Shown: positions 1 through 40,453 of the stretch, piece by piece
Numbering within the stretch: the stretch's first letter is position 1
Layout of the letters: every line of letters begins with the position of its first letter
IMG/VR virus record: IMGVR_UViG_3300045611_000267
Location: 1 to 40,453 of that record
Source: a virus
Direction: 5' to 3' (one strand)
DNA: 40,453 nt
Notes under the pieces: model-generated
What the model was told of the DNA's origin: nothing
What the model saw: only the letters and a program-made list of their open reading frames with translations
Databases searched by the model: none
Translations under genes and position numbers: made by a program

Positions 1-195
1 TGTTGGTTGGCTGGAATTTCAGGAGACCCAACAACTTCTAATTCTGTTGCTTATGATGATGGCAGTTATAGCACTGGTTCATACACAAAAGCAATTACAG
101 GACTCACAGCAGGCTCAAGTTACAGAGTACGAGCATATTCTGTAAATAGGGCTGGCACAGGTTATGGAACAACTGTTCAGGTAACTTTGGTGTAG
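1..195 (+). CDS. Tail-fibre protein, C-terminal part with fibronectin III-like domain (5' end outside window)
   Basis: The reading frame is open from base 1, so the gene starts before the window. About 64 residues are seen. Residues such as GSYTKAITGLTAGSSYRVRAY have the spacing of a fibronectin type III strand pair (hydrophobic, GL.aGt.Y.vRAya.N..G), common in phage fibres and receptor-binding proteins. The frame ends at TAG 193-195, but convincing fibre sequence continues one frame back (see next entry), so this stop is probably the result of a frameshift. Upstream context is not visible. Confidence 0.6.
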   Translation, partial: CWLAGISGDPTTSNSVAYDDGSYSTGSYTKAITGLTAGSSYRVRAYSVNRAGTGYGTTVQVTLV

Positions 196-341
196 GAATA
201 AAGGCTGCATCAAATGAAACAATTGTTGGATATGTAAGATGTGTTAAAATTAAAGTTTATTATACAACTTTACCATCTGATTTATTTGCATGGAGCGATG
301 GGGTAACACCAGTATCAGACTACTTTGGAGGCACAATATGA
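192..341 (+). pseudogene. Out-of-frame continuation of the fibre gene
   Basis: Starting at 192 in the -1 frame, the translation reads GIKAASNETIVGYVRCVKIK and then a Tyr-rich stretch ending GGTI and TGA at 339-341. This looks like the end of a fibre domain and has no start codon or ribosome site of its own. The stop overlaps the ATG of the next gene (ATGA), the coupling used throughout this phage, which argues that this frame was the true gene end. A one-base deletion near 186-195, a sequencing error or recoding would explain it. Confidence 0.5.
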
Positions 342-757
342 CCAGCATCAAATGGTACAAAAAGCTCAATCTTCTCTGGTGGTTCTACAACAGCGACCAA
401 CCAGACCCAGACCCAAACGTGATTTTTCTTCCACATGCACCTCAATGGTTCAGGAAGCTCTGGTGGCTCATGGTCAGAAATCCTTTACACAACTTTTTCT
501 ACTACGTAATCGGGCTAATGGACAGACCAACAAGAGTTGAAGGCACGTATCCATTCAAAGTCTTTGCCCCAAGTGGCTATAACAAAACCAAAACTTATGT
601 AGAGGGTTGTGGGATTGGGTTTCCTTTCATCAGCTACAAGGGCAAGAAAGTCATGTGGTATGCAGGTTGGAGACCCAATGAGGACTATCACGAAGGCTAT
701 GCCTATAATGGCGGATGTTTCGGAATGAAATTTGTGAAAGCAAGAGATGACACATAG
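338..757 (+). CDS. Conserved phage protein of unknown function (DUF7338-like)
   Basis: 139 aa. The start at 338 is chosen because ATG overlaps the upstream TGA and GGAGG lies at 329-333; a longer frame from 290 has no ribosome site. The protein is rich in Trp, Tyr and Phe. A hydrophobic stretch around residues 45-70 (WFRKLWWLMVRNPLHNFFYY, then VIGL) may be a membrane-associated segment. It resembles a small uncharacterised phage family found near lysis or tail genes (DUF7338 from memory, not checked). Its position just before the endolysin suggests a lysis or virion-accessory role, which is inference. Confidence 0.65.
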   Translation: MTSIKWYKKLNLLWWFYNSDQPDPDPNVIFLPHAPQWFRKLWWLMVRNPLHNFFYYVIGLMDRPTRVEGTYPFKVFAPSGYNKTKTYVEGCGIGFPFISYKGKKVMWYAGWRPNEDYHEGYAYNGGCFGMKFVKARDDT

Positions 758-768
758 GAGAGGATAAA

Positions 769-831
769 ATGATATCCATTATAGTTTTTGTTGTTGTAGC
801 AACTTTGATAATCATAGGCACGAGGAGTTAA
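769..831 (+). CDS. 20-residue single-span membrane peptide
   Basis: The ORF ATG 769 to TAA 829-831 encodes about 15 consecutive hydrophobic residues followed by GTRS, a minimal transmembrane peptide. GGAGAGG at 757-763 gives a good ribosome site. The stop lies 2 bases before the endolysin ATG, and the end of this ORF carries the endolysin ribosome site (GAGGAG 823-828), so translation of the two may be coupled. It could be a tiny lysis-assisting peptide or merely a leader; no homology is claimed. Confidence 0.4.
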   Translation: MISIIVFVVVATLIIIGTRS

Positions 832-833
832 AA

Positions 834-1238
834 ATGTCATCAAGAGCAATCAAGGACATGCACTCAGATTTGCAAGTCAAATACCTTGCTTGGGCTGGTT
901 TGATGGGACAAGACGGCATTCCTTTCATGCTCACCTGCACATACCGTTCACAAGATGAACAGGATGAACTCTGGAGAAAGGGTCGTGATACAGAAGATAA
1001 CATTATTGACAAAAGCAAAGTAGTAACATGGACAAAAGTTTCAAAACACACATCTCGCAGAGCTTTTGATTTTGCTGTTGTAAAAGATGGCAAGCCAACG
1101 TGGGACTTGAAAGTCAATGTAAACAAAAATGACCAGCCAGATTATATTGAAGCTGGTAAATTGGCAGAGAAAGTGGGTTTGAGGGCAGGTTACCGTTTTG
1201 GTGATTATTGCCATATTGAGCTAAAGGGGGATGAATGA
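834..1238 (+). CDS. Endolysin, peptidase M15 (VanY/L-Ala-D-Glu peptidase type)
   Basis: 134 aa, the usual size for a single-domain M15 endolysin, which cuts peptide cross-links in peptidoglycan. The zinc and catalytic pattern is visible: S70-x-H72, R75, A77-x-D79 (SKHTSRRAFDF) and the second His at 127 in DYCHIEL. A TCTYRSQDEQ segment near residues 34-43 is the usual substrate-pocket strand. There is no signal peptide, so it needs a holin (a candidate lies at 37,552). Ribosome site GAGGAG at 823-828. The stop overlaps the next ATG by ATGA. Confidence 0.9.
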   Translation: MSSRAIKDMHSDLQVKYLAWAGLMGQDGIPFMLTCTYRSQDEQDELWRKGRDTEDNIIDKSKVVTWTKVSKHTSRRAFDFAVVKDGKPTWDLKVNVNKNDQPDYIEAGKLAEKVGLRAGYRFGDYCHIELKGDE

Positions 1239-1294
1239 AAAAGGCTCAAATTGGAGCTATTTTTACTTTGATTTTAGCCACAACAGGAGGCTAA
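1235..1294 (+). CDS. 19-residue membrane or signal-like peptide
   Basis: ATG 1235 overlaps the endolysin stop, and TAA 1292-1294 directly abuts the next ATG. The peptide is two Lys followed by a hydrophobic core (AQIGAIFTLILA) and TTGG, like a truncated signal peptide; it has no lipobox Cys. AGGAGG at its end (1285-1290) is the ribosome site of the next gene, so it may exist mainly to couple translation. GGGGG at 1227-1231 could serve its own initiation. Confidence 0.35.
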   Translation: MKKAQIGAIFTLILATTGG

Positions 1295-1981
1295 ATGTAC
1301 GCTGGTAGTAGTTATGGCTCACAAGCATATGGAAGTGCTAACTATGGTTCTAATGCACAAATAGAGGTATCTCTTTTAAATACTTCATTTACTGCATATG
1401 GAATAAATTCAACTGCTTTACTGTCTTTATTGGAAGCTTCTCTTGCCTCTCAAGATATAACAGTAATTGGATCAAGTCTAACACAACCTTCTTTATTGTC
1501 TTTAACAAATGATATTTATGATGTTTCAATTGTTATAAATACAAGTATTTCTGCCAGTGCTTTAGAAGCTATTGTTGCAACATTATCTCCAACAATAGCC
1601 ATTGGTTCATCAGTAAGTCTTTCATTATTAACAACTTCTTTTGTAGATTATGAAGTAACAGTAATAGGTTCTTGCTTTACTGCTCCTTCTCTTTTATCTT
1701 CTTCTACAACAAGTTATTCAGTTACAATATTAGGTTCTGCTAAAGTATCTCCTTCTTTGCTATCGGCAGGTTTTTCTTCTTATGATGTATCTAATATAAC
1801 TAACAGTTATATAACAACTTCTCTTTTAGAAGCTCTTTTTGAGGCAAAAATAATAACTGTTTCAGCTTCTTCGTATGTTGCTGAACTTTATCCTGTTCGT
1901 AGAGATTCAAAAACAGGTAAAATATATATTGATGATGGTAGATATACATCTCAAGCCTTTAGAAAGATAGGAGGGAAATAA
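1295..1981 (+). CDS. Repetitive virion structural protein, unknown function
   Basis: 228 aa. The N-terminus is Gly/Ser/Tyr-rich (YAGSSYGSQAYGSANYGS). The body is built from about seven repeats of roughly 24 residues with the pattern SLL-x6-Y-x-V-x2-I-x-S, a beta-rich periodic structure. The last 30 residues are charged (DSKTGKIYIDDGRY). Ser, Thr and Leu dominate. AGGAGG at 1285-1290 sets the start. TAATG overlaps the adaptor gene. Placed between the endolysin and the tail adaptor, it is most likely a minor virion, spike or head-fibre protein; no named family is recognised. Confidence 0.6.
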   Translation: MYAGSSYGSQAYGSANYGSNAQIEVSLLNTSFTAYGINSTALLSLLEASLASQDITVIGSSLTQPSLLSLTNDIYDVSIVINTSISASALEAIVATLSPTIAIGSSVSLSLLTTSFVDYEVTVIGSCFTAPSLLSSSTTSYSVTILGSAKVSPSLLSAGFSSYDVSNITNSYITTSLLEALFEAKIITVSASSYVAELYPVRRDSKTGKIYIDDGRYTSQAFRKIGGK

Positions 1982-2871
1982 TGGCAACTACTTATATATA
2001 TGGTTCATATATAATCCAAGACGCTCTTTTTCGTGCAGGAGAATTAACAGCACTTTCAGGCACAACAAGTGATTATCTTGAGGCTTCAAAGCGTTATTGT
2101 CTCAGAGCTTATTATGAGTTTTTAAAACTTTATCCTTATCCTTTCGCTTTGAAAGACCCTCCAGGTGTTATATCCACTTATGCAACAGTAACAGGAACAG
2201 CAATTTGTACAAAAGGTTCTGCTTCAGTTACTTTAGGAGTTGCTGTTACCCCTTCAATGGCTGGCAGAAAATTTCAAATAGACAGTCAAGGAATAATGTA
2301 TCGTATAACTGCTCATACGACAGGAACGACTGCTGTAACTCTCGATGCAACTTATAAAGAAGATACAGTTTCAGGTGGTGCTTATACAATTTTTGAAGAC
2401 GAATATACACTTGCTTCTGATTGTATGAAGCCCTGGAAGTTCTGGTATCGAAATTCTCCAGAAACAGAAATTGAAATTGACTCATCATCCAATTTGATAA
2501 CTTGTTTCCCTGACAGGGCAAGTACAGATTGTGCTCCTATGAAAGTGGCATATGTAAAAGGAAACAAAGTTAGATTTTCAGCTTATTTTGACTCTGCTGT
2601 TTCAATAGAGTATGAATATACAGCTCGCCCTGATGCTCTTTCTTACGATAGTTCTGCAAGTACAGATACTCCTGTAATTCCTATTGAGCATAGGCATATT
2701 CTTGCGGATTGGGTCTTGTATTATTTACAACTTGATAAGAACGATTCTCGTGCTAATATAACAATTCAGGAAATTAATAGAAATATTGCTGATCTTAAGC
2801 AATGGTATTTACCATTGTCAGCTCCTCGTTTAACTCCAAAAAGAGGGCGGTCTTTAGCTCCAACACATTAA
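1981..2871 (+). CDS. Head-tail adaptor-like virion protein (P22 gp4 / tail-tubular-A position)
   Basis: 296 aa. Residues 1-55 are helical, with a YL.aSkRYCLRAYYEFLK.YP segment. Residues about 65-145 form a beta domain of the kind often seen in podovirus adaptors (GTA..TKGSASVTLG, then AGRKF.IDSQG, then Y.I.AHTTGTTAVTLD). The C-terminus is helical (HILADWVLYYLQLDKNDSRA). It directly precedes the hub/stabilisation gene, as in P22 (gp4-gp10) and BPP-1-like phages. Assigned from gene order and general look; adaptor function is inferred. Confidence 0.6.
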   Translation: MATTYIYGSYIIQDALFRAGELTALSGTTSDYLEASKRYCLRAYYEFLKLYPYPFALKDPPGVISTYATVTGTAICTKGSASVTLGVAVTPSMAGRKFQIDSQGIMYRITAHTTGTTAVTLDATYKEDTVSGGAYTIFEDEYTLASDCMKPWKFWYRNSPETEIEIDSSSNLITCFPDRASTDCAPMKVAYVKGNKVRFSAYFDSAVSIEYEYTARPDALSYDSSASTDTPVIPIEHRHILADWVLYYLQLDKNDSRANITIQEINRNIADLKQWYLPLSAPRLTPKRGRSLAPTH

Positions 2872-2886
2872 AAGAGGTAGAAAACT

Positions 2887-4569
2887 ATGGATTTTTCAAT
2901 TCTTAGAATACCATGTGGTAAAGGTGGATATAATGCTTCTTCTGATGAGGATATTATTCCAATACAGGATATTATAACTTGTCAAAATGTTACAAATGAA
3001 GACGATACGTGGAAAAAAGTTCAAGGTTCTCAGCGATTTAATTCAGCAACTGCTTATGCAGATACTTTATATATTTATGGGTTATTTCCAGGAAATCCTC
3101 ATCTTTGTCTTTCTGTTTCAGCAGTTGGATTAGGTTCTTGGAGTAGAAGCGGTGGTAGTGAAAATGGTTCTTTAGACATAGTTGGTAAAAATGGAGTTGT
3201 CTTTACAGCAATAGCAAATTATTTAAAGGTTCAATCTACTCCGCCTGTTTTTGTTGAAGGAGTCATTCCAGTAAGCGGGGTAAATACTAAATGTCTTTTT
3301 ATCTATAATGTTCCATATTCAAAAATATCTCCGACAGTTATAGAAAGTCCTTTTATAGCATATTGTCCAGCAGTAACAGGTGGCTTTGTTACGTTTACAG
3401 ATCAGGGAAGCTCTTCAGACCCTTATTCGTTTCTTCCAACTGATTGGGACTATGAAGGTTTTGGCACTTTTCCAAAGGCAGCCTGTCAGCATAATAGTCG
3501 TATGTGGGGGTGGGGAAATGAAAACAATGCTCATACTCTTTATTATTCCACTGTTTCCAGTCATTGTGATTTTCAATCAACTGGTAGTGGTACTCAATCA
3601 GTATTTTCAGGAGAAGGTAATGGTATTCATGCAGCTATTTCTTTTCTTGGAAAGCTTTTTATTTGGAAAAAACCTTTTGGACTATATTATCTTGATGATG
3701 CTCTCTCACATCCTTCGGATTGGACTATAAAGAAAATAACAGACGGCATTTCTATTGCAAGTCCAAATGCTCTTTGTGTTGCCAACCAGAACGTTTTTTT
3801 TCTCTCTTCAGAGGGTTATATTCATCAACTTCGTGGAGCTACTGAATATGGAGATGTTCGTAGCAGTCAAGTGCTTCCAACTAAAATTGGAGACCTTATT
3901 AAAAATGAAATTGCTCTTGATAAGCTTTATCTTGCACAGGCAGTTTATAATCCAGAGACTCAATTTGCCTATTTTGCTCTTCCAGCTATTGGTAGTGCAG
4001 TAAATAACCGTTTATTGATTTTAAATATGCAAGACCCTAAAAATCCAGCATATCTTTGGTATGATAAAGATATTCCAGTTAGTCTTACTGGAACATATGA
4101 TGAGACAGGTAAATTTAAAATCATGTATGGTAACAGCACAGGTTTCATTTCATATCTTGATAAATCAACAATTCATACAAATAATGGTGTTGCTTATACA
4201 AGTAAATTCAAAACTCCTAATATTACTATTGTTTCAAGAGGTATTAAACGTGTAAATCTACAAGGCATTGAATTTGTTTCAGGAAAAGCAGTTTTACACA
4301 ACCGTTTTTCAGCAAAAATTTATCGGGATAATATATTAAGTGAGACTCTTTCACTTGCTTTTGATATTTCTGGTACTGTTCTTGGAACTTTCACTCTTGG
4401 CACACATTCTCTTGCAGGCGAGACAGTACAAACAAATATGAGACGCAAAATTTCGGGAGATTGCCGTAGGGTAGCTGTTGAATGCTATAATGAAAATTCA
4501 GGTGAGACTATGAACATAAGTGAAATTTTGTTATACTATTCAATAGGTAATGATAGGATGGTTGTGTGA
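2887..4569 (+). CDS. Packaged-DNA stabilisation / tail hub protein (P22 gp10-like)
   Basis: 560 aa. The N-terminus shows the typical start of this family: G..GGYN.S.DEDIIPIQD, then C.NV......WKKVQGSQRF. Mid-region segments such as GKLFIWKKPFGLYYLDD, NVFFLSSEGYIHQL and GDVRSSQVLP suit a beta-propeller-like hub that plugs the portal and joins the tail spikes. It follows the adaptor gene after 15 bases, with ribosome site AGAGGTAG at 2873-2880. Its stop overlaps the GTG start of the next gene (GTGTGA). Confidence 0.7.
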   Translation: MDFSILRIPCGKGGYNASSDEDIIPIQDIITCQNVTNEDDTWKKVQGSQRFNSATAYADTLYIYGLFPGNPHLCLSVSAVGLGSWSRSGGSENGSLDIVGKNGVVFTAIANYLKVQSTPPVFVEGVIPVSGVNTKCLFIYNVPYSKISPTVIESPFIAYCPAVTGGFVTFTDQGSSSDPYSFLPTDWDYEGFGTFPKAACQHNSRMWGWGNENNAHTLYYSTVSSHCDFQSTGSGTQSVFSGEGNGIHAAISFLGKLFIWKKPFGLYYLDDALSHPSDWTIKKITDGISIASPNALCVANQNVFFLSSEGYIHQLRGATEYGDVRSSQVLPTKIGDLIKNEIALDKLYLAQAVYNPETQFAYFALPAIGSAVNNRLLILNMQDPKNPAYLWYDKDIPVSLTGTYDETGKFKIMYGNSTGFISYLDKSTIHTNNGVAYTSKFKTPNITIVSRGIKRVNLQGIEFVSGKAVLHNRFSAKIYRDNILSETLSLAFDISGTVLGTFTLGTHSLAGETVQTNMRRKISGDCRRVAVECYNENSGETMNISEILLYYSIGNDRMVV

Positions 4570-4880
4570 TAAAAAATGGAAAACTTTTTAAACACTATCT
4601 TTTTTTTATTGCATACGAACATCCACAAGATGAAACTTGGCTTGTTTTATCGGACTTTATTCCGATAAATACATTTTCACAGGCACGAGGGCTTTATAAA
4701 ATGTACCACGATGTTTTTAAAGAAGACTTGCTGAGAACTTCTAAAAAAGGCTGGGTTGCTTCTGTATCATTTGATAATATAGGAACTCTTCGACTTTTGA
4801 GAAGACTTGGAGCTATTTCACAAGGTTTTGATAATACAGAGAAAATCTTATTTTATTTATATAAGGAGGATATAAAATGA
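4566..4880 (+). CDS. GNAT-like small protein in the tail cluster
   Basis: 104 aa with a GTG start at 4566 overlapping the upstream TGA; AGGATGG at 4556-4562 is the ribosome site. The segment NIGTLRLLRRLGA (about residues 71-83) matches the last helix of GNAT acetyltransferases (N..a..Ly.k.Ga), which packs against CoA. The N-terminal sheet is consistent, but the clear P-loop-like R/Q-x-x-G-x-G/A of an active GNAT is not seen. Similar small GNAT-like proteins occur at this place in BPP-1-type tail operons (from memory). An accessory role is possible; catalysis is doubtful. ATGA overlap with the next gene. Confidence 0.5.
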   Translation: MIKNGKLFKHYLFFIAYEHPQDETWLVLSDFIPINTFSQARGLYKMYHDVFKEDLLRTSKKGWVASVSFDNIGTLRLLRRLGAISQGFDNTEKILFYLYKEDIK

Positions 4881-5722
4881 AAATAATCTGGATATATGAT
4901 GAAGAATGGAAAGACTTTTACGCACTTCATAATCAAACTATTCGGGCAGACAAAAATGGTAATGTTTATGGTGGTGGAAGTGAAGCAGAAGTCCCCGCCC
5001 CCACTCCTGAAGAGACTGAAAATGTACAACTTCAAAATAAGCTTATAAAACAATATATTGCTGAAGAAGAGGCAATATCTCCTTATTTGGCAGAGCTTTC
5101 AGGATATAGAAAACTAACTGATTCTTCTGGTAAAATTTCATATCAAAAACTGACAGCAGAGGAAAAATATGCTTTACTTAATCCAGATGAGAAACTTTCT
5201 TATGATGTTCAAAAAGCTGCAAGTGAACGATTGCTAAAAGCTGTAAAAGGTGAGCTTTCAATAGACCCTGCTTTTGATGATGAGTATAGCAGACGTAAGG
5301 TGTCTTTGCAAGAGGATTTAATAAGACAAGGACTTACACCTGGAGATACGGGTTATAATGAAGCTGTAGCAGATTTTGAAGCTGAAATGGCTCTTGCCCG
5401 TCAAAATATCAGGTATGGTGAAATGTCAACAATGGATGCTGTAAGTCAATCACAGATAAATGAACTTTTACGAAAACAAGAAATGTGGTACACTAAGGCT
5501 GCTGGACTGTCTGGAGGTAGTCTTGGAAGTGTTTCAATGTTAAATACTCCGCTTGCTCGTTATCAAAAAGACCGTGAAATTGCTGCACAAGTCGGAATAG
5601 CCAATGCTCAATCAAGTTCTCCTTGGGGAGCTATTGGCAGTATTTTCGGAACAGCTCTTGGTGGATTTACTGGTGGATTGGGTGGTGGATTTGGATTTGG
5701 ATTAGGAAAAAAGGGAGGATAA
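4877..5722 (+). CDS. Internal virion / DNA-ejection protein
   Basis: 281 aa. Residues 45-215 are mostly helical and charged (LIKQYIAEEEAISPYLAEL; LNPDEKLSYDVQKAASERLL). The C-terminal 30 residues are a Gly/Phe-rich hydrophobic tail (SIFGTALGGFTGGLGGGFGF) ending in GKKGG, which could insert into or cross a membrane. This make-up and the position after the hub match podovirus ejection proteins (P22 gp7/gp20, T7 gp14 type), which leave the capsid to form a DNA channel. Family identity is inferred from order and composition. Confidence 0.6.
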   Translation: MKIIWIYDEEWKDFYALHNQTIRADKNGNVYGGGSEAEVPAPTPEETENVQLQNKLIKQYIAEEEAISPYLAELSGYRKLTDSSGKISYQKLTAEEKYALLNPDEKLSYDVQKAASERLLKAVKGELSIDPAFDDEYSRRKVSLQEDLIRQGLTPGDTGYNEAVADFEAEMALARQNIRYGEMSTMDAVSQSQINELLRKQEMWYTKAAGLSGGSLGSVSMLNTPLARYQKDREIAAQVGIANAQSSSPWGAIGSIFGTALGGFTGGLGGGFGFGLGKKGG

Positions 5723-5738
5723 AATAAGGAGGTAAAAT

Positions 5739-6932
5739 ATGGGTGGTTTCGGAGATTTTATAAAAGGAATGGGAGCGGCTTTTCCAAAAGGTTATGAGTT
5801 TGGTATTCAACAGCAAAATCTTGCCCGTCAGGATGCTCTTCTTTCTCAACAGGTTGAACATCAAACTCTTCAAACTTTATTAACTACTGTTGACAAATTA
5901 CCTTCAGAATCAGTGCAAGGTTTTGCTACATCTTTAAAAGAAACTGATACTTTTAAAAAAGGTTCTCCAATGACACAAAAACTAATTGGTGCTCTTTCTG
6001 AATATGGAGGTGGACAAATAACATCAGAAGTAATTTCACAAATGACAAATTTACACGAAGCTTTTTCTTCTCAAGACCCGCTTAAGATTGAAAAAGCCCG
6101 TATTGAAGGTGTGGCAATAGCTTCAAAAATTTCAAAAAGTAGTCCAACTTTGTCAACTTTTTTAATGAATCATTTTACTCAATATGACCCTACAAAAATT
6201 AGGGCGGAACAAGCGGAAAATGAAGAAAAATTATGGAAGTTTAGCGGAGCTCCTGTAACTAATGCAAGCCAAGCTATTAAACAGGAACAAGGAGAGAAAG
6301 TGGGGTTTGATGCAGGTTTTCAGTTTGCTACAAAACCGAATGTTTTACAATTACAGCCTGTTGCTGCACAACCTACTGTTGAAAGTTCTCCTGCTGCAAG
6401 ACTTTTTAAGGCTGGTATTGTAGAAGCAGAGTCTAAAGCCGAAATAGCAAAACTTAATACCAAACTTGCTGAACAAGGAGTTATTTTTCAAAATGGTTCT
6501 TTTTATAATTTAAGAACTGGTGAGCTTGAAAAAGATTTAAAACCTGAGAATTTTGAAAGTTGGGTTATAGGAAAAACAAAAATGAACCAAATTTCTGAAT
6601 CAAAAGCCATTGATTTAATTTCAAATTATCGTGCTGCTGGAGCTGTTGGTGGAGTAATTGCAAAGGAAACGGCAAGGGCTGAAGTTGGCAGTACATCATG
6701 GAATCATGAAATCAGCGCAGAAATTAAAAATGCGATAAATCTTGTTTCAAAAAATCGTCTTACATCTTTTAAATATGATTTGCAAAAGCTTCAATCTATT
6801 GCTCAGGAATATGCAGAAAAAAATGGTAAATTAGAAGGACTTTCTTCTACTGAAGCAGCTCGCAAAGGAATGGAACTTGCTCTGGGAGATGAAAGAGTCT
6901 TTCGGAAATCTTCAAATGAGTCTAAAAAATAG
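5739..6932 (+). CDS. Internal virion / ejection protein
   Basis: 397 aa. It begins with a short Gly/Phe hydrophobic segment (GGFGDFIKGMGAAFPKGYEF) and is otherwise predicted alpha-helical, Gln/Lys/Glu-rich, with long heptad-like stretches (about residues 20-60 and 215-260). It has no enzymatic motif. It is the second of three consecutive ejection-type genes. AAGGAGG at 5726-5732 is the ribosome site, and its stop is followed by the ribosome site of the 1,311-aa gene. Confidence 0.55.
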   Translation: MGGFGDFIKGMGAAFPKGYEFGIQQQNLARQDALLSQQVEHQTLQTLLTTVDKLPSESVQGFATSLKETDTFKKGSPMTQKLIGALSEYGGGQITSEVISQMTNLHEAFSSQDPLKIEKARIEGVAIASKISKSSPTLSTFLMNHFTQYDPTKIRAEQAENEEKLWKFSGAPVTNASQAIKQEQGEKVGFDAGFQFATKPNVLQLQPVAAQPTVESSPAARLFKAGIVEAESKAEIAKLNTKLAEQGVIFQNGSFYNLRTGELEKDLKPENFESWVIGKTKMNQISESKAIDLISNYRAAGAVGGVIAKETARAEVGSTSWNHEISAEIKNAINLVSKNRLTSFKYDLQKLQSIAQEYAEKNGKLEGLSSTEAARKGMELALGDERVFRKSSNESKK

Positions 6933-6944
6933 GAGGTAAAAATA

Positions 6945-9900
6945 TTGCCGCCAAATATTTTTGACGTAATGAAATTGCAAGCACAAAAGTTTGCTCCAAC
7001 TCAAACTACTGAAGAATTATTGCCTTCTTTAGTGCCATTCAGTTCAACATCTTCAACACCTTCAACAACATCTGTTAGTCCAACTGTTTCAGAAATAGAT
7101 AATATGTTAGATAATTCAACTACACCCGAATTAGGTGATGACTTTTTAACATGGAAAGATTCACCAGTTAAAATTTGGAACGATTTAACTGCTGCTGGAA
7201 ATTTTTATAAAGGAGTGGCGTCTCAGGAAATAGATTATAACGAAAATGGTTCTTTTGGAGACAATTTAGTAAGTTTTGCAAATAACATAATTGGCGGGAT
7301 TTACAGACTTCCTCAAATACCATATCATCTTGCTGCTGCATTTACTGATCCTATTGCTGATGAATTTGCAAATCGTGTACGTGAAAATTCTTTAGACACT
7401 AAAGAAAATATATTTAATGAAGGAGACGATGAATACAATCCTCATATGGGCGTAGGACTTAAAATTTTAGAAAATTATTATGATATTGCTAAAAATATGG
7501 TTGATTATGCAGTATCAGCTTTTGGGGCATTAGGAACAGATATTTACTTAAATCAGGATATTACTCTTGGAGAACTTAGAAAATTTATATATAAAGACCC
7601 TGTTGGTTTTGCTTTAACAATGTCTCCGATAGCGAAAGGAATGAAAGCAGCAGCACGGGATTATGGTATTCCAGCAAATCAATATCTTAAAGAACTTGTT
7701 GAAAAGGTAAATGAACATACAAATGGAGAGTTATTCAAACAAGTAGAAAAAATGGATGAAAAAATTGGGCAAGGAATAACTTCTTTTAAAAAGAGTCTTG
7801 CTTCTGATGAAAAAGGCTGGGTACTTGAGCTTGAAGGAAAAGAGTTTTTAGGAAATGAAGAAGGTTCAATTTTAAATCCATTTGCGAAGAAAGCAACTGA
7901 AGTTGGTGAAAAACCGATTATTTCAAAAGAGGCTCAAGAATTTAAAGATGTTCTTGATAAAAATGAACAGACTTATCGTGAAGAACGGGCAAAAAAGCTT
8001 TCTGACTACTGGAAAGATTTTAGAAGAAATTGGCTTGATAACACTGGTAATTTAAAATCAGACCTTATTAAAACAGCAGGTTTTCTTGGTAAAAATGTTG
8101 CAGATAGAATTATTTTAACACGGGGGGCAAGTGTTTACGCAAAAGAACTTTTAAAAGAGGCAAGGGCAGAAGATATTTTTAGAGGACTTTCTGAAACAGA
8201 AGTAAGTCAACTTGGACAAATTGCTTTTGCCCGTAATATAATTTCTATCGAAGAGTTTTCTCGCCAGCAATATGAGAATACTGTTCAGTCTGTATTTAGG
8301 AAAATGACTAATGAAGAAAAAATAACTGAATCTGAGAGAAAACGTCTGATTGAAGGAAAGAGGAAAGTTGACCATTTAGGGGGATTAACTGAGGAGAAGG
8401 CAATAAAATTCTTAGATGAATTTAAAGACATACATGAACTTACTAAAGAGCGATTTGATATTTTGCAAGAAAGAGCTAAGATGTATTCTGATGCTATGCG
8501 AAATATAATAGACATAGGTGAACAGAGAGGACTTCTTTCAAAAAAATCTGCTCAAAATCTTCACAGAGTTACTGCTTATTCTCCTCGTGAATGGCTTGAT
8601 GCAATAGACCCTATGAGACAAAACTGGGGTGCAAAAGATTTTATAAACGTCAGAGACAGTGGATTTCATTTTCTGGAAGGGGAAGTTAAATCTTTTTTAG
8701 AACTTGACCCTCGCATACTTTTATTAAATACTTATGTTCGTTTGGCTTCACGAATATTAAGAAATGATGCTGTACTTGAATTGAATAAACTTGCTGAGGA
8801 ATCTTTGATGGGGATTGAAAGAGTAAAAGTAACAAAAATGGATAAAAACGGTCAACCTATTTGGCAACCAGCTCCTCATGGAAAATCTGTTCTTCAAGGT
8901 TTTGAAGCAGGGAAAGAATTCAGACTTTTTGCTCCTTATGATTTTGTGCAGGATTTTGTTACCTCTGACTCAGCAATTACAAGAGAAGTTGCAAGAATTG
9001 CTACTCTTGTGTCTGGTTCAAGAATTCTGAAGTCTTTTGCAACAGGAGCCTTTAACCCTTTATTTTTCTTATATAATTTTCCAAGAGACCTTTTTCATAT
9101 TTTTCTTACAACAAATCAATATAGCTCTCATTTACCAGTAGCTACTTTACAGATGGGAAAAGACTTTTTTAGTGTTATTGGAGATGCTTGGCGAATGTCA
9201 GGAAAAACCAGTGAGGCTTTTAAAGAAGGCATGGGATTAGATTTATTAACTGCTGAGGGAATGTTTGGAGCTAATAAAGAAATTCGCTTAGCAGAAAAAC
9301 GGTCTTCTCTTCAAGAAAGAAACCCAGAAGTTATTAAAGGACTTGAAGTTTTACAAAATTGGGCAACTAAAATGAATATCACTTCTGAACTTACTGGAAG
9401 GTTAATGATTAGAGAACGGGCAATTAAAAATGGTATGGAAAGTTGGAAAGCTTCTGCTCTTGCTCGTGATTATATTGATTTTGGGCAATTTGGAGTTACA
9501 GGACAAGTTGTAAATAAGATTTTTCCTTATTTTAATGCAAGTATTCAAGGCACACGGGGACTTTTAAGAAATTGGAAAGAAAAACCACTTGAAACAACTT
9601 ATAAAATGGCACAATTAATTTTTATTGACCAGTCTTTAAATTTGACACATAGAACGTTATTTCCGCAATCTTATGAAGATACAAGTGATATTACGTTTGA
9701 TAATTTCTTTGTTATTCCAACAGGAATTAGCTGGAAAGATAAAGACAATATAACTCGTTGGCTTTCTTTAAAAATTCCTAAAGACCCAGCACAAAAGTTT
9801 TTTTCTGCTTTTATAAGAAGAGCTATTGACCAACATGCTGGCTGGGAACCAGACTGGGGTTCTTTAACACAAACAGCTCAGGATTTTGTAGCAATTGTTC

Positions 9901-10880
9901 CAAGTACTTTAATGCCCCCGATTCCTTCAGCTTTGATTGGATATTTGACAAATACAGATTTTTACAGGCTTCAAAAAGCATGGAAGGGTAAAGAAGTTGA
10001 GGCATATGAAGAATTTAATATCAGTAAAGAAAATGCTCTCAAAGGAACCAATCCTCTTTTCATTCAGTTTGGCAAAATGACTGCTGATGTATCACAAAAA
10101 TTAATAGGTTCTACTAAATTAGGAGTTTCTCCAGAAAGAATAAGATACAGTTTGTCTCAAGTTTTTACAGGAAATAATGTTTTTGTAAATATAGGCAATA
10201 TTGCAGTTTCTGAACTATTAAGAAAAACTCATCCTGAACTTTTTCCTCATAGTGACCCTAATCTTTCAATGGCAGAAAGACTTCATTCTGAAATTAAAAA
10301 CAATTTTTGGGAATTTATTAAAGAAATACCAGGAGGTGATAAATTTGTGCATATCAGTACTCCAGGTGTTAAGCTAAAAAACAAATTTGATGAAACTGAA
10401 AGAGCTTCTGCAACTGAAAGAAAATCTCTTGATGATGTTTTGATGTTGCTTTGTTGGGGTAAACATTCAGAAAATGATATTATTGAATGGATAACATCAA
10501 AAGGACAAGCTACTGAAACCTTTTTTAATGAAAATGGTGAAGTTGTTGAATATCCTGAAAATCCTGAAAATCTTGTCAGTTCTTTAACAAATAAATATTT
10601 ACGTTTCAGACAATGGGATGAAGTAGCACGACATACTACAAATATTCCCCGTACAATTTGGGAACGTTTAGCACGGGCTACTCCTGAAGCAAGAGCGGAA
10701 ATGCTTTATGAGTTAGTTAAAAGAGAAGCACGTTTTACAAAAGAACCTTTTGAACAGACGAAAGACAGACTTTTGGAAACTGCAAGTTTATTGTCTGGTT
10801 TTATAACTGACCCTTTTGTGGTGGAATGGCAGAAAACTTTGGATAAAAGAGCAAACAAGCAACTTTTAAATTTAAAATAA
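6945..10880 (+). CDS. Large internal virion protein (polyvalent-type, LPD38-like segment)
   Basis: 1,311 aa, the largest gene here. TTG 6945 is preferred because AGGAGG lies at 6932-6937 and no ATG is suitably placed. Long charged helical regions make up most of it. Around residues 695-720 a hydrophobic block, FNPLFFLYNFPRDLFHIFL, resembles the NP-x-F-x3-N-x2-RD signature of large polyvalent protein-associated domain LPD38 (from memory). Such giant proteins in this slot (compare T7 gp16) are ejected and may degrade peptidoglycan, but no transglycosylase motif was identified. Function inferred from position. Confidence 0.6.
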   Translation: MPPNIFDVMKLQAQKFAPTQTTEELLPSLVPFSSTSSTPSTTSVSPTVSEIDNMLDNSTTPELGDDFLTWKDSPVKIWNDLTAAGNFYKGVASQEIDYNENGSFGDNLVSFANNIIGGIYRLPQIPYHLAAAFTDPIADEFANRVRENSLDTKENIFNEGDDEYNPHMGVGLKILENYYDIAKNMVDYAVSAFGALGTDIYLNQDITLGELRKFIYKDPVGFALTMSPIAKGMKAAARDYGIPANQYLKELVEKVNEHTNGELFKQVEKMDEKIGQGITSFKKSLASDEKGWVLELEGKEFLGNEEGSILNPFAKKATEVGEKPIISKEAQEFKDVLDKNEQTYREERAKKLSDYWKDFRRNWLDNTGNLKSDLIKTAGFLGKNVADRIILTRGASVYAKELLKEARAEDIFRGLSETEVSQLGQIAFARNIISIEEFSRQQYENTVQSVFRKMTNEEKITESERKRLIEGKRKVDHLGGLTEEKAIKFLDEFKDIHELTKERFDILQERAKMYSDAMRNIIDIGEQRGLLSKKSAQNLHRVTAYSPREWLDAIDPMRQNWGAKDFINVRDSGFHFLEGEVKSFLELDPRILLLNTYVRLASRILRNDAVLELNKLAEESLMGIERVKVTKMDKNGQPIWQPAPHGKSVLQGFEAGKEFRLFAPYDFVQDFVTSDSAITREVARIATLVSGSRILKSFATGAFNPLFFLYNFPRDLFHIFLTTNQYSSHLPVATLQMGKDFFSVIGDAWRMSGKTSEAFKEGMGLDLLTAEGMFGANKEIRLAEKRSSLQERNPEVIKGLEVLQNWATKMNITSELTGRLMIRERAIKNGMESWKASALARDYIDFGQFGVTGQVVNKIFPYFNASIQGTRGLLRNWKEKPLETTYKMAQLIFIDQSLNLTHRTLFPQSYEDTSDITFDNFFVIPTGISWKDKDNITRWLSLKIPKDPAQKFFSAFIRRAIDQHAGWEPDWGSLTQTAQDFVAIVPSTLMPPIPSALIGYLTNTDFYRLQKAWKGKEVEAYEEFNISKENALKGTNPLFIQFGKMTADVSQKLIGSTKLGVSPERIRYSLSQVFTGNNVFVNIGNIAVSELLRKTHPELFPHSDPNLSMAERLHSEIKNNFWEFIKEIPGGDKFVHISTPGVKLKNKFDETERASATERKSLDDVLMLLCWGKHSENDIIEWITSKGQATETFFNENGEVVEYPENPENLVSSLTNKYLRFRQWDEVARHTTNIPRTIWERLARATPEARAEMLYELVKREARFTKEPFEQTKDRLLETASLLSGFITDPFVVEWQKTLDKRANKQLLNLK

Positions 10881-10892
10881 GGAGGCTTTAAA

Positions 10893-11699
10893 ATGGGAGC
10901 AACATTTTCGAGAATTAAAACATGGACAAGTGAAATTTTAACTGCTACTGATCTTAATGCAGAGTTTAACAATATTTTAAACAATCTAACTCCTGCTGGT
11001 ACAGATGATGCAAGCGCAACACTTAGCGATATGCAAACAATAGTTGACCCGACAGGCGGGTCTCTTGCAACAAGTCTTGCGGGAGAACTTCAACGATTGC
11101 GCTATATGATAAAAGCAATTAGTGGAGGTGCTTATTGGTACAGCACTCCGAGCGCAATAGCTGCTGATACAGTTGACGGTTTTCATGCAACAGCAACACC
11201 AACAGCAGGTAAAGTTCCAGTAGCAGACGGTAGTGGTAAGCTGGACAGTTGGGTTACTACTGTAACAGTTCCTGCTTTTCATGCTACTATGGGGGGTGGA
11301 ACTCAGAGTTTAAGTGATGACACTTGGACAAAAATTGTTTTTGATACGGAAGTTTTTGATACTGCTACTTGTTATGACCCCACAACCAATTATCGGTTTG
11401 TTCCCAATGTAGCAGGGAAATATCTTGTAATTGTGCAAGTTGGTTTTGATACGACAGTTGATGGAATAAGTGTCGGTGCTGGAATATGGCAGAATGGGGC
11501 GCAAACTCAATCAATGATTAATACTCTTTCCAATCCTGCTGCTGCAAACAAAAAACCGTTTGCTTCATGTTCTGCAATTATAGCTTTTAATGGTACAACT
11601 GATTATGTTGAAGGTTGGGCTTATCAGTTTAGCGGAGGTGCAAAAGACCTTGATGGAAATGCAATCAAGACCTTCTTTTGTGCTTCAAAAGTAGGTTAA
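10893..11699 (+). CDS. Tail-fibre protein with C1q-like tip (copy 1)
   Basis: 268 aa. Residues 1-85 resemble a phage fibre base (WTSEILTATDLNAEFNNIL; then LAGELQRLRYMI). A TVDGFHATATPTAGKVPVAD linker follows, and from about residue 128 there is a C1q/TNF-like beta-sandwich (FHATMGGG, then SDDTWTKIVFDTEVFDT, then F.PNVAGKYLV). These tips usually trimerise and bind receptors. The tip is clearly paralogous to the end of the next gene. AAGGAGG at 10880-10886 is the ribosome site; the stop abuts the next ATG. Confidence 0.75.
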   Translation: MGATFSRIKTWTSEILTATDLNAEFNNILNNLTPAGTDDASATLSDMQTIVDPTGGSLATSLAGELQRLRYMIKAISGGAYWYSTPSAIAADTVDGFHATATPTAGKVPVADGSGKLDSWVTTVTVPAFHATMGGGTQSLSDDTWTKIVFDTEVFDTATCYDPTTNYRFVPNVAGKYLVIVQVGFDTTVDGISVGAGIWQNGAQTQSMINTLSNPAAANKKPFASCSAIIAFNGTTDYVEGWAYQFSGGAKDLDGNAIKTFFCASKVG

Positions 11700-13274
11700 A
11701 TGACAACTTTAATAAAAGGCGGAAATGCTGATACAGTTGATGGATATCACGCTTCAACTACTGCAACAGCTTCTACGATTCCAGTAGCTGGAGACGATGG
11801 TAAACTATCAGGAGATTGGTTTAGTTCAATTTCTCATACAATTAATACAACTTCTCCTTTAAAAGGTGGGGGTTCTTTTAGCACAACTGCATTGACTCTT
11901 TCTCTTGCAGGTCTTGAAACAACAGGACTGGCAAATCAATTTGTTGGTGTAAGTGCTGATTATAGATATTGGGAATATAAGTCTTTAATTGCTGGTACAG
12001 GGATTATTCTTTCGCATAATCCTGCAAGTTTAACAATTACTAATTCTTCTCCTGATCAAGTTGTCTCTTTAACTGGTGGTACTGGCATTTCAGTTTCAGG
12101 CACATATCCTTCATTTACAATATCTGCTTCTGTAAGTAGTTATTGGACTGATGCTACAACTTATATTTATCCGAGTACCACGTCAAATGTTTTTAAAATT
12201 GCTGATACAGCAACCAGTGAAAGTTTGATTGGACAGGGAACTTCAACAAACATTGCAAATTGGATTAAGCCAATAGCAGTTTCAGGGAGAAATTACAGTC
12301 TTGCTGTTGAGCTTGATGCCAATACTTCTGAATCAGGAGACAAGCTTGCTTTATATTGTGCTACAAAAGCAAGATCAACTTTTACAGGTACGGTTTGGGC
12401 TTTAAACTCTCTTATTGAACTTGATAGTGGTTTTGCTGGAACAGCTACTTGTTTTGAGGTTGATGTAAATAATAATACATCAAGTGATAATAAAGGTAAT
12501 GGTATTTCAATAACAGGCATAAGTTCAAGTGGTAAATCCGCTGGTGCGGCTATTGTTGTGGCAAGAGCAGATTCATCTTTATGGGAAAATGGTGTTTTTT
12601 TAATGGATGTCAAAACTGGATTTTATGCAAATCAGGATGATTCTACAACAAACAATATTTTGCAACTTCAACATAACTCTAATGATAAATTTTATATAAC
12701 CTATGATGGTAATGCTTTTGTTGATGGATATTTGTATCTTGACGATATTTCTGCTCCATCACCTACAACAAATAAACTATATAGTGTTAGTGGAGGTTTA
12801 TATTGGAATGGAACAGCAATAGGTGGTTCTTCAAGTGTTGCTTTTCATGCAAACAGAGGTGGAAGCAGTCAAACTATTTCTGATGACACTTGGACTTTGA
12901 TTGAATTTGGAACAGAGGTCTTTGACACTGCTTCATGTTATGACACAGGTACATATAAATTCACTCCTAATGTAGCAGGAAAGTATCTTATAACTGTGCA
13001 AACTTCTATGGCATATGGCAGTGTAGATAATTGGTGTACAGGAGCAGGTATTTGGAAAAATGGCACTCAGGTACAAAGCGGAATTTATTGGTTTGCCAAA
13101 CCAACTTCTTCTTCAAATGGCAGACCTTATGCAACTTGTACAGCAGTTCTTGATATGAATGGTTCAACAGACTATGTTCAAGGTTATTGCTACCATGCTT
13201 TTGCTGGAGTTGGAGACTTGTCTCTTGATGGTAGTACAATTAAAACCTTTTTCTGTGGAGCAAAAATTGGATAA
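11700..13274 (+). CDS. Tail-fibre protein with C1q-like tip (copy 2)
   Basis: 524 aa, ATG directly after the TAA of copy 1. It opens with the same TVDGYHAST linker found inside copy 1, continues with Ser/Thr-rich beta sequence (about residues 40-370), and ends with a C1q-like tip from about residue 380 (FHANRGGSSQTISDDTWTLI, then NVAGKYLI). The missing adhesion N-terminus suggests that it attaches to copy 1 or forms a distal section. There is no clear ribosome site, so translation probably depends on reinitiation from copy 1. It is the last plus-strand gene before the convergent early operon. Confidence 0.7.
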   Translation: MTTLIKGGNADTVDGYHASTTATASTIPVAGDDGKLSGDWFSSISHTINTTSPLKGGGSFSTTALTLSLAGLETTGLANQFVGVSADYRYWEYKSLIAGTGIILSHNPASLTITNSSPDQVVSLTGGTGISVSGTYPSFTISASVSSYWTDATTYIYPSTTSNVFKIADTATSESLIGQGTSTNIANWIKPIAVSGRNYSLAVELDANTSESGDKLALYCATKARSTFTGTVWALNSLIELDSGFAGTATCFEVDVNNNTSSDNKGNGISITGISSSGKSAGAAIVVARADSSLWENGVFLMDVKTGFYANQDDSTTNNILQLQHNSNDKFYITYDGNAFVDGYLYLDDISAPSPTTNKLYSVSGGLYWNGTAIGGSSSVAFHANRGGSSQTISDDTWTLIEFGTEVFDTASCYDTGTYKFTPNVAGKYLITVQTSMAYGSVDNWCTGAGIWKNGTQVQSGIYWFAKPTSSSNGRPYATCTAVLDMNGSTDYVQGYCYHAFAGVGDLSLDGSTIKTFFCGAKIG

Positions 13275-13359
13275 GAAAAATTTTGGTACAAATCTAATTG
13301 CTTTCTCCTTTCCCGTAATTATGGTTTTTGATTTGGTTTTTGATTTGGTTATATCCATA

Positions 13360-13584
13360 TTAAAAACCAATGGTTAGTAATCTCAACTTAATAATATCAA
13401 TTTCTTTTCTTATAAGGCGATGAAATGCTTTTTGAAAATTACACTTCGTTTGGTATTTCTGATGCTGGCAGTTATACTTGCCCATTATTCCCTCAAAACG
13501 ATAAAGTTGGTCAAGTAATAATTCATCGGTTAGTAATCTCAATATTTTTATTTCTCGTTTAAAACTATCTGTAACTGTCAACAT
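13360..13584 (-). CDS. Small protein of unknown function, end of the early operon
   Basis: 74 aa, Lys/Arg/Leu-rich and probably helical. The start at 13584 is supported by TAGGAGAAAG just upstream. The ORF overlaps the end of the preceding gene by 20 bases. It has Cys-x-His-x8-Cys (residues 39-48), not enough for a zinc-finger call. A 15-base direct repeat (GGTTAGTAATCTCAA on plus at 13,371 and 13,530) lies inside it and encodes LRLLT twice. Confidence 0.6.
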   Translation of the reverse strand: MLTVTDSFKREIKILRLLTDELLLDQLYRFEGIMGKYNCQHQKYQTKCNFQKAFHRLIRKEIDIIKLRLLTIGF

Positions 13585-13879
13585 ATCTTTCTCCTATTAT
13601 AAAATATTCCTCTAATCTGTTAATAATAATTTCAATTAATTTTCCCTTACTTATGTTTCCTTGCTGGTATTGAAAGAATGGGTCATCAAGCCCCAAACCT
13701 CCAAGTCTGATACATCTAATACATCCTTTCATTGCTTTGTGTGTTTCTTCTGTATTAAATAATGCCATGATTGCATCTGCCACATTTCCACAAGATGGAG
13801 ATGCGCCCATTTCATAATTTTGTGTTGCTGTTAAAATAATGTCTGCTATTTTATTTCTTAAAGACATAGCTTTTGTCAT
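13565..13879 (-). CDS. Hypothetical phage protein
   Basis: 104 aa. ATG 13879 or ATG 13864 could be the start. The first overlaps (ATGA) a short upstream frame but has no strong ribosome site. The core NKIADIILTATQNYEMGAS and the end GKLIEIIINRLEEYFI look like amphipathic helices; four Cys are present without a clear metal pattern. No family recognised. It is part of the early operon, and overlaps the next gene by 20 bases. Confidence 0.55.
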   Translation of the reverse strand: MTKAMSLRNKIADIILTATQNYEMGASPSCGNVADAIMALFNTEETHKAMKGCIRCIRLGGLGLDDPFFQYQQGNISKGKLIEIIINRLEEYFIIGERYVDSYR

Positions 13880-14241
13880 TCATTTACATCATTGATTAAC
13901 TGTTCTATATCTTTGCCCTGTTGTTTTTTTTCATTTAATTTTCCCCCTCAAAGTTTTTACATAATCATTCTAATCGCTTGTTTTAATTCCTTTATTCTTT
14001 TTATTCTCCTTTCTCCTTCTGTACTGTTTAATATCCTCTACCAAGAAAATCATTGTGTTGAACTTATCTCCACAATGCTTATAACCCTTAATTGTATCTC
14101 TTTTTATGCCCTTTTCCTTTTTATATCAATATCTTATCATTAATCATTTATTTCTTTTATCCTTACCAAGTAAGGGTATCCCTCATATTTTCAAATTAAT
14201 GCTCACTCAGGGCTTCCTGCTAACGCAGGGACGGCAAAATG
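13880..14241. other. Intergenic stretch of 362 bases in the early operon
   Basis: No firm gene. It holds the ATA-start frame at 13970-14107, a micro-frame with an A8 run at 13876-13934, and two perfect small inverted repeats: CCTTAC-CAA-GTAAGG (14161-14175) and CCTGC-TAAC-GCAGG (14216-14229). The hairpins lie downstream of the 14242-14487 gene on the minus strand and may reduce read-through or stabilise the message; neither has a U-run. Confidence 0.5.
13970..14107 (-). pseudogene. Possible 45-aa frame with an ATA in the start position
   Basis: This frame, ending at TAG 13970-13972, encodes a believable small basic protein (KRDTIKGYKHCGDKFNTM, then a Lys/Arg-rich tail). AAAGGA lies 8 bases before codon ATA at 14107, where ATG would be expected. 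A G-to-A change in the start codon would make it a dead or weakly translated gene. It may equally be chance; there is no homology evidence. Confidence 0.25.
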
Positions 14242-14487
14242 TCATATTTTTATATATTTTTCCCCTAAAAAAACTTTTTGCCAGATACGATACCAGAAAA
14301 ACGGAACAAATCGCACAGGGTAAAATGTACCATCTGTTGATGAAAAAACAGCTTTCGGAATAAACCCGAAAGTATTAATAAGAGTATGAGGGTTTGTTTC
14401 TTTTAAAAGTTCTACATATTTTTCATCTGATAGTTCTGTCTCATGTAATGTTCCTTCATACCATGCTCTCATACTTATGTCTCCCAT
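14242..14487 (-). CDS. Hypothetical phage protein
   Basis: 81 aa. ATG 14487 is chosen because GAGGTGG stands 7-9 bases before it, while a GTG at 14496 lies inside that ribosome site. The first half is acidic (YEGTLHETELSDEKYVELL), the second half aromatic and basic (FYPVRFVPFFWYRIWQKVF). No family recognised. It overlaps the preceding gene by 13 bases, so it is translated with the operon. Confidence 0.6.
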   Translation of the reverse strand: MGDISMRAWYEGTLHETELSDEKYVELLKETNPHTLINTFGFIPKAVFSSTDGTFYPVRFVPFFWYRIWQKVFLGEKYIKI

Positions 14488-14738
14488 ACTTTCCACCTCT
14501 TAATTATTGGTCTTCTTGCTACAAGAATAGTTCTCTTTTTCTTATTTGGTTTAATTGAACAGAGAAGAACAATATCACGTCTGTTTTTATACAAGTAACA
14601 AGCTAATCCCCACGGATGGTTGCATTCAAATTCAATTCCTTCACCTTTTTCTAATCGTTCTATTGCAGCAACTTCCCATTTCCAAATTTCAGATGGCTTA
14701 TATTTTAAGCTTCTGCTATGTCTGTTTAGTAATCCCAT
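14475..14738 (-). CDS. Hypothetical phage protein
   Basis: 87 aa with AAGGAG before ATG 14738. It is basic with many Trp/Tyr (SEIWKWEVAAIERLEKGEG; HPWGLACYLYKNRRDIVLLC), which hints at a compact alpha/beta fold. No motif recognised. It lies 20 bases after the DUF3987-like ATPase gene on the same strand, so it may be a small partner of the replication genes; this is context only. Confidence 0.6.
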   Translation of the reverse strand: MGLLNRHSRSLKYKPSEIWKWEVAAIERLEKGEGIEFECNHPWGLACYLYKNRRDIVLLCSIKPNKKKRTILVARRPIIKRWKVWET

Positions 14739-14758
14739 TTCTTTTCTCCTTTATAAAG

Positions 14759-15910
14759 TTATTTTTCGCCTAACCATTTTAACCTAATTCCATCTGTGGA
14801 ATTTAAAATTTTGATAGTCTTCATTTTTGACAATGTAATAATAGCTTTTTCAATCTTGTCATGGTCTCCATCCCGCCAAATAGCTCTTACAATATCTGCC
14901 TTAGCCATTTCTTTATGTTGTCGAATAAGGTGCATTATATTATGTACAATGCCAGCCTCAGAAGACAATCCAAAACTACCATAAACCATAGGCATTTTTA
15001 ATTCAATTTCATCCAGCCATTGCTTTGCTGTTTGCATGTCTATAACTTCAATATTTAATGATTTTCCATATGTTCTTGATATAGAAAAAAGAAGAGCAAG
15101 TTTTAATAAATGCTGAGGTTTTCGATGAAGATATGACTCAAAACGTTTATCATTGATAATATTGCGATTTTTTGACAAGTACCATTCATTATACCATTGT
15201 TGTGCTTCAGGAGTTTTCTTCCATTCTCCATTTAACAAATAAATACTCTGCAGTTTTTCAAGAATAGCTTTTTGTTTATCAACTGGAAAGTTTGGGTCAG
15301 GATTTAAATGTCGAGGAGTCTCTTCAAAAACAAATATAATTCTTGAAGTAAAACCAGAGCCAATTGCTTGCACAGGAATTACTGTTGAAATAACTTCTGG
15401 TTGAATACCACCAATCATATTCACCCATGTGTTTGTAACAATATTTTCCCCTTCATGTTGAGTAAAATATTTGAAAGTTTCCTGACAGTCGTAAAGTTTT
15501 ATTAGAGCTGTTATAAATTTAATATCCCGTTCCCCCATAAAAAACGCCCATTCGTCAGCTATAATATTATAAGATGCATGTGGAAATTCTTTGCCCTGAT
15601 AGCTGAAAAACTTTGTAGAGTCTTCAATCTCAGTATAAAGTCTGCGCTGAGTAATGCCATCGGGGGCAATAGCAACACCTTTTATTTTTTCTAATATATC
15701 TCGCATGAATTTCATAGCTGCTGTTTTTCGCACCGCTGGTGCTCCAACTAATACAAAATAACTATTTGCGAAAAGGTTTCCAAAGCCTTCTTTTATCCAG
15801 ACTTTTCTTTCAAGAACTCCAGCTATACAAGACAAACAAGCCGCAATGTGATATGACGTAGGAGCTTCAGACTCTTGAGTATAATTTATCCATTCTTCAA
15901 TCAAGCTCAT
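14759..15910 (-). CDS. DUF3987-like ATPase, putative replicative helicase
   Basis: 383 aa from ATG 15910, chosen over an upstream in-frame ATG (15937) because GAGG stands about 6 bases before it. N-terminal pattern (APTSYHIAACLSCIAGVLER, then NLFANSYFVLVG) is that of DUF3987, a RecA-fold family often serving as phage helicase or primase-helicase. Walker A is G56APAVRKT63, with Arg where Gly is usual before Lys. Walker B is NIIADE (D119/E120). The C-terminal about 80 residues look like a winged helix (KADIVRAIWRDGDHDKIEKA). It is the only helicase candidate seen, between small genes in the replication operon. Confidence 0.7.
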   Translation of the reverse strand: MSLIEEWINYTQESEAPTSYHIAACLSCIAGVLERKVWIKEGFGNLFANSYFVLVGAPAVRKTAAMKFMRDILEKIKGVAIAPDGITQRRLYTEIEDSTKFFSYQGKEFPHASYNIIADEWAFFMGERDIKFITALIKLYDCQETFKYFTQHEGENIVTNTWVNMIGGIQPEVISTVIPVQAIGSGFTSRIIFVFEETPRHLNPDPNFPVDKQKAILEKLQSIYLLNGEWKKTPEAQQWYNEWYLSKNRNIINDKRFESYLHRKPQHLLKLALLFSISRTYGKSLNIEVIDMQTAKQWLDEIELKMPMVYGSFGLSSEAGIVHNIMHLIRQHKEMAKADIVRAIWRDGDHDKIEKAIITLSKMKTIKILNSTDGIRLKWLGEK

Positions 15911-16154
15911 TTTTTGTCCTCTTTCTTTTATAAGCACAACCGCAACTTTTAGTAACCTCTGTTTTTAAATTAACCGCTCTGATAATTTTAGTTTTTCCAC
16001 AATCGCATTGACAGAGACAGTCAGATAAATAACCTTTCCAATAATGTTTTAATACTACTAATTTCCCAAATCTCTTACCAGTCAGGTCTTTTCGTTTTGA
16101 AATGGCAGCTTGTTTTAATCTTTCATATGTCAAAGTAACTTGTTTTCTTTCCAT
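15897..16154 (-). CDS. Zinc-ribbon protein of the HNH-accessory type
   Basis: 85 aa. The pattern DLTGKRFGKLVVL followed by CQCDCGKTKIIRAVNLKT and SCGC is the N-terminal DNA-binding ribbon typical of many phage HNH homing endonucleases; the HNH catalytic part is absent. Four Cys in C-x-C-x(n)-C-x-C probably bind zinc. It could be a stand-alone DNA-binding protein or a remnant of a homing endonuclease. It starts 4 bases after the polymerase-like gene, and its end overlaps the ATPase start. Confidence 0.7.
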   Translation of the reverse strand: MERKQVTLTYERLKQAAISKRKDLTGKRFGKLVVLKHYWKGYLSDCLCQCDCGKTKIIRAVNLKTEVTKSCGCAYKRKRTKNELD

Positions 16155-16157
16155 TTT

Positions 16158-18476
16158 TTATTCGCCCTCTTTTAGGAAATCATCAATATCCTTTACCTTT
16201 TCCCAATTATTGCCAATTTTTATTTTAACTGGAATAACAACAGGTATATTATGAATAAGAATTGGAACTGTCATTTGAGTTTTAATAGCTTTTGCTGTTT
16301 CGTAAACATTATCTTGTTGTCCTTGAAAAATAAGAGTATTATCAACTTGTAAAAGAAATTCAACATTATTTATTTCCAAAATAGCTTTTTTATACATATC
16401 TGCAACTGTTGATTGCAAGAAAAACATAATTGCTTCTCGAACTGTTTTGTTATCAGGTCTGCCAAGAAAAATATGTTTTCTGCCAAAAAGGTTGACAAGT
16501 GTTCTTGTTTCTTTTATCACATTTTCAATTTCTTTATGCCATTCTTGTATTTTTTTAAATCTTTCAAAATATATTTTCCGAAATTCAGCTATTTGTGTTT
16601 TTGTTATTGTCTGACCAAGTTCAAAAAGAATACTATTAGCTAAACTTTGATCTCCTATCATATAATTAAACCCTCGACAGATTTTTTTGCTAAGCTCAGT
16701 TTCTTTATTTGCGTTAGGAAATTGTTTAAAAATTGTAGTAGCATATTCTTTATAAACATCTACTCCTTGCTCAAAAATACTTATAAGCTCTAAGTCTTTT
16801 GCAACATATGCTATAATTTTCTCTTCAGCCTGATAGTAGTTAACAACATAAAGAAGACAGTTTTTATCAGCAAGAAACAATTTTTTTGCGCTATGTTTGA
16901 TATTTTCCAAATTACCACCTGTACCAAATGGAGACATTCTGCTGGATATCATGTTTGCTTCAGTTGTTGAGGTAAAAGTAACTCTTAATCTTTCGTCTTT
17001 ATCTATTTTTGTGCTGAAAAATTCATAGTCTTTGGAAATTTCCTTATAATTAATTATAGTTTCAAAAATAGGTAATGGATATTTACTTTGTATTTTTTTT
17101 ATTGTCTCAATATCAACTGTTTTTTTAGACTTTTTCTGTATAGCAGCAGGTAATTTTAAACTATTATATATCAGTTTTTTTAATTGAACTGGAGAACCCA
17201 AACTTATACCCTTACCTGATTTATTACAAACAGAGCAAGTTCTTACTTTTCTCTTTCCAGTAATTCCAGCACCCTTACATTTTGGACATTGCCAATTTTC
17301 AGGCAACAGAGTATTTGCTTGTTTTTCTAAAGCACTTTTTTCAGCTTTGTATTGTTTTCGCATTGTTTGTAATTGCTTTTTATCAAAACGAATGCCTTGC
17401 AAAGTATTATTTACAAAAACTGGTATTAATGACATTTCCTGTTGAAAGGTTTGCCAATTTTGGCAAATGGAAAGTTCATTTTTTAGAGCATCATAAAGTT
17501 CTCTTGTAACAGCAGCATCGGTGCCATTATATTTCCAGTACATTTCCCAATCCTCAACTTTTCTCCAATTCTTATTATCATCTTTCCAGTAAGGTTCATT
17601 TGTAAAAAGACTTGCTAAAAAAGCAAGATTTTTTGGTAGTTCTGGATGACAAACATACATAGCAAGCATTGTGTCAAAAACAAAGTTGTCTATTTTGAAA
17701 CCATCTTTTTTTAAATAGCACCAATCATAATGAAAATTTTGTCCAACTATTGGGAACGATAACGCCCACTGAATGCACTCTTGTATTTTTTGCCAGTCAG
17801 TTTCATTCCAGAAGTTTTCAGTATAATATTTTAATGGAAGAACAAATGAAAGATTTGCTGAAGGGGCTATACCAATGCAACTAATATATTTAAGTGAAAA
17901 AGTCTCAATATCTATTGCTACTACTTCTGTTTTTTCAAATAATTCTTTATGCTCGTATAGTAAATTTAAGTCCTGCACAGAACGGATTATTTGAATATTT
18001 CTTTGTGGTCTGACTATTAGCGAATGATATGCTTCTGTTTTGACTTTTCGTAAATCTGCTAAAACAATTGGTCGTAATTCCCATTTTTTCATAACGTCAG
18101 CAAGAGAAAAAGTTGGCAGAACTTTGATACCTGACTTAGATTGCAGAATTGAGCCTCGATACTTGGAAATTTCATGCTGTTGAGTAACAGCATGAAGGGC
18201 AAAACTTCCAAGCGGGACGATAATATTCGGTTTAAGAGCTGAAATTTCATTTTCCAGTTCCTGCCACCATTGTTTTAATTCATTTGTTGGAATCATGCCT
18301 TGAAAATAGAAAGTTTTAAAGCTACGAGAAAGTTTTCTTTTAACTACACTTGCAATATATATATTCTCACAATTAATTCCAGCTCTTTGTAAAAGTTTAT
18401 CAAATTCTTTATTTTCAAAAGACTCTTTTTCTGTCAGAAATGCTTCAACAAAAACTATTTTTGCTTGTTTTGTCAT
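16158..18476 (-). CDS. UDG-like / 3'-5' exonuclease / family-A polymerase-like protein with defective palm
   Basis: 772 aa from ATG 18476 (ATGA overlap; a longer start lacks this). Residues 5-150 resemble a family-4/SPO1-type uracil-DNA glycosylase fold (PNIIVPLGSFA, then YRGSIL) but lack the GE.PG and HP catalytic motifs. Exonuclease motifs are intact: D189-I-E191, N247-x3-D251, Y316-x3-D320. A C-x2-C-x13-C-x2-C zinc insert lies at 397-417. The polymerase fold is clear (TxxNMISS, NLENI, REAIMFFLQSTVAD), yet motif A reads VVNYYQAEEK (N546 for catalytic Asp) and motif C reads LQVDNTLIF (N713 for catalytic Asp). The motif-B Arg is missing. Probably an exonuclease or scaffold, not a normal polymerase. 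Confidence 0.8.
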   Translation of the reverse strand: MTKQAKIVFVEAFLTEKESFENKEFDKLLQRAGINCENIYIASVVKRKLSRSFKTFYFQGMIPTNELKQWWQELENEISALKPNIIVPLGSFALHAVTQQHEISKYRGSILQSKSGIKVLPTFSLADVMKKWELRPIVLADLRKVKTEAYHSLIVRPQRNIQIIRSVQDLNLLYEHKELFEKTEVVAIDIETFSLKYISCIGIAPSANLSFVLPLKYYTENFWNETDWQKIQECIQWALSFPIVGQNFHYDWCYLKKDGFKIDNFVFDTMLAMYVCHPELPKNLAFLASLFTNEPYWKDDNKNWRKVEDWEMYWKYNGTDAAVTRELYDALKNELSICQNWQTFQQEMSLIPVFVNNTLQGIRFDKKQLQTMRKQYKAEKSALEKQANTLLPENWQCPKCKGAGITGKRKVRTCSVCNKSGKGISLGSPVQLKKLIYNSLKLPAAIQKKSKKTVDIETIKKIQSKYPLPIFETIINYKEISKDYEFFSTKIDKDERLRVTFTSTTEANMISSRMSPFGTGGNLENIKHSAKKLFLADKNCLLYVVNYYQAEEKIIAYVAKDLELISIFEQGVDVYKEYATTIFKQFPNANKETELSKKICRGFNYMIGDQSLANSILFELGQTITKTQIAEFRKIYFERFKKIQEWHKEIENVIKETRTLVNLFGRKHIFLGRPDNKTVREAIMFFLQSTVADMYKKAILEINNVEFLLQVDNTLIFQGQQDNVYETAKAIKTQMTVPILIHNIPVVIPVKIKIGNNWEKVKDIDDFLKEGE

Positions 18477-18658
18477 TTTTTGTTTTGCAAAATCCATTCA
18501 GATGAAAGTAAATCAGATGAGAACAAATCTGACAGCAAAATATAACCATGATGGTTTTCTCTTGGACAACACATACCATTAAAAACAGTTCTGCAAACCA
18601 CACAAATTTTTGCTTCATTGTATGGTATTGCATAATATAGTGAAAAATAACAATCCAT
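18473..18658 (-). CDS. Small Cys/His-rich (zinc-ribbon-like) protein
   Basis: 61 aa. C-V-V-C, then CC and HH (residues 19-37) could bind zinc. An alternative overlapping frame (18445-18633) was not chosen, because this one ends with the ATGA overlap that starts the polymerase-like gene and begins 7 bases after the preceding stop. There is no strong ribosome site, so it is probably translated by coupling. Function unknown; perhaps a nucleic-acid-binding partner of its neighbours. Confidence 0.5.
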   Translation of the reverse strand: MDCYFSLYYAIPYNEAKICVVCRTVFNGMCCPRENHHGYILLSDLFSSDLLSSEWILQNKK

Positions 18659-18665
18659 TGCTTTT

Positions 18666-19022
18666 TTATTCAGTTAAAAACGGTTCAAGTATAAAAAGCT
18701 CTTTTGGCGTTAAGATTACTTCATCAAAATCTGCTATTGAAAAATGAGAAAATGAAATTTCAACCTCAAAATCTACTAAGACACTTACTTCATCTCTAAA
18801 GACAGACATATTTTCTGCAGTAACTTGCCATATGCCATTTTCATTTTCTATTCCATACTTTTGCACGAGTTCGTTCCTGACTTTGAAAAAATTATCAGTC
18901 TCAGAGCTGATTGCTTTGATTAGCTTATACACTTTAAAAGCTGTTTTTGCAGGCATTTTAAAATCAGCCATTTTTGACAAAACTGGTAAAACCTCAAGCA
19001 ACTGTTTAATTGAGCAAATCAT
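18666..19022 (-). CDS. Hypothetical phage protein (DUF1617-like)
   Basis: 118 aa. Helical N-terminus (LLEVLPVLSKMADFKMPAKT, then AFKVYKLIKAISSETDNFFK), a short QKYGI...GIWQV hairpin, and a C-terminal LT.KELFILEPFL end fit what I remember of DUF1617, a small family of unknown function in phages. AAAGGAA lies about 6 bases before ATG 19022. A hairpin just upstream (19049-19084) separates it from the SSB-like gene, so it may be expressed at a lower level. Confidence 0.55.
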   Translation of the reverse strand: MICSIKQLLEVLPVLSKMADFKMPAKTAFKVYKLIKAISSETDNFFKVRNELVQKYGIENENGIWQVTAENMSVFRDEVSVLVDFEVEISFSHFSIADFDEVILTPKELFILEPFLTE

Positions 19023-19048
19023 GATAAATTCCTTTCAGTTAATTTTTT

Positions 19049-19084
19049 AAAGAAGGGAAGAGCAAAAAAACTCTTCCCTCCTTT
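19049..19084 (-). terminator. Strong hairpin between SSB-like and DUF1617-like genes
   Basis: GGGAAGAG (19055-19062) and CTCTTCCC (19071-19078) form a perfect 8-bp stem, which extends outward with AAAG and CTTT to about 14 bp with one G-U pair. On the minus strand the far side ends in UUCUUU followed by A's, so it could act as a partial terminator or attenuator after the recombination genes. As a rho-independent terminator it is imperfect, because the U's are part of the stem. Confidence 0.55.
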
Positions 19085-19093
19085 GTAAGTTGT

Positions 19094-19513
19094 TTATACA
19101 ATAATATTTCTGATCACGTTTGACTCTCCATAAATATCATCTCGCAGCACTTTTAATGTTGCTCTGATTTCTGCATTATATGCCACAGAAGTATCAAAGC
19201 CTTTTCCGTCATAACCTATTGCTTTGTTAAAACGGATAATTTTACCTTTTGCTGCATTAAGCTGTTCTGGAGTATCATATTTTGGATCAGGTACCCATAA
19301 CGAGTAACGAATTGGTTTAGGGTTAATAAGTCCAGAGTCTGTAACTCTGAGAAGCATTTCCAGCACACTTCTTTCTTTTCCGTCTTTCGTAATAATATCC
19401 TTTTTTTCACACGAGAGAATGCGCAAAGTGTAAATGTTATTGTCTCTGATTACCTGTGGCTCTTGATAATCTTCCAAATCGATATCAACCAAACTACTAA
19501 AGTCGTTTACCAT
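19094..19513 (-). CDS. Putative single-strand DNA-binding protein (Sak4 partner, DUF669-like)
   Basis: 139 aa. The beta-rich sequence (YTLRILSCEKKDIITKDGKE, then LEMLLRV) and the acidic N-terminus fit phage OB-fold or DUF669-type proteins that accompany Sak4 ATPases. No direct signature proves DNA binding. AAGGAG precedes ATG 19513. It lies downstream of the Sak4-like ATPase and TSCPD genes, in the order usual for phage recombination modules, which is the main support. Confidence 0.5.
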   Translation of the reverse strand: MVNDFSSLVDIDLEDYQEPQVIRDNNIYTLRILSCEKKDIITKDGKERSVLEMLLRVTDSGLINPKPIRYSLWVPDPKYDTPEQLNAAKGKIIRFNKAIGYDGKGFDTSVAYNAEIRATLKVLRDDIYGESNVIRNIIV

Positions 19514-19568
19514 TTTTACTCTCCTTTTTTATTTATTTTTACTTATCAAACCACGATACTCAATTATT

Positions 19569-19892
19569 TCATTCTTTTCCCTCCTTAATTGCTGTTTCTA
19601 ACACCAATGCAATGGCATTAGCACAGCTTAATCTATGCTCATTACTACTATGACACTGGATGCCTTTAATTGTTTGCACAATTTTTTTTACATCAGCATC
19701 CCGTTTAAGTGAAATAGACAAAAGTCTGCCAACAAGTTCTGTCATTGCTTTTGCACAAGTACCAGCTTTCCCTAAATTACAGAACACTTCCCGTATCTTG
19801 CCATTTTCCAAGTTGACAGTTACATACAATGCTCCACAAGCTGTTTCTGAACGTATTGTAACTCCATTAAGGAATGCAGGTCTTGTTGTCAT
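19569..19892 (-). CDS. Stand-alone TSCPD-domain protein (ribonucleotide-reductase-related)
   Basis: 107 aa. The core YVTVNLENGKIREVFCNLGK, then AGTCAKAMTELVGRLLS, then ADVKKIVQTIKGIQC, is the TSCPD domain otherwise found at the C-terminus of adenosylcobalamin-dependent ribonucleotide reductases and as small separate proteins. Cys 37, 46 and 80 sit at the conserved places. The catalytic reductase is absent from the window. It may regulate a host reductase or have another nucleotide-binding role; this is inference. AGAAGGAA precedes ATG 19892. It overlaps the end of the ATPase gene by 26 bases. Confidence 0.7.
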   Translation of the reverse strand: MTTRPAFLNGVTIRSETACGALYVTVNLENGKIREVFCNLGKAGTCAKAMTELVGRLLSISLKRDADVKKIVQTIKGIQCHSSNEHRLSCANAIALVLETAIKEGKE

Positions 19893-20652
19893 TTTCTTTT
19901 CCTTCTAAAGACTTTTTATAAGCTGCAAATTTGGAAAAAAGAACTTTTAAATCTGCCTCTTCATGCACATCAAGCCATGCCGCTCTTGTGCCAGCCTCAT
20001 ACGCTCCAAGACATCTGGTTTGCAATCTGTATTTTAGCGGTTTTCCGCCAACAACTTCAGTCCTGAAGACGAAATCAAACCGCCCTCCTATTGTTGTGGA
20101 TAGACGTCCAATTAAGGCTGGTTTGACGCTTATAGCTCCTGTTACTTGGTCTTTCTCAGGTTCATCGTGGCAGACAATAATAATATGACATGGCAAAGCG
20201 ACTATTTGAGAAATAAAATTTTGATATTCCACTCTGACTGCCGAATAGTCATTGCTGCCCATTTCACCAATTTGAGGCATTTGACCTGCCCGCCCCTTTT
20301 GAAAAAGCACACGGTTCATAATTACTTCTTGTAACATTGTGGAACCATCAACGGAAATCAGAAAAACTTCCTTATTATTAACCCTTAGCTTATTTTCTGA
20401 CTTCAGAGTATTCTGAATTTCAATAAGCTTTTTTTGTGCAAGAGTGAATGCAAGTGGTTGCATCAGATTGCTGTCTTGAAAAGTGTCAAATTCAATGTCT
20501 TTGCCAAGCACTGTCAACATTCCATCGTCAAAATCAAATACATAGCTTGGTTTGTCAAAAGTACCAATAAAGTGTGTTTTGCCAGTTTTTGGCGCACCGA
20601 CCAGTAAAATTTTAAAATAATAATTCTCCAGTGAAATGTTTTTTGCGTTCAT
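19867..20652 (-). CDS. Sak4-like RecA-fold ATPase (phage recombination)
   Basis: 261 aa. Walker A is GAPKTGKT at residues 19-26 after FKILLV; Walker B is FLISVDG (D102); HIIIVCHDE (about residue 156) is the sensor-like strand. It fits the AAA_24/Sak4 group, short RecA-core ATPases that promote single-strand annealing and exchange with a phage SSB. GGGAGG lies before ATG 20652, and a clear promoter lies at 20672-20701. Its neighbours, TSCPD and an SSB-like protein downstream and a Cas4/RecB-like nuclease upstream, make a recombination module. Confidence 0.75.
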   Translation of the reverse strand: MNAKNISLENYYFKILLVGAPKTGKTHFIGTFDKPSYVFDFDDGMLTVLGKDIEFDTFQDSNLMQPLAFTLAQKKLIEIQNTLKSENKLRVNNKEVFLISVDGSTMLQEVIMNRVLFQKGRAGQMPQIGEMGSNDYSAVRVEYQNFISQIVALPCHIIIVCHDEPEKDQVTGAISVKPALIGRLSTTIGGRFDFVFRTEVVGGKPLKYRLQTRCLGAYEAGTRAAWLDVHEEADLKVLFSKFAAYKKSLEGKENDNKTCIP

Positions 20653-20671
20653 TTTTTCCTCCCGATTTTAA

Positions 20672-20701
20672 ATTTTATCACATTTACAAAAGACTTGTCA
20701 A
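20672..20701 (-). promoter_or_regulatory. Sigma-70-type promoter for the Sak4 module
   Basis: On the minus strand TTGACA (20701-20696) is a perfect -35 box and TAAAAT (20677-20672) a good -10 box, separated by 18 bases. It lies 20 bases upstream of the Sak4-like ATG, in a 58-base gap with no coding sequence. It would give the recombination genes housekeeping transcription independent of the sigma-54 promoter at the operon head. Confidence 0.6.
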
Positions 20702-20710
20702 GCAAAAAAA

Positions 20711-20980
20711 TTATTTACAAGCTTTTTGTTTTTCATCCTCCCATGTTAGTTTATAGTAAGAGAGTTTTGCATTTATAAGCTGTACTCGCACACGACCAAT
20801 ATGTGCTTTTAAAGGCTTATCTTCGATAATATGTTTCCAAAGCATTTCGTCTTGATTAATACTTTCATGCCTGCCTCTTTCCTCGCCCATTATCCAGCCT
20901 AAAAGCAAACATAATCCCATTGAAACCAGCCATAGTATTGCTGTGGCAAAATGCCTGTCCCATTTTTGAATTGCATTCAT
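20711..20980 (-). CDS. Small membrane protein
   Basis: 89 aa. One clear transmembrane segment at about residues 13-31 (TAILWLVSMGLCLLLGWIM) is followed by a charged, helical cytoplasmic or periplasmic part (GEERGRHESINQDEMLWKH). AAGGAG precedes ATG 20980. No family recognised. In an early operon such single-span proteins often act on the host membrane or in exclusion, but nothing in the sequence shows that directly. Confidence 0.6.
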   Translation of the reverse strand: MNAIQKWDRHFATAILWLVSMGLCLLLGWIMGEERGRHESINQDEMLWKHIIEDKPLKAHIGRVRVQLINAKLSYYKLTWEDEKQKACK

Positions 20981-21022
20981 TTTTTTTCTCCTTTATTATT
21001 TTAACAACATCTCAATATTTTT

Positions 21023-21844
21023 TTATAGTTTCCATTCTGCTGTCTCATACATAGGGTTTTCATTCATGAGCTGAATTTGTTCGGAAAACGGCACTGGCAA
21101 CAAGCAAAAATCAAGGTATGAACATTGCGAATTATACGAATAACACTCTCCCATATTCTTTCTCCATTTTTTGACCTTGCGGTTTTCAGATATTAAGTTT
21201 GCTACATCCTGCACCCATTCTTGCCATTGTGCTGTTTCAAAAGGGCTTTTTGTTAGCAGTACTCTTTCAAACGCTGTGCGTGGTTTCTTTTCTTTGTCCC
21301 ATAAATGAGCTGGAACATGCAAAATATCAACCAAGACGCCCCATGCTGTTGAATAGTGATTTTTAAGCAAAGCATCATAACCAGTGTATTGCCAACTGGT
21401 TTCTGCAACAGGCACATATGTTGAAAGGTACAGAGAGGTAGTCTTATGATCAATAGCTGTTAGACCATAAACCCATTTTATAATCTTATCCAATTTTCCT
21501 ACAAAAACTAACTCATCTGTCAATGGCATTTCGTATTGTTTTTCAGTTGCGATAATTTCTTCAAATGGTTGATTTGCATAAGTTTTTGCGTATTCTCTTA
21601 TTAACACTTCTCCACATTCCACAGTACGTTTTTCATCAAGATTTTGTGGATAGTTGTCTTTAAAGAGCTGTATTGCTTTCTCTATATTTTTATCCATATA
21701 CCAGCTATCCATTGCCAAATGAATAGCGGTACCAAACAACAGAGGAGCTTGCGCTCCAATTTTAATCTTTTGCTCTTCATATCTCCAAAAATACCGTCTT
21801 GGACACCTTTCATACTCATTGAGCATTGAAAAATCTACTTTCAT
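21023..21844 (-). CDS. Cas4/RecB-like PD-(D/E)XK nuclease with Fe-S cysteines
   Basis: 273 aa from ATG 21844, which overlaps the preceding TGA and has GGAGG 9 bases before it. Nuclease motifs: H42 (FGTAIH), D119 (GKLDK), and D132-x-K134 (AIDHKTTS). C14 (ERCPRRYFW) together with C234, C241 and C247 matches the four-Cys Fe-S cluster of Cas4/AddB-type exonucleases. Phage members trim DNA ends for recombination. Its position upstream of a Sak4-like ATPase supports this. There is no sign of a CRISPR locus nearby. Confidence 0.8.
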   Translation of the reverse strand: MKVDFSMLNEYERCPRRYFWRYEEQKIKIGAQAPLLFGTAIHLAMDSWYMDKNIEKAIQLFKDNYPQNLDEKRTVECGEVLIREYAKTYANQPFEEIIATEKQYEMPLTDELVFVGKLDKIIKWVYGLTAIDHKTTSLYLSTYVPVAETSWQYTGYDALLKNHYSTAWGVLVDILHVPAHLWDKEKKPRTAFERVLLTKSPFETAQWQEWVQDVANLISENRKVKKWRKNMGECYSYNSQCSYLDFCLLPVPFSEQIQLMNENPMYETAEWKL

Positions 21845-22044
21845 TCGCTTGACCTCCATATTGTATTTGCAAGAGAAATAATAAAATTTTCTTTATCCTC
21901 GAAGTCCCACGATGTTTCCCATAGCCACATACCAAAATCTTCCAGTAGTTTTTCTTGCTGATAGTTGTTTGCAAGAAAAGAATTCTCAGTGAGCCATTCG
22001 CCAATTTCTCTTATTTTTTCTTCTGACAAGTTTATTTTTCTCAT
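21841..22044 (-). CDS. Small hypothetical protein
   Basis: 67 aa, acidic and helical with many Trp (KIREIGEWLTENSFLANNYQ; FGMWLWETSWDFEDKENF). Both ends are coupled: ATGA with the preceding gene and ATGA with the nuclease. GGAG stands 8 bases before ATG 22044. An alternative frame from 22004 is a shadow. No family recognised; tight coupling to the nuclease suggests similar expression levels, not necessarily a shared function. Confidence 0.6.
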   Translation of the reverse strand: MRKINLSEEKIREIGEWLTENSFLANNYQQEKLLEDFGMWLWETSWDFEDKENFIISLANTIWRSSE

Positions 22045-22376
22045 TTGTCAACTCCATTTTTCTTTATTAAAGAATCCAAGTATGTTAAATATTCTTCCAC
22101 TACCAGAGCTTGAATGCGAATATAGAATTCTTCTGAACTTTGACAGTTTTCCATAGTTTCTATCAGCTCTTTTTCAGGGTCAAGCTCTTGCATTTCAATG
22201 TGATTTTTCCAGAACCGATTTATTAAGAGCGATATATTGTCTAACGACGACTCTGGTACACCGTATTTTGTGTTTTCTGTCCAATCACAATCCCGCAAGC
22301 CTGAAAAAACGTCTTTCAGCTCATTTAATGTCAAGTACTGCAAATTTCCTTTCAAATCAACCAGTTCAATTTTCAT
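22041..22376 (-). CDS. Small hypothetical protein
   Basis: 111 aa. ATG 22376 is chosen because AAGAGG lies 8 bases upstream; an earlier ATG (22403) lies inside the previous gene without a ribosome site. The sequence is mixed alpha/beta (KIELVDLKGNLQYLTLNELK) with a helical acidic second half. It overlaps the previous gene by 11 bases. No motif or family recognised. Confidence 0.6.
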   Translation of the reverse strand: MKIELVDLKGNLQYLTLNELKDVFSGLRDCDWTENTKYGVPESSLDNISLLINRFWKNHIEMQELDPEKELIETMENCQSSEEFYIRIQALVVEEYLTYLDSLIKKNGVDK

Positions 22377-22596
22377 CTTCTTTTTCCTCTTGAGAAAGTT
22401 CATTCAAAATTTCCTGTTTGCAGAATTTCCACAAGTCAGGATCAACAAAAAACGGGCATCCCAAGTGTTCAATTTTTTCATAGCGTCTTGGCATTTTGTT
22501 CTGACCAGTTTGGAGAGCCAAACCGTCCAGAGAGAGTTCTAACACTGGTTCGTCAATAATCATTCCCTGAATATCAAACTGTTCCCAATTTTCCAT
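22366..22596 (-). CDS. Small acidic hypothetical protein
   Basis: 76 aa. Start ATG 22596 is fixed by AAGGAG seven bases before it; longer frames are out of register with the ribosome site. The C-terminus is strongly acidic (ELSQEEKEDEN), a feature sometimes seen in DNA-mimic or host-inhibitor proteins, but the net charge of the rest is unremarkable. It begins one base after the preceding stop. Confidence 0.6.
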   Translation of the reverse strand: MENWEQFDIQGMIIDEPVLELSLDGLALQTGQNKMPRRYEKIEHLGCPFFVDPDLWKFCKQEILNELSQEEKEDEN

Positions 22597-22597
22597 T

Positions 22598-22831
22598 TTA
22601 CTCTCCTTCATTTTGTTTAACATTAATGGCATTTTTTAGTTTCATTATATCATCTTCCAGTTGTTTAACTGTTATGGGAAGATAGATATAGTATGTTCCT
22701 TCACCAGAAAACATAAGACGAGCTTCATTTTTAAGATCTTTAAAGTATGAAAATATAATCTCAGAATCTTTACAGTCAAAATCAAGTGTAAACCTGAGTC
22801 TAATTCCTTTTTCATCAACAACTGTTATCAT
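22598..22831 (-). CDS. Small hypothetical protein
   Basis: 77 aa. Predicted beta-strands at the start (ITVVDEKGIRLRFTLDFD) and a helix near the end (TVKQLEDDIMKLKNAI). GGAGG and the leader TAGCAAAATG at 22829-22843 are identical to the start regions of two other genes in this operon. ATGA overlap with the previous gene. Family unknown. Confidence 0.6.
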   Translation of the reverse strand: MITVVDEKGIRLRFTLDFDCKDSEIIFSYFKDLKNEARLMFSGEGTYYIYLPITVKQLEDDIMKLKNAINVKQNEGE

Positions 22832-23010
22832 TTTGCTACCTCCTTTTTTATTATCTCTTTCATTTTAAGTGTGAAACGATCACTTTTAAATCCTTTGCGG
22901 GTTGCTAATGTTTCTGCAGCCTGCAACGCCTCTTCATATGTTTCATAAGTTTTTGTAAACGTTTTCTTTTTTGACGTCATTCTATCAATTATTTGTCCTT
23001 GCCATGCCAT
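22828..23010 (-). CDS. Small basic protein with repeated start cassette
   Basis: 60 aa from ATG 23010, set by GGAGG in a CATTTTGCTACCTCC block (plus strand) at 23008-23022; a longer frame would run into the repeat region upstream and lacks a ribosome site. Lys-rich (RMTSKKKTFTKTYETYEEAL), helical in the middle, possibly nucleic-acid binding. The gap of 55 bases to the preceding gene is part of the repeat copy at 23050-23115. Confidence 0.55.
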   Translation of the reverse strand: MAWQGQIIDRMTSKKKTFTKTYETYEEALQAAETLATRKGFKSDRFTLKMKEIIKKEVAK

Positions 23011-23065
23011 TTTGCTACCTCCTTTTTTTGTCTGCCCTCCATTGCTTGAACTAACTCTAACTACA

Positions 23066-23551
23066 TTACACATCCGCCCATGGACATATATGACCCTGTA
23101 TGCTACATAATGCCCTCCACTGTCTGAACTGAAATACTGTGTTTTTACAAGTACTTCCGTCAGCAAGAACAGACTCCACAGTCTGCCTTTCTGAGCAAGC
23201 TGCTATACAGCATCCACCACTAGCTCGGATAAGAGATACAAGATGAAAAAAAAAGCTCCATTCTCCAGCCACGTGGAATGTAGCGGTGGAGAGGAGCTTC
23301 TTTATGATAACATTATTTTTTAAGGGTTCATTGCACACACGTCCACGGACGTGTGATTGAACCCTATATGCTACATATAAATCAAGGACTATTTTATTAA
23401 ACATCTTTCTTGCTATTGCGGCAACTTCTTCTGAAGTTGCTGTGGCAGGCACAGAAGGATGCGGATAGTCCCAAATCTGAGACCACCCAGCCTTCTGTTC
23501 TTCTGACCAGCATGAAGAAGGATGGTTGGAAACGTTAATTAAAAGACTCAT
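23066..23551 (-). CDS. NHPSS-type protein (possibly a CRISPR-linked Rossmann-like family), with an internal insertion
   Basis: 161 aa. The N-terminus INVSNHPSSCWSEEQKAGW, with a YPHPSVPATATSEEV segment, and the later block VAGEWSFFFHLVSLI, GCCIAACSER, FQFRQWR recall a small family (NHPS..WS..Q and A.TSER motifs, usually about 130 residues) that I remember near type III CRISPR genes; this was not checked and is uncertain. About 25 residues between residue 60 and 90 look extra and coincide with a palindromic DNA element (23324-23364). AGGGGAGG precedes ATG 23551; ATGA overlap with the preceding gene. The mRNA is hairpin-rich. Confidence 0.5.
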   Translation of the reverse strand: MSLLINVSNHPSSCWSEEQKAGWSQIWDYPHPSVPATATSEEVAAIARKMFNKIVLDLYVAYRVQSHVRGRVCNEPLKNNVIIKKLLSTATFHVAGEWSFFFHLVSLIRASGGCCIAACSERQTVESVLADGSTCKNTVFQFRQWRALCSIQGHICPWADV

Positions 23552-23811
23552 GAGCCTCCCCTTAAAATTGCCCGTGCCTCTTTTTCAGACACGGCAATAG
23601 GCTCATCACAATCGTAAAGCGCCCAATACGGACGCCCGTCAATTGCGACAAGCCCTTCTTCTGCCTGCGTCTGAGACCACAGGCAGAGGGCATAAATAAT
23701 CCGTCCTGCCGCAATTTCAGCGGCAAGAAGTTGACGAGGGCTCTGAGCCCTCTTAATGGGGGCAGAGATAATGTTACCCTGCCCATCCCTTCTGATAATT
23801 TTGGAGGGCAT
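23548..23811 (-). CDS. Small hypothetical protein in hairpin-rich DNA
   Basis: 87 aa from ATG 23811, fixed by GGAGGG 7 bases before it and TGATG overlap with the upstream gene. Basic start (PSKIIRRDGQGNIISAPIKR), then a helical part (RQLLAAEIAAGRIIYALCLW). The GC content is visibly higher than in its neighbours. Many of its codons fall into perfect inverted repeats (for example GAGGGCTC-T-GAGCCCTC at 23736-23752). No family recognised. Confidence 0.55.
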   Translation of the reverse strand: MPSKIIRRDGQGNIISAPIKRAQSPRQLLAAEIAAGRIIYALCLWSQTQAEEGLVAIDGRPYWALYDCDEPIAVSEKEARAILRGGS

Positions 23812-24110
23812 CAGTACCCTCCAGAGCCGTTGCAGTCCCAACAGCCCCATCCACAGCAGGATGGGCAACCCTGCCCGTCCTCTGACGGAGCTATTGGATA
23901 TTTATTGGTAGCAAGGATTGTTGCAATCCTTGCCCCTGTCTCCCACGACTCATGCGGGAAGAGAGAGATATAAAATGTATCCCCCTCATAGAGGACACGG
24001 TACTCTGTGTCCTCAGAAAAAGAGGGATACTTTGCGATTGCCCTCTTGAGGGCATCTATTACTTTGGGGGGCGTTCCCCCAAGTATTGGAGAGAGTCTTG
24101 TTTCAGTCAT
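23811..24110 (-). CDS. Small protein with C-terminal CxxC cluster, in hairpin-rich DNA
   Basis: 99 aa. C-terminal CPSC...GCWDCNGSGGY suggests a zinc-binding knuckle (two CxxC-like pairs), reminiscent of DnaJ-type zinc modules. The N-terminal 75 residues are mixed (VIDALKRAIAKYPSFSED; YRVLYEGDTFYISLF). Start ATG 24110 has the shared GGAGGTAGCAAA leader. The gene is crowded with hairpins, including a 10-bp perfect one at 23911-23933. Confidence 0.55.
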   Translation of the reverse strand: MTETRLSPILGGTPPKVIDALKRAIAKYPSFSEDTEYRVLYEGDTFYISLFPHESWETGARIATILATNKYPIAPSEDGQGCPSCCGWGCWDCNGSGGY

Positions 24111-24122
24111 TTTGCTACCTCC

Positions 24123-24545
24123 TCATGATACTTTCTGTAATGGTGTTATTTGAGAACAACAAATTGTGCCAACAGGAATATATTTTAAGTCAGACTTATA
24201 TTGTCCAGGTCTACTATTCCAAAAATCGAAAAAACTTATGTCTGAAATATAGTAAGCAATGATTTTAAGTTGCTTCTTCGCAGGCACAACATTGCACCGT
24301 AAAATGCTAAACCGAGTAGCGAAATGCTCTTCACCGCTCAAAAAAGTAACAAATGCTTTTGCATTATCAAGTGTTTTAAACGCAAAAAGCATCGAATTGA
24401 GATATATTGGTTTTGTTGGTTTATTCAGTTGATATTCAACAATAAAATTAGAGTTCTTAACCTCTTCAACCTTAAAGTTTGCCCAAGTGCTGTACATCTT
24501 ATCTTCATGATGCTGTACTACTTTATAAGCTATTGTTTGCTTCAT
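24123..24545 (-). CDS. First gene of the early operon, conserved phage protein of unknown function
   Basis: 140 aa, ATG 24545 with CAGGAGG 6 bases upstream. The pattern YKVV, then NFIVEYQLNKPTKPIYLNS, MLFAFKTLDNAKAF, and a final strand-rich part is common in small phage proteins encoded early in transcription units, but the function is unknown. Being promoter-proximal behind the sigma-54 site, it is likely among the earliest products. It may take part in host takeover (inference). Confidence 0.6.
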   Translation of the reverse strand: MKQTIAYKVVQHHEDKMYSTWANFKVEEVKNSNFIVEYQLNKPTKPIYLNSMLFAFKTLDNAKAFVTFLSGEEHFATRFSILRCNVVPAKKQLKIIAYYISDISFFDFWNSRPGQYKSDLKYIPVGTICCSQITPLQKVS

Positions 24546-24584
24546 TTTCTGCCTCCTGTTCTTTGCTGAGTCATACCCATTAAA

Positions 24585-24601
24585 TGCAATCCCTGTGCCA
24601 A
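24585..24601 (-). promoter_or_regulatory. Sigma-54 (-24/-12) promoter of the early operon
   Basis: The minus strand reads TTGGCACAGGGATTGCA. This is the consensus TGGCAC-N5-TTGCA with all 11 positions matched; GG and GC are exactly 10 bases apart, as RpoN requires. The expected start near 24574 leaves a leader of about 30 bases to ATG 24545, with the CAGGAGG ribosome site inside it. No good sigma-70 promoter was seen in this gap. Confidence 0.7.
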
Positions 24602-25131
24602 TTCTTATCTCATTGAAAAATCAGCTTTTTGTTTTTTATGAACTTTCTATTTGAAACAAAATGTTGCATCAAAAGCCTAAAAATTTAATAAAATCAATGT
24701 GCAATAAAATAATGCGTCAGAAACTGATGCACTTGTCTTTGAAATTTATCAATGAAAAACCTTGTATTTTCAATAAACTTGTCCTTCCTTTTGGACTGTA
24801 AAGAAAAATTAAAAGATTATAAAGACCGAAAGACCGAAAATTATAAAGACCGAAAATTTTTTTGTGATAACCAGCGTGTATGCAGACTGCCTATGCCGGA
24901 CCAGACAGTCATTGACAATAATCGAACAGGTCATGACACAGTAGCCATCCATGCCAAAAGCTGATGGTCACAGTGATTGCAACTAGACTTGAAGACTTCT
25001 CTGAAAAAGTACAGATCAAAGATGTGCTAAAGTGGCAGCCAAAGCAAAAGCCACTCGTGCTGAAAGGATGCTCAAAGGCTGTTGCAAACAGAACTGAAAC
25101 AAGCAAAGCCACAGCACAGGTAGGCAGACTC
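24602..25131. other. Non-coding stretch upstream of the early operon
   Basis: About 530 bases without a convincing gene. It contains the imperfect palindrome TGCGTCAG-AAA-CTGATGCA (24713-24731), about 140-155 bases upstream of the predicted sigma-54 start and thus a candidate activator site. It also has a 16-base direct repeat (24816 and 24840). Two plus-strand frames (24752-24964, 24964-25158) overlap by TGATG but have no ribosome sites and no recognisable products, so they are left uncalled. Confidence 0.5.
24816..24855. repeat. Two 16-base direct repeats, 24-base period
   Basis: ATTATAAAGACCGAAA occurs at 24816-24831 and again at 24840-24855, with an extra AAGACCGAA between them (three copies of the core in about 35 bases). 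AT-rich sequence lies on both sides. Candidates are binding sites for an activator or replication initiator. Confidence 0.7.
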
Positions 25132-25160
25132 AAAAAAAAGCCTACACAGACCGTGTAGGC
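25132..25160 (-). terminator. Rho-independent terminator of the two-gene operon
   Basis: On the minus strand GCCTACAC-GGTCT-GTGTAGGC (25160-25140), a perfect 8-bp stem, is followed directly by eight T (25139-25132). It lies about 100 bases downstream of the stop of the 25258-25599 gene on that strand. On the plus strand no U-run follows, so the orientation is clear. Confidence 0.85.
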
Positions 25161-25257
25161 TCAGGCTAAAATGAAAGGTATGGACTACCAGCAGATAGAG
25201 ACAAGCACACTCACAATTATCACAGTGGCGATGCCACCAATTAGGCAAGAAGTTGGA

Positions 25258-25599
25258 TCAATCATCATCCTCCTCCTCCTGTGGCTCAGGTTCATACGTT
25301 TTCACGTCTGCATCCGTCCAATTTTCAGGTAAATTTGATTCGACAAATGCAGCAAAATCTATTGCTGTCTCATTACAATCGTTGAAAACAATTACAATTT
25401 CATGATATATTCCAAAGTCGTGTGGAAAACTCATGAGCTGGAACCTTGTCCCGAAATCTCTTGCTTGCGGAAATATATTTTGCAGTAACTCTTTGTATTT
25501 TTCGCACTCTTCCATTGTTTTTTCATAATAATTCTCTGTCCCCACTTGGGCACAATCCTCTCCGCAAGGTGTACTGCCAAGTGTAAAATAGTCTCTCAT
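25258..25599 (-). CDS. Conserved phage protein with acidic tail
   Basis: 113 aa. MRDYFTLGSTPCGEDCAQVG followed by Y......ECEKYKELLQ and PHDFG.YHEIVI is a common small-protein pattern in phage genomes, unknown in function. The C-terminus is a run of Glu and Asp (QEEEDDD). CGGAGG precedes ATG 25599. It is the second gene of the small operon and ends before the strong terminator. Confidence 0.7.
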   Translation of the reverse strand: MRDYFTLGSTPCGEDCAQVGTENYYEKTMEECEKYKELLQNIFPQARDFGTRFQLMSFPHDFGIYHEIVIVFNDCNETAIDFAAFVESNLPENWTDADVKTYEPEPQEEEDDD

Positions 25600-25600
25600 C

Positions 25601-25879
25601 TTATTGCACCTCCGTATAGTATTCGATCGCTCTCATCACGTCCTCTTCCGACGCTGCGTCATCATCATAGTCTTTTATTTTTTGCACTAGCTGCTGGGCT
25701 ATTGGCTCCGACAGGTAGGTCTTGCGCTCCGCAAGGCTCCCACTATTGTTGCGCCACTTTACATAGGGAATCGTAATTTTTACATCATTATCATTATCTT
25801 TCTCCACGGTAGTCACGCAGTTATCCCAGATGCCTACTTGATAGGTATCTGATTCCCATATCACTTCCCACTTTTTCAT
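25601..25879 (-). CDS. Small hypothetical protein, first gene of the two-gene operon
   Basis: 92 aa. N-terminal strands (KKWEVIWESDTYQVGIWDNC, then VKITIPYVKWRNN) and a helical acidic end (IKDYDDDAASEEDVMRAIEY). GGAGGTAGTGAA before ATG 25879 is close to the repeated leader cassette of the early operon. A GACGC-T-GCGTC hairpin (25653-25663) and CTTGCG-CTC-CGCAAG lie inside it. No family recognised. Confidence 0.6.
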   Translation of the reverse strand: MKKWEVIWESDTYQVGIWDNCVTTVEKDNDNDVKITIPYVKWRNNSGSLAERKTYLSEPIAQQLVQKIKDYDDDAASEEDVMRAIEYYTEVQ

Positions 25880-25934
25880 TTCACTACCTCCAGCTTATTT
25901 TTTGGCCCGATGAAATCGAGCATGCCATAATATG

Positions 25935-25950
25935 TGCAATCTCTATGCCA
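25935..25950 (-). promoter_or_regulatory. Sigma-54-like promoter of the two-gene operon
   Basis: The minus strand reads TGGCATAGAGATTGCA: one mismatch from TGGCAC-N5-TTGCA, with the required 10 bases between GG and GC. The predicted start is near 25925, giving a leader of about 46 bases to ATG 25879. A TTATGGCAT repeat occurs just downstream. It is parallel to the 24,585 site in both sequence and placement. Confidence 0.6.
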
Positions 25951-26121
25951 TAATCAGCACGATTGATATTATTAGGTTATTTTTTCATTACACGATGCAA
26001 GCGCAACCATCTGTTGCAGATTACAAGCCATTGTGTGCTAATTTTACCAATGATTTCAACATGTTACACTTCTGCCACCATCCCATGCGCATAATTTTGT
26101 TGCAGTTAGAGTGTATGGCGT

Positions 26122-26150
26122 GCGTAAGTCATTGATTTCATTAGCTTTTT
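26122..26150. repeat. 29-bp imperfect direct repeat, left copy
   Basis: GCGTAAGTCATTGATTTCAT followed by TAGCTTTTT. The right copy at 26830-26858 differs at only a few positions. The pair encloses the operators, hexamer tracts and kinase fragment (about 700 bases), like the borders of an inserted or duplicated segment. Confidence 0.6.
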
Positions 26151-26155
26151 TGAGA

Positions 26156-26175
26156 GTGTGGTAAATTTGACACAG
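26156..26175. promoter_or_regulatory. Palindromic operator, imperfect copy
   Basis: GTGTGGTAAATTTGACACAG shares its left 13 bases with the perfect palindrome at 26249-26268. The right half is degenerate but still roughly symmetric. It lies about 230-250 bases upstream of the predicted sigma-54 start near 25925, a reasonable distance for an enhancer. Confidence 0.6.
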
Positions 26176-26211
26176 ATTGGTAAGTATCTCTTTTTATTGG
26201 CTTTTTTCCAC

Positions 26212-26242
26212 TTATTAACAGGTTATTAACAACTTATTAACA
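26212..26242. repeat. Three TTATTAACA iterons, 11-base period
   Basis: TTATTAACA occurs at 26212, 26223 and 26234, one helical turn apart, on the same face. The 9-mer differs at two positions from the DnaA box TTATCCACA. The array lies between the two palindromic operators in AT-rich DNA, as in iteron origins or co-operative operator arrays. Confidence 0.75.
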
Positions 26243-26248
26243 ATTAGG

Positions 26249-26268
26249 GTGTGGTAAATTTACCACAC
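26249..26268. promoter_or_regulatory. Perfect 20-bp palindrome
   Basis: GTGTGGTAAATTTACCACAC is a perfect inverted repeat of two 10-base half-sites, the form expected for a dimeric regulator. A second, partial copy lies 93 bases away, and three iterons lie between them. It lies far from any gene start, favouring an enhancer, upstream operator or origin role. Confidence 0.75.
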
Positions 26269-26283
26269 TTTATTTGGCTGGTT

Positions 26284-26337
26284 GTTATGTTATTGTTATT
26301 ATTGTGTTATTATTGTTGCTGCTACTGTCATTGCTAT
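26284..26337. repeat. Degenerate hexanucleotide/trinucleotide tract, left
   Basis: Short GTTATT/GTTGCT/CTACTG-type units (TTATTGTTATTATTGTG and so on) end with TACTGTCATTGCTAT (26323-26337), which recurs exactly at 26568-26582. On the minus strand the tract reads as Asn/Ser/Thr codons. It looks like slippage-driven low-complexity sequence. Confidence 0.7.
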
Positions 26338-26344
26338 GGAGACC

Positions 26345-26515
26345 ATGACATTCCTGATCTATCTGCTGTTGATCGATGCAAAGGCTGAAGCAATAGAGAA
26401 GCCTGCAGAGCCTGCCCCAAGCCTGATGCACAGCACTGAGACTGTGCTTATAGCAGAAGATGATGAAACAGTCAGGTAGTATATGGCGGATGTGCTTAGA
26501 CAAGATGGTTACAGG
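26345..26515 (+). pseudogene. Decayed hybrid histidine kinase fragment (end of ATPase domain and start of receiver)
   Basis: One frame reads MTFLIYLLLIDAKAEAIEKP, then a Pro-rich linker, then ETVLIAEDDETVR-stop-YMADVLRQDGYR. The first part matches the last strand of the HATPase domain (TF.IYLPL), the second the first strand and helix of a receiver domain (acidic EDD pair). The order and linker are those of hybrid kinases. TAG at 26477-26479, the TAA after GYR, and no ribosome site make it a relic, presumably from a bacterial host. Confidence 0.65.
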
Positions 26516-26527
26516 TAATAGAGACAG

Positions 26528-26662
26528 CGTCATCTGCTACTGCTACTGCTATTAGTGCTATTACTGTTACTGTCATTGCTATTGTTACTGCTACTGTCGT
26601 TGAGTGTCATTGTCATTACTGTTACCGTTATTAGTGTTACTGTTATTAGTGCTATATGTGTT
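26528..26662. repeat. Degenerate hexanucleotide tract, right
   Basis: About 20 units of the pattern CTGYTA/TTGYTA/TTAGTG in a row. Frames through it give runs of Leu, or Val-Thr-Ile, or (minus) Asn-Ser, so long open frames here are artefacts. The tract contains the second exact copy of TACTGTCATTGCTAT. Confidence 0.75.
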
Positions 26663-26718
26663 TTTCATTTATATAGCATTTTTGGCAGGTTGCCTTGGCA
26701 GCTTGGCAGATTTGCCAC

Positions 26719-26805
26719 TTTGCATATAGTTTTGCATACCACTTTGCATGTCTTTGTTTTTGCATATCTACTGCCTATATCCAGTAGGCTGTGCTGGAGC
26801 TACTG
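26719..26805. repeat. Four TTTGCAT copies and an alternating CTACTG/CAGTAG hairpin set
   Basis: TTTGCAT occurs at 26719, 26731, 26743 and 26759 (periods of 12, 12 and 16). Just after it, CTACTG (26768), CAGTAG (26782) and CTACTG (26800) allow two mutually exclusive hairpins, as in attenuators. No associated gene is close, so the function is open. Confidence 0.55.
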
Positions 26806-26829
26806 TCTGTCTGTCTCAGTCATTGCCAC

Positions 26830-26858
26830 GCATAAGCCACTGATTTCATTAGCTATTT
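26830..26858. repeat. 29-bp imperfect direct repeat, right copy
   Basis: GCATAAGCCACTGATTTCAT followed by TAGCTATTT, pairing with 26122-26150. The right half, from TGATTTCATTAGCT, is identical. It closes the segment holding the operators and the kinase relic. Confidence 0.6.
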
Positions 26859-27161
26859 CACGATTCTGCAATTAGGCTTTCCGCTTTTGCCTTCTTGCCG
26901 CCGTTCCCCTACGCCCAAAATGTCCCCCTCTGTTTAAAAACCCATTGATTTTAAACTATTTTCATTCTATTACGCTTTGTGATATAATTGATAAATAGAG
27001 GATTTCGAGCTTTTTCATTTTTCTCAAAGCATGGTTTTATGATAATTATTACAGGATAGAATAGTTTTTATACAGAATGAAATAATTTTATCACCAGTTT
27101 TTAAGGGTTTTTTTGAGGAAAGCAACTTTAAAAATGTTACAAATCAAAGAGTTAAAAAGAT

Positions 27162-27180
27162 TGTTCTGTTTTTTTGAACA
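27162..27180. promoter_or_regulatory. 19-bp T5-spaced palindrome 1
   Basis: TGTTCTGTTTTTTTGAACA: arms TGTTC and GAACA, near-symmetric, with a T-rich centre. It has the same architecture (7-base arms around TTTTT) as the two sites at 27310 and 27406. Confidence 0.55.
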
Positions 27181-27232
27181 TTTTTTTCTTTATATAAAAA
27201 AAAAAAAAAATAATAAGAAATAGGCATACTAT

Positions 27233-27260
27233 AATAAATATCCTATATGGTATATTTATT
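27233..27260. promoter_or_regulatory. 28-bp AT-rich near-palindrome flanked by GGCATAC/GTATGCC
   Basis: AATAAATAT and its near mirror flank the core CCTATATGG at 27242-27250. Outside it, GGCATAC (27223-27229) and GTATGCC (27292-27298) form a perfect 7-base inverted pair. An A15 run lies upstream (27196-27210). The whole set may be a bent, protein-bound control site or replication start. Confidence 0.5.
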
Positions 27261-27309
27261 AAAAAATCTTATTTTCTAATATTCCGGGAAGGTATGCCAC
27301 CCAGAAAAC

Positions 27310-27328
27310 TGTTCTATTTTTTAGAACA
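27310..27328. promoter_or_regulatory. 19-bp T5-spaced palindrome 2
   Basis: TGTTCTATTTTTTAGAACA is a perfect 7-bp inverted repeat around TTTTT. It shares the TGTTC/GAACA arms with site 1. As RNA it could also form a small hairpin, but its position upstream of the promoter favours a DNA operator. Confidence 0.6.
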
Positions 27329-27405
27329 ATATCGTTTATCTCTTAGAAATTTAAAGGAAAAAACGAGTTATTTTTTGTTCATCACGATTTGGAATACCTC
27401 TCAAA

Positions 27406-27424
27406 TGGAATATTTTTTATTCCA
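27406..27424. promoter_or_regulatory. 19-bp T5-spaced palindrome 3, abutting the promoter
   Basis: TGGAATATTTTTTATTCCA is a perfect 7-bp inverted repeat around TTTTT. It ends one base before the -35 box of the promoter at 27426, a position from which a bound protein could activate or block RNA polymerase. Its arms differ in sequence from sites 1 and 2. Confidence 0.6.
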
Positions 27425-27425
27425 C

Positions 27426-27454
27426 TTGCAAATATTTATTTTTTGTGCTATACT
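27426..27454 (+). promoter_or_regulatory. Sigma-70 promoter for the late/structural strand
   Basis: TTGCAA (27426-27431), 17 bases, then TATACT (27449-27454). The start is expected near 27461. The leader to ATG 27587 is about 125 bases and holds a micro-frame with its own AAGGAGG (27511-27517) and TTG start. This is the best promoter for the HTH gene and, by read-through, the terminase genes. Confidence 0.65.
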
Positions 27455-27586
27455 TAAAATGACCCTAAAAACAGGCTGTTTTTAAAAAACTAAGTTTTTT
27501 ACAATTGAAAGGAGGTTAAGTTTGAAAATAAGAAATTGATTTTTATGGTTTTTTTTAAGTAACTAAAAACTAAAAAGGGAGGAGTT

Positions 27587-28081
27587 ATGTTAGTAAATGT
27601 AACAGTAGCTACAAGTCATACAGAGCAACGCATGACATTTGAATGGGGAGACCTTAGCAAAGTGCAAAAAGAGTCTATTATTAAAATACGGGATGCTTTT
27701 GCTTGCACAAGAAAAGGTGTGGCTTCCTCTAATGGCAAAATAGTAAGTTGTTCTGGAGAAATTGAAGTGCATGATTTAATGGATAAAGAGGATAATTTGG
27801 ACAGCTCTCCAGATAGTATTATAACTATTTGTGCAAGCCATCACAGAGATGACCATATTTTAAAAGGCTTCATTCCGCCTTTTACAAGGCTTTTTGTGCT
27901 CGTCAGACAACATGGAATTGTACAAGAAGCTCTTGCAAAGGAAACAGGTTTTTCACAAGGCTTTATTTCTAAAGCAATCCGTAGTCCAGGCAGTATTGAT
28001 ATGTGGAAACTAACTTCAATTCAAAAAGCTTTGAACAAATTGACAGGTGCAAATTATTCTTTGGAAGAATTGCTTTCCTGA
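27587..28081 (+). CDS. Helix-turn-helix regulator
   Basis: 164 aa. A C-terminal HTH lies at about residues 110-150 (VQEALAKETGFSQGFISKAI, then RSPGSIDMWKLTSIQKAL), of the lambda-repressor/Cro kind. The first 75 residues are a mixed part with no recognised domain. GGGAGGAG precedes ATG 27587. As the only clear DNA-binding regulator, next to three palindromes and a promoter, it probably controls the hub, perhaps its own promoter. Whether it is a repressor or an activator is not shown. Confidence 0.7.
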   Translation: MLVNVTVATSHTEQRMTFEWGDLSKVQKESIIKIRDAFACTRKGVASSNGKIVSCSGEIEVHDLMDKEDNLDSSPDSIITICASHHRDDHILKGFIPPFTRLFVLVRQHGIVQEALAKETGFSQGFISKAIRSPGSIDMWKLTSIQKALNKLTGANYSLEELLS

Positions 28082-28141
28082 GAATAATCTTTTATTTTTC
28101 TTAATTTTATGTTAAAATAAGCTAAGAAAGGACAATCTCAT

Positions 28142-28288
28142 ATGAAAAACATTTGCAAACGCTGTCAATTCAATGGTAATTTCTCACCACGGGCTGTTTG
28201 TCTGCTTTCTGATTCAAAAAAATGCTCTGTTCTTATTCACCCAATCCCATCCGTAAAAAGAAATAAAGGTGGTAAAAATGCCTCTTAA
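28142..28288 (+). CDS. 48-aa Cys-rich small protein
   Basis: ATG 28142 to TAA 28286-28288. C5-x2-C8 with further Cys at residues 20 and 28 (ICKRCQF; VCLLSDSKKC) suggests one zinc site. AAAGGA lies 11 bases upstream, a weak ribosome site. It overlaps the next gene by 11 bases. Many phages carry such tiny zinc proteins before the terminase genes; function unknown. Confidence 0.55.
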   Translation: MKNICKRCQFNGNFSPRAVCLLSDSKKCSVLIHPIPSVKRNKGGKNAS

Positions 28289-28445
28289 AAAAGGTAAGAG
28301 TTCTCAAACAATCTCTAATAATATCAGAGAGCTTGCAGAGGCTTATCGTCAAAAAGGCAAAATTGGCAACATAAAGCCAAAAAGTAAAAAACATGCTGTG
28401 AAAATAGCTTCTGCTATTGCTTATAACAAGGCAAAACATTCTTAA
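28278..28445 (+). CDS. 55-aa conserved basic phage protein
   Basis: MPLKKGKSSQTISNNIRELA, then EAYRQKGKIGN, then PKSKKHAVKIASAIAYNKAK, matches a very common small phage protein encoded next to terminase or head genes. Lys-rich and helical. AAAGGTGG precedes ATG 28278. Role unknown; a DNA-binding or packaging accessory role is only suggested by charge and place. Confidence 0.7.
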   Translation: MPLKKGKSSQTISNNIRELAEAYRQKGKIGNIKPKSKKHAVKIASAIAYNKAKHS

Positions 28446-28474
28446 TATTATAGTCAAGCAAAAGGAGGCAAAAA

Positions 28475-28993
28475 ATGGCTATTGGTTATTTTAAGAAAGA
28501 ACTTGCAAGAGATATTTGTATTGGTCAAAGTGAAGAAAAAATCTTAAAAAAATACAAACGGTGGAGGCTTTCAAAAAATCGTCTTCGTCATCTCGTTACT
28601 GAAGACGAAGAGTTTATGGCAGAGCTTTCCCGTTTGAATAAGCTTGCTGACGAAGTGGCTATGCAAATAAAAAAACGTATGGTTTTGCTGTCTGTTGAGG
28701 CTCTTGACAGAGTAGAGGAAATTATTCGTATTCCTAAAACTGTTGAAATAGATGGTAAAAATCAACTAAATCCTGATTGGAACCAAAAACTTATCAAAGA
28801 AACCTCTGTTGACCTTCTAAAAATTAGTGGAGTAAGTGAGGTTGAAAAAGGCAAAAGTTCTGAGCTTATTGTACGTCTTTCCAGAGAAGCTCCAGTTGCT
28901 GAAATAAAGGTCGAAGAGCCAGAACCCTTACCAGTCGGTGAGATTATTTCGTTTCCCATAAAAATAGACGAAAAAAAGGTTGCAAATGTCTGA
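28475..28993 (+). CDS. Putative small terminase subunit
   Basis: 172 aa. The N-terminal half is a basic helical region (ILKKYKRWRLSKNRLRHLVT) that could be an HTH; a central long helix runs through residues 50-85. The C-terminus is Pro/Glu-rich (EVEEPEPLP-like) and could contact the large subunit. AAAGGAGG lies before ATG 28475. It precedes the large terminase with an 8-base overlap, which is the main reason for the call. Confidence 0.65.
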   Translation: MAIGYFKKELARDICIGQSEEKILKKYKRWRLSKNRLRHLVTEDEEFMAELSRLNKLADEVAMQIKKRMVLLSVEALDRVEEIIRIPKTVEIDGKNQLNPDWNQKLIKETSVDLLKISGVSEVEKGKSSELIVRLSREAPVAEIKVEEPEPLPVGEIISFPIKIDEKKVANV

Positions 28994-30374
28994 GTTAGAC
29001 ATAAAACTCAGTAAAACTCAATACGGTTTTGTCGTTTCTAATGCTGTTATTACTGCAATAGTTGGAGCGCAAGGGGAAGGCAAAACTTTCAGTGGTTTTG
29101 CTGCTGCTCTTTTTCATGCCTCTAAGCAGCCTCATAAAATGCGTGGAGCTATTATCAGAGATACTTTTGAAAATCTTAAGAGAATGACTATACCGTCTCT
29201 TATGGAAGGTTTTCCTGAAGTTTGCAGATTTAGTCAAGGTGGTAAAAAACTTTATGCTCCAAAAATGGAACTTGATTTGATGGGCATAGACGATTTTTCT
29301 GCTCTTTCAAAACTTCAAGGTGCAGAATATTCTTTTATCTGGCTCGAAGAGCCTGCTCCAATCCTTGATAAAGGTAATTCTGGACTGCCCGAAGCCGTTT
29401 TCTCAATCGGTCTTACAAGAGTTGCTCGTCAGAAAAACTCTATTCCCCGTCTGCAAATCACAATGAACCCTGCTTCTGAGGAACATTGGACATATCATGT
29501 TTTATACGAAGACCCTATTAATAATCATCCAGATTACCCTGGAATATCTACTGAGGTCTTTAATATTTCATCAGGAGAAAATCCTTATATTTCAAACATT
29601 TCTCGTGCAACTGTTCGTGCAGGCTATCGTGATCGCCCAGAGCTTTATCAAAGGTATGTTTTAGGCAAGTTTTCTTTTGTTTCTCTTGGCGAAAGCGTTA
29701 CGCCTGAATATAGTGAAACAATACATCGTTCAAAAGACAAACTAAATCCTATTGTAGGAGTTTCTGGACTTCGTTTCTGGGATGGCGGTCTTTTTCCAGC
29801 AATAGTTATTGCTCAACTTACTCCTTCTGGCAGGCTTTTTGTTCTTGATACAGTTATTGGAGAAAATATTGGCGTTAAGCAATTAATTCTTACAAAACTA
29901 AATCCTCTTCTTTCCTCTCCCCGTTACAATAAAATTTCAGATTGGCGTGATATTGGAGACCCTGCAATGACAAATAAAGAACAATCAGATTCTTCGCAAA
30001 GTGCATCTGCCATTATAAATGATACTCTTGAAACTAATTTTGAAGGAGGTCAAATTCACTGGCACCCTCGGCGTGAAGCTCTTAAAGAGGCTCTCTCCCG
30101 TATGGTAGGTGGGGAGCCTTTAGTTCAAGTTTCTTTTCACGAGGGACACCTTCACAGAGCCTTAAGAGGCGGCTGGCATTATAAAAAAGACAATAGTGGT
30201 CAAGTCATACGTGATAAACCTATTAAAGATAAACATTCTCATGTGGGAGATGCTTTTTCTTATGGTATTGGCAAAATTTTACCCTGGAAATCCCGTCAGT
30301 CTGTACCAAAATTCTTTTCAGAAAAACTCCGTCAGCGTGGAGCTGGCTATGCAATCAAGGGAAGAAAAATTTAG
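28986..30374 (+). CDS. Large terminase subunit (ATPase and nuclease)
   Basis: 462 aa from ATG 28986 (AAAGG 7 bases upstream; an in-frame TTG at 28980 is less likely). Walker A GAQGEGKT at residues 27-34; Walker B FIWLEE at 117-122; a coupling-like TMNPAS near 159. The RNase H-like nuclease has D266 (FWDGG), D325 (IGDPAM) and D422 (HVGDAFSYG). It drives headful or site-specific packaging into the portal. Length and domain order are normal. Confidence 0.9.
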   Translation: MSELDIKLSKTQYGFVVSNAVITAIVGAQGEGKTFSGFAAALFHASKQPHKMRGAIIRDTFENLKRMTIPSLMEGFPEVCRFSQGGKKLYAPKMELDLMGIDDFSALSKLQGAEYSFIWLEEPAPILDKGNSGLPEAVFSIGLTRVARQKNSIPRLQITMNPASEEHWTYHVLYEDPINNHPDYPGISTEVFNISSGENPYISNISRATVRAGYRDRPELYQRYVLGKFSFVSLGESVTPEYSETIHRSKDKLNPIVGVSGLRFWDGGLFPAIVIAQLTPSGRLFVLDTVIGENIGVKQLILTKLNPLLSSPRYNKISDWRDIGDPAMTNKEQSDSSQSASAIINDTLETNFEGGQIHWHPRREALKEALSRMVGGEPLVQVSFHEGHLHRALRGGWHYKKDNSGQVIRDKPIKDKHSHVGDAFSYGIGKILPWKSRQSVPKFFSEKLRQRGAGYAIKGRKI

Positions 30375-30392
30375 TAGAAATTCAATAAGTTA

Positions 30393-30596
30393 ATGAAAGA
30401 GAAAATCATTCCAATTAAATATGGTAGTCATTTTAATAATGAACCAGCTTTTGCTAATCTTGAAACAGGACAAGTGCAGACAGTTGATTCGTGGAATGAC
30501 TCTCCTTCAAATACTTTCATAAAGACTTCCCGTGTAGTTTCTTCACCTTCTGACTTGTTTAGTCGTAATTATTTTAAAATATTCAATCATGAATAG
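30393..30596 (+). CDS. Small hypothetical protein
   Basis: 67 aa between terminase and portal. The start ATG 30393 has no strong ribosome site. The sequence (IIPIKYGSHFNNEPAFANLE, then TSRVVSSPSDLFSRNYFK) has no recognised motif and is partly low-complexity Ser/Asn. It is accepted because its frame is clean and fills the gap, but it may be poorly expressed. A TATACT box follows shortly after (30617-30622). Confidence 0.45.
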   Translation: MKEKIIPIKYGSHFNNEPAFANLETGQVQTVDSWNDSPSNTFIKTSRVVSSPSDLFSRNYFKIFNHE

Positions 30597-30726
30597 TATT
30601 TTTATAAAAAATATGTTATACTTGATGCATGATTGACTTTATTTATTCATAATAATCAATAAAAAAATAAGACTTTTAATTGTTCTTGCAAAAAATGTGT
30701 TTATTCTTTAAAAGTGAGGTGAAAAA
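30597..30726 (+). promoter_or_regulatory. Possible promoter region before the portal gene
   Basis: TATACT at 30617-30622 is a good -10 box in very AT-rich DNA, but no good -35 box is at the right distance. A weaker ATGATT micro-frame starts about 7 bases after it. The same TATACT box is used at 27449 and 32580, so a phage-wide promoter form is possible. Confidence 0.35.
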
Positions 30727-32544
30727 ATGATATTTGACATTGATTTTAAAGAAATGAAAGAACGAATAAGAGCTACACAAGCTCTTGCGAAAGAAAATCC
30801 CAAACATTTTATAGACTATTGCGATGCTTGTTATTTTGAAAGCTTTTCTGCAAACAAACCACTTCGTGAGACATGGGATGTTTGTTGGAAAGCTTATCAG
30901 TTAGAAGAGACTCAAAGTCTTACAAAAGAAGATTGGCAGTCAGACATTCATCTTCCAAAGGCTTTTTCTACTGTTCAACAGGCTAAAGCAATAATTCGTA
31001 AAGCTCTTGATACAAATAATCTTTATACAGTTGTCCCTCTTGACAAAACAGATTCTCAAATAGAGTCTTTTTTAAAAGCTGCTAATTCAATAATCAATGC
31101 TTTTCAAGGAGAACGGCAAGGAAAATTTGCAAATCGTTTTATAGATGCGATCGAAATGGGTTTTGTTATTGGACAATCGATGGAAATGATACCTCGTTGG
31201 AAAGGTGGCTCTTTTTATTGGGAACTTGTTGAACCTTGGAAGATTTTTCGTGATCCGAATGCCTCTTGCAGAAATCCGTGGAGTGGTAATTATTGGATAC
31301 ATGAGGAATGGATTGATTGGTGGGTTCTAAAAGAACTTGCTAAAAAAGGTATCATAGATAATCTAAATCAACTTTCTAAAAGTGGTTCTTCTTTTTCAAA
31401 TAGTTCCTTTAAAGAAGAAGAGACAGCTAAAAAAGGTCAAATATATCAAAGACATCGTTTTATTTCTTCTCATCAAGTCAGGGAATTTTGGGGAACAATA
31501 GTAGATGAAAATGGTGAGTTACTTCTTCCGAATGGGCGTTTTGCTGTTTGTTCAAACACACTCTTGAAAATTCCAACGGTTAACCCTTATCGTAACATTA
31601 GGTTTCCTGGAGTTTCTTTTTCTCCAATCCCTCATTTGCTTCGTTTTGAGGGACGGGGTATTTTAGAAGCTGCCGTTCCACTTTTGGAGTTTTTTAACAA
31701 TCTTTTCAATATGCATATAGATAATCTTAATTGGCAAATTAACTCTCCTAAAGAACTAACTCCTGGTGTTCTTATTGACCCGACTGACCTTGATATTTAC
31801 CCTGGCAAAATTCTTTTAAAACAAGCTGGTTATGAAAGTATTCCTGCTCTTCTTGAGTCTCAAAAACCTTCAAAAACAATGGAGGTTCTTTCTAATGCTC
31901 AATATATTGAAAAACTTTGGCAAAATGCTACTTTTGTGAGTGAGTTTCTTGAAGGACTGCCTGGTACCCGAACAGATATTACACGAGGTGAAGTAGAACT
32001 AAAAACAGAGCAAGGACTTGGGGTTTTTCATTCAATAGCAAGAGATATTGAAGAGGGTGGACTTAATGCTCTTTGGGCTGCTTATGATATCATATGTTAC
32101 AATCTTACTTTAAATAATCCAACTTTTCAGTCTGCCTTACAACCTTATTTTAAAGAAATCAGTCCTAAAATAGTTTATAATCTTCGTTATGAATTGCCAA
32201 ATTATTCAACAGTTTCTATGTCAGGTATTAATAATCTAATCAAACGCATGGATACTATCAAACGTCTTGAGGCTGCTATGATGAAAGCTGAGTCTCCTGT
32301 TCTTGGTCATTACATCAATTCATACAAGCTTCTTGAAGCTTATTTTGACATTCTTGACCTTACTCGTTATGAGCCTCTTAAAAATGAGCAACAAATTCAA
32401 CAAGAAGGTGCTCAACAGAATGAAACGGCTGCTCTTGCTGCTATGGCAGGTAAAGTTCAAGGACAAAGTGGTTCTTTCCCTGTTCCAGGTGGAAATAGCG
32501 GACAGTTTCGTAATCTTCCGCAAATAATGGAAAATATTGCATAG
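30727..32544 (+). CDS. Portal protein
   Basis: 605 aa, the normal size for a podovirus portal. It has the typical acidic and aromatic start, a central wing with YWELVEPWKIFRDPNA and EEWIDWW, a long stem helix region (about residues 295-345), and a Gln-rich C-terminus (QIQQEGAQQNETAALAAMAG). GAGGTG precedes ATG 30727. It forms the dodecameric vertex through which terminase packages DNA. Called on gene order (terminase, portal, scaffold, capsid) and general look. Confidence 0.75.
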   Translation: MIFDIDFKEMKERIRATQALAKENPKHFIDYCDACYFESFSANKPLRETWDVCWKAYQLEETQSLTKEDWQSDIHLPKAFSTVQQAKAIIRKALDTNNLYTVVPLDKTDSQIESFLKAANSIINAFQGERQGKFANRFIDAIEMGFVIGQSMEMIPRWKGGSFYWELVEPWKIFRDPNASCRNPWSGNYWIHEEWIDWWVLKELAKKGIIDNLNQLSKSGSSFSNSSFKEEETAKKGQIYQRHRFISSHQVREFWGTIVDENGELLLPNGRFAVCSNTLLKIPTVNPYRNIRFPGVSFSPIPHLLRFEGRGILEAAVPLLEFFNNLFNMHIDNLNWQINSPKELTPGVLIDPTDLDIYPGKILLKQAGYESIPALLESQKPSKTMEVLSNAQYIEKLWQNATFVSEFLEGLPGTRTDITRGEVELKTEQGLGVFHSIARDIEEGGLNALWAAYDIICYNLTLNNPTFQSALQPYFKEISPKIVYNLRYELPNYSTVSMSGINNLIKRMDTIKRLEAAMMKAESPVLGHYINSYKLLEAYFDILDLTRYEPLKNEQQIQQEGAQQNETAALAAMAGKVQGQSGSFPVPGGNSGQFRNLPQIMENIA

Positions 32545-32556
32545 GAAAATAAATGG

Positions 32557-32585
32557 TTGAAATAAAATAAAAATAATGTTATACT
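32557..32585 (+). promoter_or_regulatory. Strong sigma-70 promoter, nearly leaderless
   Basis: TTGAAA (32557-32562), exactly 17 bases, TATACT (32580-32585). The start would be about 32592, only some 6 bases before ATG 32598, and no Shine-Dalgarno sequence lies between. This suggests a leaderless message for the next small gene, and separate promotion of the scaffold and capsid genes. Confidence 0.6.
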
Positions 32586-32597
32586 TACAAATTAGAT

Positions 32598-32894
32598 ATG
32601 AACCAAAAAGTTGATATAAAAACAGGACTTCCAAAAAAGCAAGTTCTCCGTCAACAAATGGAGGCTAAAATTCAAGAAGGCATTCAAGTCAGAAATTCTC
32701 TTGCCTCTGAACAGGGAAAATCTTTTCTGACTTATCTTGAGCAAACACTTTTTAGTCGTCTGAAGACTTTAATGGAACATGACCAATATTGTCAGGGACT
32801 TCTTAAAGTTATTTCATCTTTGAATGTTGATTTAAAAATAATAGAAAAGCTTTCAGATGATCTTTTTTCATTTATTGACAAACCAAAACAATAA
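32598..32894 (+). CDS. Small helical protein, possibly from a leaderless transcript
   Basis: 98 aa, helical throughout (KKQVLRQQMEAKIQEGIQVR; KTLMEHDQYCQGLLKVISSL). No ribosome site precedes ATG 32598; the promoter at 32557 would place the message start only a few bases upstream. The position between portal and scaffold fits a head-completion or scaffold-partner role, but no family is recognised. Confidence 0.55.
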   Translation: MNQKVDIKTGLPKKQVLRQQMEAKIQEGIQVRNSLASEQGKSFLTYLEQTLFSRLKTLMEHDQYCQGLLKVISSLNVDLKIIEKLSDDLFSFIDKPKQ

Positions 32895-32903
32895 GGAGGT
32901 TTT

Positions 32904-33770
32904 ATGCCAGAAAATCAGCAAAATCAGCAAGATACTGCGAATCCAGAAACCAGCGATACTCAAAATCTTTCAATTTCAGAGATTTTGACCAAAGGTAAAC
33001 TCGGAATAGCACCTTTGCCGGAGAAGGAATTTCCTCTTGATGGAAAAGAAGGGGAACAGTCGTCTTCAGATACTTCTTCTGCATCTTTAAAAGAAAGTGC
33101 AGGGAAACTGAAGAAACAGCCAAAATATAAATCCATTGAGGAGGCTGAAAAAGCCTATCGGGAAGCTGAACGTAAAATGACCGAAGCTACTACAAGGGCA
33201 AAAGAGCTTGAACGTGAAGTGGTTGTTTTAAAAGACAAAGTTCCAAAAGAAATTTCCTCTGTTGATCCTGTAGAGGAAATTGCAAAGGCAACGCAAGCTG
33301 CAATAAATGCTCTTGAGCCACAAGACCCAAAATATAACGACAAGGTTTTGTCCCTTCTTGCTAAACAGTCCCGTGAAATTTCAGAAGTTATTTCTAAGCA
33401 AAAAGATGAAGAGACCCGCAAAAGGGTTGACGAGAAAGATCGTGCCTTAAAAGCAGTCTCTGAAACTCTTGCAAAAGAAGGACTTTCTGATTTTGAGAAC
33501 GAATTCTGGAATCTTGCTCCAGCCGTGCCTTCAACAGTTCGCACAGTAGATGGTGCGATTCAATGGGGTATTGATCAATTAAATGCTCTTATTTCTAAAA
33601 TAGAAACTCGTGTCAGAACTCAAATAGAAGAAGAGCAAACAAAAGAGCGGGAAGGTTTTACTTTTGGCGGTGGAACAAGACGAATGGCAGAAGCGGAAAA
33701 ATCTGAACAAGAGCCTCAAACTCTTACGGAGTCCCTTAAAAAGCTTCGTTCTCAGAGAATAATAAAATAG
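32904..33770 (+). CDS. Scaffolding protein
   Basis: 288 aa. Disordered Gln/Glu/Ser N-terminus, then long charged coiled coil (about residues 75-110 and 150-195: EEAEKAYREAERKMTEATTR), and a basic C-terminal tail (LKKLRSQRIIK) like those that bind coat proteins. It lies directly before the major capsid gene, with AAGGAGG at 32893. It guides procapsid assembly and then leaves or is cleaved; no protease is visible. Confidence 0.75.
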   Translation: MPENQQNQQDTANPETSDTQNLSISEILTKGKLGIAPLPEKEFPLDGKEGEQSSSDTSSASLKESAGKLKKQPKYKSIEEAEKAYREAERKMTEATTRAKELEREVVVLKDKVPKEISSVDPVEEIAKATQAAINALEPQDPKYNDKVLSLLAKQSREISEVISKQKDEETRKRVDEKDRALKAVSETLAKEGLSDFENEFWNLAPAVPSTVRTVDGAIQWGIDQLNALISKIETRVRTQIEEEQTKEREGFTFGGGTRRMAEAEKSEQEPQTLTESLKKLRSQRIIK

Positions 33771-33781
33771 GAGGACGCTAA

Positions 33782-34732
33782 ATGCCAACTTTTACATGGA
33801 GTATAGATATTACAAATGGTGTTATGTTAAATCACGCTCTTTCTTCAAAGCTTCGTTTTGCAAGTGTGGCAAACAGTGTATTTGCACCTTTTGTTCGACC
33901 TGAACCAAATTATGGTGCAAAGAAAGGGCAATCAGTAACAATTCAACGTATTCGCAATATTTCAGAGCCAACAAGTGCAGTTCTTGTCAGTGGAACCCGT
34001 ATTCCTGTGGATGCTTTCTCGGTCTCAACCACAAGCGTAACGCCTGTTGAACTTGGCAGGGCTATTGAGTATGAGGACCTCGCAAATCAACTTAATAGTT
34101 TCGATCTCGATCAGCCTATTCAGCAGAAGCTTCGTCAACAGATGACTCTTGTGATGGATACAAAAGCAGCAGATGCTTTCAAGACTGCAAAGCTTTGTTT
34201 TATCCCGACTTCTGTATCTGCTGGCACATGGGACACAGACGGAACACCATCCACAACAGCACTTGCTAATTTGACTATTGCTCATTGCGGAACAATCCGT
34301 GATTATCTTATGGACACTGTTCATGCCCCTACTTTCGATGATGGTAAATACGTAAGCATAGCTTCAACCAAAGCCTTGCGTGGCATTAAGAACGATCCTG
34401 AGTTTGTTGATTGGCGGAAGTATCTTCAGCCAGGTGATGTTCTGTATAAGAGTGAGGTTGGCTCAGTTGAGGCAATTCGTTTCATTGAATGCACTCACAC
34501 TAATGCTCTTAGTAATGCGAAAGGCTCTGGTAGTGTGCTTGGTGAGGCAGTAGTTTTTGGAACAGATGCAGTTATTCTTGCTGAAGTCATTGCCCCTCAT
34601 CTTAGAGCAGCTCTCCCTGGGGATTTTGGCAGAATAAAGGCAATTGCATGGTATGGACTCCTAAATTTCGGGATAGTTTGGGATACTGCAAATGATGGAG
34701 AAGCTAACATTGTTAGAATCACCTCTGCTTAA
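33782..34732 (+). CDS. Major capsid protein (HK97-fold, N4 gp56-like)
   Basis: 316 aa. Core features: VFAPFVRPEPNYGAKKGQSV, RIRNISEPTS, ELGRAIEYEDLANQLNSFDL, then DTKAADAFKT, ending in an A-domain-like part (IAPHLRAALPGDFGR). This is the phage coat pattern resembling the N4 gp56 family. GGAGG lies 8 bases before ATG 33782. It is the main shell protein, consistent with a strong ribosome site and with the hairpin region after the next gene. Confidence 0.8.
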   Translation: MPTFTWSIDITNGVMLNHALSSKLRFASVANSVFAPFVRPEPNYGAKKGQSVTIQRIRNISEPTSAVLVSGTRIPVDAFSVSTTSVTPVELGRAIEYEDLANQLNSFDLDQPIQQKLRQQMTLVMDTKAADAFKTAKLCFIPTSVSAGTWDTDGTPSTTALANLTIAHCGTIRDYLMDTVHAPTFDDGKYVSIASTKALRGIKNDPEFVDWRKYLQPGDVLYKSEVGSVEAIRFIECTHTNALSNAKGSGSVLGEAVVFGTDAVILAEVIAPHLRAALPGDFGRIKAIAWYGLLNFGIVWDTANDGEANIVRITSA

Positions 34733-34762
34733 TGAGATATTAATAAATAGGAGGAAATAAAC

Positions 34763-35257
34763 ATGAGTGTAATTGGCTATGAAAGCTCACCAGTTAGTCT
34801 TGCATTTCATCCTGTTGAGTCAACAGGGGCAGATGTTTGTCCGTATAATGGTTATGCTGTTCTTGGCGGTTCTGCTGCTGATGTTCTTGGTGTTTTTTAT
34901 GCACCATACAAATGCAAAGTTCGTCAGGCTGGACTTGTTGTAACAGAAACTTTTGCTTGTGCAACTACTGCTCCAGTTTTTCATTTTGACAAAGACACAG
35001 CAGGAACAGCTCCTACTTCCAATGGAGATGTGGCAATTATAACAGTTCCTACCGCTACGGCAGCAGGAAAAACAATGTATGACAATTATCCTATGACAAC
35101 AGAAATTACTTTTTCCCCAGGCGAATGGATAATTGTGGAAATGCATACTGATGCTGCTCACACAGGCACAGTAGCAGGAAAAGTTTATCCTTATCTTCTG
35201 GTTGATTTTCTTCCAGAAACTCCTGCAAACATTTCCAGTATGGTAGAAACAGCTTAA
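34763..35257 (+). CDS. Head decoration-like protein
   Basis: 164 aa, beta-rich with small residues (CATTAPVFHFDKDTAGTAP; ITVPTATAAGKTMYDNYPMT). It directly follows the capsid gene with AGGAGG at 34751-34756, as capsid decoration or head-fibre proteins do. There is no diagnostic motif, so the role is inferred from context. Strong hairpins follow the gene. Confidence 0.55.
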   Translation: MSVIGYESSPVSLAFHPVESTGADVCPYNGYAVLGGSAADVLGVFYAPYKCKVRQAGLVVTETFACATTAPVFHFDKDTAGTAPTSNGDVAIITVPTATAAGKTMYDNYPMTTEITFSPGEWIIVEMHTDAAHTGTVAGKVYPYLLVDFLPETPANISSMVETA

Positions 35258-35259
35258 TA

Positions 35260-35347
35260 AAAAAGGGGGGATAAAATACCCCTTTCCAACCCTTTTGGCT
35301 CTTTTGCTCTTTCTTCCTCTTTTAAAAAAGGGGAAGAAGGCAAAAGA
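35260..35347 (+). terminator. Two hairpins behind the capsid genes (attenuator)
   Basis: First: AAAGGGG (35262-35268) with CCCCTTT (35279-35285). Second and larger: TCTTTTGC (35300-35307) pairs with GCAAAAGA (35340-35347), enclosing TTCTTCC (35311-35317) with GGAAGAA (35332-35338). There is no downstream U-run, so partial termination or protection of the upstream capsid mRNA is more likely than a full stop. Confidence 0.55.
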
Positions 35348-35413
35348 GTAACTCCTTGTATCCTTTCTTAAAGAGAGGGGGGAGAGCTAACAAAAAGGTT
35401 TAAGGAGGAGAAA

Positions 35414-36028
35414 ATGCCAGCACTTGCAGTTTCAGATTGGACAACAACAGTTGGTACAAGTCGCATTTATGGAAGAAAGAAAGAAATTTCTCTTACTCTT
35501 GTTATTGGAGATGGTGTAAAAACCTATCCAAGTGGCGGAATTCCAATGCCAGTTTATTCCACTTGTGGTCTTAAACGTAATATTGATGATATCTTATTTG
35601 TAGATACCGCAAATGCAAACGGTTATGTTTACAAATATGATAAAACCAATCATAAACTTCGTATCTATCAGACAGCAACTCTTACACCTGCTGGCACAGT
35701 GGCTGCACCTACTTTTACAGGTTCTGCTCTTTCAGGACATACTCACACATCAGTTCAAATTGATGCAACAGCAACTGCTGGTGATATTTCTGCATTTGTA
35801 GGTTTGCTTGATGGTGGAGGGAGTGCTGTTTCAGGAACAACAATCGGACATGCTGGAGGGGCTGGTGCTGATATTTCAGTTACTTCTTCCAGTAATAGTG
35901 CAGGAACACCTGCTGGCTCAAATTCTGCTCCTGCTTTTACAGGTACAGCTACAACAGCAGCAGCTCTTGCAGAAGTTAGTGGAGCAATAGCAGCATTAAC
36001 ACTTAAAGTTTTTGTATTTGGCTGGTAA
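35414..36028 (+). CDS. Minor virion protein (head/fibre type)
   Basis: 204 aa. The first 90 residues (ALAVSDWTTTVG, then GRKKEISLTLVIGDGVKTYP, SGGIPMP) match a frequent phage structural protein of unknown detail. From residue 95 it is an Ala/Gly/Ser/Thr-rich collagen- or fibre-like stretch with GHTHTSVQ. AAGGAGGAG precedes ATG 35414. A strong terminator follows the stop. Confidence 0.65.
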   Translation: MPALAVSDWTTTVGTSRIYGRKKEISLTLVIGDGVKTYPSGGIPMPVYSTCGLKRNIDDILFVDTANANGYVYKYDKTNHKLRIYQTATLTPAGTVAAPTFTGSALSGHTHTSVQIDATATAGDISAFVGLLDGGGSAVSGTTIGHAGGAGADISVTSSSNSAGTPAGSNSAPAFTGTATTAAALAEVSGAIAALTLKVFVFGW

Positions 36029-36029
36029 T

Positions 36030-36102
36030 CTTGCTCTTTGAGCAAGCTAATTTGGCGAAAGGATTTTCCCCTGAAAAACATAAACTTTCAGGGGAAAAAA
36101 TC
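36030..36102 (+). terminator. Double hairpin terminator
   Basis: CTTGCTC-TTT-GAGCAAG (36030-36046), followed by a 13-bp perfect stem TTTTCCCCTGAAA/TTTCAGGGGAAAA (36064-36076 with 36086-36098). The second can extend further with flanking AAAGGA and TCTTTT. It is symmetric enough to work on both strands. It closes the capsid transcription unit. Confidence 0.7.
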
Positions 36103-36126
36103 TTTTGCTTTCTCTAAGGGGGTCTT

Positions 36127-36462
36127 ATGGCTCAAAAGTTGTACATAGACAATTTTCCAGAACCTTTAAATGTTGTGCGTAGTTTTAGTGATGGCAACAA
36201 GTTCGTAATTGAGTTTCTGGATGGCTCTTTTGGTTATAAAAATGGTGATAAAGTGCAATCAGAAGAAGAATTTAGCTTCCTTCCTGAAAACCATAAGATA
36301 AGAGCGATAAAATGGCTTGAGAACCGTAAGACACTTACTGGAGAAAAAAGACTTTTAAGAGAAGAACTCGAAAGAATGACAGTACCACAACTTCAGCTTA
36401 TAACAGGTCTTAAAACAGAAGACAAGGAAGCTTTAATAGATAGGGCATCTAAAATAAAATAA
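36127..36462 (+). CDS. Hypothetical protein
   Basis: 111 aa. N-terminal beta part (KLYIDNFPEPLNVVRSFSDG, then FVIEFLDGSFGYK), C-terminal helical part (LLREELERMTVPQLQLITGL), whose last 30 residues look like a SAP/Rho-N-like or HeH helix pair (LQLITGLKTEDKEALIDRA); this is tentative. AGGGGG at 36117-36122 is the ribosome site. It opens the small-protein cluster after the terminator. Confidence 0.55.
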   Translation: MAQKLYIDNFPEPLNVVRSFSDGNKFVIEFLDGSFGYKNGDKVQSEEEFSFLPENHKIRAIKWLENRKTLTGEKRLLREELERMTVPQLQLITGLKTEDKEALIDRASKIK

Positions 36463-36481
36463 ATAGTTTGCAAGAGAAATA

Positions 36482-36808
36482 ATGGTAAATTTAACAGGAG
36501 ATTGGATGCTTGTAATTGAGTCTATGTTAAATATTTTACTTGCTTCTTTGGCAATAATTATTTTAATAATTAGATGGAAAAGCCGTGATTATATATCTTT
36601 AACTTTAGTTATCAGCAAAATTAGTGTGCTTTTAATAACTGTTATTTTTTATACAGTTCTTGTTTATGATGAAATAATCTATGATTTTATCACAGTAGAG
36701 CAAAATTATTTTGTTGCCCGCCCAATCTCCCGTCTTTTAGTAATGTGTTTTACAATGCTAATTCTGATAGACGCTATTGTCAGGAGAAAACACAAAAATG
36801 AACTATGA
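36482..36808 (+). CDS. Three-span membrane protein (holin candidate or lysis accessory)
   Basis: 108 aa with hydrophobic spans at about residues 10-30 (VIESMLNILLASLAIIILII), 38-60 (ISLTLVISKISVLLITVIFY) and 83-98 (LLVMCFTMLILIDAI), and a charged C-terminus (RRKHKNEL). It overlaps the next gene, which is spanin-like. The ribosome site is weak (AAGAGA). It may be a holin or antiholin; a more typical holin lies at 37,552. Confidence 0.6.
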   Translation: MVNLTGDWMLVIESMLNILLASLAIIILIIRWKSRDYISLTLVISKISVLLITVIFYTVLVYDEIIYDFITVEQNYFVARPISRLLVMCFTMLILIDAIVRRKHKNEL

Positions 36809-37142
36809 AGGGATTGCTGCACTAATTGTTGCTTTAACAGGTGTTTATATAGCATTAAGAGCAAGTAAAGAGGTCAAGGCAAAGGCTGTTAAATATAATG
36901 CCAATGCAGCTTCTCAAATAGCAGCTTCTGCCCTTCAAATGCTTGAACCATATAAACAGAGAGTTGAAGAACTTGAGGAACAGGTTGGATTATTGAAAGC
37001 AAGAGTTACTGAACTTGAAGCCGAAGTAGCACGATTAACTAAAAAAGCCGATTGCTGGCAAGATGTGGCAAACAGATTATCACATCAGGTTCAGTCTCTT
37101 AATCATATTCCTGTATGTGATGTAGAAACAGAGTGTAATTAA
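36798..37142 (+). CDS. TM plus coiled-coil protein (Rz/i-spanin-like)
   Basis: 114 aa from ATG 36798 (AGGAG 12 bases upstream). One N-terminal membrane span (IAALIVALTGVYIALRA), then a long coiled coil with clear heptads (RVEELEEQVGLLKARVTELE). This is the form of inner-membrane spanins, which finish lysis by fusing membranes in Gram-negative hosts. No outer lipoprotein partner was found with certainty. Confidence 0.6.
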   Translation: MNYEGIAALIVALTGVYIALRASKEVKAKAVKYNANAASQIAASALQMLEPYKQRVEELEEQVGLLKARVTELEAEVARLTKKADCWQDVANRLSHQVQSLNHIPVCDVETECN

Positions 37143-37143
37143 G

Positions 37144-37320
37144 ATGATACACACAATTTTGGCAATGATAAAAAACCTCAATAGCGATGAAATGAAATCG
37201 TTTGTGGATTTGGTAATTGACAGTTTTGCAGAAAGGGCTTGTGAGAGGAACATTCTCAAGGGGAGGTGTTTGTATGGCGGAGAGCAAAAAAGTCAAGAGA
37301 GCAAAGCAAAAGAAGAGTAA
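37144..37320 (+). CDS. 58-aa conserved small phage protein
   Basis: ATG 37144 one base after the previous stop; TAA 37318-37320 abuts the next ATG. MKSFVDLVIDSFAERACERN and LKGRCLYG are helical with two Cys, a pattern I recall from small phage proteins. The C-terminus is Lys/Glu-rich. It is translated by coupling; no ribosome site of its own. Function unknown. Confidence 0.55.
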   Translation: MIHTILAMIKNLNSDEMKSFVDLVIDSFAERACERNILKGRCLYGGEQKSQESKAKEE

Positions 37321-37437
37321 ATGATTATAATATTAGTATTTTTAGCAGGACTGATAATTGGAATAATAGGTGGTATTGCTGGTCTTTTTTTGTATGTAAA
37401 GTGGGAGTTTGATAAAGAAAATAGGAGGAGGCTTTAA
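37321..37437 (+). CDS. 38-aa single-span membrane peptide
   Basis: ATG 37321 to TAA 37435-37437. Hydrophobic, Gly-rich span (LVFLAGLIIGIIGGIAGLFL) followed by a charged tail (DKENRRR). The end of the ORF holds AGGAGG (37425-37430), the ribosome site of the next peptide, showing the three micro-genes are coupled. Probably part of the lysis/membrane cluster. Confidence 0.55.
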   Translation: MIIILVFLAGLIIGIIGGIAGLFLYVKWEFDKENRRRL

Positions 37438-37542
37438 ATGTTTGAAATGCGGGGTCATGGCATTTATATTCCTTGGTGGGCTAAAGTGCTGATATTTCCA
37501 TTTGAATTGCTTGAAAAAATAAAAGGTAAGAAATTCAAATAA
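37438..37542 (+). CDS. 34-aa amphipathic peptide
   Basis: ATG 37438 with AGGAGG 8 bases upstream. Aromatic and Pro-containing (GIYIPWWAKVLIFPFELLEK) with a basic end (KIKGKKFK), membrane-interacting in look. The following AAGGAGG (37541-37547) initiates the holin gene. No homology recognised. Confidence 0.5.
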   Translation: MFEMRGHGIYIPWWAKVLIFPFELLEKIKGKKFK

Positions 37543-37551
37543 GGAGGTGTT

Positions 37552-37962
37552 ATGGGAATACTTGAAACATTACTTTTACCTGCCTTGCTTCCAGCAATTG
37601 CAGATGGTCTGAAAGTGCTGTGGGGCAGGATAACAGGTGGAGTCGTCAAACCTGCAACAGTAGATGACCAAGTAAAGCTAATGAATGCTGACATAGAGCG
37701 TCTCAAGGCTCTTGCAGCTCTGGATGCCCCTGCTGGCACAATATCTCCATGGGTCGCCGATTTGCGGGCATCTTTTAGATACGTAGCAGCAGGGATAATA
37801 ATAGTGGGAACTTTGCTCTTTTCCGCTTACTACTTCCTTGCTGCTACAAAAGAGTCAAAGGACATTATACTACCTGTCCTTGAGCTGTTTATTCAAATGA
37901 GTGGAAGTGTGTTCAGCTTCATGTTTGGCGATAGGGTGTATCTAAATCTAAAGAAAAAATAA
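37552..37962 (+). CDS. Holin of the three-TM type
   Basis: 136 aa. A hydrophobic N-terminal segment (LLLPALLPAIADGLKVLW), a central charged helix, and two C-terminal spans at about residues 77-97 (YVAAGIIIVGTLLFSAYYFL) and 107-123 (LPVLELFIQMSGSVFSF), ending in NLKKK. This fits the GTA-holin/3TM family (PF11351-like, from memory), with an R-W/F-R-Y-like step before the first span. It would release the M15 endolysin. Confidence 0.65.
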   Translation: MGILETLLLPALLPAIADGLKVLWGRITGGVVKPATVDDQVKLMNADIERLKALAALDAPAGTISPWVADLRASFRYVAAGIIIVGTLLFSAYYFLAATKESKDIILPVLELFIQMSGSVFSFMFGDRVYLNLKKK

Positions 37963-37982
37963 AAAACAGGAGGTGAAATAAA

Positions 37983-38324
37983 ATGTCAACTTTAATGCAG
38001 GGTCATATTTTACTGGAAGCTCTTGACAGCACAATAGCAAATATCAATAATGGGGCTTCTTATACAGGAAGTATGAAAAATGTGCAACTTTTCTCTAAAA
38101 TAGTCGGTACAATTTTTGCAGACCGCAATCTTACATTATATGTAGATTTTTCTTCAGATGGTACAAATTTTGATTATTCAAATTCGACAAGTGTTACAGC
38201 TTCAACAGGGGCTACTTTTTCAGTAGAAGTTTGTGCTCCTTGGGTTCGTTTAAGAATAACTAATGCTTCAGGTGGTAATACTACAATTCTTCGTGCCTAT
38301 ATGTGGGCAAGAGAAGTAAGTTAA
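37983..38324 (+). CDS. Small beta-rich virion protein
   Basis: 113 aa. Alternating Ser/Thr and hydrophobic residues (YVDFSSDGTNFDYSNSTSVT; VCAPWVRLRITNASGG) form a beta-sandwich-like pattern common in phage fibre or spike components. CAGGAGG lies 10 bases before ATG 37983. It starts the fibre section at the end of the window. Confidence 0.6.
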   Translation: MSTLMQGHILLEALDSTIANINNGASYTGSMKNVQLFSKIVGTIFADRNLTLYVDFSSDGTNFDYSNSTSVTASTGATFSVEVCAPWVRLRITNASGGNTTILRAYMWAREVS

Positions 38325-38345
38325 AAAACAGGAGGTAAATAAAAA

Positions 38346-38768
38346 ATGGCAAATGTAATTTACAATGCATTTAAAGTAAATGTAGCAAATGGTGGAATTG
38401 ACCTTGATACAGATACAATTAAGGTAATGCTTGTTACATCAAGTTATACTCCAGACCAAGATAACCATGATTATGTCGATGATATTACTAACGAAGTCAG
38501 TGGGACAGGTTATACAGCAGGTGGAGCAACTTTAGCAAGCAAAACTGTGACTCAAGATAACACAAATAACAGAATGGTTTTTGATGCGGCTAATGTAACA
38601 TGGTCAACTGCAACTATTACTGCAAGGGGTGCTGTTGTTTATAAAGACACTGGTACTGCATCTACTTCACCATTGATTGCTTATTATGATTTTAGTGTAG
38701 ATAAAGCATCTTCTGGCGGTGATTTTGTAGTAGAATGGAATGCGGTTGGACTTTTGACATTATCATAA
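38346..38768 (+). CDS. Conserved phage structural protein
   Basis: 140 aa. The pattern YNAFKVNVANGGIDLDTDTI, then LVTSSYTPDQDNHDYVDDIT, GTGYTAGG.TL, and a final strand ending GLLTLS is a widespread phage virion protein of unknown exact role, often beside tail-fibre genes. Length is typical. ACAGGAGG stands before ATG 38346. Confidence 0.75.
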   Translation: MANVIYNAFKVNVANGGIDLDTDTIKVMLVTSSYTPDQDNHDYVDDITNEVSGTGYTAGGATLASKTVTQDNTNNRMVFDAANVTWSTATITARGAVVYKDTGTASTSPLIAYYDFSVDKASSGGDFVVEWNAVGLLTLS

Positions 38769-38797
38769 ATAACAAATGAATGGGGGGGTGATGAAAA

Positions 38798-39736
38798 ATG
38801 GCTCTTGACCCTGCTAAGAATTTTGCAAAAGTAACAGTTTCAATAGGTTATGGTAGCGAAGATACATCTATTGTTTTGAGCACAGGTGATGGGGCTAAAC
38901 TTCCTGACCCGTCTGTAAGTGGGGCTTTTAATCTTGTCTGGTGGAATGTTTCAGACTATTCTGACCCTGCTGATGACCCAAATAAAGAAATTGTCCGTTG
39001 TACTGCAAGGTCATCTGACACTTTAACAGTAACAAGGGCTCAGGAAAGCACATCTGCTACCACAAAAAACACTTCTGCTAAAACCTATAAAATGATTTTA
39101 GCACTAACTGCAAAGATGATAACCGATATTGGTGCTGCTTATGAAGCCTCTGGAGCAACTGCTACTCATGCAGCTTTAACTACTGGAGTACATGGTGTGG
39201 GGGCAAGTACGGTCGCAAAGACTGCCGATATTACTACTCACTCAGACTTGACTACTGGAGTTCATGGGGTTGGAGCTGGAACAGTTGCAAAAACTTCAGA
39301 CATAACCGCAACAAAACTTGATGACTTCACTGCTCCTGATGACAATACAGACCTCAATGCTTCTACCTCAAAACATGGTCTGGTTGTAAAAGCAACCGCC
39401 CCGTCAGCAGGTCTTGTAAATGTTGTGGGTATTGAAAATGGCGAGACAGCCTACACCAATAAGGCACTTTTTGATGCCACAAGTCCAAGCACACAGGCTT
39501 TTGGAGATAGTGCTGCGACTGGAACTGCTACTGTGGCGGCAAGGAGAGATCATAAACATGGAATGCCAGCAAGCTCAGGAGCAACAACTGCTCTTGATAA
39601 TCTTGCTTCAGTAGCTATTAATACCTCTCTAATTAGTGATACTGATAACACTGATGATTTAGGCTCTTTAAGTAAAAAGTGGAAAGACGGGTATTTTGCT
39701 GGAAATCCGCACATGGGATTTCTATTGATGGTCTAA
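38798..39736 (+). CDS. Tail-fibre protein, N-terminal part (frameshifted)
   Basis: 312 aa. Base-like start (FAKVTVSIGYGSEDTSIVLS, then NLVWWNVSDYSDPADDPNKE, VRCTARS.DTLTVTRAQE), then two copies of a TTGVHGVGA.TVAKT.DIT repeat (residues 127-170), then a GTATVAARRDHKHGMP collar. The frame ends with NPHMGFLLMV and TAA 39734-39736, but the natural continuation (IDGLTIKDSGFVLGSD) lies one frame back from about 39715. GGGGGTGATG precedes ATG 38798. Confidence 0.75.
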   Translation: MALDPAKNFAKVTVSIGYGSEDTSIVLSTGDGAKLPDPSVSGAFNLVWWNVSDYSDPADDPNKEIVRCTARSSDTLTVTRAQESTSATTKNTSAKTYKMILALTAKMITDIGAAYEASGATATHAALTTGVHGVGASTVAKTADITTHSDLTTGVHGVGAGTVAKTSDITATKLDDFTAPDDNTDLNASTSKHGLVVKATAPSAGLVNVVGIENGETAYTNKALFDATSPSTQAFGDSAATGTATVAARRDHKHGMPASSGATTALDNLASVAINTSLISDTDNTDDLGSLSKKWKDGYFAGNPHMGFLLMV

Positions 39737-40239
39737 CTATTAAAGATTCAGGCTTTGTTCTTGGTTCTGATGCTGATGGAGATATGTACTATCGTTCTTC
39801 TTCTGCCTTAGCTCGTCTGGCAAAGGGGGCTGCAAATACTAAACTGTTTATGAATGCTGGAGCTACTGCTCCTGAATGGTCAAGTGGTAGTATTATAGGA
39901 TCATTTTCAAGGGACGCTACTACTGCAAGTGGAACCCAAGCTGTTACAGGAGTAGGATTTAAACCAAGTATTGTCTTTTTTTATGCTCTTGTTAATGTTA
40001 GCAGAGTTGCTTGTTGGGATGGATTTGATAATATAACAGTCAAAAGAGTTATTTTTGATAACCCAACTTCTGGATATTATCAATATCATGATGGATATTC
40101 TATTTTTCTTGATTTTGGTAGCTCTAATCAATATGCAGGGTATATTTCTTCAATGGATTCTGATGGATTTACAATAAGTTGGACAAAAACTGCTTCTCCA
40201 ACAGGGACAATAATAATAAATTATGTTGCTTTTAGATAG
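39679..40239 (+). pseudogene. Tail-fibre protein, C-terminal part in the -1 frame
   Basis: The frame is open from 39679 (GTG, no ribosome site), but the fibre sequence proper begins near 39715: ISIDGLTIKDSGFVLGSDAD, then GDMYYRSSSALARLAKGA. Its last 100 residues form a beta-rich tip (FSRDATTASGTQAVTGVGFK). It is the distal part of the preceding fibre gene, separated by a one-base indel or recoding site between about 39700 and 39715. As drawn it is unlikely to be translated by itself. Confidence 0.6.
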
Positions 40240-40248
40240 GAGGAAATT

Positions 40249-40453
40249 ATGAGAGTCTGTATTATTAAAGCTACTAAACATATTTTAGAAATGCAGTCTT
40301 CTGCAATAGCAGGAACACTTATCCAGAATGCTGTAAATGCAGGATATGCTCCTGATATGATTGAAGAACGGGAAGTAACAGATGCAGAGTATAAGGTTTT
40401 GATGGCAAATGATCCTGTGAAGATAGCACTCAATCAAGCTCAAGCAGAAAAAG
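40249..40453 (+). CDS. Putative fibre-associated protein, 3' end outside window
   Basis: 68 aa seen from ATG 40249, with AGGAGG at 40239-40244. VCIIKATKHILEMQSSAIAG and IEEREVTDAEYKVLMANDPV are helical, resembling small chaperone- or linker-like proteins found after fibre genes; no domain is recognised. It runs to the edge and continues beyond 40,453. Confidence 0.55.
   Translation, partial: MRVCIIKATKHILEMQSSAIAGTLIQNAVNAGYAPDMIEEREVTDAEYKVLMANDPVKIALNQAQAEK

Follow-up and report, generated by a model that had tools for sequence, protein, structure and literature searches.

Among described systems, the closest to the protein reported here are the phage family-A DNA polymerases of phrog_17 that also carry UDG-like and exonuclease domains, such as those of Microcystis phage Mel-JY34, Desulfofustis phage LS06-2018-MD01 and Bacteriophage sp. 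ctMlz233, with the SPO1-like phi18 more distant. These agree in domain order, exonuclease motifs, fold and gene neighbours with the polymerase of the window (the whole 40,453-base stretch of DNA analysed here). However, they carry both palm aspartates and the arginine equivalent to E. coli R668, whereas the window's protein is without all three. The Klenow fragment of E. coli Pol I is likewise similar in fold and motif positions, but its D705, D882, R668 and R754 correspond to Asn, Asn, Met and Thr in the window.

The loss of one of the two active sites of a family-A polymerase has been described in the opposite direction. Phage divPolA1 (PMC11348598) and the PolA2/APEX proteins of Actinobacteria (PMC12926913) have lost the exonuclease and kept the polymerase, making the window their mirror image. 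A subset of bacterial PolX proteins combines an inactivated polymerase site with an active PHP exonuclease (PMC12926913), as the window combines a lost polymerase site with a kept exonuclease, but these are family X bacterial repair proteins with a PHP nuclease. The C-terminal half of Pol epsilon (PMC2669801) and chordopoxvirus F12 (PMC4304020) are reported to be inactivated modules with other roles; both retain a dead polymerase fold, as the window does, but belong to family B. No phage family-A polymerase with both palm aspartates lost and its exonuclease intact was found described in the open-access literature. Exonuclease loss with the polymerase kept is already described for phage and cellular family-A enzymes.

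For the effect of such a loss, the family-A polymerase of Thermus phage Tt72, in which motif C has the Asp-Ser of the window's relatives, offers a guide: when either catalytic Asp is changed to alanine, about 4% of the activity remains and DNA is bound much as by the parent variant, and alanine at the motif C Ser keeps 76% activity (PMC9324360). The Tt72 substitutions are to alanine, however, and the window's residues are asparagines, a milder change.

The fusion gene and its replication module

The window is a linear IMG/VR virus record with a GC content of 36%. Structural genes lie on the plus strand at both of its ends and replication genes on the minus strand, running from about 26 down to 14.7 kb, which gives it the appearance of a nearly complete genome, permuted and broken inside the structural genes; 40-45 kb is the size of phages carrying the same replication module. 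A second record (G012) shares several structural genes with the window in the same order, and the comparison suggests a gap of perhaps about 1 kb at the break, too small to hide a polymerase. The main features are as follows.

2-12 kb, plus strand: virion genes
14759-15937, minus strand: DUF3987 "primase/helicase" of the polymerase's module, motifs intact
16158-18497, minus strand: coding sequence for the 779-aa fusion protein (P0001), with a UDG-like, a 3'-5' exonuclease and a family-A polymerase domain
19867-20652, minus strand: Sak4-like AAA ATPase from the module, with both Walker motifs (A and B) intact
21023-21859, minus strand: PD-(D/E)XK nuclease from the module, retaining the catalytic D and DxK
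28980-30374, plus strand: terminase
30727-32544, plus strand: portal-like gene
33782-34732, plus strand: major head protein

The PD-(D/E)XK nuclease, the Sak4-like ATPase and the DUF3987 "primase" recur next to related polymerases, and thus the 779-aa protein occupies the polymerase's place in the module. Together these four genes are a widespread phage replication module in which the fusion is the usual polymerase, and in the window the neighbour genes of this UDG-exo-pol module are present with their motifs intact. An earlier note, made from the sequence alone, had reported no other polymerase. The record indeed contains a single family-A match, and the larger ORFs scanned match other things or nothing.

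The same note had begun the gene at 18476. That position is the second ATG (codon 8), and the ORF reaches 18497; the other end, at 16158, stands. The protein's domains are:

18075-18413, minus strand: UDG-like domain, residues 29-141
17472-17984, minus strand: 3'-5' exonuclease domain, residues 172-342, above the PF01612 cut-off
17226-17288, minus strand: four-cysteine CPKC...CSVC insertion (C404, C407, C421, C424) between two thumb helices
16200-17228, minus strand: family-A polymerase domain (PF00476), residues 424-766

Homology to family-A polymerases is clear, with PF00476 scoring 132 bits where the cut-off is 34.3. AlphaFold was run on the 779-aa protein with 60 relatives in the alignment, and the model has a complete right-hand fold (pLDDT 90.2, pTM 0.89). 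Its best PDB matches are the Klenow and Bst fragments, Klenow being the best both by structure and by profile.

The polymerase and exonuclease active sites

Residues of the two sites, with E. coli equivalents in brackets for the palm and fingers, are located as follows.

18102-18107, minus strand: Ser-Leu in place of the UDG HP motif
17904-17912, minus strand: Exo I, D196 and E198
17724-17738, minus strand: Exo II, N254 and D258
17517-17531, minus strand: Exo III, Y323 and D327
16950-16952, minus strand: M516 for the invariant Arg (R668)
16839-16841, minus strand: N553 (AAC) for the motif A catalytic Asp (D705)
16662-16700, minus strand: motif B, with T600 (R754), K604 (K758), R608 (His in the family; F762) and Y612 (Y766)
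16413-16415, minus strand: Q695, the equivalent of Q849, kept
16335-16343, minus strand: motif C, D719-N720-T721 for His-Asp-Ser, N720 corresponding to D882

Each of the substitutions that the earlier note had read in the palm and fingers was borne out. The motif A asparagine is confirmed to the base, and that of motif C is AAT at 16338-16340, preceded by GAT for D719. The TGRLSS arginine is M516, and the missing motif B arginine is T600. Counts among relatives come from an alignment of 135 rows and cover those relatives with a residue at the position in question. The motif A Asp, the motif C Asp and the R668 arginine are each found in 130 of 130 relatives; the arginine at the R754 position is found in 112 of 131, and the note's reading is upheld there as well. 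K604 was considered as the equivalent of R754 and ruled out by the Klenow profile alignment, and a changed genetic code was rejected because the exonuclease Asp of this gene is itself encoded by GAT. Asn followed by Tyr or Thr deamidates slowly, and restoration of Asp by deamidation was set aside on that ground.

The family profile places the N553, N720 and M516 columns on Klenow D705, D882 and R668. To compare the window with its family, 53 representatives at below 65% identity were drawn from the roughly 130 relatives, and columns invariant in all of them were used, an earlier core-clade set having excluded the window's nearer relatives. Six palm/fingers columns are invariant among the representatives; the window breaks exactly three of them and no other row breaks any. 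The end branches of L010, L007 and L005 are similar in length to that of the window, yet these three keep all six columns. That the changes stem from a sequencing or assembly error is very improbable indeed: the gene comes from one metagenomic record, but there are several separate changes with no frameshift and with clean codon periodicity over 779 codons, and random hits would not select three of six invariant columns.

The exonuclease presents the opposite picture. Its three motifs are complete, as the note had found, and carry the residues of the DnaQ-like 3'-5' exonuclease of Pol I (D196, E198, D258, Y323 and D327). At near-invariant positions, the window keeps 17 of 17 in the exonuclease versus 10 of 20 in the palm and fingers (Fisher p 0.0006). 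As read from its sequence, the loss of the palm metal site with an intact exonuclease, fold and module is unique among the relatives found.

The polymerase site is not stripped of all its landmarks, since the equivalents of K758 (K604), Y766 (Y612), Q849 (Q695) and E710 (E558) are kept; the R712 position is variable across the polymerase family. The protein might therefore be imagined as an active polymerase with a rewired metal site built from D719, E558 and an extra E559, perhaps capable of slow primer extension or of extension with Mn. Acidic residues do adjoin both lost positions, the K758, Y766 and Q849 equivalents remain, the palm is not decaying and the record has a single family-A polymerase. 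Against this, in the predicted model N553 ends the motif A strand and D719-N720 lies in the turn of the hairpin that motif C forms. Because N720 lies in that turn, D719 is no simple substitute for it, and both the profile alignment and the predicted hairpin place N720, not D719, at the catalytic position. When other acidic residues were sought at the metal positions, as the note had proposed, the profile and the predicted secondary structure offered no simple register shift by which a different Asp would fall there. Furthermore, no Asp adjoins the motif A position, R668 and R754 are lost too, and none of the relatives uses such a site. We consider a rewired, active polymerase improbable.

The UDG-like domain has lost GExPG and has its HP motif replaced, and hence lacks the motifs of an active member of the UDG superfamily. 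The note's observation that HP is missing is correct, but it had taken this as a further independent loss. The HP His is present in 83 of 128 relatives and missing in about one third, and because many relatives whose polymerase site is intact share the loss, it is not independent evidence. In this polymerase family, inactivity of the fused UDG-like domain may be common.

Among the relatives compared, only the window has the four-cysteine thumb insertion. Its place is that of the thioredoxin-binding insertion in T7 polymerase, and it may bind zinc or serve as a docking point. A search turned up no convincing case of another phage polymerase with such a thumb insertion. The insertion, being confined to the window and located in the loop that joins two thumb helices, is what would favour a pure scaffold, in which neither active site matters and the fold joins DNA or partners with the four cysteines as docking site. 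A scaffold would need none of the exonuclease catalytic residues, however, and all of them are kept along with every near-invariant position of that domain, which makes this reading decidedly improbable.

Decay, retention and a possible role

Faster evolution of the palm was looked for and not seen: the palm/exonuclease distance ratio of the window ranks 14 of 54. The palm coding region shows strong periodicity, with GC by codon position of 0.41/0.27/0.17, and the 779 codons contain no stop or frameshift. In simulation, the probability of finding no stop falls to about 6% at 0.058 neutral changes per site and to about 1% at 0.087, so a loss long ago with neutral drift ever since is unlikely, although a very recent one may have happened. 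The ordinary palm rate, the absence of stops and the codon periodicity together favour, on this sequence-based evidence, retention by selection over long decay. The ten of 20 near-invariant palm positions that have changed could alternatively mean relaxed constraint. The note's preference for repurposing over decay thus holds insofar as long decay is disfavoured, without the UDG loss as support.

A more recent decay would have the lineage switch to a host or helper polymerase, with the asparagines as early missense changes in a gene that is being lost. Those altered palm positions would fit this, as would the fact that no sister lineage found has the same changes. Nevertheless, a stop would be expected in more than 90% of cases after 0.058 neutral changes per site and the reading frame is free of stops and frameshifts, the palm rate is ordinary and the periodicity strong, the exonuclease is fully conserved, the partner genes are intact, and the changes fall exactly on invariant catalytic positions. 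Recent decay is therefore, in our judgement, unlikely.

Since Asn stands at both positions where an aspartate would hold the catalytic metals, DNA synthesis would be lost; with two arginines gone as well, the protein should by inference support little or no synthesis. We put it at slightly better than an even chance that this is a polymerase-dead, exonuclease-competent, formerly replicative polymerase, probably a 3'-end trimmer, with a host polymerase making the DNA. The ancestor would have been this phage module's replicative enzyme of family A. Its thumb and palm would now hold primer-template or single-stranded 3' ends, the exonuclease would trim the ends so held, the Sak4-like ATPase and the PD-(D/E)XK nuclease would be its partners in recombination-linked replication or repair, and a host polymerase would supply DNA synthesis. 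In this account we infer that polymerase activity is absent and exonuclease activity present, and likewise what the protein does and that a host polymerase is used. Put more broadly, a polymerase has probably turned into a DNA-end-trimming or DNA-holding protein, with the genome copied some other way. More tentatively, and at less than even confidence, we suggest a narrower version in which the replicative polymerase has become a dedicated 3'-5' exonuclease and 3'-end-binding cofactor, with the four-cysteine thumb insertion as a new element, serving a host polymerase.

If the trimming reading is true, an exonuclease has arisen here in nature from a family-A polymerase that retains its fold and its gene module. 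What looks like a phage's only polymerase would then show that the place of such an enzyme in its module can persist for a nuclease or DNA-binding function alone. The protein would also offer a natural separation of function with which to study proofreading and 3'-end trimming in trans. "DNA polymerase" annotations, which are widely used as markers of phage replication, may be catalytically empty.

Relatives and neighbouring genes

A search for close relatives with the same Asn pair, which the note had suggested, was run and retrieved no sister, so that the pair rests on one record. By tblastn, 427 phage records were retrieved, every one below 60% identity, and alignment-based scans of IMG/VR returned 80 and 58 loci, the nearest about 29% identical over the protein. 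The Asn pair was not found in sisters by a single-protein IMG/VR scan and the two alignment scans, nor by DUF3987 and portal scans and one genome scan, and a DNA pattern search for the LLQVDN motif retrieved no protein with the pair. Relatives of the capsid and terminase mostly have no polymerase relative in the DNA examined. One record related through its major head protein (G010; L180:16051-18673, plus strand) has its polymerase divided between two ORFs, one for UDG and exonuclease and one for the palm, the latter with Asp in motifs A and C. A split polymerase also occurs in Caulobacter phage Kuura and Vibrio phage VS-ABTNL-3. The sole relative from a genome collection (L156) is a 45.5-kb contig of a Nitrososphaera MAG, roughly the size of these phages and possibly a virus contig inside the MAG bin.

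Two small ORFs lie near the polymerase gene:

15897-16154, minus strand: 85-aa ORF, located between the genes for the polymerase and DUF3987
19569-19892, minus strand: free-standing TSCPD domain, 107 aa

The 85-aa ORF has no HNH domain and resembles an internal part of phrog_374 HNH endonucleases (LTGKRFGKLVVL...CDCG); it is possibly a homing endonuclease remnant or a free-standing DNA-binding domain. TSCPD is elsewhere the C-terminal domain of some ribonucleotide reductases, and in one relative (L080) it lies inside a much longer ORF downstream of the polymerase.
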